Below are positions 1-64,000 of a stretch of DNA of 64,000 nt, in pieces. The notes under the pieces were generated by a model. It was not told the DNA's origin. It worked only from the letters and a program-made list of their open reading frames with translations, and searched no databases. The stretch is from Tetrahymena elliotti 4EA. Its lineage: Eukaryota > Ciliophora > Oligohymenophorea > Hymenostomatida > Tetrahymenidae. Each line of letters begins with the position of its first letter. Position 1 is the first letter of the stretch. The DNA lies in assembly GCA_000231825.2 (NCBI GenBank), contig JH720375.1, forward strand, positions 190,422 through 254,421, read 5' to 3'. The translations under genes and the position numbers were made by a program.

Positions 1-90
1 TGATTCTTTGTTGGAATGACTTATCAAAAATGATTCTTTGTTGGAATGACTTATCAAAAATGATTCTTTGTTGGAATGACTTATCAAAAA
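1..90. repeat. 30-bp tandem repeat, three perfect units
   Basis: Three identical 30-bp units begin at positions 1, 31 and 61 (each starts TGATTCTTTGTTGGAATGAC), then the sequence diverges. The array touches the left edge, so more copies may lie outside. It falls inside what looks like an intron of the minus-strand potassium channel gene, which has a GT donor at 227-226. Because 30 is a multiple of three, the repeat is also open on the minus strand in the upstream exon's frame (unit IIFDKSFQQR), so a coding reading cannot be excluded. Confidence 0.9.
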
Positions 91-2459
91 TGATTTTGTT
101 TTTGACAAAATTGACTTGAAAAAAGTTGTAAAAAAAACAAAAAATTAAGTCTAATCTTAATTAATTTAAAATAATTTAAGAAAATATTTTGAACCAAATA
201 ATATTATAAATTAGATATTTGTTTTACTTGTAGTTTGCTTGTTTTTAAGATAGTTCTTAGAAAATAGAACCAATAGTGTTGACTGCATAACCAAATATAC
301 CACAAGATACAACTGAAAATAATGTAACATATATTTTTTCATTGCTAGAGATAGGAACAATATCACCAAAACCAACAGTAACCATTGTGACAAAAGAGAA
401 ATAAATAGAATCAAGGTAAACTACTGTCCAATATTCATCATTTACACCAAATTTTTTAATCCAAGAAGAATGTTGAGGATTATTGTCATAATCTGCTTTA
501 CTAATTAAATAAAAAATACAAGCACTGTAATGAGCTACATAAAAAATCAAAGTATATAATTTTGTCAATTCATATACAGTGTAGTATTTTTGTTAAAGTT
601 AAAAGTGTTCTTCTATGTTATTGAGTAGTTATAAAACTTGAATTATTCTCAAGATATAAATAAGCTTTAGAGACTAAATTTCATCATTCTACATGCAAAC
701 TATCACTGCAATAATAGTAATTATATCAATCCATAGATAGAATTTTAGATATTTTTTAAAAATCAATAATCTAGATTTCACAATTTCTCCTTCATTATAA
801 AAACCAGTATTCAGATTTAATATAATTTATGTGATTAATACTGCTATTGCTAAAGGCTCTGTAATAAATAAAAATGTACTATTTTCTTAAGCTTAATCAA
901 AGACACACAATAAAGGAATCACAACAAGCTAAATAAGTAAAAATAATAGAAATAATATATTCCAAAGGATTAAAAAAGCACTGTTAGGTAGCATAATAGG
1001 TATTGATTCAACAAAGTTAAATTCATCTCTGGCCATTTCTCTTTTAAAATTATGAGTGTGTACTGCACTCGAGTTATGAAATGTGGTCATTTTTTTAAAT
1101 TATTTTTTAAATTTCTTTTCATTATCAGATGTTATGCTACCAAATTAAAACGCAGGGTCTCCAATAATATTAAAATGTCTATATTCTAACTTTTAAAATA
1201 CTTTAGATGGGAGTGAAGAAACCATAGTTTAAATAAATTTTTTAATCAAATTAGCTTTTTTGAAGAATTTGAATGAGAACTTATTAACTGTTGATTGTTA
1301 AATAACTGACATTCTTTTTTTTTTCTTTTTCTGAAGTTCTTCATATGCTTATTCCTCTCCACTATTTACATCTTTATCATTAAGTAGAGGTTAATTCATA
1401 CCTTTTAAATTATTGTTCAAATTATTTGCATAAGACGATGGAATATCCTAGGCAATTATATTATTTGTAATGCCCTCATTTTTTTAATTATATAAAATGT
1501 TTTTTTCTTTATCAGTTTAAATATTAAGACTGTTTAATTCCAACTTTTAAGAAAAATTATTATTTTATCCATTATTGCTACCTTAGCTTGAATCATTCAA
1601 TCTATTACTAACAACTTAGCTCTCATTTTAGTTAGAAGAGTAAGTAACTGCATAGCTACTGTGCTTCTAGCTCATTTTAGAAACTATCTAACTCATAAAA
1701 TTACCATAACTAGAACTGCTATTATCAGGCTACTAATTCTATGTTTATAAATTAATTTCTTTTTAGCTTAAGCTAGTAGGAATTTGTGTTGAATGCTTTT
1801 TTTTTTTGTGAATTTTAAGAGGTGAGTTTTTTGTTGGTGAGATATTCTCTAAAAGAGTGTGAGAAGTAATTCCTTCATTTTTAGAAGCAATACTATTATT
1901 ATTAATTTCATTACTACTTTTAATATCAATCAATAATTTCTGCTAGTTGCGTCTGCCTGAAAGCTCATTTTCATCTATTAAATACCATTTTAAAAAATAA
2001 GAATAAAAAAACTTGTTGCTGAAATATCATGGTATGCATATTAAGAATATAAATTTAAAAGAGTTTTTTACTTTTTCTTTTTTGATTTCCCTGTTTTGAA
2101 TCAAATATTTGATGTAAATTTTATTCAAATTAATCCCTAACAATACCATTTCCATCTACATCAGACGCTAAATCAAAAACTGTTTAAGAATAGACCTTAA
2201 CATTTCTATCAAAAAGAGACATGTCTTATTCCAAGAAAATATTTTATCTTTTTTACTCTCCATCTCTAACTAGATCAGGATAATTTAAACTAGATTCAAC
2301 TTTTCTGTTGGTAAATGTGTTGCTGAGTTAATAATTTTAATCATAATTTTGTTGCAAAAAATTAGATTTTTAAAATGAAATCTGTGACTAATCTAAATAT
2401 TTTGAATTATCTTGGATTGATTGATCTTAATGTTATTAACTTAATGAAGATTTGCTCAT
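1..2459 (-). CDS. Cyclic-nucleotide-gated/EAG-type potassium channel, 5' part (partial at left edge)
   Basis: Read with TAA/TAG as Gln. Exon 1 is 2459-2072 and exon 2 is 1974-228; the 97-bp intron is GTAAAAA...AATAG and keeps frame. The ATG at 2459 is the first after an in-frame TGA. A long Ser/Asn/Gln-rich N-terminus carries an EF-hand-like stretch (DVDGNGIVRDQF, lacking the usual Glu at loop position 12). The core follows: S1 (AFLILWNILFLLFLL), S2, S3, S4-S5 (ILRIIQVLQLLNNIEEHF), S5, and a pore with filter TMVTVGFGDIVP, then S6 ending GYAVNTIGSIFQ. GFG is the potassium-selectivity signature. The C-linker breaks after QELSQKQANYK at a GT donor, so any cyclic-nucleotide-binding domain lies off the left edge. 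The Arg/Lys ladder of S4 looks sparse, so gating may be weakly voltage-dependent. The family is greatly expanded in ciliates; which paralogue this is cannot be told. Confidence 0.85.
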
Positions 2460-3361
2460 ATCAATCCCTTCTAATATGGTTGTCTAATTTATTTTAAATC
2501 AACCTGCTCTAACTTTGCTTTAAATAGAAGATTTATAATTAATATATAGCAGCAAACAGTATTGATTTAATATTTTTTATCAGCCTCAAAGAAAAAAATA
2601 AATCAAACTAATTAATTAATTAATTGGATTTCAACCTTTTATATAAAGTAAAGTAATCATAGTAACAATTGCCATAATTTGTGCATAAATAGTCCATTCT
2701 CAAAATTTGATTTATTTATAGAAACTGAATTTACATTTTTAACAAAAAAATCCAACTTTAAATTTTAAAATAATATTTAATTTTAATTTATTTCCTCTTT
2801 AAAGCTGCATTTTTATTAAATTCAAATATTCATTTTTTGATTATTAATTAAAAATTCTTAAAATAAATTTCTATCTTTTTTCTTAAAATTGATTAAATAC
2901 GTTAATTAAATTGAAAAGATAAAATCATTACTTATTTATTTCTTTATTCTTTAAAATTAGATAAGCAATTAAATACTTTTTGTTATTGAGAAATTTGATT
3001 TAGGTATGTAAATAATGCGTTGAACCAGTTTCTACTTCTTTTCATAGAATTGCCTATTTATAGTAGAATTTGAAAACCATAAAAGGAAATTAATTCCAAT
3101 AAATTCTAAATCTTTATAAAAATCAAAAGAAAATAAAATTATCTTTTTAAATTATTTCAATTTAGAAATTTAATTTATGGCAAACATTATATTTTAATAA
3201 TTTATTAAAAACCTAGTTCTAAAATATTAGAGAGGAAGATATTGGTTATATTTAGAATTCTTTTACTTAAATCAATTAAACAAATTTATGATTTTGATTA
3301 ATCAAATCATCAAATCAAGTTATTAAGATTTAATTGCTTAAACACAAATCGGAATAAAACA
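2460..3361. other. Intergenic, divergent promoters
   Basis: AT-rich spacer between the divergently transcribed potassium channel and the small secreted-protein gene, so both promoters should lie here. I see no ORF, RNA gene or repeat beyond homopolymer runs. Confidence 0.6.
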
Positions 3362-3965
3362 ATGAAGTAAACTACTTTTATCTTTTTTATAGTTATGCTT
3401 TTACTAGCATGTACCCAAGGAAAAAGGAATCATGTTAAATCTTCTGATAAATGTAATTAAAAATTATAACTTGCTCCTAAATTTATTTATTTATTTAGAA
3501 AAGTATTTGAAGGAAAGTGTGAATAAGGATGAAATAGCTAGATCAATATTTGCAGGAATAGCTAAATCTTTCAATGTTATTCTAAATGAAAACATTTATG
3601 AATTAGTAACTTATGAAAATTTGTAAATCGATAATCTAGAGATAGCTTTAAATAATTTTGGAGCTGTTCAAATTGACTAAAGCTATTTGGAAGGAACATT
3701 AAGTAGTCTCAGAGATGTTTTTATCACATTTAGAAGCTCAATTCCCTAAACATAATAAACTGATAAAATAATAGATTCATTTTTATAAGTCTTTTCCAAT
3801 GTAGAGACATTTAATGAAATTAAAATTAAACTCTATGAAGAGTAAGGTATAGATTGTCAACTGTATCTTTGGGGAGCTCTTGACTACATCATATTTGATA
3901 AATATCAAATTGTTGGAGAGACTTTAGGAAGAGTTGTTTATTTAATGAGTTAATATTTGTAATGA
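3362..3965 (+). CDS. Small secreted protein of unknown function
   Basis: Two exons, 3362-3452 and 3499-3965, with a 46-bp intron (GTAATTAAAA...TTATTTAG); TGA stop at 3963-3965; 185 residues. The start is the only ATG giving a signal peptide, MKQTTFIFFIVMLLLACTQG, a textbook hydrophobic core with likely cleavage near CTQG. The mature part is about 165 residues, probably helical, with no transmembrane segment and only one cysteine (in GIDCQLYLWGAL). I recognise no family. The regular splice, in-frame junction and signal peptide argue that the gene is real. It is isolated, with no functional clue from neighbours. Confidence 0.65.
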
Positions 3966-5153
3966 AAAACAAAATATCTAAATTAACTAACTTTTATATA
4001 AAATGATAAAATTATTAACAAATCTGCTTAATCCATATATTTTTTCTTTTAATTGTGTGTTAAAAAAAATTATTCATAAAAATATTAGAAAAACATTCTC
4101 ATAAAATAAGTAATATAGATATTGTCATTTTTTGTATGTTTGAAATCAACTTAAGCAATTTATAGTCAAATAGTATTTAATTTAGAATAGAATGAGTAAA
4201 GAAATTTACATGAACTAATTAAATTTATCATTTAATATTTATCTTCTAAGTATTCTAACAATTAGTAATTAATAACAATTTAAGAATTTTTTTTTAAATG
4301 GTTTAATATTCATTTTTTTGCATTTACTAATTTTCTAAAAAGCGAAATATTATCTACATGTAACTAAATATTATTTTCAATTATTCAGATTAAAAAAATA
4401 TAAATTAAAAATTATTTAGTTTTAAATAAATCTTATAAACACAATGCATTCATTCTACATTTTTTCTTAAATCAATTTCCTTTCTTAAATAATACTTATG
4501 ATAATCAAAACCTATTTAAATATTTGTTGTAATAAAGTTTGTAATTTTGTAATAGAATGAGCATATTAATAAATGTGGAAAAATTAAATTTATCATTTCA
4601 TATTTCTGTATTTAATATTCTAAAAAAAATAGAAATAGAGAAAAATTGAAGAAAAAAGGATCTATTGTTTGTTATTATATTTTATGAAGATTGGATTATT
4701 TGATTTAGATTATTCAATTTTTTATACTTATGTTTGCTTAGAAATTATTTACATGTAACCTTTTTTTAAATTATAAAGATAAAAAATGCTTAATTTGAAA
4801 TAGATTGCATTCAACTTTTTCTTTAAAATTAGTTTCACTCGCCAAATAATAATTTTGATACTTGAAACTTATAAAAATTATTTTGTTTAACTTAATTGAA
4901 AAAAATTAAAGTATTTTGATCTTAAATATATTTGAAATAAAAATTTTTCCTTATTAATCTTAAAGTAGTTTTAATTGTTTAAGTAAGTAATTATGGAGTA
5001 TTGATAAAAATACTTTGAAGTTTTTTGATAAATTATTGGAATATTTAACAAATTTTAAGATTAGATTTAAACATAGAAAATATAGTTTGAAATTAGATAA
5101 TAAATAAATATAAATCATTTTCAATTCTTTATTAATAACATAATATTATTGAT
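3966..5153. other. Intergenic
   Basis: AT-rich spacer between the 3' ends of the secreted-protein gene and the Q-rich gene. No ORF with protein-like composition was seen on either strand. Confidence 0.55.
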
Positions 5154-6497
5154 TCAGTATTACTCAATTAAAGACTATGTATTGTTAGGTTTTTACTCAG
5201 ACTCAAAAATATTGGTATTGAACTCTGTGATATTTATTGATTCAGTATTATTTTAAATATGATCATTAGAAAAGGATCTAACGCGTTTTGTTTCAATAGA
5301 TTTTAACTAAAATTGTTTGTGATTCATTAAAGAAAGTCTACAGTTTTTTCTATGAGATAATGTTGTTTTACGTCTATTACGAAGTGTTAATATGTCCTCT
5401 ATATTTCTTTCTTATTTTAATTACTCTACTATATTTTAATTTCCCTCTTTTAACTAAGAGTAATCAAAAGAGTTTCTTCTACTATTTTCTCTAGTGAAAA
5501 TATCCTCTTTTTCATCTTCTTCTATTGCATCTTCATAGATGTCCTCTATGTTAGTCTAACTAGATATAAATTTCTTATTACTACTAGGAAGAGGTTAAAC
5601 AATATCTATATCACTAAGAGAAGTGTCAGATTCATTATTAATTGGTAAAGACAAAGCTCTGCTAAATTGTTGATTACGTCTTTATTCTAATCTCTTCTTG
5701 ATATCATCAACTTATGTTTCTACTTATTTGGTTACAAATTCTTGAACGCGCTGTTAGTCTAATTAATGCATTTTTAAAATAGATTTAGATTTATCCTCAT
5801 TTTCTTGCATTCCATATATGATGTTTAGTTTTATGTTTTCTTCAACAGTTTTCTTTTTTATCATGTTTATTTATTTTGCTTTTTTCTCTTATGCTGCTAT
5901 TTATTTTTCCTATTAGATTTTTTCTACACTCTCTACTTCTTAACTGAATGTATTATGAGTAGATTCAGACTCTCTTACTTGTGAGTTGTGAGATTTTTTT
6001 TATTGCTGAGGAATTTATTATTATTACTATTATTACTACTTTTGATCATCACCTTATGTTTCTTAAACTGATGGTTGATTTTATATTTACTGTTTTGGTT
6101 AGCTTGAAAAAATATTATCAGTTTAAAGACTTTATCTTCTTTTCATTTCTTTTTACTCTTTAACTGAATTATTCATAGATTCTAAAACACTTGGCTTCAT
6201 CATTAAATTATTCATTTTTTTGTGAAAATACAAGTATTTTGTATCTCCTATCGACTCATAATAGCCTACTCCAAGAGCATAGAGCTCGATTAAACGATGG
6301 ACAGATTTCAATTCTAAGCTATCGCTTATTTCAATGTCCATTTCAAGTTTCAATACTTCTTCTGCAAATCCTTTAGGAAGAGTTTTTCCATTAGATTCAG
6401 GAGTTGTGCCATGACTTTCAATATCTGAAGTTATAAGTCCCTGGATTGGAATAGTATTCATTTAAATGGATTTCTTTTTAGCAGTACGAGCAGCCAT
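5154..6497 (-). CDS. Hypothetical acidic Q/E/K-rich protein with a conserved-looking N-terminal domain
   Basis: Single open frame of 448 codons from ATG at 6497 to TGA at 5156-5154. It begins MAARTAKKKSIQMNTIPIQG. Residues about 35-115 form the most ordered part (GFAEEVLKLEMDIEISDS, RLIELYALGVGYYESIGDT), predicted helical. Then comes a polyglutamine run written only with TAA/TAG codons near 6010-6035, and a long Lys/Glu/Gln-rich, probably coiled-coil tail rich in Ser-Arg phosphosite-like motifs (RRNQQFSRALS, RRNSFD). There is no signal peptide or membrane segment, so it is likely cytosolic, nuclear or cytoskeletal. I do not recognise the family. The standard code shows only a 102-residue fragment. 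Confidence 0.7.
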
Positions 6498-7799
6498 TTA
6501 TCCCTAACAACCTATTAAAACCTAAATTTATCTGTTTTTAATCTTTATCTATGGTTACCTTCTTTTGATTAACTAAAAACTTTCAACTTTTTAGAAATAA
6601 TTTATTGGAATTCTTTATTTATAAATTCTTTAGTAGCGCTAGCTATTAATATTCTTATCAATAATTAATTGACAAATTTATTTACAAATTATCAAAAGCT
6701 AAGTTCAAAAATTTAATTTTGATATTTATTATAAATATGTTTTTTTTTTCATTTACATTATTTAATAATTATTATAATAGTTGAAAAAAATTCACACCTT
6801 CTAAAGGTTATTAATTACATTGCTAAATGCAAAAAATTTATGATATCTGTAAATAAATTATTCAATTTTAATCACATATGCATTTCCTTTTACATTATTT
6901 TTTCATCAATATTAATCAATTTCACCATTAATTTATAACCTTTAATTCACCAAATTTAATATTTCTACTAAAAAAAAGAATAATCTCAAAAATTTATGCT
7001 AATTTTTTTTATTTGCTTTCATCAAATTTTTTTGTAATTATTTTCTTTTCTAGAAATTTATTTTTAGTTCACAGTAATGATGAAGGTAGGATAATTTCAT
7101 CTTAAAATTTACTATAAACCTTAAGTCGTTCTAATTATTTAATATTTTACTGGAGCTAATTCAGCTTGGAATATTTCTGCTAATTCTTTGATTCAAGCAG
7201 AAATAGATGCTTTATAATGAAAATAATTCATATTTAGTAAATTATTAGATATCTTATTTGATTATTTTTTAAGTATTTTCAATCAAAGATTATTTCAATT
7301 AAATCAATTTTCAACATAAAAAAACTAAAAAGTTTCAATTATGTTTTAATGAAGAAAAAACAAAAAAGTAAAAAAAACTAAAAAGTTTTTAGTAATTTCA
7401 TTGCCTTAATCTGTATTAAATTTTCACTTTACAAAATTGATATTGTAAAATATTAATATTTTATAATTTTTTTAATACTTTATTTTATTATTTCGAAAGT
7501 ACTTTAGAAAAAATATCTTTTGATATTTGTTAATTATTTCAATTATTTAACAATATTAAAAAAATGAATAAAAATATTATTAATTTAGAGGTGATTTGAT
7601 TTAACTAATAAAAAACAATCAATTAATTTATTAGTTATTAAGATGTAAATTTTATTAAATTTAGCAAATCATGAAAAAAATAAGAAGGTATGTTATTTCA
7701 AAACTTAAATTGAATAAAAAAATTAATTGAATTTTTTGAAATCACATAAATTTATTAAGAAATTCTTAAAATAAATTTATTGCTTGAATTCAAGATTTT
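6498..7799. other. Intergenic, one tiny ORF
   Basis: AT-rich spacer holding the promoter of the Q-rich gene and the 3' flank of the LRR gene. The only item seen is the 47-residue ORF listed at 7077. Confidence 0.5.
7077..7220 (+). CDS. Possible 47-residue small ORF
   Basis: Open in the ciliate code from ATG 7077 (MMKVGQFHLKIYYKP...) to TGA 7218-7220, ending ANSLIQAEIDALQ. The second half has protein-like composition and codons, the first half less so; a GT directly after MMK could mark an intron. No family is recognised. It may be a chance ORF or the relic of a longer gene. Confidence 0.2.
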
Positions 7800-9239
7800 T
7801 CATAAAGCATTGTCAAATAAACTTTCTACTAAATGACAGGGTAAATCCTTTCTAAATTAAGTGTAATAAAGAGATTTTTAATAAGCTTGTAGGAAATAGA
7901 TTATATTTTTTCTAATTTTAGGAAGTGTAATTAATGTAGATAGATATTTTATGGTTTCGTATTTCTCTGAATGAGATGATATTATAAGCTGTGTCAGTAA
8001 TTTCAGATCAAAAATTGAATTTCTTAAAATCTTCATTCCACTCCAAGAAACATATTCATGAACATATATTTCAAGCTGTTATAAGTGAGTTATTTTACTT
8101 ATTTGGTTCATAAATAGTTTTAGTAAATCTGGATTGGCTCTGTTTTAGTCAATTTCACTATGAGAATTATATCCAGCAGCACTTACTTAGTGCTTAATGT
8201 TTCTTTAGTCTTAAAACCCAGTACCAAGATTAAAGAAAGATAAACTTAATGATTTACACTACTTAAGATTGCTTAAAAATTCTGATAAAGCATTAACTGC
8301 TTAATCTTACTATTACTGATTGAAGTAACTCCATCTTTAAAAATTCAATTCACACACACTTAGCTAGTGAGCACAACTTGCTGAAAGAGAGTTACAAATC
8401 ATAGCTAGGTGCTTGAATTCTATATCCTCCCACCACCTTAGATTTAATGATAAGTGCTTCAAGTATTTTTTGTTTGAAAGAGCCAGACAAAATTTTTTAG
8501 TTGAATTGCTAGGGTCTTTAATGTTCTATCTGAAAAATGAGAACCAGCAGCCCAATTTCAATTTTAATTTTCTTAAAAGAGTCAATTTTTCCAATCCTTC
8601 ACAGAATCCTATAAATCCATCTTCATTTATCTATTTTTTTCTTTCTGAGCTTGGATCATCTAAATCTAACTCAAGCAAAGTTAAACTCTACATATTTTAA
8701 AGTATACTGCCTAAGCTTCTGACTGCCTTGTTAGTAATAGAGGGGTTCAGAGAACGATTTGAGCTGATAATTGAAAGTTCCTAAAGGTTCTATTTACCCA
8801 TTTCAATAAGAACACCTTCGATATTTGGAATGACCATAAAAAGTAAACCCCAATGCTCTATATTAATGTATAAAGATTTCAGCTTATTAAACCTGTGAGA
8901 TATCCCTTAAAGTAAATAATTTAGCTCATCACCACCTAAACCAGCTTCATCATTTTAATTATTTTAAAATACTAAAGCTATCCTTTGTTTATCTCTACTG
9001 TATTGCTTTATTGCCTTTTAAAAGTGCCTCAAAATATCATCTGATATTTCTATCCACTTAGGGAGAACTAATGATAGTTAAGGTACTTTGACTTCATTTA
9101 TTTTATTTAAAGCATCATTTTAGTTAACCAAATGATGGGAATGAGAGCTCTCATCTTTGATATTTTTACTGTTCTCTTCTTGAAATTAAGTTAAGCTGTA
9201 TTCATTTTCTAAGATTTCTAAGTTTTTAATTATATTCAT
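7800..9239 (-). CDS. Leucine-rich-repeat (RNI-like) protein
   Basis: Intronless frame of 480 codons, ATG 9239 to TGA 7802-7800. After a polar N-terminus of about 60 residues (MNIIKNLEILENEYSLTQF) it carries irregular leucine-rich repeats typical of ciliates: NKLKSLYINIEHWG, LTLLELDLDDPSS, LLRKLKLKLGCW, LKHLSLNLRWWEDI, CKSLSLSFFNLG, THLQQLEIYVHEYVSW. Repeats are about 30-50 residues apart, as in ribonuclease-inhibitor-type folds. There is no kinase, F-box or signal sequence, so the protein is likely a cytosolic binding scaffold; its partner is unknown. It ends with a helical stretch (KIRKNIIYFLQAYQKSLYY). Five small-RNA-like elements lie just upstream of its start, on the other strand. Confidence 0.75.
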
Positions 9240-9537
9240 CCTTAGTTGTATTTCTATATAAATGATTCCGAATTATAACCAATTTTTGATGCTTTATTAT
9301 TTAAATTTTTGTTGGTAAATAACAAATTTAGTATTATATTAACTAACAAAAAATATTATTGCGCAAAATTGATGATATGATATATTATAAAAAATGATAT
9401 GTAAACATTAATAGTAATACAATTCTTTTAAAGATCAGATGAATTTATATTTTAAACAAATTTCATTTTTTTTTTATGAATAAAATCCATTATATTTATA
9501 ATTAATTGTTTCAAGCTATATATATCATTACAAAAAA

Positions 9538-9548
9538 CCCATAAAAAA
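9538..9548 (+). promoter_or_regulatory. Conserved upstream box of element 1
   Basis: CCCATAAAAAA begins 61 bp before the conserved AATGT of element 1. The same spacing recurs in all five copies, like a proximal sequence element of ciliate small-RNA genes; the promoter role is inferred. Confidence 0.5.
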
Positions 9549-9598
9549 GCTCAAATAAGATATTTTCTTCATTTAACCATAAAATAGAAAATATAATT

Positions 9599-9669
9599 AA
9601 TGTCAAGTCAATGAGTTACTTCATCTTAACTTTTGGTCAAAATTCTTTACTCATGGCGCTGAACTTTTT
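9599..9669 (+). ncRNA. Putative small structured RNA, copy 1
   Basis: First of five tandem elements sharing AATGTCAAGTCAATGAGTTA at the 5' side and TTTACTCATGGCGCTG at the 3' side, followed by a T-run (TTTTT). ATGAGT and ACTCAT can pair as a six-bp stem around a variable loop. This copy is the most divergent at its 3' end (GAACTTTTT instead of GTACATTTT), which breaks the outer AATGT/ACATT pairing seen in other copies. No open frame is shared between copies, so a non-coding RNA is more likely than a peptide. I do not recognise the RNA family. Confidence 0.5.
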
Positions 9670-9818
9670 AGACTTTTTATGAGAAAGAATTAAAAAAATA
9701 TCAGTAAATTTCACAAAATTTTATGCTTTGTGTTTTAAGTATAAATAAATCAAATTTGTTTAATAAGATTCATTAATGTAATCAAAGAACCTCAAATAAA
9801 TAAATTATATTAAATAAA

Positions 9819-9829
9819 CCCATAAAAAA
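9819..9829 (+). promoter_or_regulatory. Conserved upstream box of element 2
   Basis: CCCATAAAAAA, identical to the box of copy 1 and again 61 bp before AATGT. Confidence 0.5.
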
Positions 9830-9879
9830 TTACTTTTTAAATATTTTATTAATTTTAAAATAGTATTCAAAATTTGATT

Positions 9880-9953
9880 AATGTCAAGTCAATGAGTTAC
9901 TTCTAAACATAAAATATGGTTATTTCTCTTTACTCATGGTGCTATACATTTTT
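9880..9953 (+). ncRNA. Putative small structured RNA, copy 2
   Basis: Same conserved ends as copy 1 with a different loop (AAACATAAAATATGGTT, which can itself form a small hairpin). The 3' part reads ACTCATGGTGCTATACATTTTT, with two substitutions relative to copies 3 and 5, and is followed by a long T-rich stretch. Both AATGT/ACATT and ATGAGT/ACTCAT pairings are intact. Confidence 0.5.
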
Positions 9954-10071
9954 AAAGTTTTTTTAATTTAAAACTAAAATATATTTAGAAACATTTTTAA
10001 TTGGTGATTTACAAGTTAAAATTTACAAAAGAAATTAGGTATAAAATCTTAATTAAATTTTTTGACTTAGA

Positions 10072-10082
10072 ACCATAAAATA
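10072..10082 (+). promoter_or_regulatory. Conserved upstream box of element 3 (one substitution in the CCC)
   Basis: ACCATAAAATA stands where CCCATAAAAAA is in copies 1 and 2, again 61 bp before AATGT. Confidence 0.4.
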
Positions 10083-10132
10083 ATAGTTTCAAGATATTTT
10101 CTTAATTTAAAGGTAGGATTCAATACTTAATT

Positions 10133-10202
10133 AATGTCAAGTCAATGAGTTACTTCACAGAAATCTTTGTTCATTTAATTTACTCATGGCGCTGTACATT
10201 TT
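10133..10202 (+). ncRNA. Putative small structured RNA, copy 3
   Basis: Carries the consensus ends in full: AATGTCAAGTCAATGAGT ... ACTCATGGCGCTGTACATTTT. The central loop contains ACAGAAATCTTTGT, able to close a short hairpin. Both stems can form. It is followed by a T-run. Confidence 0.5.
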
Positions 10203-10308
10203 AAAATTTTTTTCTAGAATCTAAAATAGATTTAAAAAAATTATTTTATTTTTATGTAAATTCAATCTATCCGAAAATACTCATTAATAAATACAATTAT
10301 TAAAAAAA

Positions 10309-10319
10309 GCTATAAAAAA
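10309..10319 (+). promoter_or_regulatory. Conserved upstream box of element 4 (degenerate)
   Basis: GCTATAAAAAA replaces CCCATAAAAAA, keeping the 61-bp spacing to AATGT. The A-run is retained and the C-run is mostly lost. Confidence 0.35.
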
Positions 10320-10369
10320 TTCTTTTCAAGGTATTTTCTTAATTTAAAGGTAGTATTCAACACATAATT

Positions 10370-10439
10370 AATGTCAAGTCAATGAGTTACTTCACAGAAA
10401 TCTTTGTTCATTTAATTTACTCATGGCGTTGTACATTTT
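10370..10439 (+). ncRNA. Putative small structured RNA, copy 4
   Basis: Nearly identical to copy 3, including loop and about 50 bp of 5' flank, so the two are a recent duplication. One difference in the body (GGCGTTGTACATTTT) lies in the single-stranded part of the proposed fold. Confidence 0.5.
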
Positions 10440-10532
10440 AAAAATTTTTTAAAAAGAATTTTTAAAAATAGTGATAGATTTAACAAAATAATTTGTTTTA
10501 AAAAAACCCTTTTCAAAATTAGTTTGAAAAAA

Positions 10533-10543
10533 CCCCTAGAAAA
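10533..10543 (+). promoter_or_regulatory. Conserved upstream box of element 5 (divergent)
   Basis: CCCCTAGAAAA at the 61-bp position; the C-run and A-run are kept around a changed centre. Confidence 0.35.
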
Positions 10544-10593
10544 TTACTTTCAAAATATTTTGTAAACTTAAAGAAAATACTCACTATTCAATT

Positions 10594-10665
10594 AATGTCA
10601 AGTCAATGAATTACTTCTAAATCAACAATGTTCTATTTCTTTACTCATGGCGCTGTACATTTTTT
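10594..10665 (+). ncRNA. Putative small structured RNA, copy 5
   Basis: Consensus ends with one change: ATGAAT instead of ATGAGT, giving an A-C mismatch in the inner stem. The loop differs (AACAATGTT can pair locally). The 3' end ACTCATGGCGCTGTACATTTTTT is consensus and runs into T5. Confidence 0.45.
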
Positions 10666-11486
10666 CATTTTTAAATAAAAGTTTAAAATCTCAGAAGTAA
10701 AAAGAAATACTGTTATTTAAAGGCAGATAAATCAAATTAATAAAATATTATTATTGTATGATACTTTAAATAATAAATTTACACTCAAAAAACCCAAAAA
10801 AACCGTTTAATTAAATATTTTTTTAATAAAAAAGATAATATCTAATCTTTATAAAATAGCTTTAATTAAATTAATAAATAAAATTTATTTTTATTTCAAT
10901 AAATATTCTCTATAAAAGAAATAATCAAATTATAGAAAGAATTTTGATAATAAAAAAAAATGATAAATTAAAAAAAGAAATTTTTTAATATTTAATTTAA
11001 AGATTTGTGCTCATGTTTTTCTTAATATATTTAATGACAGACTATCATGATCAGTTAAAAAAAATTATTTTAAAATCAAATAATGATAACCACAAAATAA
11101 TTTCAATTTCATTGATGATTATTTATTTAAATAAATGAAAATTTGCTTCAATTTTGATAAATTAACCAAATAAATTAATGTATTTTATCAATAAACCATT
11201 ATTAAATTATTAAACATAAATATAAAAATATTTCTTTTAAGTATTAATGAACTTATCATAAATATTTTTTTCATTGAACTATTGACATGAAATAAAGCAA
11301 ATTTTTATTTTATTTTTTAGTTTTAGATAAATTATTTTAACATAATAAATGTAATCTTTAACTTTATTAAACACAATAATAAAATTCAAATATTCATAAT
11401 TGATTTGAAGAACAACTTTAATTATGGCTTACTTGATTAATCTTTATTTATTTAGCACAAAATATAAAGCCTTGAAAATATATCTA
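10666..11486. other. Intergenic, one orphan box
   Basis: Very AT-rich. A further AAAAAACCCAAAAAAACC stretch near 10787-10804 resembles the box upstream of the RNA elements, but no conserved body follows 61 bp later, so it may be a dead sixth unit. Confidence 0.4.
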
Positions 11487-13672
11487 TCAAACAATAGAAT
11501 AATAAATTCTTTTATCTATTTCTGTTAAATTTTGATTTTCATTACATTTCTCAATGAATTATTTAATTTATTTGATCTGCATTTAACTAGATTTTTGTAT
11601 AAAAAGTTGCTTCTAGAAATGATTTGTTTTTTTAGAAAAACCTTTTTTAATTAGAAAATTTTATGAAAATAAAAATTATTAAAAATAATTAATTTACTTT
11701 GATTTAGTTTATACTCTTATTCTATATCAATACCTTTAAAGTAATCTTATGAAGCCCCAATCATTTAAAGAGCAGCAAATTAATCTTCACTCAGAATCAT
11801 CATAATTGCTTTTTTCAAGAGCAAAACTTCATTATAAAAGCTTAAAAAATCTAAACTTTAGTTAATTTATCCTAAAATACAATCATTCATATTCTAATCA
11901 ATACCAACTGACTCTACATATTTCTTTTTATCAAACAATCTATTTTATAATAATATTTGAAACAAATAAATTAGTTAATAAGATAAAAATAAAAAAATAG
12001 AAAAAATATACTTGAACTTGAATAAAACTTTTTCAAGACTTTTGCAGATATCCAAATTATTTTTAGCATCCTATCTTAGCTCTATACTTCTTTCAATGAT
12101 TTCATTCTTCTAATTTATCAAATTATTCTACTGATCTTAAATAGTAATTTAATTGAAGTCTGGATTTAATTTTCTTTCAGTTGAAACAGGTGAATTAATC
12201 AAAGAAACAGGACATGAGCCTTCATTTTTATTTTGCTTTTTATTGATTCTCTACTTTTTTCCTTATTCATTTAGTTTTAAAGTTGGCTGCTTAAAGTTTG
12301 TTAATTATACTAACTCAGCTTTCTAAAATTCACTTCTATCTGAAATGCCGTTTGATTTTCTACAGGGATCAAAAGGTGACTATTCATTTCTAAATTCTTC
12401 TAAAACTTCATCCTTTTAATCTGGTTAGTCTTAAATTGAATTCACTTATGATGAATATAAACTTAACTTTTAAAAGCAAGATTTTGTTAGAAGCTATGGA
12501 ACTTAAATAGGTTCTTGATCATCACTTTCTTACGTTTTACGGTCAATAATTTAGTCAAGCTAAAAAATGTCAGAGAATTAATCGATTTTATTCAGTTAAA
12601 GCATCTTGAAAAAAGTTTGTTAATAAAAAGTTTTTAATATCAGGATAAATAGTTCTTCTTTGATAAGGTTCTATGCCATATACCTAGCTAAAACTCCTAA
12701 CCCCATCATAATTGCTAAAGCGCTGTTGATTTGAGCAAGGATTTCAGGATAGGTAGGGTACTGAATATCAATATATGAAACAGACTCGTCCACATCAAAA
12801 ATAAGTTACATAAACATACTGAAACCTGACTATTAAACTGTTTGCAGATCTAATCCTTATGAATTAACAGTATATGTAATAGGAGACATATATTTCTGTT
12901 CATGTTAAATTAAGGGACCTGAATTAATTACTGTTACAGATTTTTTAGCCTTATATTCCAAAAATTATACATATTTGATTGACATATAAGCATATTGATG
13001 TCTATAATTTACTTGCATTTATTGAGAAGTTGTATTAAATTAAGAAGTGAATAATTTTACACTTACTAAATTGTTTAAATTTGCAATGTAAGCATCTATT
13101 TCTTCTGGAGCAGCACAGTTATCAGGTATAGTTGTTTTATAGTAATCAACATCTTAACATTTGTAAGCAAATATAGTTATTTAAGAGAAAATATTATTGA
13201 TATTTCCAGTGGTTATCTTTTAGTCAGGTACTTTTGAATAGTCTAAGCAGTTATATCTTTCTAGATTAGGGTTTTTACATGGTGAGATATCTAAATTTAT
13301 TTGAAAAAAACCAGTGGTATTAGTAAATTAGTAAAAGGCTAAAAAGATTATATAAGTTTTATTAGCTTTAGCCTACAAGGTTTCCAAGTTACCAGCTCCT
13401 CTATATTCTTTCAATTAGAATGCAAAATAATCGTTTTCCAGATGAATATCAATGTCTTCATTAGTTATAAAACTTTGTGATCTATACTTAGGTTCTACTT
13501 AATTCCCTAGGTAGAGGTAAGTTAAGTAGAAGAAGTATGTGAAGGATACACCTATAATACAGACAGATAAAAATGCACCTAAATATGTTCTCTTACGAAG
13601 TGTTTACTTTGAGGAGTTAAACTAAATAGGTTAAGAAAATATATCAAAACTCTTTATAAAATCAGAAATCAT
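11487..13672 (-). CDS. Ciliate-type membrane protein of unknown function
   Basis: Three exons, 13672-12012, 11939-11698 and 11641-11487, total 685 residues. Both introns (GTATATTTTT...AAATAG and GTAAATTAAT...AAAAAG) are in phase. It starts MISDFIKSFDIFSQPIQFNS, then TLRKRTYLGAFLS and a first membrane helix (IGVSFTYFFYLTYLYLGN). A large probably lumenal region contains Cys-bearing motifs (NLDISPCKNP, RYNCLDYSK, AYKCQDVDYY). A second helix follows (LAQINSALAIMMGLGVLARYM), then a long cytosolic tail ending IEKCNENQNLTEIDKRIY. This start, two-helix layout and C-terminal block are typical of a large family I know from Tetrahymena and Paramecium predicted proteomes, whose role is unknown. A decayed partial copy lies at 14985-15335. 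Confidence 0.8.
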
Positions 13673-14984
13673 CTTTTATTCTTTTTACTTATTTTTTTTG
13701 AAATAATTTATTATTCTTATTTACTATTGAAGTAGAACATAAATTTATTGATAAAGGAAAATTAATAAATTATAGGCCTAAGTTATATTACTTATTTCAA
13801 AGTAACTATGCATGATTAAAAAACTTTTAGTTATCTATTCAGACTATTTAGTGTATTATTAAAATAAACTTTCAAATAGAATTTCAATTAAATTTTTTTG
13901 TTAAAAAATCCTAAATATTTTGTACATCAAATGAAAATATTAAAAATATTTAATGCACATAAGAAAGATGTTAAACAAATATAATTTTTTGTCTGTTAAT
14001 TTATTTATTGATAATTTTATGGAATAAGGTAGGTCTCTAGTTTAATTATTTTTTATTATTCTTATTAGATAATTGCTTATTTTATCTTCAAGCTTTTATT
14101 CTGAAAACTTTATTCCAGACAATTTATTTAATTTTAATTAATGTAATCTTTGGAGCTAAAAAATTTAGAGTCGAGAAAAACTTTTTCTGATAAATAAATT
14201 ATTTATCTTTACCTTGAAATTCTGGATCAGTTAAAAAAAATTCAATCATATTTAATGTTACAAAAAAAAATATTAAATTTGAATGATTCATTTAAAAGGG
14301 AAGTACTTTAAAGTAGAAATAATATTAATATAAGTTTTGAAACCAAGCTTTTCTGTTTTTATTTTACTTTCTAATTTTAAAAAGAGCCAAATTCTATTTA
14401 AATTTTTCATTTTATTAAAAACTTATGGAAGTATTATTTTATTGAAATTTACATTTTGTAATTAATTATTTAAAATAAAAAACTCTGTTATTCTTAAGAA
14501 TTCTTTTTGGATTTATTCTTTTTATTAACAAAGGTAATTAGTTAGTTTTCTTTTTACCAAAGACAAAAAAAAGCCTGAATAATAAATTAAAATTTAGAAT
14601 AAACAAAAAATAACTTCCATGTACTAGAAAAAATAGTTCTCTAAAAGTTGCATAACATTTAATCTATTTTAATAGAAAATCATCTTACTTTAAATAATCA
14701 AAATTCTTTCTCTTGAAAAGTCATGTCCCAACTATTTTAAATTTATAAACTAACTCTTAAAAAACTCAATAAAATTAAAAATTTTAAGCTAAAAAATTAA
14801 AAGTACTTGACATAAACTAAGCTAAAATAAATTTAATTCATAAAATTGTTCTTAACTTTCATTTAAAAATAAGTATCAATATGAAAGAAATAATCTAATT
14901 AATAGGAATTGATAATAATTTTAATTAATCATGACTATCAAAAACATTTTAAATTATTTATACTCCCAATTCTAATCCTCTATT
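13673..14984. other. Intergenic
   Basis: AT-rich spacer upstream of the membrane-protein gene, ending at its pseudogene fragment. Nothing else recognised. Confidence 0.5.
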
Positions 14985-15335
14985 CAGATATTTTTGAATA
15001 ATCCAAGCAGCTATTTGTTTGTAGATTAATGTTTTTGAATGATGAGAAATATTTCAATTTACTTAAGAGACCTGTAGAATTAATGAATTATTAGTAGGTT
15101 AGAAGAATTATATAAGTCTTATTAGATTTAGCTTGAAGATTATATAAGTTACCAAGGACCTCAATATTCTTTGAATTTGAAAGCTAATCATTTTCCAGCT
15201 GAACATTTATGAATTCATTAATAATAAAACTTTATGACCTTAACTTAGGTTCTATTTAATTGCTCGAATAGATATAAGTCAAGTAGAAGAAATATGTAAA
15301 GGAAACACTAATTATACAAAGATTTTTATGTTTTA
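14985..15335 (-). pseudogene. Decayed partial duplicate of the membrane-protein gene at 11487-13672
   Basis: About 350 bp align without large rearrangement to the 13220-13560 part of the intact gene, covering the first membrane helix (SFTYFFYLTYIYSS), EPKLRSQSF and the segment up to the CLDYSK-like motif. A four-base net deletion near GATTAGCTTTCAAATTC shifts the frame and an AGA codon has become TGA. The start region (MISDF...) and everything downstream are missing. It is therefore a non-functional fragment of a local duplication on the same strand. Confidence 0.8.
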
Positions 15336-16314
15336 TTTTGTTACATCTTAGAAATAAATCACTAATTTAAAAATTAATATTTGATAAATCACAAAATCAG
15401 ACGCATAAAATTAAGTGAGTTTGTTTATTAGATAATTTTAAAAACAAATTATTTATTATTCTTTTTTTCACATTAAATAAATTATCAGAGATTATTTCTA
15501 AAAACCTGTTATAAAATATGAACATAAACAATTTTTATATTTAGTATTAAATCTAAAAGTAAACAATCAAAAACAAGAACGACATTTTAAAATATTATTT
15601 CAAATTTAATGAAATATCAAGAAACCTAAATAATATAATTTACAACTTTTTTGTTTTTTCATTTAACTTAAATTTATTTTAAAACCCAAAAATAATTTGC
15701 TTGAAATTAGAATATCTCATCAGCAAAATTAAATTTACTAGCTTTCTTTATTTTATTTTCTTTTGTCCAAGGACAACTTCATTTCTAAAATTAGAAAAAA
15801 AAATTGAAAAAAAACTATTATTTTTATTGAATTGCTTGATGTTTTTTAAAATAAAAATGATTTGAAATTATTATTTATGAGGCTTAAGTTTTTAATGTTT
15901 TGAATAATTAATTTTTAAGCCATTAGATATTTTTTAATTAAAAATTTGGGAATGAGTAATACATCATGGTAAATACATTTCATAATTTATGTAAAAATTT
16001 TAGCAACTTCTAAGAATATGAAAACAAATTCCATAACTTTAAGAATTTAATCTCACTTTTTTTAAGTTTCGAGCATAAATATTAAAATAAATAGAGCCTT
16101 TTTGTTCTCATGATTAGATAGTTAAAGAAAGTGGTTAATTTATCATCAAAAAACTGTGCAATTATATCCGATTTATCTTAATCTGGTTATAAAGTAGAAA
16201 AAGAAATTAATCAATAGAATTTTGATTATTATTAATCTTATTTGAGTTAAAAGTGAAATAAAAAGTGCATATTAGTTTATTTGAATAGTAATTATTAATA
16301 CTCTTTAGGTTGAA
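15336..16314. other. Intergenic
   Basis: AT-rich region between the pseudogene fragment and the ubiquitin protease; presumably holds the protease promoter. No ORF or RNA recognised. Confidence 0.5.
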
Positions 16315-18936
16315 ATGGGATCATGTAGTTCAAGAAGTGACAAAGGTAAGCATAAATAAAAGAGTCATTTCTATTTATTATAGTTTTGCATTATTTTTTA
16401 AGCTTAAAAGGTCTAATTTTTATTTTAGACAATTCATTCATTTAATAAATTTTAAGATAATTGAGTTTATAACTATTTTAAATTTATAGATGATGTAAAG
16501 GATGTTATTAAAATTTAGAAAGGAAATAGTAATAATGAAATGGAATAATCAACTGATAAGCGATAGAAAGGAGCTTTAAATAAAAAGCTAAGTGTAATTT
16601 TTATTTTTGATTTATGATTTTAGAGCAATCTTTAATTGTTATGTATTTAAATAAAGATTAACTACAACAAAATTCCAAACAAAATTCATAAATAAGATAC
16701 ACGTTTTTAGTAAGGAATTATAGAAGTTGGTGAAATTTCTGGATTAGTAGGATTATCCAACTTGGGTAATACATGCTTTATGAATTCAGGTAATCAAATT
16801 ATTAAATAAATTTAATTTAATTTATCTCAGCAATATTTTCATGATTTCTTATTTCTAAAATGTAGCACTTCAATGTCTAAGCAATGTACCTCCTTTATGT
16901 GATTACTTCTTAAGCAAGCTACATGAAAAAGAAATAAACTATGAAAGCTTTCTGGGTTCACAAGGAAAAATAACATAATAATTTGCAGATTTAATGATGT
17001 AAATAAATGAGTTTTTAAAAAATTGATAAAAATTGAATGACTTATATTTAAACCAAGTACTTACAGCTGAGTTTTTCTAAATTTCTAACATTCATTAAAT
17101 GCTATTTTAAAATTTAATATTCAAATATTTTCATAATCATATAAGAGATATGTGGAGCACTTAAGGTAGCTATATAATTCCTTAGAAATTTTTAAGAACA
17201 ATTGGAAATTTCGGTCCTTAATTTGCTGATGGATCTCAATAAGATTCACATGAATTTTTAGCATTTCTAATGGATATATTGCATGAAGTAAAATAAATTA
17301 AGCACAATAAAGTTGTTAATTTACTCAATTATTTTATATAAGGATTTAAACAGAGTGAAGCAAAAGCCATACATAGAAGGAAAAGATTATAATGGAAATA
17401 AATATGAAGAATATGCAAAGGAGTCTTGGCAAGAATATTTGATGCGTAATCGATCTATTATTGTAGATTTGTTTTAAGGATAAACTAAATCAACTCTTAA
17501 ATGCTTAAAGTGTAATACAGTTTCTCATAAATTTGAAACATTTATGTATTTGAGTGTCCCTATTCCTGACTCATAAAAATAAAAAAAATACTCATCAAAG
17601 AGAAGCATAGAAGAAGATAGTTAATCTTTTTCTCTTTAAAGATGTATTCAAGAATTTACTAAAGAGGAAAAATTAGAGAGAGGTGAGCTCTGGTTCTGTC
17701 CTAAATGCAAAAAGCATTAAGAGTCAACTAAAAAAATAGATCTTTGGAAAATGCCTAATATTTTAATAATTCATCTCAAGAGATTTGAATTTAACAAAGA
17801 TAGGAGATGCAAATTGAGCAATAAAATTGAATTTCCTATTAAAGATTTTGACATTTCAAATCTCACTGCAGGGAAGCAAAGAGACATTCCCATATATGAT
17901 TTATTCGCTGTTTCTGTAAACATTTTTTTTATCTCATCATATATATATTTCAAATAACAATTATTATTAGAATCATGGAGGAACACTTTCATCTGGCCAT
18001 TATACATCTTATGCAAAAAACAGAATTGATTAAAATTGGTACTTCTTTAATGATAAATAAGTATAGTATGTAGATGATCCAGAAGAAAAGGTAAAAAAAA
18101 CATTTTCATAAAAACAAGCAAACAATCAAAATATTTAAGAAAATAATAATAAATAAAAAGACTTTTTTTAAAATTTAAAAACTAATTTTTATATAAAGCT
18201 AAGCAGTAGTTAATCTTATGTACTTTTCTACTCTAAAACAAGTGTAGAAGAGTTTTATAGATAAACTCTTACAGCTCCAGAAAGTTGGCCTCACTTTTAT
18301 GCAGATGAACAAAATGGTGAAAATGAAAATGAAGACTCAAAAGTAAATGAAAAAGATGAAATTCATACAAATAAAAGAAAAAGAAATTCTAAACTACATA
18401 CTTATAAATTTACAAATGAACTTTAAAAAAGAGATTCGAAGCTATACCCTTCAATTCAATAGAATTCAAATTTACAAAATTTTGAGGAGAATAATAATGC
18501 TAATTAAATTAAAATTGGAAGCCAACAGAGAATAAATAATGGGAAGAGTTAGACCAATATCAAAAGCTCAACATAATTTGAAATGATGAACTCGATTATA
18601 AATGAAGAAGAAGCCAATGGAAATATAGATACTAATATAAATTAAGAAATTTAATTATAGGATAAAATGAATATCAGAACATCTAAAAATTCAAAAATAT
18701 AAGTCTCTAACAGCTAAGTGAAATAAAGAAATCTATAATATTTTGGCAATGATTAAAAATCTGGTAGTATAAATGTTATCTTTTCTCCAAGAGATGAAAA
18801 CAAAAACTAGAATTAAAATAATTATAATAATTAAAATAACAATAATAATAATAATAATGAAATTGAAGATTTAGATTATAAAAATACTCAGCCCAACTAA
18901 AGGAGTTAACAAGCATTCAACTACCAATATTAATGA
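16315..18936 (+). CDS. Ubiquitin-specific protease (peptidase C19)
   Basis: Eight exons: 16315-16345, 16490-16593, 16624-16789, 16866-16998, 17146-17287, 17343-17915, 17971-18090, 18199-18936; all phases agree and give 668 residues. The Cys box is GLSNLGNTCFMNS with Cys96, then QDSHEFLAFLMDILHE. The zinc-type pairs are CLKC and CPKC. IHLKRFEFNKDRRCKLSNK and the His box GHYTSYAKN (His393) follow, then WYFFNDKQV and SYVLFYSK. These are the standard USP hallmarks, so it should cleave ubiquitin from proteins. The N-terminus MGSCSSRSDK fits N-myristoylation at Gly2 plus palmitoylation at Cys4, suggesting membrane anchoring. The last roughly 230 residues are Asn/Gln/Ser-rich and disordered. The C-terminal half of exon 2 to exon 3 is the least certain junction. 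Confidence 0.92.
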
Positions 18937-20120
18937 TAATTTGAAAAATATTCCATCAGTATCTATAAATATAAGTTCACTTTTACTGATTGGTAGGTAG
19001 GTAATAAAAAATTATTGATAAATAAATAAAGAAAATAATTAATTTTAAAAATCATAAATAATAAAAAAATATTTCTAATAAAAAACAATTTTTATAATTT
19101 GAATAAAAAAACATTTATAATTATAAAATTAAATTAATTACTGTAAATTCTTATTATATTTTGTATATAAAAATATCTAGTTATAATTAATGTTTTTCCT
19201 CACTACAGATCATTTAAATAAATAAACCTTTTGATAGTTTATTTCAGATTATATTTCTAACAAATTTCAAAAATTCTACAAAATAAGTTAACAATCTACA
19301 GTAAAAGCAAATGGCAAAATATTGATGAATAAATTCTGAAAGTTAATTTTTATTGTTGATATTAATTTATCCATAATAAGCTAATAAAGGAGAAGCATTA
19401 TGAGATATATCTATTTCTAATTTAAAAATAATTATTTTTACCAATATGAAACCAAAAGAAGACATTTAAAATCAATGTACATTAAAGAAATCAATGTTAT
19501 AATTAAATAAGAATAATATTAGAATTAAATCTAAAAAAAATAATGAAATATTTGTTATTATCAATTAAGATTGCAAGTTTATTTTTCACAATTTCCCATT
19601 CTTAATAGAAATAATTAATGAGTTTGTGAAATCTTATTTTTCATTTAGAAATAGAAGTATTTTTTTTAGATATTAATGAAACTTCATAATGAAAATGTAT
19701 TTTCCTAATAATTCAAACTATTTAATATTATTTGATAAATATTTTAGATTTCCTATTATGGAATTTAAACGATAAAATTTATCATAAAATAAACAAACTG
19801 TTGTAAAAGAAAAAGTTAACTATTAGAAAACCATATCAAATTCATTTATTCATGAAATTCATTCTTAGATTGCTTAATATCACTCCATAAATTATATATT
19901 TTCAAGCGTTAAAGAGTGTCTTTATTAATTTCTCTCTACTTATACAAATTTTAAAAATAATTAAATAATAATCAAAAACCTTTCAAAAAATTAAAAATCT
20001 AAAAATCAGAATAATTATTCAAACAAAGCTGTATTCCTAGATAAAAAACAAGTCTCCAGTCATTAAAAAAATAATTTTAAACTAAAAAAAACTAAAAATA
20101 GCATATAAACAGTGATAGGT
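18937..20120. other. Intergenic
   Basis: AT-rich spacer between two head-to-tail genes. Nothing recognised beyond homopolymer runs. Confidence 0.5.
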
Positions 20121-21316
20121 ATGAGTGGAAATGTGAATGTAGCTAATTATTGTAATTTCGGTTCAAATAGAACATCAAATGTGAGAGTAAATCAAGGACC
20201 GGGTATTTTTTATTTTTTTTTATTTATTTTTGTGCTCATATAAATTCTATAATAAGGTGGTAATAGTTCTTTGAGCTTAGCTTGGGGAACTGATGATAAT
20301 ACTTAAAAGCCAAGTGTTAGAAGTGGAAGTTACTAAAGAGAAAGTAACTCTTATGGCAATTAGTATCAAAATTCTTACAAATACGATAAAGGCAACAATG
20401 CTGATAACTAGAAATATAACCCCATTACAGGAAATGTAGCTTAAAACTATAATGCTAATAACTATTAAGAACCTAAGTATTAAGAAGACAACTTCAACTA
20501 GAATCAAAACCGCTATGACCCAGGTGACATTAATTAATATTATGTGTAATAAAAGAGATAACAAGGTGGATACAACTAAGATAATTATGATGGCTATTAA
20601 AACAATAGTACTAATGCTGTAAACAACGCTTATAGTGCTAAGCCTCCTGTTTTCAGTAAAAGAGTAGAGAATAAGACTGAAAGCAACTATGACAACAATA
20701 AGTAATCAATTAAGGTATGAAAAATTTTAACTATTCAATATATTAATACATAAAATTATCATTTTTAGGTTCATCAAACTCCAGGAGGTAGATAAAATTT
20801 CTAAATAGGAGGAGACTATAACTACTTTAAAGACGACGGTGGTAATGACAAAATTGGTGGATACAAAGGTAATTCTCCTCAAAAAAGTGATTCTTATTAA
20901 GCCTTGAAGAATAATTACCGCAACATGGTCTCTAATGAACCTTAATAGCAAAACTATTAACAAGAATACTAATAAAAGTATATGGCAAATAACTATGCTA
21001 ACAATTCTGGTAACAACAATAGGTCTTCTAGTTAAAACATATATAATAACGATCCTTACTAAAGAAACTAAACCTATGGAAACTACTACCAATAATAATA
21101 ATAATAATAGTAATAATAAACTAACTAACCTCGTCAACCCAATAACCTCCAAGATGTCAAATTTGGATACAGAGTTAACTAGCCTCCAGGTAAATAATTT
21201 ATTCATTAAAAAAATTTTTCTATCTCAAATGATTTTTTATAACTTAAGTAAAATGTTAAATATTCTTTATAAATAATTAATTAAAAGGTGGAAAAAGCAA
21301 CATAACTTTTGGTTGA
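20121..21316 (+). CDS. Jupiter/HN1 (JPT)-like protein with three PGG motifs
   Basis: Four exons, 20121-20202, 20257-20714, 20769-21189 and 21288-21316, in phase, 329 residues. The last exon is only 29 bp and encodes GGKSNITFG before TGA. Three copies of a V-x-Q-x-PGG motif occur: VRVNQGPGGNSSLSLAWG near residue 20, KVHQTPGGRQNFQIGG near 180, and YRVNQPPGGKSNITFG at the extreme C-terminus. This matches the RVLRPPGGGSN-type motif of the Jupiter/HN1 family, small disordered proteins linked to microtubules in animals. The rest is Asn/Gln/Tyr-rich low complexity with a nine-Gln tract (TAA/TAG codons). Motif spacing fits a multivalent binder. The function here is inferred only from the motif. Confidence 0.72.
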
Positions 21317-22310
21317 TTTCAATTAACAAGCAAGCATCTAAACATCTTATTTAAAATCAGAAATTATTAAATAAAAAGAAAATTTAATCAAAAATAATTA
21401 AAAACTTTTGTTTAATTTAATAAATTAAAATTAATAATACTATCATTAAATTTTATATAAAAATCAATAAAGTATATTTATGTATTTTTTTATAATGCAT
21501 TTTATTACTTTAAAATAAAATTTTTTATTGACTCCCTACAGTATTTTTAATTTTTAACTTGAATAATAAATATTTAAAACAATCTATAAAATTCAAAAAG
21601 TTTCTTTTTTCAAATTTTAAAAAGCGAATTCATTAGCACGACCAATCAATTACAAATAATCTGATTGATTCAAAAAATAAGCTTATTGATTTACACTCAA
21701 ACTAACTCATCTAAATTAAATTTTCTTTGATAAATACTTTTCGAGATTTTTTTAGGATGTATTCTTTATTTTTTGTTTGTCTACGATTTTTTAATTTAAA
21801 TTTAAAAATTAAGAGAAAAAAATATTTGAAATTATCTAGAACAAAATTAAATAAATTTTTAACATTTTTTAATTTTCTGTTTTGAATTTATTAATAAAAT
21901 ATAAAAATGTTCATTATTGATAATTATTTTTCTCAAGGCAATTTTATCTTTTATTTTATAAATAAATATGTATAAAATACATATTTTAGTATTTAAAAAA
22001 GATCATCATCACCCTTATTTTTAGAGTGAATAAATTGTATTGAGATTTTTAATACTGCTTCAAGCTTAACAACAACATTAATTCAAAATTTTAACTAAAA
22101 ATAAAAATAAAGAAATAATACTTTAAGTTAATTTTAATAAATGATTTATTTCATTTAAAAATATGCTATTGGTAAATATTAAATATGTTTACAAATCTAA
22201 GAGAAATTTTAGTTGTTTAAAAAAGACAAATTTAAAAGCTAATAAAGACTTTATGAAATTAATTTAAAGAAATATTTTACATTTAAAAATTATATTTTAT
22301 ATTTAATACT
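21317..22310. other. Intergenic, convergent 3' ends
   Basis: AT-rich spacer between convergent genes, so no promoter is expected. No features seen. Confidence 0.5.
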
Positions 22311-23831
22311 TCATTGTTTTTCTACATTTTAAATAAAATTTTCCCATTTTAATACATTTCCTTGCTCATCCCCTGTAATTAAAACATCTCTGACTTAATC
22401 ATATACAGCCATTAGAATAGTAGCTTTTGAAGGAGTATGAGAAGATAATTTAAGAGTGATTGATGGAGTGTTAGCTCTTAAAGGATGAATAATATTTTTG
22501 ACATCCCAAACATAAATTTATCCATAAAAAGATCCTGCTATTAGGTAATCTGCTGTTAAGGAGAATTGCTTTTTATTGCTTGAATTTATAAATACTTTTT
22601 TATTGTACTCTAATATATTAAAAATTTTCTTTTTTTCAGGGACAACAATGTAAATATTATCATTTTAAGAGGTGATACTAGCTGCAATCATGATTTAGTC
22701 TAAGGATATTTTTTTATCAGTGATTGCTTTTTTTTCTTTAAGAATAGTAAAACAAATAGAATCAATAGAAGGGTCTTTAGAATTAGATTCATTTAAATTA
22801 ACTTCATAAATAACTTCACATTCAAAAGTAATTTATTGTTCTTTTTAATTTAATGAAAATTCAAGGATTTTAATACTTCCATCAGAAAATCCTGCAATAA
22901 TCTGATAATATTCCTAACTATTGTTGTATTAATTTTTATTAGTCATAACTCTGTAATTTAAAATCTAAGAGCAAGTTATATTTGTTGTAAAGCGAAAAGA
23001 CTTCACCAGTTATTAACTATCTATTTTCCACATCTTTATGATTCCTTTTTAAGAGGAGGAAAGAAAGATATTATTAGATATTAACTATAAGTATGTGATA
23101 TTTTCTGTATGGGCAGGGATTATTGCTATTCTTTTTAAAGGCTCAAGAGTTTATTTAAATCCCCAAATTTCTATTTCTGTGTTATTTTCTGTGCACCAAA
23201 TAAGCTTATCATCATAAAAACTAAAATGAGTGAACGTTTAACTAACAGAGTTTGAGTATATTTTATTAATAATTGCTCTTTTTTCTATATTAAATAGTTT
23301 TAAAAGTGGGATAGGCTCACCTTTCTCTGATTGCATCACAATATCTTAGTCCTAAGAATAAAAATATTGTTAAACTTGAGGAGCAATTGTAATTCTTGTA
23401 AAGGGAATTGATTTAGGATCAGTAAATCTTTGATTTAACTCTGTTTAAAACAATTCTGTTTTTAAGTTAGTTTCTTCTCTCAAATTCTTTGTTTCACGTT
23501 CTAATTGCTGAACCTTATTTTCTAATTGCTAAATTATTTTCTTTTACTCAAAATTTTCAGTCTCAATAGACTCTTTATATTCCATATTTATGCTTTGCTA
23601 AAGTTCGCTTTATTCAAGGCTTTCTTATTTATCTTTTCCTCTTTTCTATAACTCCTGCTAACTTTTTAAAAGCTTAGATATTTTAAAGCTATTTGAAATT
23701 ATTTCTTCATATGGCAAGCTCTGCATATGTTTTATGAGATTAAGCTTTTAAATTATTCTTTCAGTATCAACATTCAAAGGTTTTCTTATAATGTCTCTTG
23801 GCTACCTTCCATTATTTGTTTGATTTTCCAT
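22311..23831 (-). CDS. WD40-repeat protein with N-terminal coiled coil
   Basis: Intronless, ATG 23831 to TGA 22313-22311, 506 residues. Residues 1-55 are MENQTNNGRQPRDIIRKPL and a short helix; about 60-130 are a strong coiled coil (KIIQQLENKVQQLERETKN). The rest is a diverged beta-propeller: KLIWCTENNTEIEIWGF, AHTENITYLQLISNN, GIIKMWKIDS, IIAGFSDGSIKILEFS, YLIAGSFYGQIYVWDVKN, and the closing VLITGDEQGNVLKWENF. The W/D-type strand ends and GS/GD turns mark five to seven blades, several without the canonical WD dipeptide. It is probably a cytosolic scaffold or E3-like adaptor; no RING or F-box is present. The partner is unknown. Confidence 0.82.
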
Positions 23832-24762
23832 CCCTTAATTTTAATCTATCGATATTTAAATCACTATTCTATATTTATTGTTTTTTAAAAAAAGATTTCC
23901 TTTGATTTCTTTCCTTGATAAATATTCTAGCTGTATACTACAAATTTTTATTAATAATTAAACAATTATAAATATTGCTTGCGATTCTGATCTATTTGAT
24001 AGTTCGGAACTTTTAAAACTCAAACAAAAATATCTATTTTAAAAAATATTTTATTATCTTAAAAAAAATTTATTTCTAAAAAATTAATAAATATTTGATA
24101 ATTAAATAGAATATTTAATAATAAATAACACTTAATTTTTCAAATAAATCATACAATTATAAATTCCTTAATTTAATTGAATCTAATTGATGGGTTTTAT
24201 GACTGTTACTAAAGATAACATTAAAGTGATAAAATTAAAAATATTCTATAAAGTGTAAAAAATATTTTATATCTTGCATTTTTAGTAAAGATACAATGCT
24301 TTTTTATTGTTAGATTATGTGTAAAAAATATATAGAGAGTTAAAGACCATTAATTGAATTGAAAGATATTATTTTTAAAATTGAAAAGCTAGTTCAGAAA
24401 TTTTAGAGTATCTAGGAAAAATGAATGAATGCATATTATCATGAATAATATCAAATAAATAAATAAAAAATATTTACATGAAATAAATGATATGGGAAGG
24501 GAGAAAGTATTTATTTGTATGAAAAAGGGGAATAAACAAACAAATAAATAAATAAAATGAGAAGAAAGAATGAGAGAAGAAAGCTTTGATTATATTGATA
24601 GATGTTTATTTATTTGATTTGTTTTCTTGTTAATTACCATGGAAAATGAAATAAATCTTGATTGTTTGTTGTCAAGAAAAAAGAAAAGAAATCTAAAAAT
24701 AATAAAATTAAGAGAAAAAAGTCTTATTTGATAATTAATAAATAAATAGTAAAAGGCACACA
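23832..24762. other. Intergenic, divergent promoters
   Basis: AT-rich spacer between divergent genes. A purine-rich stretch with AAATAAATAAATAAA repeats lies near 24450-24580. No coding signal. Confidence 0.5.
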
Positions 24763-27525
24763 ATGTTCAGAAGAATAATTTCAAATGGTGCTTTAATGAG
24801 CACTTAAACGTAATTAAAACATCATTTAAATTATCATATTTTATCCTAAGTCTTAGCAATCAATAAGCGATTCACTTAAATTTATAGGCTTTCCCTGCTA
24901 AAATAATTTTAGATTAGACTTTTACATATCAGCAAAAAAACTTATTTTTGATTTTATATACAAAATAAGTTCTAAAATCATTATTTTTTTATTATCTTAA
25001 CTCAAACAGCCAAAGATGGTAAGACTTATCTAAATTCGCTTGCCTTAGAGCTTCTCTTAACAAGGATTCCGAAAAGGCTTTCTAAGAGCTTGCTTAAAAG
25101 AACAACGTTTGTATAGCATTTTATTGATTAGCATGTTATTAACCCTCTATCTTTAGCTAATGTTTCATTCTAATTGCTTTCAATCGATCAATATTACACT
25201 ATGATTCAAATCAAGCATTTGCAAAAGTATAAATCGTTAAAACAGATAAACAAAATAAATAAGTAAAAAGCATTATTAATTATGGATAGTAAGATGCTCA
25301 ATTTAAACATATCTAAGAGTTATTGTATCGATTGAATTAGCTTAGCTTAGCTACTGATAGAGAATCTTTTACAAGACTGGAAATATTTCTAATTATTTTT
25401 CATTCTTAATTCAAAAAAGCACCCTAAGAATTAGTTGAACTTAGCAAGATCGTCTCTATGAATTTAGAAGTTCTTAAGCAAAATATTAGCGCTGATTAAT
25501 TCCATTAAGAAAAGGAAGCCACCCTTAAGAGATACAGAGAATCCAGTATTGGTACCAGAGGCCATCTCTCAAGTAGGCTATTAAAATTTTTCTTTATAAA
25601 AATAAAAAAGATATCAGATATTTTTAAGTCTTCATAAGTTCTCTTAGTTGCATTCTCACTCATAATTCTGAAAGAAACACAGACAGATAAAAGAATCTAA
25701 TAAATTAATAAAATAAATACACAAGCATAAATATAAATTGAAAATTTACAAATAAATAATAGCTTCTTTCCAGATTAAGTATCTTCTCAAATATTATTGA
25801 ATAAGAAAGCAATATTAATATTGGATGATACTGTTTAAATAGATAATTAATTTGCATCATACATGCATGCTTCATGATAGGATTTATTTAGTCTGTCTCT
25901 CTTTCAAATAAGAAAATACTTGTTTTTTTTTTGAAATTTCGAAGATTAAAAAACCTGAAATGAACCTTATAAAGCATTAATATTAGTTAATCCATACATG
26001 TAAATAAATAGAATGAATAAAATTAATAGTTCTTTTGTATTTAAGAATAAAATAATGTTTAAAGCATAGGTAAATAACTTAAAAATAGCTGAATATTTCA
26101 AGATTTTGCAAACATTTATTTATGAAATTGAAATTTGTAAAAATTAAATTGAACTTATGTGAAAGATGAAAATAAAAGAAACTAATGAAGGATGTGTATT
26201 AATTGTTTATATTTATTAATTTTAGGTGTCAATGAAAATGTAAACAGAAAATACCCTACTTTAGGTTAAGGCTTAGGTCAAGTTGCTGGTTACAAGGAAG
26301 CTTATTAAGCTTTAAGAGAAATCTTCGTTCACCCCTCTATTTCTGTCAACAATTTAAGATAAGGTACATATGGTAAATAATTTTCTGTTGACTTCCAAAC
26401 TAGAGCTGACGAATATGTCAAGACTCTCTTAAAGGATCACGGAAGCAACCCTCAAGCTGTCTAAACCATATAAGAAATTCAATAAACCCTCAATTAAATT
26501 ATTTAAAATTACGAAAAGAACCCTGCTTCTATTTATGCTCGTCTTTTGACTGTTCTCTAAACCAGAGGTGTCAACACTTTACCTGCTGCTAAAGCTGGTG
26601 ACAAGGCTGTTGCTACAGTCTAAAAGACTACTGTTCCCTCTCTTACCATTGATAAGTAATTACATTTTTTTGTATCAAAAACAAATTTTTGAAATATAAA
26701 ACTTAATCAATATTTTAAATTTGTAGGTTGACTGTCCCCATTTAAGAAACTGTTGCAGCTTAAACTACTTTCAATGCTGAATAAGCTTTCATTAGAGAAG
26801 CTAACGAACTTATTCTCCAAAATACTGGTAACTTACCTTGGGATGGTGGTAAAAAGAAGATCTTCTAAGGTTCTGCCTGCAGCGTAATAAACCCTATTAA
26901 AATTTAAATGAAAATAATGTTTAATATCTTTTATTAAATAGTACTCAGAAACTTCCTACTACTTACTCGCTGCCCTCTCTGGTTTGGGTTTACTTTACTT
27001 CTTATACAGTGGTGACGCTAAATACAAAACTTTAGTTTTAACTCCTGTTGTTGGTATTGCTGCTTTTGTTTTATTGAGAAGAAACCAAGTTTTAAATAGA
27101 GTTCCCACCTTAACTGAGTTATTCTTACATAAAGACGGTAAGCACGTTGATGCCATCGTTTCTGTTAATGGATAATTAATTAGCAAGAATGACATTCCCG
27201 TCTCTTAAATCAAATTATTCAGAGGAGACCACAACATCAAGGTTGACCTTAGCAAGATTACTGATGCTTCTGCTAGAAGTTTCTTGGCTGAATAAACTGG
27301 AACTGAAGGTGTTGCTACTGTTCACTTCTCTAGACTCAGGTTTTAATTTTTTGTATGCTTAATATATTTTTTAACTTTATTTTTAAATAAAGACACTTGG
27401 CTGCTAGAAACGGTTAGATTTTGAGCTTGGGAGATACTGAAGTTGTTGTTCCCTTCGAAAACTAAGGAAATAGAATCATCTTAAAGCAAATCTTCAAGGG
27501 AGTTGAAGTTCTTCCTTCTTCTTGA
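24763..27525 (+). CDS. Probable mitochondrial membrane protein, strongly biased codon use
   Basis: Proposed exons: 24763-24809, 24857-25106, 25290-25572, 26226-26655, 26727-26883, 26942-27339 and 27393-27525; phases agree for 565 residues. The last four exons are secure. The first three are inferred, with 183- and 653-bp introns that need transcript support; an alternative start is ATG 26192. The N-terminus MFRRIISNGALMSTQ looks like a mitochondrial presequence. The body is helical (GYKEAYQALREIF, TRADEYVKTLLKDHG), then two helices in residues about 395-433 (YYLLAALSGLGLLYFLY, LVLTPVVGIAAFVLLRR) and a soluble C-terminal domain (LFRGDHNIKVDLSK). Codons such as AAC, AAG, GTC, GCC and CTC are far commoner than in neighbours, as in abundant Tetrahymena proteins. 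I do not recognise the family; a ciliate-specific respiratory-complex subunit is one guess. Confidence 0.65.
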
Positions 27526-28322
27526 TTGATATTTCATCTATCTTTTTGACTGCTAATTTTAATAACAAAATTACTGAGTTTAACTAATATTTCAAAAATT
27601 ATTACAAACTCGTTATTCTACTTATTCCCAGTGTATTATCTTGGAATATTTCATAATCTTCAACAAAAACTTCATCAATATTTCTTTTTTTCTGTTTCCT
27701 TACTCCTTCTTATAAATAAATATACTCTCACTCAAATTTTAAAATTGATATTTTAATATTTTGGTGTATTCTTTATGTTAAAATAAAAAATTATTTTCTC
27801 AGTTTTTAAATTACATTTTTGAATGAAAAAAAGTAAAGTTAAAAAACACTCAATGAATAATAAAGAAATCATCCCAAATTTCTCAAAACTAATCTTTAAA
27901 AAAAAAAGATCAAACTTGAAATTATTTTTTTGAATTTCTCAATTAATTAAGTGGATTTTAAATATTTTCTGTCTAAAAGAACCTTTATTCTACAAAGAAA
28001 GATCCTCAAAAAAAATGATTTACATCTTTTAACTTACTACCTTAGAAAAAAAGTAAATAGAAAGAAATATTTTTATTTTTATTATTTTTGAATAAATTTG
28101 ATAACTAAAAGTTTAAATGTTATCTTTTCTTATAAAACACATTTATTTTCATAAATAAATTTAATAGTTAATAATAAAAATTTCTAAATATTTGAAGAGC
28201 ATATTTATTTCTCTAACAAAATAAAATAATTTACTAAATTACTAAGATTTTAGATAATAAATATAAAAGATTTTTCTAAATAATTTTATTGAAATTGTTT
28301 TAGATATTAAGTTCTGTATTCC
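27526..28322. other. Intergenic, convergent 3' ends
   Basis: AT-rich spacer between convergent genes; nothing recognised. Confidence 0.5.
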
Positions 28323-31160
28323 TCATAAATTGGATCTATTAACTCTATCTTTGAGGCTTACTGTCCTGTTAAAGTAAATTTTATTTTCTGAGATATTTGA
28401 ACTTTGATCTAGAGTGAAATAACCTACTCTTTCAAATTAGAATGTTTTATATGTTTAAGATAACTTAATTAAATCCTTATGAATGTAAGCGTTTTTATAT
28501 TCTTCTAAGCTATTTGGATTTACAGCATCTAAAATATTATCAAATTAATTGGGGTCTGCTACAGTAAAAAGGTCATTGTAAACTTTAACTTAACATTAAG
28601 CAGCTTCAGTAGGATTGATCCAATGTATTTATCCAGTTGCTTCTCTTCTGTCTTTTTCTTCTGTAGAGATTAATTTACATTAAACAACTTTTTCCTTCAA
28701 ATTCACACTAAGAATTTCTATCACACCAAAATATTTTAGGGATATTTGTGAGCCAGGGAATATACCAATAAAAGTATTTTTATCTACTTTTTTAGTATTC
28801 TTTCTTTATTACTCTTAAATTTCTTCCTATTTTTTATTAGGCTCACTCTCTCTTACATCTGAAGCATCTACAAGTAATTCTGATGATATATTTAACTCTC
28901 TAAATCCTCTGCTAGGGTCTTTAGGGAAGAGAGGTACTTTAACATTTTGAATATTAAAATTATCAAAATTTACTATCTATAATTTAACAGGTTCTAAAAC
29001 TGCCATAGTTCTAGGTGATATGCTTTCTAAATCTTAGCGAATACAATAGTCCAATAACTTTTAATCTATAATATTTTCATTACCTCTTCTAGCTACATTT
29101 ACTAAATCTACGAAAGCACTAATTGCTTCTGGCCTTACTCCTCTTCTACGAAGAGCATTTATTGTCAATAGACGAGGATCATCCCACCCATCTACAACTT
29201 TATTATTAATTAAAGTTAAAAGTTTTCTTTTACTTAAAACACTATTTGAGACATTAAGACGCGAATATTCCCAAACTACAGGCTTATATAAATCTAAAGA
29301 ATCAAGAATCCAATAATAGAGATCTCTCCTAATTTCAAATTCTAGAGTACAAAGAGAGTGTGTAATATTTTCAAATGAATCACATAAGCAATGAGTAAAA
29401 TCATACATAGGATAGATACACCATGTCTTACCAGTCTTAGGATGAGGATGGTATTTTACTCTATACATGACAGGATCACGCATTGTTGGATTGGGATGTT
29501 AATAATCTATTTTCATTCTCAAGCAAACTTCGTTTTCTTTATATTTACCTTACTTCATATCTTCAAACATTCTTAAGTTATCCTGAATGCTCCTATTTCT
29601 GAATGGTGAAGCCTATTTATTTTATCTAAAAATATTTTTTCATTTAAAAATTTAAGTCAATATATAAAATGAAACCTCAATTCTGCCATTTATTCTTGTG
29701 ATAACTCACAAACATAAGCTAATCCTTTATTAATGAGCTTTATTGCACATTCATATATCTATTAGAAATAATCAGAAGAGTAGGTTATTTAGCAGGGTTT
29801 AAATCCAAACCATAAAACATTATCTTTTATACTTTCTATATAATCAAGTTTCTCTTTTTCTGGGTTGGTATCATCATATCTCAAATAGCAAATTCCTCCT
29901 AATTTTTCTGCAGAATAGAAATTTGTTCTCAAAGCCTATTCAATTTAAAAAAAATATTTTTCATTTTATTTGATTTAATTATTAAAATCTAAATTAAATT
30001 AAGTTATCTATTTGCAATCATGAAACGTATTTTTGTTCTTTCAAAATCTTTAAATTTGCAACTTAAAAAAGGAGCTGGCTTTGGAATGTTTTTTCAATAA
30101 GTTAAATAATATTTTTTTATCAAAGTATATTCTCCTCAAACAATTAAAATAGTGTAGTATCTTTTTTAAAACATCTGTTGTAAAATCATGGAATTCTATT
30201 GTTTGTTTGGTTTAGTGATTTTTTAAGCATATGCTTTTAAAAATTGAATGCAATGTTTCCCAAAATATCTAATATTTTTAAATATACTTTTGCATGTCCT
30301 AAATGAAGATAACCATTAGGTTCTGGTGGAAATCTAAATATATATTAATATCCATTCCTTTCTTATAAATGCTTTTCATAAGCCTACTTGCTATTATTTT
30401 CATAACATAAATCACGACCTTTTAAAGAAGCTATTTTATCCCAAATATGAGTCTAAAGATCTTCCTAAATAAAAATACTTTTTCCTTAATTTGAATGGGT
30501 CACTCCATCTTTATCTTAAACTTCTTTCTAATCAGAGTTCTTTTCTAAATTTTCTATATACTATTCAACTGCTTTATCAAAACATTAAAATATCAACTTG
30601 CTTTCATATTGTTTTAGTTTGTCTCTTACTATTCTTAAATTTTATGAAGAGTATTTCTTATCAGATCTTAGCAATTCCTTGTTTAAATTAGGGATACCAT
30701 TTAGCTCTGCTACTATATCTTCTATAACTTTGGATTCATCAATCTATATTCCTATTCCTAATGTCTCCTCAAATGATTTCCAATCTATTTAATTATTCTT
30801 TTTAGCCAAATCTTTAACACATACTAAAGCCTTATCTAAATCAGCATTTGAGTTAATTTATTCATTAATAATATAATGTGCAATCTCATACTTGTAAGAT
30901 TCTAAAGTTGGTGTCAATTTGCTTGATAAACTTATAATTAAATTAGCTTTCTTTTTATTGGCATAAATAGATTCTTAGTATTTTTAATGCAAATCTTCTA
31001 GATGATTCGAAACTTGTTTACTTTTCTCTGCCTATTCAATAAAATTCTTACTAACTCCAATCAATTAAAAGCGCTAAAATAAAGTAGAGCTGAATCCATA
31101 AAATATTTTATAATTTAGTTGATTGGTGTATCTTGTACTTTAAAAAATTCTTTTGAGCAT
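28323..31160 (-). CDS. Glutaminyl-tRNA synthetase
   Basis: Three exons, 31160-30288, 29935-29676 and 29625-28323, in phase, 811 residues. Residues 1-30 ([20 protein letters not shown]) are basic and hydroxylated without acidic residues, like a mitochondrial presequence. About 30-230 form the helical N-terminal domain of eukaryotic GlnRS. The class I core follows: HIGH-type [14 protein letters not shown] (278-291), [49 protein letters not shown]-type VLSKRKL (near 507-513), [20 protein letters not shown], and the anticodon-binding barrels. These choose GlnRS over GluRS. It charges tRNA-Gln with glutamine, including the tRNAs that read TAA and TAG in this code. The start is the first ATG after an in-frame TGA. 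Confidence 0.93.
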
Positions 31161-32146
31161 ATCTTCAAGTGCTTTATTCTTTCAAAATAAATAAATAATA
31201 AGTAGTATTTACTGAATATTAAATTCTAAATAAATAAAGATACACACTTTATCAATACCAACAATTAAAATTTTTTGATAAATATATACTACTTACTAAA
31301 AAAACCTTGATTGGTTTAGAGATAAATTTTTATATAAGTTAAGAGTATTAACTAATCATAAAGGATTATTTAAATTTTTTGCAAAGTATTCGAGAATCAT
31401 TTTTTCTTAAAATTGAATAAGCTTAATCTTCAAATTATTTTTAGTTTTATCAATATATATCATTTTAAAATAAGTGAACAATTTTTTTACTGAAATTCTT
31501 CATCACCATAACTGAATAAAGAAACATTTTTTCTGAAATAAAATTTGCAAATTAACTCAAAGAAATTTAAATGCTATTAAGGTTTAAAGTATAAAATAAT
31601 TAAACTTTTGTGATGATAAATTTGAGAGATTTTTGTTCTTGAACTACAATTTATCTAAATTTTTCCAAGAAATGAATTTGGATTTGGGATTGATTTAAAG
31701 ATTGTGAAAATCTTTGAGTTATTAAATTAGAATGTAAAAAAAGGAAAATTTGACAGATCTCATAGAAAAAAATATTAAACAAACATAAATACGAAAATAA
31801 AAGTTCAAAAAATATTTTATTAATTCTGAAAATTTTATGAAAAAATAATCAAAAATTGTAGAAAAATGAAGAGATAAATTTTCAAAGAGGAAAAAAGATT
31901 AAAAAAATAGTTTTTAATAAGACTTGAAGATAAGATAATGATCAAAATTTCAATTAATTATTAGAAATGCATCTTTCAATAGAAAGCCTCTACTTTTTTA
32001 ACAAACAAAAGTATGTGTATATTTTAGGCGTTGATAGGTATTATAATTTCACTACTTTGAATGTTTTGATAAAAAATTTTAGATTTATAATATTTTTACC
32101 ACAAAAATAATTTAATAAAGTAAAAAAATAGATAAACATCAAATTT
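31161..32146. other. Intergenic, divergent promoters
   Basis: AT-rich spacer between GlnRS and the leishmanolysin-like gene, which are transcribed away from each other. No further features. Confidence 0.5.
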
Positions 32147-34164
32147 ATGAAGAGTTTAGCTCTCGTAACTTTAGCTCTAATCTTATCTTTGTCTTTCGCA
32201 TTAGTTCATGAATGCGATCATTAAGGTGATGAAAATATTCATGTTTACACTCCAGATGATTTCCATTTATTGTCAGAAGGAACTTTTACTCCTGCCCCAA
32301 TCAGATTTACTTTTGATGATCATGAAATTTAAGATATTAGTGATAGTGAACTCAAAAATTTATTACTTAAATCTGTAAAGACAGCCTAGCTTTTTTATGA
32401 AGACCTGATAATTGTTAAAAAACCACATTAATCTAATATTGTAATAAGCGATTTATAGTGCAATTTTCACACATTCACAGATTATCCATGTAATTTTTCA
32501 TATTTTAGAACTTTACTTTACTTTGATTTGTCTTTGAATTTCTTTTATTATGAATTGAGAAATTGTTAAAAAAATTTAATTTATTAAGCAAAATTTTTAA
32601 CTAGAATAAAGCAATTCTGATTTTCATGTGTATATTCAAATTAGAAAGCTCTCAACTAATACAATTGCCTCTGCTCAAGCATGTTAACTTAATAGTGGAT
32701 TAGACAATAGACCTGAGTTAGCTGTCATAAATTTGAATGCATAATATATTAAGTCATTAAAAAATAATTATTATAACTTTTAAATGATCAGTAAAATTGT
32801 CATTCATGAACTGTTCCATGCCATAGCAAACTCCCCTGGCTTATATACTAGATATACTACTTAAGGATATTATAGTTAAACTAACAATGCATTAAGCTTC
32901 CCTAATATATTAAAATGGGTAAAAGATCATTATGATTGCTCTGACCTTAATGAATTTCCCTTAGAATCACATGGAAGTTAAGGGTCAAAAGGTGCTCATT
33001 GGCCTAGAGATCTGCTTAATAATGATATTAATACTGCCTCCTTTTTATTAGGTAAAATATAAAACACTAATTAACCTTTGAAATAAATTTTGAATAATAA
33101 TCTGAATCCTATTATTGTTTAATAAATTAAAAATTGATTGAAAGATAAACTTGTTGTTTAATAAATAAAGATTTTAAATGTCTAAAGCCAAATTATTTTG
33201 CCAACTTTTAAAATTAAATGTTTCATTTTGTTAAGTTACTTTGCTTTAATAATTCATTAAAAATATTTTTATTTTAGGAAATATGGTGTGGTCTGGAATC
33301 AATAATGCTATGCTTTTAGATTCAGGATGGTATGATGTTTCAAACTTGGAAATGAAGAGTGACCCAATAAGTTGGGGATTAAAAAAAGGATGTCCCTTTT
33401 TGAATATAGGCAAGTGTGATTCTTAGTTTCCTGAGTTTTGTACTAATCAAGAAAGAGCAGATTCATTTACTTATTCAGGAGTTGGAACTTGTTCTTCAAA
33501 CTAGAAAGATCTTGATATATTTGCTTCTTGCCCTTATGTCTTCTTATACTCAAACATGGAATGCTAAAATCCTGATAACAACAAAAACAAAAATAACATA
33601 GACTTATTCTAAGAATTCAATGTAGTGTTTGGTTCAACAAGCTCTGCCTTTTAAAGTAATTTATAACCTAAAAACTTCTAAGATTTGTCATAGGAAACAA
33701 TATTGTGTTATCCAAATAAATGTATTGATAACAAGACTAAAATATAAATCTAATTTGATAGATATACATTAACATGTGAGAGTGATGGATAAATTCTAGA
33801 AGCTCCTAAAGAATCTAAATTTAAAGGGACTTTAACTTGCCCAAAAATCAGTGAATTTTGTTAAAAATAAATTTAATGTGAAGATTTTTGCTCTTCTAAT
33901 GGATACTGCTTGAATGGTAAATGCCACTGTATTGAAGGAGTTACAGGTGACAAATGTGAGTGTAGTGGAAATAAAGAATTAAACTAACCTTCTTGCAACA
34001 GAGTTTAAATTTAAGATTGCAGCATTTATGATGAGTAAGGAGACTGTATCAAATGTTATAATGGCTTAAATTTAAATAACAACTAATGTTTAGTTACAGC
34101 ATTTAATAGCATTCTAAATTTCTCTTCACTACTTATAATAGCAGCTATAAGTTTAATTTTCTGA
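32147..34164 (+). CDS. Leishmanolysin-like metalloprotease (peptidase M8)
   Basis: Three exons, 32147-32489, 32605-33051 and 33278-34164, in phase, 558 residues. A signal peptide opens the protein (MKSLALVTLALILSLSFALV). The zinc site is IVIHELFHAIAN with HELFH at about 182-186; the third ligand is probably the His of SKGAHWPRDLLNNDI, in the position usual for M8. NAMLLDSGWYDVS and a Cys-rich region follow (LKKGCPFLNIGKC, EDFCSSNGYCLNGKCHC, an EGF-like module). It ends with a hydrophobic tail (ILNFSSLLIIAAISLIF) directly before TGA, as in GPI-anchor signals. It is thus a secreted or surface-anchored zinc protease; leishmanolysins are expanded in ciliates. Its substrate is unknown. Confidence 0.88.
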
Positions 34165-34899
34165 ATGGAAATAAATTAAAAACATAGACCATTTATAAAT
34201 ATATTTTAGTTTTTCTTATTAATTAAAAATATCAATTTCAAAAGTTTAACATCAACAAATTTTTTGGTTAGCTATTAGTCAAATTTATATTGAAATTTTA
34301 AATAATTATCTTTTCTTACTGTGTTTGATTCAAAATAAATATTTTTGAATTGTTTTAGTCATACTAATCGTTTTTAAAATCAAAGAGACTAATTAAAACA
34401 TGGTTTATTAGAGCGATTAATACAAAATATTCATTTCAACAAAATTTATTTTTTTAAGCATAGTTTTTGAATTACTTAAATAAATATATCTTAATTCAAT
34501 ATCTATTAATCTCTTGACCAAATATAGGATTATAATTCTAAGGTATTTGAACCTATAAATAAAATGTCAATTAATTTTCTAATACTAATAATCATTTTTA
34601 AGCTTATTTCTTGATTAAAAAAATTTATTTTCTTGTTTTCAAAGCTTTTTTTATGTTATTAATGGAATAATTTTGAAAATTTAGATTGTTAATTTCTAAA
34701 TAATAAATTTTCTTCTGTTTTTTTCCTGAAGTATTTAATTGATTACAAATAGACAAATTTTAAAATTCAACAAGAAATATTTTTATTTGAAAAAAAAGAA
34801 TAAGTTAAGATATTGAACAAATTAAAATATTATTTAAGATTTTATTAGTTAATAAATACAAATAGATTGATTATAAATGAGTTCAACAAATAATATTTT
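34165..34899. other. Intergenic, convergent 3' ends
   Basis: AT-rich spacer; nothing recognised. Confidence 0.5.
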
Positions 34900-37800
34900 T
34901 CAATTTTCCTTAATTTCTTCATAAGTGTAAACAACACGGTCGTTAACTAAATCATCGTTATATTAGGCAAGCTTTTGTTCAAGAGTTTCAAAAAGCTTAT
35001 CTCTTGGGCAGTTTTCTTCTACTTTAGTATAGGTGCACTAATATTAATAAAATAAATTTAAATAAAAGTTTATTTAAATTAAAAATTGTTTTTTGATAAA
35101 CTTTTGCTCAAAAGAAATTAAATTTCATAAAAATTAAATTATTTTTTTAGAGAATCATTTTACCTTAACTTTAACAAAGCCTCCCTTAATTTCTTCTTCA
35201 CCTAACCAGATGGTAAAAGGAATTTGATTTTCATAAGCATAATCTAATTACTTTCTAGGTTTAGGTTTTTCAGAATAAATAATTTCAGTTTTAAGTCCAC
35301 GAGACCACATTTCATTAACTAATCTAAGCTTTTCTTTGCAAAGGCCGTTACCAACTGTGCATACTAAAAATTCAGTTTCAGTAGCTCTAATAGATAATTT
35401 TTTCTTGTATTGTTCTTCCAAAATGTTGAAAACTCTTTCAATACCAACAGAACCACCAACTGAAGGAATTTATTTAGAAGAGAACATACCAACTAAACCA
35501 TCATAACGGCCACCACCACCGATGGAACCAATATTAGCACCTTCCAAAACTGCTTCGTAAATCATACCTTAATATAAAATATTTAATTTAACAACAAGAT
35601 GAAATTTAGAATTTTCTTACCTGTGTAGTAATCAAGTCCTCTAGCTAAAGAAAGATCGAAGCTAACATTAGCAAGGCAATTCATAGCTTCTAAATAATCA
35701 AAAAGAAGGGTCATTTCTTAGACACCTTATCTACCAGCTTCAGAAGCATCAAATAACTTGTCTTCCTTAATTTTTTATAATAACTCAAAAGGCTTACCCT
35801 TATAGGAAACAAAGTGTCCTAACTTATCAACGATAACAGTATCAAGACCCTTATCTTCAATTAATTCTCTTCTAACTTCTGTCCAAGGTTCCTATTTGAT
35901 AAAATTGTAATTATTAAATAATTATATTATGCTTTAAATTCTTTACCTTATCAAGCTTATCGATAGAAGAACAAATGGTTTTGAATTTAGAGTGAGGGGC
36001 ACCAGCTATTTCAATCATGGCATCCAAAATTTTACGAGAGTTAACCTTAATTATGAAGGGAGAACCTAATTCTAAAGCTTATAAGATATCATTAACTACC
36101 TTAATAATTTCAGCATCAGGAATCATAGGATCATAGTTACCAGCAATATCAATATCACATTGGTAAAATTCTCTATATCTTCCCTTGGTCATATTGGGTT
36201 AATCTCTTCTGTAAACCTAAAGAATATTAAAAATTATTGAATATTAAATTTGATTAATTTAATTTACCTTAGCAATGTGGAATCTCTTGAAGTTTGTAAG
36301 AGATTAAGTAGCAAGGAAACGAGCAAAAGGAACTGTAAGATCATATCTAAGAGATAAGAGTTCACCACCTTAATCATCAAGATCGTAAATTAATTTAGAG
36401 TCATTACCATACTTACCAGTAAGGGTTTCTTTGAGTTCAAAAACAGGGGTATCAATTTCAACTGCGCCGTGTTGAAGTAAAATACCTTAGATAATCTTGA
36501 AAACCTTTCTTTTGATAGCCATTTAAAGAGGGTTGAAATCTCTTGTTCCTTTAGGGATTTTAGGTTTACGTCTTTCTTCATTACGAGGAGCAATCAATTC
36601 TTCAACTTAAGCTAAGAGCTAGTTATTATTTAAGCTGAAATAGTTTTAGTTAATATTGTCTAAAACTTCCAAACATTTTTCTTCACCTTCAATCTTAAAC
36701 TTTTCTAAAATTTCATTGAAGATTACTTCTGTTCCCTTACCTAATTGTAAAAGTTTAACTTCTTTCTTCTTCTTTTTGCTATCATCTTCTTTTCCTTTTT
36801 TGTTCTCAGTTAATTGCTTGTTGAGAGCTTGTAAAGTGTGATAAGAAATAAAGAATTCATATTGAATTGCTTAGAAGAGATAAGAAACATATTTATCAAA
36901 TTAAAGAGCAAGAGCAAAATTATCTCCAAGAGCCTTATAATTTCCAGTTAAGAAGCTAAAATTGAGAGATGAATTAAAAGCTACAACATTGTTAAGAAGA
37001 GTTTAAACTTTATTTTCTAAGAGTCCAGCATTGGAAACAATTCTATTCAAAGTGTTAATAGCTTAAAGACTGATACTACCAAGTAAAGAAATCAATAAAT
37101 TATTCAAACCCATAAAGTTCTTCAATTCAGTTTAGTTATTAGCACCAGTTTAAATTTTAACATCATCGCTTTCAACAGCTAATTCATCAACTAAGAAATC
37201 AAGCAAAGATCTATTAATTAAATAATATTTTTATAAGATACCTTTAAATAAACAATTAAATGCAATAAAATCTGCTTTTTCTTTTTCATCTCAAATGTAA
37301 ATAATTTTTAGCTTTGTTAAATTTAATTTTTGTTCTTATCTTAATAGATAATAATAAATCGGAAGTTCTTAGCTTTATTTGTTCATTTTTGTTTTTATTT
37401 TCTTTAAATGTGCAGAATGAGTACACTTAACTTTTTAAAATTATTTAAATAGTTATAAGCAAAAAATGTTTTTTACTGTAAGCCATTTCTAACAGTTCCT
37501 GCAATTTCAATCCAAGAGGTGATTTCTTGGGTAGCTTTCTTTTTAGATAGTCTGCTTGAGAATAATAAATTTTAGATTTCAGTAGCAAGGAGAGAAATAC
37601 TTCTTTGTAAGCTTCTCTTTTCAGAATAAGCAGTTAAGAATTATTCAGTATTAATATATCCACTTTCACAGAAGAATGCATAACTTACACTACCTAATTT
37701 CAAGACATTCCTATTTCATAAAAACAATAAATTTTACAAGAATATTCTAAATATTAATATTCATTAAGTCTTTTATTTTAAAAAACTGAAAAACTTAGAA

Positions 37801-38464
37801 ATAATTTTCGTGTCTAAAGAAAAATAATAAAAATTTCATTAGGTAATCTTAAAATCAAAGCTAGCTTCAAATTAAATCTATCTTTCTCATAACTTTGAAG
37901 CAATAAAAGTGGAACAATATATTTTGTAATTTAAAATTACTTGGTGGTGAAAAGATTCCATAAGGTTAAAGCAGAAACATATGTGCTTTAGACACTTTAG
38001 ACAATAAGTTCAGTTTCGTCTTTAGTGAGTTAAACTGGAGCAATACCTACAGTAGCTAAAGATTCAGTAATACCTTACTAGCCATAGAATACTCTCAAAA
38101 TATTGAAAGGATTAACAGAAAGACCTGATGGCTTAACAAATGCATTGAAGGTAGAAAGAACAAATTCTATTGTTGACTTGCGAATACTCTTTCTGGATTT
38201 AGTAAGTGCTAGAGAAAGAATGAATAAGAAGCCTCTTGAAAACTAGATTTCCTTTTCCAACTTCAAATCGAGAATAGCTTATGATAATTTGCTAGAATTT
38301 AAATCAATAATTTTATTGATATCATCAAGAGTTAAAAGTGGCTCCTTAGTTTCACAAATGAAGTCATTAACAATAGTTGCATCTAATTGAATACCTTCAT
38401 TTTCAAAAACCACTTCTTGAATTTCAGTTCTATTTAAGTTTCTTAAACCTATAATTTTAACCAT
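34900..38464 (-). CDS. Histidyl-tRNA synthetase with about 400-residue N-terminal extension
   Basis: Seven exons: 38464-37941, 37710-37477, 37210-36268, 36216-35947, 35891-35621, 35567-35164 and 35037-34900; all phases agree, 927 residues. The class II core starts at [17 protein letters not shown] (about 472). It has [31 protein letters not shown], motif 2 [16 protein letters not shown], the HisA-type [23 protein letters not shown], motif 3 [11 protein letters not shown], and a C-terminal anticodon domain. It charges tRNA-His. The usual eukaryotic enzyme begins this core near residue 60, so roughly 400 residues are extra. That part is helical ([38 protein letters not shown]) followed by a Lys-rich linker. 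It may be a degenerate aromatic-amino-acid-lyase-like domain, as reported for some plant HisRS; this is a weak inference. Confidence 0.93.
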
Positions 38465-38849
38465 TTCTATGATATTACTAACTATTTAATAGCTTTTCCT
38501 ACTTTATTTATATATTCTGTTTGGTTTTAGTGAATTTAATTTTTTTAATTTTTGTTATTTGTGATTAAAAGATATTTTTTATACTTTTTAAATAAAACCT
38601 TCCTATTCTACCTGCTTTTGTATATGAGTAATTAATATTTCATTAATTTATAAAATTGTTTGTGGGTATCTTCAAAACTCTATATTACGCATAATAAACA
38701 ATCAATAATTATATTTAAAAATATTAGTATATATTAAAGTACATATGCAAATCTATAGCCATATCTTAATCTATTAGCATTCACAATCATATTTATACTT
38801 CCTACTGCATTACGATTTTTTATCTTTTTTTTCTGTTTTGAAGTTTAAA
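38465..38849. other. Intergenic
   Basis: Short AT-rich spacer that should contain the HisRS promoter. Nothing else seen. Confidence 0.45.
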
Positions 38850-39581
38850 TCAAGAAAATTCAGAGTCATTTATCTTTTTGTCAAAATGAGAAAGAGTAAA
38901 ATATATTTGTTAGATAACATCCCCTTTTAATCTATTTTCACCAAAAAAAGCATCTGTAATAAGGTATTTGAAGGTAGAGATTAAAATGTAAATTCGAAAT
39001 ATCTTCAGATTATCTTCTTGTTCTAGATCGACACTTTTGAATAATTCTTTTATTATAATTGTTAAAAATTGAAATACGTTGATAAATTGTCAGGCATAGT
39101 AAATTGATAGATATTATTTAGTTTTTATCAAATACTTAATTAGGAGATAAAATAGAGTGGCTAGTAAACTCTTTTACTGAATTTTAGATCTTAAATTACT
39201 AAAATTTGTGTTTATAAAAAACAAGACATTAAACTAATTTTCAAAAGTAGATAATTTCGAGAAGAGTAAGTTATCATCAAAAGATTTATTCAATCTTAAA
39301 TTATCAATTTTAGTAACCTATTGTATTGTGAAAATCTTTATTTTATTAAAAATCTAAACTGATTTAAAAATTTTTTCTATTTCACTGTCATAATTCTTTT
39401 ATTAAAAAGCTATCATTCAAATCGTTTAAAATAGTATATTAAGCAAAATTATTAGAAGCATAACTTTAACATATTTTCTTAATTATTTGGAGGAATTTAA
39501 GTCTTAAATGATTGAAAGAGTGCTTTGAAGCTTATCCCTAAAATCTACAAAAATTGTATAAACTTTTAAAGGTTGATTCAT
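38850..39581 (-). CDS. Hypothetical protein, three-exon model
   Basis: Proposed exons 39581-39471, 39395-39136 and 39033-38850 give 184 residues (MNQPLKVYTIFVDFRDKLQS ... HFDKKINDSEFS). Without splicing, the same frame is cut by two TGAs; both TGAs fall in stretches bounded by GT and AG whose removal restores frame, which supports the model. The introns (74 and 102 bp) lack strong consensus, so a decaying gene is an alternative. The protein is helical and hydrophobic in patches (LLATLFYLLIN, IFRIYILISTFKYLI) with no signal peptide. I recognise no family. It may share a promoter region with nothing nearby; HisRS starts 386 bp away on the same strand. Confidence 0.4.
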
Positions 39582-39965
39582 TTTTTCACTCTGATTTTTG
39601 TTTATTAAAATAATTCTTTTACACAATTCAAGTTATTGGTTTTGATTTTAAAATTTAAAGTAAATTTGCAATGTTTTGATTAATTCGTTATTAATTTATG
39701 AATTTTACAAAATGCATCATTCTTTAGATGTCATATTAAATAATATGCAAAACACATTATTTCTATCAATCTGTCTATTTTTCAAACAAAAAATTTTAAT
39801 TAAGAAATCTTTTACAAATAAAGTTATCAGATATTTTATTTTTTTGTTCATTTTGTAAATTTTAAGCATTTTGTTTTAAAAAAATTTTTATTTTTTATTT
39901 ATATCACAAAATTGTTCATTTAATTAAATTTCTTTTTCTTTTTATAAATTAAAACAAAAAAGATT
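39582..39965. other. Intergenic
   Basis: AT-rich spacer between the hypothetical gene and the tRNA pair. No features seen. Confidence 0.5.
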
Positions 39966-40038
39966 AGCCCGCCGTGGGGCTCGAACCCACGACCACAAGA
40001 TTAAGAGTCTTGCGCTCTACCGACTGAGCTAGGCGGGC
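39966..40038 (-). tRNA. tRNA-Lys (CTT), copy 1
   Basis: The reverse complement folds as a full cloverleaf: acceptor GCCCGCC/GGCGGGC, D arm GCTCAGTCGGTAGAGC, anticodon stem CAAGA/TCTTG with loop CTCTTAA (anticodon CTT), and T arm GTGGGTTCGAGCCCCAC. No intron. CCA is not encoded. The A and B boxes of a Pol III promoter are internal. It abuts the assembly gap on its 5' side. Confidence 0.95.
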
Positions 40039-40039
40039 T

Positions 40040-40187
40040 NNNNNNNNNNNNNNNNNNNNNNNNNNNNNNNNNNNNNNNNNNNNNNNNNNNNNNNNNNNNN
40101 NNNNNNNNNNNNNNNNNNNNNNNNNNNNNNNNNNNNNNNNNNNNNNNNNNNNNNNNNNNNNNNNNNNNNNNNNNNNNNNNNNNNNNN
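40040..40187. other. Assembly gap, 148 Ns
   Basis: Run of N from 40040 to 40187, bounded on both sides by identical tRNA-Lys genes. The true length and content are unknown. Confidence 0.99.
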
Positions 40188-40260
40188 AGCCCGCCGTGGG
40201 GCTCGAACCCACGACCACAAGATTAAGAGTCTTGCGCTCTACCGACTGAGCTAGGCGGGC
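40188..40260 (-). tRNA. tRNA-Lys (CTT), copy 2
   Basis: Identical over its whole length to copy 1, same strand, on the other side of the gap. The 3' flank on the minus strand is lost in the Ns; the 5' flank (TTGTAAA...) differs from anything visible at copy 1. Confidence 0.93.
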
Positions 40261-40764
40261 TTTACAATCTATATTTAAGAATTTTAAGTATCATTTTTTT
40301 AATTTCTAGCTTTTTAGATCAATAAAAATTAAATAAATTTCCATATTTTAAGCTCATAATCTAAACAAATTATAAGATAAAAAATTTAATAATTTTTATT
40401 ATTTAATATTCTAATATTTATTTGATTTCTATTATCCATAAATAAAGTGAAAATTGAGAATGAAATACTTTATCATTTATTTTCTTATCAGGTTATTTTA
40501 TTTTAATAGTCAGAAAAAGAAGGAAAGGTAGGAAATTCATATCATTTTTGGTAGAATATTGATCTTGAGATTTATTTTTTTTATTTAATTAAAGTTGGAT
40601 ATGTTTATTACAGATAATTGTTTGTTTAATAAAACAAAAAAAATATTATCAATAAAATTAAATAAAAAATTAAATTTATAAAATGATTTAAAGAAAATAA
40701 AAATAAAAATGGGATAATAAATATCAAAGGCTTTTATTTTAATTCATTAACATAACCAAAAAAA
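40261..40764. other. Intergenic
   Basis: AT-rich spacer between the tRNA pair and the Arf pseudogene. No features seen. Confidence 0.5.
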
Positions 40765-41262
40765 AGGAAAATATGTATATTTGGATTAGATTATTCGGGT
40801 AAAACTACAATACTTTACTTTTTGAAACTTGGAAAAATTATGGCAACAATAATTACAGTGGGATTTAATTTAGAAGAGTTTTTATATGAGGACATTTAAT
40901 CACGCTTTTGATGTTTAAATGAATTAAAATATGAGATTAATTCTTCATCATTATTATAGTGATTGTGATGTTATTTTTTTGTAATTGATTCATCTGATTT
41001 TGACTAAGCATAAGAAATTTTATAATATATTTACCAAAATCCTTGTCTAAAAAACATTCCTTTGTTAGTATTGGCTAACAAAAAAGATTTAGCTGTTCTT
41101 AGTGTTGAGTAAATATAATAAGATCTATAGTTAAACTAAATTTAGAATATTTCAAATTGGTATATCTATAGCTGCTGTGGAGAAACTGGAGAAGGTATTA
41201 AGGAAGCATTTACTTGGCTAGTAAGGATTCTAAATTAAAAACTTTAAAACATAAAGAAATGA
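40765..41262 (+). pseudogene. Arf/Arl-family small GTPase pseudogene
   Basis: The parts that match Arf are clear: P-loop FGLDYSGKTTILYFLKLGK, switch I TIITVGFNLEE, then after a frameshift FDV...NMRLILHHYYSDCDVIF, after a second frameshift VIDSSDFDQAQEIL, NIPLLVLANKKDL and CCGETGEGIKEAFTWLVRIL, ending TGA 41260-41262. The first shift lies near 40893-40911 and is followed by TGA in the old frame. The second is at a seven-T run (40974-40980). No intron can mend these one-base shifts. The G3 motif WDVGGQ is degraded to FDVQMNQ, and no good start codon precedes the P-loop. Two sequencing errors could explain the shifts but not the lost G3. Confidence 0.82.
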
Positions 41263-42794
41263 GCAGTTTTTAATCTGAAAAGAAAGTTAATCTAAATATT
41301 TAATATCTAAACAATTTTTAATAATAGAATAAAAATTGAATAATGAAAATGGTTATCATCAATTTTTTAGAAAATAAAAATATTATTACATTTTTCATTC
41401 TGCTTTTCTCTTCAATTAAATAATATTTTAATAAATTTATACGTTTTCATCCCATATGATTCGAAAAATATTCTTATAAATTTTTTAGAGTCATAAATTC
41501 ACTAAATTTTATTTTATTGATTAGACTTTATACAAATAAAATATCTTTAAAATATTTTAAAAATTTAAGAAACCTTTTGCTAAATTAATATTTTAAGATG
41601 AATTTTATACGAATAAAAGTACTTGAAACTATTACAAAAATGAGGAATATTTTGATTGTGAATATTACTAATATTCCTAGTTATATTACAATATTAATTA
41701 AATATCTCAGATTTCTTATTTCTAGACTAAGTTACAATGGTTTAGTTAATTATTACCTCTATATTTTAGTTTTTATTATTTGATGCTAAATTTAATAAAT
41801 TTTATGCAAAAATAAAGATAAATTCATTTAAAATAAATATAAGATACAAAATAAGTAAAGATAATATTATTTTATAAGGATTTTACGATTTGAGATAAAG
41901 CGTAATAGTATATTTAAATATGTTACAATTGTTAATCTATTCATTTACAATAAATATTTTGATCACCTCACCTTATGAAAATCTGTAATGAAAATATTAA
42001 TAATTGAAATCAAACAATCATGAATGGCTTTTAACATAAATTTGAAAGTAAGAAACTAATAATTTTTGTTTAAAATAAAATACGCATTAATCAAAAAATA
42101 TGAGAGAATCTAGTAATACTAGATGAAAATTAAAACAAAATCAACTCATCTAATTCAAAATATATTTTTGATCATCATATTCTATATAGAAGAATTCATT
42201 ACATTTTACACTTATTTCAAGGCTCTTTAACTGAATTAAATAAAACCAAATAATTTTTTTACTTTTTGATGTATGAGAAAGAATTTAAAAATATTTTCAT
42301 ATTTTTATTTTCATTTTTTTCAATAAAGATTATTGGTGTTTTTAGAACTTATTCATAAAAATAGGAATCATAAAAAGGTTAAAAATTTTTTATTTTCATT
42401 TAAAAGATATTTCTAATAACTTTGTTAATAATTCTTTAAAGTATTTATTACTTTTAACGTTTACAATCGTTTTAAAAAAATATCTCAAAAATAAAATTAA
42501 CATACCTCTCTTTCAGGCTCTATTTAAGATTTATATAATTGAACAAGTTAATTAGTTATGTAGGGGGTATTTATTAAGATTGACTGCAATGGTAATATTT
42601 AAAAAATAAGAATTAACCTAATTCTATTTAAAATGATATTAACTTTCCTCACCAATAAAGTATTTAATTTTTTTCATCTTGAAACAAATTATTAAGATAG
42701 ATAGATATTGTTTGAAAAAACACTAAAATATTTTAGGACATAAACATAAAAAGTAAGTGGATTTTTATAAAACTAATAATTTTATTATTGTTAA
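41263..42794. other. Intergenic
   Basis: AT-rich spacer. Small ORFs such as the one at 41598 look like chance. Nothing supported. Confidence 0.45.
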
Positions 42795-43997
42795 TCATTT
42801 AACTTAAGTAAAAACTTAGCCATATTTAATTGATGTTTTGTTAAAAAATCCACAATTTTTTAAATAGAAACCATTAGCATCTACTCCACCGTCATAATCT
42901 AATCTTTACTATTGACCAGCTGTTGAATCAAAGGTAAAAGTAGCTGATAAAACTTTGACATCTTATCCTTAATTATTTAGAGCTCTTTGATTGTTATAAT
43001 AAGCTTTTCTAGAAATATTTCCTTTTTCTGGCTAGAAACTTTCTAAAAATGAGTGGAAACCACCTAAGTATGATTAGGTTTTAGGTCTTTTCCATGAAGC
43101 AATCAAAATGTAATCTCCAGATACTGTAGGATCCTTTAAATAAGCACTAAAAAGAGAATATCCATCAGGAAGAGGTTAACCTTCAAGCTTGAATTAATAT
43201 GCAACACCTGCTACCCAAGGATAAATTAAGTAGCTTTAGCCACCTGATCCTTCATTTCCAAAAGAGTTAGTCACTGTATTATTACCTTTAGATACCAATA
43301 TAATTTAGTTTTCTGGTAATACTTGCTTAGGGTCATCTGTTGATTAAGGACTCCAGACAGAGAAAAGGATTCTCCTTTCAGTATCTGAGTTAACTTGCAT
43401 TCCAAAATATCCATAGTCAAAACCAATAGCCATAGCATAAGTACCTACAACATCCCAATTTTTAGGAACAGTGACCTCATTGAAGAAGTATTGTATTTAA
43501 CTTCTTGTTTCTAAATTATACCACAAATGCACAGATGGTCCTCTTCTTCCATAGTAAGATGAAAATGTATCTTAGACATAATAGATAGACTTTTAATCTG
43601 AAACATTAGAGAGAGTTAGTTTATTTAGTTTAGGATAGTTTCCACTTTTTTTGTTAACTAAAGATTGAGTTCCTTAGAAGTTTACTTGAACATATCCAGT
43701 TGAGTTAAGATTTACACTTCCAAGAGATAAATTTAAGCTATCTGTGTTAAATTTGGCATAATAATTGTAGGATATAGAGGGAATAGTAACTAATAGCTCT
43801 GCTTCTCTTTAAACTTCAGAGGAAATAAGGGATAAATTATAGACTCCAGCAACAGCAACATAAAAATAGAGACTAATAATAAGATTAGAATCTTTCCAGT
43901 TTGCTATCCCTTATTCTTGAATCTAAGAGTTAGAGCATTATGCTATAGAACAAGATTAATAAGCGTTCCAGCCAAAAGATATTTTTAAATCTTCCAT
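42795..43997 (-). CDS. DUF3472/DUF5077-like protein
   Basis: Intronless, ATG 43997 to TGA 42797-42795, 400 residues. The start is the only ATG before the conserved part (MEDLKISFGWNAYQSCS). The N-terminal third is beta-rich (VAGVYNLSLISSEVQREAEL). The central part has the pattern I associate with DUF3472: YYGRRGPSVHLWYN, VVGTYAMAIGFDYGYFGMQV, RRILFSVWSPQSTDDPKQ, NTVTNSFGNEGSGGQSYLIY, PWVAGVAYQFKLEG. The closing part is DYDGGVDANGFYLKNCGFF. The repeated Trp/Gly turns suggest a jelly-roll, perhaps carbohydrate-binding, fold. Homologues I recall are mainly bacterial and secreted; here there is no signal peptide and no intron, so acquisition by transfer is possible. The function is not established. 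Confidence 0.75.
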
Positions 43998-46198
43998 TTT
44001 TTATTTATTATTCCTCTTTTTTTTTTTTTTTTTGAATTAATTATTATTTTATTTATTGTGAGCAGGAAATTGGTATTTTTGAATATTTTAAATTCTGGTT
44101 TGATTTCAGATTTAACATGCTTAACTCAAAAATTAAAAATGTATACTTTATCATCAAAATTTAATGAACTGATTATTTTGTTTATATTTCAAAACATATG
44201 GTATGTTTACCATAATTTAATAGAAAATTTGAAATGCAATAGTTAGTATTGTCTAAAAAATCAAATTTTAAAGCTGGAATTTTATAACATAATAATTTAA
44301 GGTAAACATTTATTAACCACCTATGATGATTTTAGTACTAATAAATCTCATATCTAGCCTTCTTTGAGTAACATCAGTAGAAATAATAAAAATTTTATAT
44401 TAATTTTAAAATTATATTATACCAATACCATAATTGTTCAAATTTTATACAAATATTTTTATATTTTGTAGTATTATGAAAGGTAATGTACTAAGTATTG
44501 TGTTTTAAATAGCATATTACTAAATTTGTTCGATAATTAAATAATACAATATTAATTGATTAATTTTAAATATTAAATGGAGCTAATTATTTCTTTCTCA
44601 AATTAGCTTAACTTTATTGGAAATTTTCTCTTCAATTTATAAAGGTAATTTTGGCTATTTTTCAAATTAGCTCCTAAAATGATTTTTTCATTAAATTTTT
44701 GGTTCATGATTTAATTTTATTAGATAGATTACAATAAAATAATTTGTAGATTAATAAATTAAATAATTTTATTTTAGTATTTAAATGTAAAAAATTTGGC
44801 TTTACTTAAAGAAGTATTGTATATCTTATGCATTTATATAATATTAACTTTTTCTTAAAATTTATATTTAATGCCTCTGAAAAGAAAATTTTGCATTCAA
44901 GTAAAATAAGAAGTAAATACTTACTTATTAAAAAATAAAATATTACTTAGAACTAATTATTGAAAAGTAGTTAAAAATATTGGGATTTTATTGAAAACTT
45001 TATTAATTCTAAATCAATAAATCAATCATCTGAAGATTTCATTTGCTTCTATTTTTGAATTTTGGTAGAATGATATTTAAAAATATAAAAAACATTTTAA
45101 TATGAAGATTTTGGAGTAAAAAAACCCTTTTAATTATCTATTATCAATATTAAATCTTTTTATTATGAAATATCAAAAAAAAATTATGGTCTTTAATGAT
45201 TTGTGTGAACCAAAAAGGAATGATAAATATTTAATTTGATCAAGAATTCTTTTATATTTTATTTTCTATACAAAAAATTTATATTTAATTTTTGTAAAAA
45301 AACAATCAAAAAAGATATTTTTCATCATATTTATAAAAAATACAACTATTTATTTATCTATTTAACCATTTTTTCATTTTTTAGGAAGAAGATTTTTCAA
45401 GCTAAAAAATAAAATCTGAGCCTTTAACTTATATAAAGTAATTTAAATAATAAACTATTATTTAGAGAGTTTGAATAAAATATGCTCTAAAAAACCATTT
45501 TAAGATATTTGACAATTTGGCCATTCTATTTTGTTAAATAATTATATTGATTTGAAAGAAAAGCCAGAAAGTAAACATATTTTATGAAGCTTAAAAATGG
45601 TGTACAGCAAAAATAAATGCAAATATAAAAAAAGTAAATTTAGAGAAGCAAAAATAAATAACAGAAGACTGGTAAGATTTAATAAAGTATTCTTAAGAAA
45701 ATTGATATTTGAAAACTGATTATAAATACTTAAAGATTACTTGGTAATTATAAAATATTGGAGAAGTTCGTTTCTTTATTTTGTAATAAATTTGGCAAAA
45801 TGTGGATTATAGTATTTTGAATGTAGTTGTTAGTTTTAATGAATAAATTAGTAAGAATTTGATTTAAATAAATAAACAAGCAAACAAACAAATTTATTCA
45901 AAATATTAGTTTGTATACCAAAAACAACTAAATTTTGTTTTTAAGAGAGAAAATCATATATTTATAAATCAATAACTAAGTCAACAGTAAAGCTTTTTAT
46001 AGTATTTCTGAATTAATTTATTGTGTTAACTTATTATTAAAAAAATTAAGAGTAGAAAATAGTATCAATAATCTTTGAAGAGAAAGAAAAATTACTACTA
46101 GCTTATAAGACTTAGATAGATATCTGTATACTCATTAAAAAGATTAGCTTAAGATAAATACATAGAAGAGATTCATTAAATTAAATTAAAAAAATAAA
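43998..46198. other. Intergenic, divergent promoters
   Basis: The longest gene-free stretch of the window (2.2 kb), with a 16-T run near 44016-44032. It should carry the promoters of the DUF3472-like gene and the calcium channel. No ORF in the ciliate code looks like protein. Confidence 0.5.
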
Positions 46199-49100
46199 AT
46201 GCAAGAAGAATAGCAAGGTGGTGGTGGCGGATAACGCTATATTACTATGGGATCAGTTATATCTTTATCTCATCTTGAAGATAATGATTCATTTATTTTT
46301 ATAGATGGACACATAAAGGAGTAAGTTATGGTGAGAAATTTCGGGTTTCTATCTGGTAAGCTTAATGATGAAAGTTTCGGTTAAGCTGGATATAATGTGA
46401 AGGAAGATTATTTAGCAAAAAATCTAAAATTTTCAAGTTGCCTTTTTTAAATTTTACCTAAATTATCAGATAAGCAAAAAGAGGAAATACTTTAAAAAAC
46501 AAAGCTCCCTTAGGATGAAGGAAATAGCTCAGATAGTGAAGATAAAATAAATGCCAAAAGTAAAGCTACTTCTCGCTAATAGTCAAGATTTATAGTAGGC
46601 AGTGGTACTGGAAGTAATATTTAATTTGATAATAATGGAAATGATAATGATGACTACGAGAGTACTTACAAAAAACAAAAAAAAATTAGTTTAGATAAAG
46701 ATAAAGTAGTTTAGCTTCAAGGCAAGTTAATGAATGAATTTAAAGTTAACTATGAAGCTTTTGAAAAGTATAAGCATAATCGTATAACATATAATCAAAC
46801 AATTTAGCTCATGCATGTCAATTCTTCTAAATTTTTAGCTTGCCATCCTATAGAAGCTAATGTTGAAAAGGGCAATTACAGAGTAACATTAGAAGACTAT
46901 ACATCAGAAAATACTCTTTTTAAAATAGTTCCTGCATTCAAATATTAAAAAGATGGTGATCTCGTAATAATTTAGTTTTTATTCCTTATTTTTTAAAATA
47001 GTTTTTCATGATTTAAGCTTATGCAAATATTGGATATTATAGTTTAATATTATTATATAAAGCATTATAGATTTATAGATTGAAAAAATAATAATAACTA
47101 GGATTTATTTATTTATTTACTTTTAGATAGATTTTTAACTGATTTTAAAATTTAAAAAATAAGACAATTTATGCTAATGAAATCATCGTTATTGAGAGGG
47201 TTAATTCTTTCCACAATAAGAAATCTATACTTCATTGCTCTGAAGAGATTACTTAACTAAAATAGATTTCATTCTTAGAAACAAAAAGTTAATTAAGACA
47301 AAATGAATAAAATATAGTAAATCTTTATTTTTATTTTGAGTAAGTTTTTGTAAATTAAAATTAATTATAGAAAAAAGCTGATATAACTCAAGTCAAGTTA
47401 CCACTCAAAGTGGATCACCTATAAAACAAAAGAGTATTAAAAAGAGAAGTAAATATCTCAATAGAAAATGAAGCTGATCCAACAAAATGGAAAGTCAATT
47501 TATTTTCATATTTGATGGAGAACTAGCAAAAATATTTAAAATGCGGAGATGTTATCTGGTTGCATCACTCAGAAGCCAATGCTTGCTTAGGAGCCACAAG
47601 AAAGAGAGAGTTAAAGGATATGAATCAAAATGAATGGCATTACATGGATTCTAAGGAAAATCTTTAGGTTAGTATAGTTCCATCAGATATTTCCACAAAT
47701 TTGGAAGAATATTCAGGAAACACATATGGAATGTGGATTATTGAAAAAAAGAATTTTAAAGTAGGTGGATATGTTTAATTTGACAATTTCTATCGTTTAA
47801 GACATCTCAGCAGTGGACTTTATCTTTCAGTTGAGAGTAATGAATTAAATATTTTTGGGATCTTCTTTGATCTAAACAATTTTAAAAAATAAAAGGTTTA
47901 CATACAGATACATCTGGTACAAGAAAACCTGAAGATATATTGTAAATGAAACTAGTGTATATCCCTTCAGAAAGTTCATTATTTTAGTTTGTTAGTTTAG
48001 AAACAAATCAAGCAGCACAGTAATCAAAAATTATAAAATCTGATTCTTTTGTGCAATTGCGTCATGTTTTAACTTAGACATGGATTGATATTTCTTAAAA
48101 TTAAGAGGTTAAACAGAAATTAAAAAAGAATAAATCTAATGGAAATGAATCATCTACTGCTGATTTAAATCAAGTACCTCAAGTACAAGATTTAAACATG
48201 GTCGTAAAAGAGAATCTAACAAATTCAGTGAGACCCTTTTTGAGTCAAATTAGAAGTGAAAACTAGGTACTATTACAATTTTTTCATTTGAAAATAATTG
48301 ATTTATTTGAAGGAATAAAAAATAAAAATAAACTAAAAATGATAATTATTAGTTTTGGGGAGTGTGTTTAATTAAATACATGTTTTATTTAAAATAGGTC
48401 TTTAAGCTATTTACTGCAAATGAAAGTGATGTTTGGGAAATAAATTACATAAATTCTTCAAGCAAGGAACTGACAAAATTACTTAAGAATATTAAGAAAT
48501 GCTAAATCTAATACTTTACAGTAAATCAAGAATATCCTACTCAACAGCTCAACATAACATAGGATGATTATTAGAAAATTAAGTTTATGAAGAAAAAGCT
48601 GAACAAATTAATTGTTTAGATCAAGCATCTGAATGAATTTTGTAACAATCGTATGCATAACAGTAGTTTTGATTAAAAGTATGGCTCAATTAATCATTAT
48701 AGATAAAAGCTACTTAGGGAATAGTATTACATTGATATTTTAACTTAATTGTTAAATATTATTTTTGAGAACCATGAAATAGAATACTTGAATAGCTTGG
48801 ATAAAATTTATGAGTTAATGATAGAAAAGAAAGCTTAATTAAAGCACAAGAAGAATAGAAACAGCAGAAAATCATTTGCTCTTTCATATACAGTTCTTAA
48901 ATAAAATGATGAAATAAAATATAAATTCAACTCTATTGATTATATTTAGTATATTAAACAAAAAAGATATCTTTGCATTTAAATCTACAGACTTTTAACT
49001 TCAATTTGCAAATAAAATTCTGATAATGAGTACTATATTTTTAATTTGTTTCCTTTATTCTTACATCACTGCAAATATGTCCCACAAGCTATAGATTGTT

Positions 49101-52100
49101 TGATTTCTATTATTGGTTCAAATGAAGCCCTTTTGTTAAAGATGACTGAAAATCTTGTCTTAAAGCATAAAGAAGTATCAAGGAATGCTATAACTTATGA
49201 GAGGTCAGGTACTGGTTAATTTAATGAAGCTGATATGCTCCAGTAAATATTTCTTTTGGAATTAGAAAAATTTATTTTTAAATCATTTTTATAAAAGAAA
49301 ACAATACGGAATCCCAAAAAAAAAAACAAATGATTTATCTCACAACATTGAGTTGTGCAGCAATCTCATGAATTTCTTTATGGATTTAGTATATGATCCT
49401 ACAGCTCCTTTAAAGGCAGATTATTATAGATTCCTTAGCTCTATTTGCAGATTTAAGAATGATGGCATATCATTAAATTAAGAGAGTATCTATAAGCTTT
49501 ACAAAAGCATTCAAAACTCAAATTTATATGCTTCTGACTTTGTAGAAAAATTCAAAAATGGAATTGAATTTCCAGAAGATCCTGAAGATGTATTATTTAT
49601 TATTTGTTTTCTTCATATTCACTAATAATATTTTTTTAATATAGGTAAAATAATTATATCACTAATTGACTTTCCTTTCTGATTTGTCATTTGGCAGAAA
49701 TTTCTAGTGGCTGAGAGAATTGATTATTTATTTTAAATTTGACTATTTACTCTCTAAAATTTGGGAAAACATAAGAACTAACTCAACTATTTCTTTAAGT
49801 AGCTGTTTCAGCAAATTAGCTATGGCTTTATACATAGATCATTACCCCTTATATCGTATACATAGACCTAATTACTGTAGGATTTTCCATGATGTAATTT
49901 TTATTTAATTATTTGTTTTAAATTTTTTATCTTGTTATCATCTTTTCGGTGAAATAAAATAATAAAAATTAATAATATTTTATTTATTTATTTTTTAATA
50001 ATTAATCTCTTTTTTTTAATTTGTTTTATTTTGTGATGGTATGAATAGAAAAATTTATTTTATTTATATAAAAGACTAAAAAAGAGAAATACATCTAAAG
50101 ATTTTAGGCAAATCAAGTTGATCTGTATCAAGGACTTTTAAATAACTTACAGAATTATTTAAAAAATATTTCTGAAAAAGTAGAGTAAGAATTTGGTAAT
50201 CATTAGGCAGCTCCTTAAAAGAAGGGTAAAGAAAATGGGGAATTACAGAGATTTGATACAGAATCTAAAGACACCAACAAATCTGTGGGTGCTTAAATTT
50301 TAAATGAAGATCTGCTCTTTTAATCAGTCAATATGCTAAATTTACTGATCGATTTAGATGTCTTCAACATATTAAACAGAATTTAAGACTATCAAAATAT
50401 TATTCAATATTTGTTAAAAATCTTGATTTATGATAGAATGAATATCACATTCAGTTCTACAGCATATTTTAACTCGAAATCTATATCATAAAAAAAACAA
50501 GATGAAAAGAAGACTGATATTAAAAAAATAGTTAATATTGACTAATTTGTTAAGTTAGATGATTTTAATATATTTGGTAAGAATTATTTAAACACATACA
50601 CAAATTAATTTATTATTAACAAAAAAATAAAAGATGATGATGAAAATGATGAAGATGAAGAAGAAGAAGATGAGAACTTGGAAGAGATTAACAAAGCTTC
50701 ATCTAAGATTGATGAAAATTAATTGTATCATAATCCGTTGATTAGAAGTTATCTTAAGTAAATATTATTTAGAATCAAAAATAAAAACTAAAAATATTTT
50801 TTTTAAAGAATGAATTCTTTGTTAGAGAGCTAAATTCAAAGTGAAGAGGATGGCACCTAATTAGAAATAAATATAAAACTTTAAATATGTGATTTATTTG
50901 ATAAACTACTTGATATGAGACAAGACTATCTTATTGAAAATACAATTTAATGGTTTTATGGAAATATTGGTACTATGGTGAATGAAAAAGAGCAGAGTAA
51001 AATAGAAGAAATAATCTTAGATGGAATTGCTAAAATTTTACCTCCTATTCCTAAAACTGGTATCATAAATATAGACGAAGAAATAGGTAAGCCAAAAGAA
51101 GATAAATCATTACTTCAGATGCTCTCAATCGAGAAAAAAAGAGCTTATAAATTTGAAAATTTCTGTCCAAGTAATTGCTTTGATTAACCATTATTTTATA
51201 CAAATTTACAATCATTTTGTTAAAATAAATAAAAGGTCAATTCCATGATTTGGATACATGGCTCAGTATTTCATATGTAAAGAATGATGACGAACTAACC
51301 AATCCATCTTTTTCAGTTTTACCATATTTAATGCAAAGCTTTATCTTGATGCACAATCCTGAATTAGAAAAGAAGAGTTTGTCTTTGCTGATGAGATTAT
51401 TTAACTAACGTCAAGAATTACTTTAAAATCTAAATAAGCTTGAAGTCATATTTGATAAGCAAAAAGCTATTCTTTACATAATAATGACTAAAAATATTCA
51501 TGAACTTACCCAACTGATTGAGTAGACAGAGGATTGGTTTGAAGAGTTTAGCAAAGATAACTAGTCTTTTGATGAAAATAATAAGGAAGCTGTAAGAGTT
51601 ATTGAAATTATTAAGAATCTTAAAAACTGTTTCTATGATGATTTGGAATTAGATGAAGTAAATCAAAATATTAAACCAAAGAATTCAAAGAAAATCATAG
51701 ATAAAAACAAACAAAAAATATTCAATTACTTAAAAGCCTATATACCTATACTTGATCTCATCAAAGATGGTAAATTAGTTTTAAACACTTTATTTATTTG
51801 TTAATTATTTTTTAAAAAAACCTGAAAATTAATTTGATATTGTAATATGAAAAGGTATGCACCATTTTAATGCTGTTATGTCTGATTATTAATAACCTTA
51901 AAAGAAGAAATAAATGATTTACAATTTGTTCAAGGATACATATGAGCTATTGATCAATTTCTGTATGAATAATGAAGATAACTAAAACCTTTTATATGAG
52001 TCTATTAATGCCTTGTTACAGTACTTACATTATGATGTTGGACAAATTACTCTTCTTTGTGAAATTTTCAGAGACAATATTAACTTGTTAAAAGACAAAT

Positions 52101-55100
52101 AAAATCGTTAAATTATTTAAAGTCTAATTGATCTTATTTTGGACTATGGAAGACAACATAGAGTATTGGATTTCTTCATAATCTTTTAAAAGTGTCAGAA
52201 TACATACATATTTGATAATTAATTGCTAATTCTTAATACCTTTTTACCAATAACTGATTTTGGTGAAGATGAATTAAGACTACTATACTCTTACCCTAAG
52301 TAAAGTGGAGATAGATCTCAAATTATTTTAGATTTTAAAAACGAAGACAAAGATCATAATGAAGTACCCTTCATTGATTATTTCCTCCAAAAAAAGACAG
52401 CAAAAAAAGATGATACCTTTTTCTACCATGCAAAACTTCTTAACATGCTTCTTTAAACAACATACACTCAAGTAATAGATGATAAATAAACTAGTCTCAA
52501 CTAATTGAACACAAAATAGAACTTTAACATATCTATAGCAAAACTGAAGCAAATAGATAGCTCATTTTTAAAAGATTGGCTTATTGAGAATGATAATTTC
52601 TTAAAGGAAGCTACTGAAATCAATCAAGAAGAAGAAAATTAAAATCCTCCAATAAAAAATGAAAATATACTCATTTTTACTCCCAATAAAAAAATTAATC
52701 AAGGTTCTGTTATTTCTAATTTCTCTACTAAGTTTTAGCTTTCTAAAGATGCATAGTTCTCACAAAGAGGTTTTACTCATTTAAAACCATACATTTTAGA
52801 TTTTCTTAAAAACGTTTACATTTTAGGAGAAAGCTAGTCAGGTAATTAATTATTTAATCAATAAATTTACTCTTTTTTTGCAAAATTTATTTTTAGCAAT
52901 TCAAAATTATATAGTAAATTCATTTAAAAAACTTTAATCTAATCATTGATTCTCATTTATTTTTACTTAATTTTAAAAGTTTATCAAGGAGAAATTTAAT
53001 CATCCTATCAGTTCTTAGAAAGAGTCATAAATTTTGAGTAAAATAGAATTAAAGATATAAAATATGCTAGTGAAGTAACAGAATAGTATGCAATCTATAT
53101 TTTTGATCATGTAATTCCCTTTATGTAAGCTTACTTTGATAAATACCTTAGTAATGTGGTACACTATTCAGAGAGAGATAGAAAAGATCTATAAGTAAGC
53201 ACAATTACATAGTAATCAAAAACAAAATAAAATTTTTTTTTAAATAAAGGATATGAAATTATTTGCAAATGAACTTAAAAGAAACATAAGTATTTTTGAT
53301 CATAAATTAGAATTTGAATAAAATGCAAGGGTTATAGAGTTTTTAAGAAAAGTGTTGTAAGATGAAACTATTTAAAATGATATTATTAGAAACAAAGAGG
53401 TCTCTTATTAATATGATCAAAGCTATGAAAATGCAGATCAAATCATTGAGAGCAACATCTTATAAAAAGAAATTAATTTGGGTATGTAAAAATCAGAAAG
53501 CAAGAAAAATGAAGATTCTAATCTCTTGGTAAATTAAAATAATTTTATACTAATCTAATTGATATTTTTTTTAGGAAAAAATTGAACCTAAGGTTGCAAA
53601 AAGTAAATCAGCATTCTCTCACATAACAAATATTGCGGCAAAATTGAAAAGCATAAATATATTGAAATAATTTTCATCTAATAACAATGCTAATGCTGAA
53701 TTTGATAGTAAAATTTCTGATAGTTCTTTGAAGAAGAAATGGAATACTTTCTTGAGATGCCTAAACCAAACTGAAGAGGTAGAGGAATAGATAGATTTAG
53801 AAAAAATGGCTCTAACTGAAGCTTTAATTGAAGTCAAGTAGCTTATACCGGAAGATGTTTACAATTAAATTGAACCTAAGCCAGATCGCTTTGCTCTCAT
53901 TAAAAAATCTATTGTTTTCCTATAATATGCTGTAGAAGACATAACAAATAAAGTAAATTTTAAAGAAAATTTATTATTTACATTAAATATTATTCTCAAA
54001 TAAAAGAATACAATTTAAGTCCTCCTTAAAGTTTTAAGAATCATGGTTGAAAAATGTTCTGACGTGCCTGAGCAAGAAGAGAAAATGCAAAATATTCTTG
54101 ATTAATTAGGTGCTACTCGTATGGTATTGTATGTTATTAGTGAAAACCATAAAAATTTAGATTCTGAGCTACTTAGTGAATTCATTAAGTTCTTATGCAC
54201 TTTACTAAATGATGGAAATAAAAAAGTTTAAAAGACAATATATGAATTTTACATCAGCCATCAAAAATCTGAAATGATATTCAAAAGATTTGATAATATC
54301 ATCAGAAAATAAATATCACAATTGGAATTATAGGTAAACATTTCTTTTTTTCTGAGTTATTTTAAACTAAATTTTAATAAGAAATTATTGATCTTTATGT
54401 AAAAATTAATTAAAAATTTTGTTCGTTCTTATGAAATTTATACTTATTTTGTTTTATTCTTTAATAGGCTAAGAACTAAAAATTAAAAAAAATGAGTGGT
54501 TCAACCAGATATATGAGTTCAAGTGTAGGATCGGGATCAGAAGATGAATAAGAATTTGTCTTTGATAATGATATTGAAGTAAAACTATTGGATGATGTAC
54601 TTACCTTCTTGCAGCTTTCGTGCGAAGGACATTATTTAGATTTATAAGATTATTTAAGACAGCAAACAAACTCTAGAAATAATTTTGATATGATTGATGC
54701 TGTTGTTGATTTACTTAGGACATATTATTATGAGGCAAGGACACAAGTAAAATCAATATATACAAAATAATTTTATTAATTCATTATTTTTTTGAGTGTA
54801 CCTAAATTAAACATTTTAAATTATAGAAAATGTATGATAATATGTGTTAATGCTTTGATACAATAAATGAAATTGTTTAAGGACCTTGCCCTGAAAATTA
54901 AATAGCTGTTTCTGAAAGTAAGTTCTTAGAAATTGCTAATGACTTACTTGCTTCAAATAAACAAAAGCAAGAATAAATTTAAGCTACTTAAAGCATAAAT
55001 TCGAAATCTCCAAGACAAAGCATAAGATGTAAGAAAACAAATATCTTATTTTATTCTAAACTATTTCCTAAAAATTAGATAAAAAGCATGTGAATAAGAA

Positions 55101-57672
55101 TGAAGATCTAGAAGAATGGTAGATTGCTAGACTCCAAAATAAATGTCTGATTGTCGTCTTAAGTTTACTTGAGCAAAGACCTATTAATGATTCCAATATT
55201 ATTATTAAAAAGATTATGAGAAATTTGTCTTTACAATAGTTAGAATATTAGCTTGTTGAAATTTACAGCTTATATGAGGAACTCTATAAAGATGAGTACC
55301 CTCTTGAAAGTCTTATGTATCTTTCAAAAGAACCTGAAAAAGTACCAGAAAACAAACAAAAAAATTTAAAGTGCGTGCCATAAAATGGTTTTTACATCAC
55401 ATTTTTAATTTAATACTATGTAATCAAGAAATTTATTCAATCCTTCGAGAAAAATTAAATATTAAATTATTATAAATAGATGCTTTTGGATGAAAAATAA
55501 GAAAATATTTTTACTTCTCTATATAAGTAGTACAAGGATAAAAAGTTGAAAAATACTTAAAATGCACTTGAAGGTTTACTTTATGGTGATCACTTGTTTG
55601 GATAAATGGCTTCTTTCATTATGAGTATTATCAAAGAAGGTGTCAGAACTGCTAATCAGATGAAAGATTTTGCCATTTAGTAAATCAAAGGAGAAGAAGA
55701 TGAATAAAGAAGAAAGTAAGTAGAAGAAGACCTCCATAGAAAAAATCTTAAGAAAGCTTTCTTATTCTTTTGTGAGAATACTGCTCACATAGATATTGTA
55801 CGTAACGGTGAAGTAGAAATGTAAATATTTTTAACTTATTTTTATTAAAAACAAATAAAAAAAATGTTTAAATCAAATAAGTAATTTTATATTTCTTTAT
55901 CATTAAAAGTGTATTTTTTAATATAATGCCATTCATGCATCACTTGCCTAAAGAAAAGAAAAATGAATTCCATGATCTAGTGGACCGTTAAAGTGTTAAA
56001 TCTAAAGTAGAATTTTTAGTTGCTAATTCACAAGAAATGATTTAAATATGTAAGCATGAATCAGAGCTGAATGAAATGTTTTTTAAATATAAATTTATTG
56101 CTTTGTTTGCCAAGTAAATTAAATTTTATTGAAAATAATGAAATAAATAATTTTTATTTAATAAAAAGTTATGTTAACTTGTGGAAATAGCTGACTTTTA
56201 CAATGACTTTAATTTTGAATATATTTAATATGATTAGCTTTGATGCAGATTTTGGAGATAGATTAAATAATTATTTGCTTGTAGATGTTTAAAACGGTGG
56301 AAGATTTACTTAAGAAAAAACAAAAAGAATTGTAATAAAATTTCATTCATATTAATTTTAGTATTTATTTGATATTCAATTAAAATAGTACTTAATTCTG
56401 GGTATTATCATGACTGTTTGTAGTGTTTTTGTCGTGCTTTTCTTCTTGATTAAGAATGTCCCTCTCATTATATAAAAAACATGGGTTGTAAAATCTGGTA
56501 AAGGAAAAACAAGTATAATCAAGCAAATATCTATTTTTGTGAAGCTGTTTTTAAAGGTTTTGTTCTAGTTCTTGTAAGAAATTGAGGTTATGTATTATAT
56601 TGCGTATGGAGTTCTAGCGGTTTTAGGAACATTTTATCACCCACTATTCTTCACATTCCATTTAACAGAAATATTAATTAGATATCCGACTCTAAAAAAT
56701 GTTATTAAGAGTGTTTACATTCCTAGAAAATCTTTCTATTTAACATTCATTCTTTTTGTTATATTCATTTACTCCTTTACAGTTCTTGCATATAATTTCT
56801 TCCAAGATGATTATTAAGGAAATTGTACAAGAATGTAGGTTTGCTTCTTCTTGAATTTCGATTGGACTTTTAAGGTAATAAAATTTATTATTCCTATTCA
56901 AAAATAACTATTTTTGAAATAAAATTTAGGCCAATGGAGCAGTTGGAGGTTATTTAACATAAAAGGAGCCTGGTAATGGATAATAGGCTTAATAGTATAC
57001 TTTAGGCAGATTACTATTTGATAACTTACAAAACTATATATTGGTCGTTATTTTGGTCGAAATTGTTGCTGGTCTTATAGTAGAAGCCTTTGAAGATTTA
57101 AGAGAAAAAGAGTAGGAAAAAAATAGAGATATTAGTGATAAATGTTTCATTTGTGATAATCAAAAGTAATTTCATTCAATCAAAAATTAATGATTTTATT
57201 ATTATTTATTTACTAAAAGAACTGAGTTTAATAGAAAGCAAGATAATAATGGAGGATTTTAAGAGCATATTAAATTAAATCATCACATGTGGAATTATGT
57301 AAACTTTATAGCTTATCTTGGGGATAAGAAACAAACAGATTTGTCTGGTATTGAAAGTTATGTTATGAGTAAATTAGAAGCAAAAGATGTTACATGGTAA
57401 ATATTTTGAAATTATAAAATTAATATTAAAAAGTTAAATAAAAACAGGTTCCCTATCAATAAAGCTAGAGAATTAAGTAATAGCTATGAAGATGATGAAG
57501 AAGAAGAACAAGATTTGATAAGAAATATGAAGGCGAGTGTAATAATTTATATTGATAAGTTTAACATTATCTTATTTTTATAATAAAAATAAAGCTTTAA
57601 AGTTCTGAAGAAAATCTTTAAGAGTTAAATAAGATGTTCTCGAAATAAAATAAAAAAAAATAAAATGGTTGA
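46199..57672 (+). CDS. IP3-receptor/ryanodine-receptor-type intracellular calcium release channel
   Basis: 24 exons, about 3,203 residues: 46199-46963, 47164-47316, 47371-47836, 47896-48266, 48398-49242, 49298-49589, 49645-49893, 50108-50757, 50809-51170, 51236-51769, 51855-52841, 52980-53194, 53250-53528, 53575-54333, 54468-54746, 54827-55028, 55079-55820, 55910-56113, 56169-56331, 56362-56874, 56930-57165, 57220-57396, 57448-57538, 57595-57672. All phases agree. N-terminal Ins145-type trefoil (MGSVISLSHLED, TIQLMHVNSSKFLACHP), MIR repeat (RLRHLSSGLYLSVES), RIH domains (HHCKYVPQAIDCLISII; LGATRMVLYVISENHKNL), RIH-associated domain (FLQLSCEGHYLDLQDYLRQ; IVQGPCPENQ), then six membrane segments from about 56180. 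The C-tail CFICDNQK...HIKLNHHMWNYVNFIAYLG is typical of this superfamily. Filter region is ANGAVGGYL. It should release Ca2+ from stores. Paramecium has many such CRC genes; the ligand here is unknown. Confidence 0.93.
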
Positions 57673-58027
57673 AGGACAAACAAATCACTCCAAAAATTAT
57701 TTGTTATTTAATATATAATTAATTTTATTTATTATAAAACATCAGTATTTTGTAAAATAAATTAATATTAACTCAATATTATAAATTCTCATGTTTTGGG
57801 AAACCAATCTCTTATATTTGATTTACAATTTAATTTTTATCATTCAAATAATAAAAATAATTCATAGTCAATTTTTAAATACTGAAATATTGTTTGTAAT
57901 CTTAGAAAATTAATCAAATTGATGAGAAATCATTTTTATTCGTATTAAAAATCTGCTAAGTTCTAAATACTTCTTATAGCAAATAATTTGATAATTTATA
58001 AATATAATTCAAATTCAAATTTTATAA
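57673..58027. other. Intergenic
   Basis: AT-rich 3' flank of the calcium channel gene. Nothing recognised. Confidence 0.45.
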
Positions 58028-58255
58028 ATGGATAATTATAAATATCTAATTAGTGAAGATGAAGAAGAGAAAGCTGCTAAAAAATGTAATTATGACCTTT
58101 TATTGCAATTAATTCAAAAAATTTGTCAAGTTTTTAATCTATTTATAAATAATCTTTTTGTTAATCTTAAAAAAGAATCTTTTGTGGGAGTTACTTAAAA
58201 TTTTTATTAATTTATTTATATCTTGAAAGAAATTCTCTTCTGTGTTTCTGTGTGA
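58028..58255 (+). CDS. Possible small protein, 75 residues, or first exon
   Basis: Open in the ciliate code from ATG 58028 to TGA 58253-58255. The start MDNYKYLISEDEEEKAAKK has convincing acidic and charged composition; the rest (LLLQLIQKICQVFNLFINN ... EILFCVSV) is hydrophobic and could equally be intron read-through, since GTAATT follows KK in place. No downstream exon was identified. Family unknown. Confidence 0.3.
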
Positions 58256-58752
58256 ATTTATAATTTAAAATGTTATTGAGGAACAAGCAATCTTAAATTA
58301 TATCAAGTTTATATTAGAAAACTGATATTTTGAATAGAAATTATCTTAATTTGTATAATATTTATTTCAATTTTTTTCACCTTTAATTTTTAAAAAATTT
58401 GATGAAGTTTGTGATTTCTGATGGAAATTTATGATGAGATCAGATAAGATTACATTTTGATTTGGATAATTTTACAATTTATTTGATAAGTAATTAATAA
58501 TCATGTTTAAAATTGAATTCCTTTAATTAAGTAATTTTTGTAGAATAATTGAGTTACTTTTTGATTTTTTTTTCATTCAAATTTTCAAAAGATTTTAGAT
58601 TAAACTGAATTGAATGTAAATTAATTAGAAATTACAAGAAGTGTTAATTTAATCGAAGTATTTATTAAATAATTTTTAATTCAATTTTAAAAGATTAAAA
58701 TTTGTTTGAAAATTAAGATTACTAAAAATAAAAAATAGAAGAATAAAAAAGT
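58256..58752. other. Intergenic
   Basis: AT-rich spacer before the membrane-protein pseudogene. Nothing recognised. Confidence 0.45.
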
Positions 58753-61359
58753 ATGTTTAGATAATTAGATATTTTTGGGAGTCAAATACTCTTAAGATTC
58801 AAAGGAGAACCTACATATAATACTAAATTTGGGTCATCAGTGACCATCTTAATTGTAGGATTCATAGTATTTCGTTTGTTTTTTATTATTTAATAGGTAT
58901 TCTAATGAATTAACCCTACAGTCATTTACAGTGAAAGATAAGTTGACACCCCAGCAATATTTGAAATTTCCAGTTATACATTTCCTTTTGCTTTTGCTAT
59001 GGAAAATCCTGTTAATTACAACTACTTTATTGATGAGAGTATCTATCAAATTAAGGCTACATATTGGTAATAGATAAAGACATATAATTTAACAACTTAA
59101 TCTTATGATTTAGGATGGAATATAACAAATTTGGCTCATTAACCTTACACAGAAGAAAATTTTAAAAACCCAGAAAACAAGCACTACTACATGGCTTTAA
59201 ACTATAAATGCATGATTGTTTCCCTCCTGATTTAGTTCTTCCATTACAAGGAGATATTAATTAAGATAACTACTCTATCATATTATTTAAAGTTGTTTTG
59301 TGCACCTAAAATTGCAAGCCAAAAGAAATTCTTGATTTTTACTTAGTTAATTCAAATTTTGCAATCTAAATGCGGATTCTTATGTAAACCCCAAAATAAA
59401 AAGCAATCCTTTCAAATTATATACAAAAGACATGTATTGGGCTACAAGCACTTAAATGCCTATAAATGTAGTAATTTACCTCAGAAATAATTATGTTTAC
59501 AGTGATTTTGGATGGTTTTTTTCTGATATTACAGAGTAAAGATATCCTTCATACAGTTTTTATTAAACACTAGTTTACCCAGCTCATTTTTAATCATAAT
59601 TTCTCAAATTAGTTATTAAATTTGAAAAATAAAAAGAGGGGTCATATTAAAGAACATATCAAAATTTTAATAGCATTATGTCAGAAATAGGTGGTTTTAC
59701 TTAAAGTCTTCTTGCTATTGGTTACTTGCTTTTCGCTAGAGTTTCATAGCTGTAATTAAATTAGACTCTCATTAACTAAGCCTTCAATTATGTTGATTCA
59801 GTTGAAAATGAGAACGAAAATGGTGACAATATACAAAGTAAGGAATAAATTAAATAGATAAAAATTAAAAGAAATAGTTCAAGCAGCTAGCAGTTAGCTC
59901 TTTTAGCTTAAAACCCACCTTTCAAAAATAATATTTAATATGAAAAAGATTAACAAACATTAGCGCAAAATAATAAAATGAACAATTTATATCTATTTAA
60001 TCAGAAAGGAAGAGCTGATCAAATTAATAATAATAGCCTATCGTAATCTTAATTAAATTTTATTAGCTAAAGTAATATTAATAATAATACTATCAACCAT
60101 AATAATAATTAAAACTTACCACCACCAATATTTGGATCTAATTAGAATAATTTAACAAAAATAAAAGAAATATCTGACTAAATCTAATAATAATAAATCA
60201 ATAGCAAAAATAATCCTAAATAACATGGTGAGTTAAAGTAAGAAAATAAGAGTAAGAATAAATTAAATGATAATTAAAATTATCAAATTATGAGCTTACT
60301 TCTCTAAGACCTTAAATTTAATGATAAAAATTTAATTTCAGCCGGAAAGATAGTATTATGACATTTAAGATAAGAAATAGCTTTCTAAAATTTACAAAGA
60401 ACGAGAAAGGATAAAGTAAATGGAATTGAAATTAAAAGAAAGTATCTTTAAAGAATTAATAGAAAAAGAAACAAAATGTATGAAATTGAGCATATGGGAG
60501 TAATTTAAGTCTTTGGTCTTTCCTTTTGGTGAACTAAAGAAAAAGAAATAAGTAATACAATATAGTATTGAAAATCTATATAACAACTTAGATATATTTA
60601 ACATTTTAAAAAAACTTGTTGAAGTTGAGAAGCTGAAAAGGCTGCTTCTTGACTCTGATTAAGTTAAATTATTTGATTACTTACAAATACACTCAAATCT
60701 AGTAATTAAGAGTGATAAATATTGCAAAAAAAACTAAGAAATTGATGTACTTTACCTAGAACATAGGACAGAAATTCAAAAAGTAAGAGATGCATTTAAT
60801 ACTTATAAAAAAATTACTTCGAAGAGCAATAATTCTCTAATAGACGAAAAACTAATCGATTAGCTAGATCCAAATTGTTGCTATTTTTTCTGCTTCAAAC
60901 AATCATAATAATCTTAATAACTAGTAAAGTTAAAATTAAGAATAATCAAACTTAGAAGCCTTGATCGCCTAGAATTCAAATTCAAATTAATAATCCTAAT
61001 TTTCACCAAAAATTTAAAAAGAAATAAATAGAAATGAAATAACTGTTCTTTAACCCTAAGATATTTCAATATCACGATAAGATGAAACCTTTTTTCAATA
61101 AGAGATAACAAGTCCTAGAATATTTGTTGAAAAATTAAAAATATTAGAAACCTCTAAGAATAAATAACAGTTAGATGAATAGTCATAAATTCAAGATCTG
61201 TAATATAAAGAAATCTATTAAGAATAGCAAACTAAATCGTAAGCATTAAAAGAATTAAATTACAGCGTTTAAAGTGAAATAGCAGTAGACCAACTGTAAT
61301 AGCTCCCAAATAATTTTATTAGTAACTAAAGAGTCTTTGATGAGTCAGATAATATTTGA
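58753..61359 (+). pseudogene. Frameshifted pseudogene of a ciliate-specific membrane-protein family
   Basis: Starts MFRQLDIFGSQILLRFKGEP, first helix SSVTILIVGFIVFRLFFIIQ, then TGA in frame at 58906-58908 followed in the same frame by NPTVIYSERQVDTPAIFE. The frame then shifts near 59215-59223 (into CFPPDLVLPLQGDINQDNY), near 59368-59372 (into NADSYVNPKIKSNPFKLYTK), near 60331-60345 and near 60895-60902. Late parts include IGGFTQSLLAIGYLLFARVS, WEQFKSLVFPFGELKKKKQ and LEVEKL-type helices, and a Q/N-rich tail ending TGA 61357-61359. The intact family (two helices near the ends of a long lumenal region, then the FPFGELKKK block) is common in Tetrahymena; its role is unknown. One TGA plus four one-base shifts, none removable as introns, indicate a pseudogene. 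Frames stay long between lesions, so decay is recent. Confidence 0.75.
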
Positions 61360-62595
61360 AATAAGCCTAATAAAAAAATTAAAAATTTTTAATTAAAAAA
61401 ATTGGTTTAAAACAAAAACAAATAATCTCATCAATACTCTAAATATAAATTCTCAATAAAAAATAAAAATTAGCTTAAAAGTAATTTTAGTAGATTTATC
61501 TATTATTTATGTTAACAATCGAAAATTAAAATTATAACATTTTATACATTTTTATCAGATTAAAATATTTGAAGTATTTATGGCTTCACCAAAATTATTG
61601 ATTTTTTAGATTACCAAAGTTACATTTAAAATAAAGAGATCATGATAATTAATTTATCACAAAAAAATCCAAAAAAAAATCTGGATAAAGAATCTCAAAT
61701 AATTAACACTAAAAAAAATTTATTTTTTTTTGTGTATTATTGAAATATAAATTATAAATAAATGTTTATTTCAAAATTGATATAAATTTTTATGCTCTTT
61801 CTCAATTTAAGATTTAATGTTTGAATTTATTTATGATTGATTATTCCTTTAATAATAAAAAATGACTTTTTCTTAATTTTCCTTTTCAAAAATAATAATT
61901 TTAAATTTTAACTTTAAGAAAAACTTACAAAAAAAATAATAATGATTTTCCTAAAAGCGAAAAAACTATCATATTATTTTATTGCATTGAGAAATTTTCT
62001 TAAATTGCTTTAAAAATTTGTAAGACATAATTATGTTAAAAGTAATTAGTTTGTTAAATTTAATGGCAAATATTTGAATAAATAGTATTTTTGTAAATTA
62101 AGATTAAAACCCACATATTTTAGAAAACTCTAAAAGTTGATTTTGGCAGATAATACTTAAAGAAAACTGGGCCACTCATTAAAAAATCTAAAGCAAAATA
62201 ATTTATGATAAATTTCTTTGCTTGTTTGAATATGTAAAAAAAAATAATAAGATTTTGTATAGTTTAAATCAATATTTTAAGTATCCTTCAAATGGAAATA
62301 ATGGACTTGCCTATTAGATTAAAAAACAGTAAGACTTATAATATTGTGAGAATGAAAATAGAGGCCATAGATTAATTTTAAAGTAAAATAATTAAAAGGA
62401 TATATTAATAAGGATTTAACATATATTTATAAAAATAGCATTCTTAGATTAATAGATAGATAGATAGTTAGCTTTAATAATCCTATTATCAATTTTTAAG
62501 AAAGTAGCAAACAGAATAATTCAACAAATAATATTATCTCATACTGGATTACTTTAATCCACTTGCCATAACAAATAGTATTATAGGCTATCTAA
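61360..62595. other. Intergenic
   Basis: AT-rich spacer upstream of the right-edge channel gene. The frame of that gene stays open for at least 110 bp upstream of its proposed ATG without another ATG, so an additional upstream exon is possible. Confidence 0.45.
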
Positions 62596-64000
62596 ATGAA
62601 TAATAGTATAAATAAATAAATTTAGAGTGCGAGTGGTGGAGCCTTCTCTGGAGTAGAATAAAATTAAGATAATGATACAAATAATAATAAAAGAGGCTCT
62701 ATATTCTCTCTTTATCATGTTCAAACAAATTCCTTACTTTAGCAAAAGACTTTAACTATGTATTAGACTAGAACAGAATATTCTGATGTAAATAGACAAA
62801 AATCTGAAGTCACATTAGGTGCAGATAAACGAAGAAAACTTCTTACTTAAGAAGATTAGGATTTAAAGACTCTTAACTAAAAAAAATCTTTCAAGTCTTA
62901 AGACAGTAATCAAGCATATGATTCATCTACGCAAGTATATATTTGAATAAAATTTAATTTTTTAAAAAGCACATAATATTATTTTATGCTCATACAAATT
63001 TATCTTATTTTTTAAAGAGAGAGCACGAATTAGAAAATGAAGATCATGAAAAAATTGTTATTGAATCAAATGAGTTTGATGAGAGGGGAGAAGTAAAAAG
63101 CAACACAATGTTGGATAAATAAAATTATATGAAGGCTTCATAAAATTCATGTCAGTTAATACAGTTAAATGAAGAATCTATGAATCATCTCAATGATAAT
63201 AGCTAAAGTGAAATATCAATTTAAGGCGGATAGCGTAAAAGCCATAATTAGCTTGTGTCAGGGATTATGTTGGAAAAAAATTCTATGATTTTTAATAGAA
63301 AATAGTAAAGTAAGAATAGCCAACAAAGCAATAATTAAAATATGAATTCTTCAATCAGCAGAAACTATAGTAATATGCCTTCCCCTCTTAGTAAAACTAT
63401 GGAATTTTAGTAAGCAGAAAATAATCCCTTATTTAGCCATCTTCAAGATGCAGCAACTTAGGATAAGAATTAATCTTAATTGAATTATTCATTAAAAAAA
63501 AAGTAAAACCAAGAAAATAGTAATTTGGTGGGAGAAATAACCAATTAAAATTCAGATGGTAAAAACTTATAAAATAGCTTCTAAGCAACAAGAAGTATTG
63601 TTTAGCAAGAAACAAATCCCAACTTATAGCCTAAAATAACTCAATAGAAATCTGAATTTTTTAAAAATGTTGGGGTTGGTGTGAAGAAGATATAAAATTT
63701 CCTGTTTGTTAACAAGGTTAAAAAGAAATTTATAAGCTTTTTGAGTATGTCTAAATTCAAGAGCTTTAATTCTTTTCATTTTGAATTGATACATGATTTA
63801 TCAGCTTTGGAATCAAATTTTAATCACTCTTAGATGTCAAAAGAAGACATGAGGTTATAACGCCTTTCATAAGAATAATTTGATGAATACAAACCCAATT
63901 ATTAGGTATTTTAGCCAGATAATATTATTTTAATTATATGGAATATCTTTGTGGCTTTTATTTTACTCTTTTTGGTGATAGTTACACCAACAGTAAGATC
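62596..64000 (+). CDS. Cyclic-nucleotide-gated/EAG-type potassium channel, N-terminal part (partial at right edge)
   Basis: Two exons so far, 62596-62934 and 63018 to the window end; the 83-bp intron (GTATATATTT...TTTAAAG) is in phase 0. The long Asn/Gln/Ser-rich cytosolic N-terminus contains MNNSINKQIQSASGGAFSG and, near its end, the block KKIQNFLFVNKVKKKFISFL, FNSFHFELIHDLSALES and FQPDNIILIIWNIFVAFIL, which is the entry into S1 of the ciliate EAG/CNG channel family; compare the left-edge gene (KKFIQTMVSS, HFNIIGDPA, ILWNILFLLFLL). The pore, S4 and cyclic-nucleotide domain lie off the right edge, so the assignment rests on the pre-S1 and S1 pattern. The start is provisional. Confidence 0.6.

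What the first reader, a model, noticed from the sequence alone, without database searches (positions are those of the whole stretch)
9538..10665. Five tandem copies of a conserved ~70-bp element: candidate new family of small structured RNAs
Seen directly: copies at 9599, 9880, 10133, 10370 and 10594 share AATGTCAAGTCAATGAGTTA on the left and TTTACTCATGGCGCTG on the right around a variable loop of about 20 bp. Sequence between copies is almost fully diverged, so the element itself is under selection. ATGAGT/ACTCAT and, in four copies, AATGT/ACATT can pair, with an internal loop of CAAGTCA opposite GGCGCTGT. Each ends in a T-run as Pol III genes do. There is no shared ORF. I know no RNA family with this consensus. 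The conserved single-stranded segments flanking the inner stem could be a guide or protein-binding site.
Basis: partly seen in the sequence, partly recalled or inferred. Interest (0 to 1): 0.87.

Follow-up and report, generated by a model that had tools for sequence, protein, structure and literature searches.

The report
Candidate vault RNAs in a ciliate
The five repeats are genes for a small ciliate RNA that looks like a distant, shortened relative of vault RNA driven by a different kind of promoter, which would offer a candidate RNA partner for the ciliate relatives of the vault-RNA-binding protein.

Summary
The five ~70-nt elements belong to a family with 28 well-preserved copies at five loci of this genome (5 in the window; 16, 5, 1 and 1 elsewhere) and 7 weaker ones. 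Of 28, 21 have a snRNA-type PSE near -62 and 27 a T-run end; U6 and telomerase RNA genes here share the PSE. The stems covary. The fold is a panhandle: outer stem, internal loop, 4 bp + bulged A + 5 bp, variable loop. Rfam's Vault RNA has this architecture, with matching GUUACUUC and GGCGCUGU motifs. Against all Rfam families, 6 of 28 copies matched Vault full length (best 24.1 bits, E 0.027; cut-off 34); one further copy had two unrelated weak hits; no window copy matched on its own.

Best explanation (0.7): diverged vault RNAs of a Tetrahymena-like ciliate that use an external promoter instead of internal A/B boxes and bind a TROVE protein; the genome encodes two. Against: Rfam's cut-off is not met, a genome-wide Vault search found nothing, the copies are shorter than known vault RNAs, MVP was not testable, and transcription is inferred only.

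The parts
9537..9544 (+). PSE of copy 1, ACCCATAA at -62
   Evidence: exact match
9599..9669 (+). RNA gene copy 1, about 71 nt to the fourth T of the end counted
   Evidence: outer stem 4 of 5 pairs, inner 9 of 9; model R1 78.5 bits (a training copy)
9818..9825 (+). PSE of copy 2, ACCCATAA at -62
   Evidence: exact match
9880..9952 (+). RNA gene copy 2, about 73 nt
   Evidence: outer 5 of 5, inner 9 of 9; R1 77.8 bits (training copy)
10071..10078 (+). PSE of copy 3, AACCATAA at -62
   Evidence: one mismatch
10133..10202 (+). RNA gene copy 3, about 70 nt
   Evidence: outer 5 of 5, inner 9 of 9; R1 82.6 bits (training copy)
10308..10315 (+). weak PSE of copy 4, AGCTATAA at -62
   Evidence: two mismatches
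10370..10439 (+). RNA gene copy 4, about 70 nt
   Evidence: outer 5 of 5, inner 9 of 9; R1 79.7 bits (training copy)
10532..10539 (+). weak PSE of copy 5, ACCCCTAG at -62
   Evidence: two mismatches
10594..10663 (+). RNA gene copy 5, about 70 nt
   Evidence: outer 5 of 5, inner 8 of 9; R1 79.1 bits (training copy)

Best explanation
The repeats are a tandem array of small RNA genes, one of five loci of a multigene family in a Tetrahymena-like ciliate. Shown from sequence: a snRNA-type PSE near -62 (TATA near -30 in many copies outside the window), a T-run end, and a covarying panhandle in which the two ends pair, an internal loop follows, then a helix of 4 bp, one bulged A and 5 bp, closed by UACUUC and a centre of variable sequence and size. 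Inferred: RNA polymerase III makes it, and it is a diverged vault RNA, because handle architecture and unpaired motifs agree with Rfam's Vault model. Inferred by analogy with animals and trypanosomes: a TROVE-domain protein binds the handle (the genome encodes two), while the variable centre gives each copy its own surface for other partners.
For: Covariation: 335 of 350 cells paired over 25 of the 28 copies, 18 cells changed on both sides, 0 of 2000 arm reshufflings reach either; 16-copy alignment 98.7% paired, 4 pairs changed on both sides, 0 of 500 shuffles. Promoter: PSE within one mismatch in 21 of 28 copies (exact in 14; one copy unreadable) against 0.56% (0.04%) of random window positions; T4 within 8 nt of the stem in 27 of 28; PSE in U6 and telomerase RNA genes of the same genome. 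Vault: 6 of 28 copies match RF00006 over model positions 1-99 on the right strand, best E 0.027 over all 4227 families; 20 neighbouring control stretches gave no Vault match. Direct comparison with the printed Vault consensus: 16-22 of 30 identical letters in 25 copies; 20,000 letter-shuffled arms had mean 7.9 and maximum 19 (stretches chosen). TROVE proteins: two, E 2.5e-120 and 7.9e-101. The T. brucei vault RNA was likewise proposed from secondary structure and short end similarities, with Pol III and TEP1 co-precipitation data (PMC9326685, passages).
Against: Rfam's cut-off of 34 bits is not reached (best 24.1) and 22 of 28 copies, with all five window copies, give no Vault match at E up to 10. 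Whole-genome search with RF00006: none at E up to 10, with 49 of 5050 candidates scored. Controls gave two weak matches to one family, U4, so recurrence of one family alone is not proof. Internal boxes are missing: box B 0 of 28, box A 3 of 28 and those at the 3' end. RNA length 70-112, median 73 nt, under the 84-140 nt given for vault RNAs. The PSE is shared with U2, a Pol II gene. Single-copy folding energies do not stand out in 9 of 9 tested (z +0.4 to -1.7). Two MVP profiles found nothing, with silent controls.
Confidence: 0.7

Rival explanations
1. A ciliate counterpart of Y RNA: the handle docks on a Ro-like TROVE protein and steers RNA quality control, with no link to vault particles.
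For: Two TROVE proteins without TEP1's further domains in the same frame; reviewed passages say Y RNAs and vault RNAs resemble each other and that the trypanosome vault RNA may do a Y RNA's work.
Against: No Y RNA match at E up to 10 in 28 copies, against six Vault matches.
Confidence: 0.12
2. A ciliate-specific Pol III RNA of unrelated origin whose handle resembles vault RNA by chance or convergence.
For: Rfam cut-off not met; genome-wide Vault search silent; no A/B boxes; weak one-family recurrence also seen in controls (U4).
Against: Agreement falls on unpaired letters and the bulged A, and stretches over the whole model; arm identity beyond shuffles.
Confidence: 0.13
3. A tandemly amplified, non-functional repeat or SINE-like element.
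For: Tandem arrays; 7 weaker copies, 6 of them without a PSE within one mismatch.
Against: Compensatory changes and kept PSE; 18 of 19 pattern matches lie in three clusters, not dispersed; about 10 kb beyond four loci on either side hold no copy above 13.5 bits.
Confidence: 0.03

Closest known systems
Vault RNA, Rfam RF00006
   Same: Panhandle with outer stem, internal loop, 4 bp + bulged A + 4 bp (5 here), GUUACUUC, variable centre, GGCGCUGU with a 5-nt linker, U-tail (alignments). Conserved handle and variable centre are also how a review describes vault RNAs (PMC9179338, passages).
   Different: Below the Rfam cut-off; no box A or B; shorter; PSE promoter; at least 28 copies.
Vault RNA of Trypanosoma brucei (TBsRNA-10)
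   Same: A protist RNA recognised by structure and short conserved end stretches; Pol III; TROVE protein as partner there (PMC9326685, passages).
   Different: Sequences not compared here; its paper is not held.
Y RNA
   Same: Small Pol III panhandle RNA bound by a TROVE protein (passages).
   Different: No Rfam Y RNA match at E up to 10 in 28 copies.
U6 and telomerase RNA genes of the same genome
   Same: ACCCATAA-type PSE (-64 and -63 in U6a and U6c, -49 in a poor U6 copy, -59 in telomerase RNA), TATA at -30, -30 and -26 in three of the four readable, T-run after the readable genes.
   Different: Unrelated RNAs; only the promoter type is shared.

Membership tests
Vault RNA (RF00006) | Rfam gathering score of 34 bits | tested here: not met
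   best 24.1 bits; 6 of 28 copies match at E up to 10
Vault RNA (RF00006) | Panhandle with bulged-A handle and variable centre | tested here: met
Vault RNA (RF00006) | Conserved handle letters (GUUACUUC, GGCGCUGU) | tested here: met
   16-22 of 30 consensus letters in 25 copies against a shuffle mean of 7.9
Vault RNA (RF00006) | Internal box A and box B (animal vault RNA genes) | tested here: not met
   box B 0 of 28; box A 3 of 28, all near the 3' end; tRNA-Lys control finds both exactly
Vault RNA (RF00006) | Length of 84-140 nt | tested here: not met
   70-112 nt, median 73, predicted ends; range from PMC9326685
Vault RNA (RF00006) | Transcription by RNA polymerase III | not testable with these tools
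   T-run 27 of 28 is only an indirect sign
Vault RNA (RF00006) | Binding to a TEP1-type TROVE protein | not testable with these tools
   two TROVE proteins are encoded; binding not seen
Vault RNA (RF00006) | Vault particle (MVP) in the organism | tested here: inconclusive
   PF01505 and PF11978 silent, controls silent too; the protein query did not complete
Y RNA | Match to an Rfam Y RNA model | tested here: not met
   none at E up to 10 in 28 copies

The most novel reading that the evidence does not exclude
Ciliates carry a large multigene family of vault RNAs that replaced the tRNA-like internal promoter by a snRNA-type external one, and these RNAs are the natural ligands of p80-type TROVE proteins. 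That would explain why a protein first purified with Tetrahymena telomerase resembles the vault protein TEP1, and would date vault RNA to deep in eukaryote history.
Probability: 0.4. Interest if true: 0.85.

Novelty: new variant of a known kind. Interest (0 to 1): 0.72.

Why it matters
In the passages read here vault RNA is described from animals and trypanosomatids. A ciliate version would place it in another distant branch of eukaryotes and show that the handle, not the internal promoter, is what is kept. It would also give a testable RNA partner to p80-type TROVE proteins, which were found through telomerase (PMC7916137 passages). Ciliates are open to tagging and gene removal, so the function of vault RNA, still unclear, could be tested there.

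Tried and rejected
Chance or simple repeat: rejected. Known Rfam family at gathering score: in the window only two tRNAs. Laxer scans: in the window cluster one unrelated match, pntA; in L009-L011 one Vault and one SNORD77 match; the Vault one, rescanned alone, came with a CRISPR-DR65 match at E 8. Whole-genome RF00006 search: nothing, a result against my reading. C57 pattern match L072: no R1 match, no PSE or family-like flank by eye, not counted. Window matches at 524 and 8237 (14.1 and 12.7 bits) were taken as noise, while a C28 match of 14.3 bits was kept as a decayed copy because it lies in the cluster and keeps TTACTCATGGC; that is a judgement. PSE as proof of Pol III: rejected, since 5 of 5 readable U2 genes have it too. 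ACCCATAA at 37108: no RNA of this kind behind it, by eye. TROVE proteins against the PDB by sequence: only a TROVE domain-containing protein, over about 80 residues. Pairs were counted on 25 of 28 copies; three with insertions or deletions in the 3' arm were dropped (L009:1044, L009:2001, L010:9128).

Literature: ten searches. No listed title or abstract start reports a ciliate vault RNA. I saw passages of PMC7916137, PMC6315972, PMC7904556, PMC9326685, PMC9705548, PMC2964712, PMC9179338 and PMC10498592, and listings only of the rest; of the 18 papers holding both 'Tetrahymena' and 'vault RNA' I saw passages of two. Not held: the 2012 T. thermophila macronuclear ncRNA paper, the 2009 vault RNA evolution paper, the 2019 T. 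brucei vault RNA paper, and the 2005 and 2003 TEP1/TROVE papers. So novelty is claimed only against what could be searched.

Full report
What is there. The window lies in a 90-Mb genome of 134 contigs. A ciliate telomerase RNA (154.8 bits) and TROVE genes whose frames carry many TAA and TAG codons mark it as a ciliate, probably Tetrahymena or a close relative; its telomerase RNA differs in places from that of T. thermophila as I recall it, so another species is likely (recall, no call). A first pattern search showed more copies. A covariance model of 16 copies, run over 22 sources, gave 28 matches above 45 bits: C86 5, C19 5, C28 16, C18 1, C20 1. All 16 training copies are among the 28 and match by construction; 12 are new. 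Seven more at 14-31 bits lie in C28 (6) and C18 (1); 6 of the 7 lack a PSE within one mismatch. Some 10 kb beyond the C18, C19, C20 and C28 loci hold nothing above 13.5 bits. A gapped pattern over the whole genome found 18 sites in C19 (3), C28 (11) and C86 (4), one unrelated site, and 0 for the reversed control. It misses copies with long loops or changed motif letters, and some stretches read N, so 28 is a lower bound.

Gene anatomy. Of 28 copies, 21 have ACCCATAA within one mismatch at -66 to -56 (14 exact; one copy unreadable), against 0.56% (0.04%) of random window positions. TTTATAAA within one mismatch at -40 to -26 stands in 18, against 9% at random. T4 within 8 nt of the stem stands in 27. 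Readable U6 genes have the PSE at -64, -63 and, in a poor copy, -49, and the telomerase RNA gene at -59; TATA stands at -30, -30 and -26 in three of these four and is unclear by this measure in U6a. U2 genes, which are Pol II genes by general knowledge, have the same PSE at -61 to -65 in 5 of 5 readable copies, and a TTAATTAATCAAACAAA-like box just behind 5 of 5 readable 3' ends; a loose match to that box stands behind 2 of our 28 copies. So the T-run, not the PSE, speaks for Pol III. The window copies have the weaker promoters: PSE exact in 2, one mismatch in 1, two mismatches in 2; TATA within one mismatch in 2 of 5, at -35.

RNA structure. Outer stem of 5 bp; three unpaired bases; GUCA or GCUA paired with UGGC; a bulged A; UGAGU paired with ACUCA; then UACUUC and a centre of 18-65 nt; on the 3' side a 5-nt linker, then the outer stem. 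Over 25 copies (three with 3' indels dropped) 335 of 350 cells pair and 18 cells changed on both sides; none of 2000 arm reshufflings reaches either. On the 16-copy alignment 98.7% of cells pair, with 4 pairs changed on both sides; none of 500 shuffles reaches these. Most of these changes separate clusters, so independent events are few. Energies of 9 single copies do not stand out (z +0.4 to -1.7).

Why vault RNA. Rfam's Vault model, as printed, reads: outer stem, unpaired stretch, GCuc-A-GcGG helix, UUAC, uUC, variable centre, CCgCggGC, GCUgU linker, outer stem, UUUU. Ciliate copies align to it from end to end: AGCUAAUGAGUUACUUC against AGCucAGcGGUUACuUC, and CUCAUGGCGCUGU against CCgCggGCGCUgU. 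Stem letters differ but pair; unpaired letters largely agree. In short stretches around all 28 copies, 8 matches appeared at E up to 10: 6 Vault (24.1, 21.5, 17.9, 16.6, 16.5 and 14.2 bits, from C19, C28 and C20), and one each to Plastid-rpoB and a Yersinia sRNA, both on one copy. Five of the six carry the GCU variant of the handle; other GCU copies did not match. Twenty control stretches beside the copies gave two U4 matches at E 2.8 and 6.4. So recurrence of one family is not proof by itself; the best Vault match, E 0.027 in an equal search, is about a hundredfold better. Counting letters against the printed consensus gives 16-22 of 30 for 25 copies, shuffles 7.9 on average and 19 at most; the stretches were picked. 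No copy of the window array matches Vault alone: the link runs through the family.

What does not fit. The cut-off of 34 bits is not reached, the genome-wide Vault search was silent (49 of 5050 candidates scored), boxes A and B are missing, and the RNAs are shorter than the 84-140 nt given for vault RNAs. I therefore do not file the RNA as a member of RF00006; I call it a likely diverged homologue that works like a vault RNA. Whether vaults exist here is open: two MVP profiles were silent with silent controls, and the search with the rat protein did not complete. A review reports MVP-like sequences in Paramecium and two ciliate species (PMC7916137 passages).

Mechanism. Shown: the family, PSE, T-run, covarying handle and variable centre. 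Inferred: Pol III transcription, and binding of the handle by one of the two TROVE proteins (67% identical; no other Pfam family in either frame). One has 719 residues from its first in-frame methionine (counted by me), the length I recall for Tetrahymena p80. In mammals TEP1, recognised through its likeness to p80, binds vault RNA, with the TROVE domain as the RNA-binding part (PMC7916137 passages). The variable centres would let one protein display many different loops.

Verdict. A real family of small RNA genes, most likely ciliate vault RNAs (0.7) with another promoter type.

Noticed in passing
window 39965-40039 and 40187-40261 (-): Two tRNA-Lys genes (anticodon CTT) with identical sequence as far as readable, with masked or unknown bases between them.
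   Followed up: no
L023-L026 (C14:1220602-1224155): Four U6 matches within 3.6 kb; the fourth (38.9 bits, below the cut-off) keeps the 5' part but diverges in the 3' half.
   Followed up: partly
L077-L082 (C93 and C10): Clusters of U2 matches on two contigs; they share a PSE near -64 and a TTAATTAATCAAACAAA-like 3' box.
   Followed up: partly
L009:2001-2074 (C19:230600): A copy of the family whose 3' handle holds a short tandem duplication (GGCGCATGGCGCA).
   Followed up: no
L012:8735-8848 and L012:1541-1673 (C18), L014:738-841 (C20): Copies with much longer variable centres (55-84 nt) than the 18-32 nt of the other good copies.
   Followed up: no
window 22311-24479 (-): A 722-aa frame with weak matches to several WD40 propeller models, two TEP1 propeller models among them, all below the curated cut-offs; probably a generic WD40 protein.
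   Followed up: no
window 51857-53272 (+): A 471-aa frame with a RIH (RYDR_ITPR) domain above its cut-off.
   Followed up: no
window 1-95: A perfect tandem array of a 30-bp unit, 3.2 copies, at the window edge.
   Followed up: no
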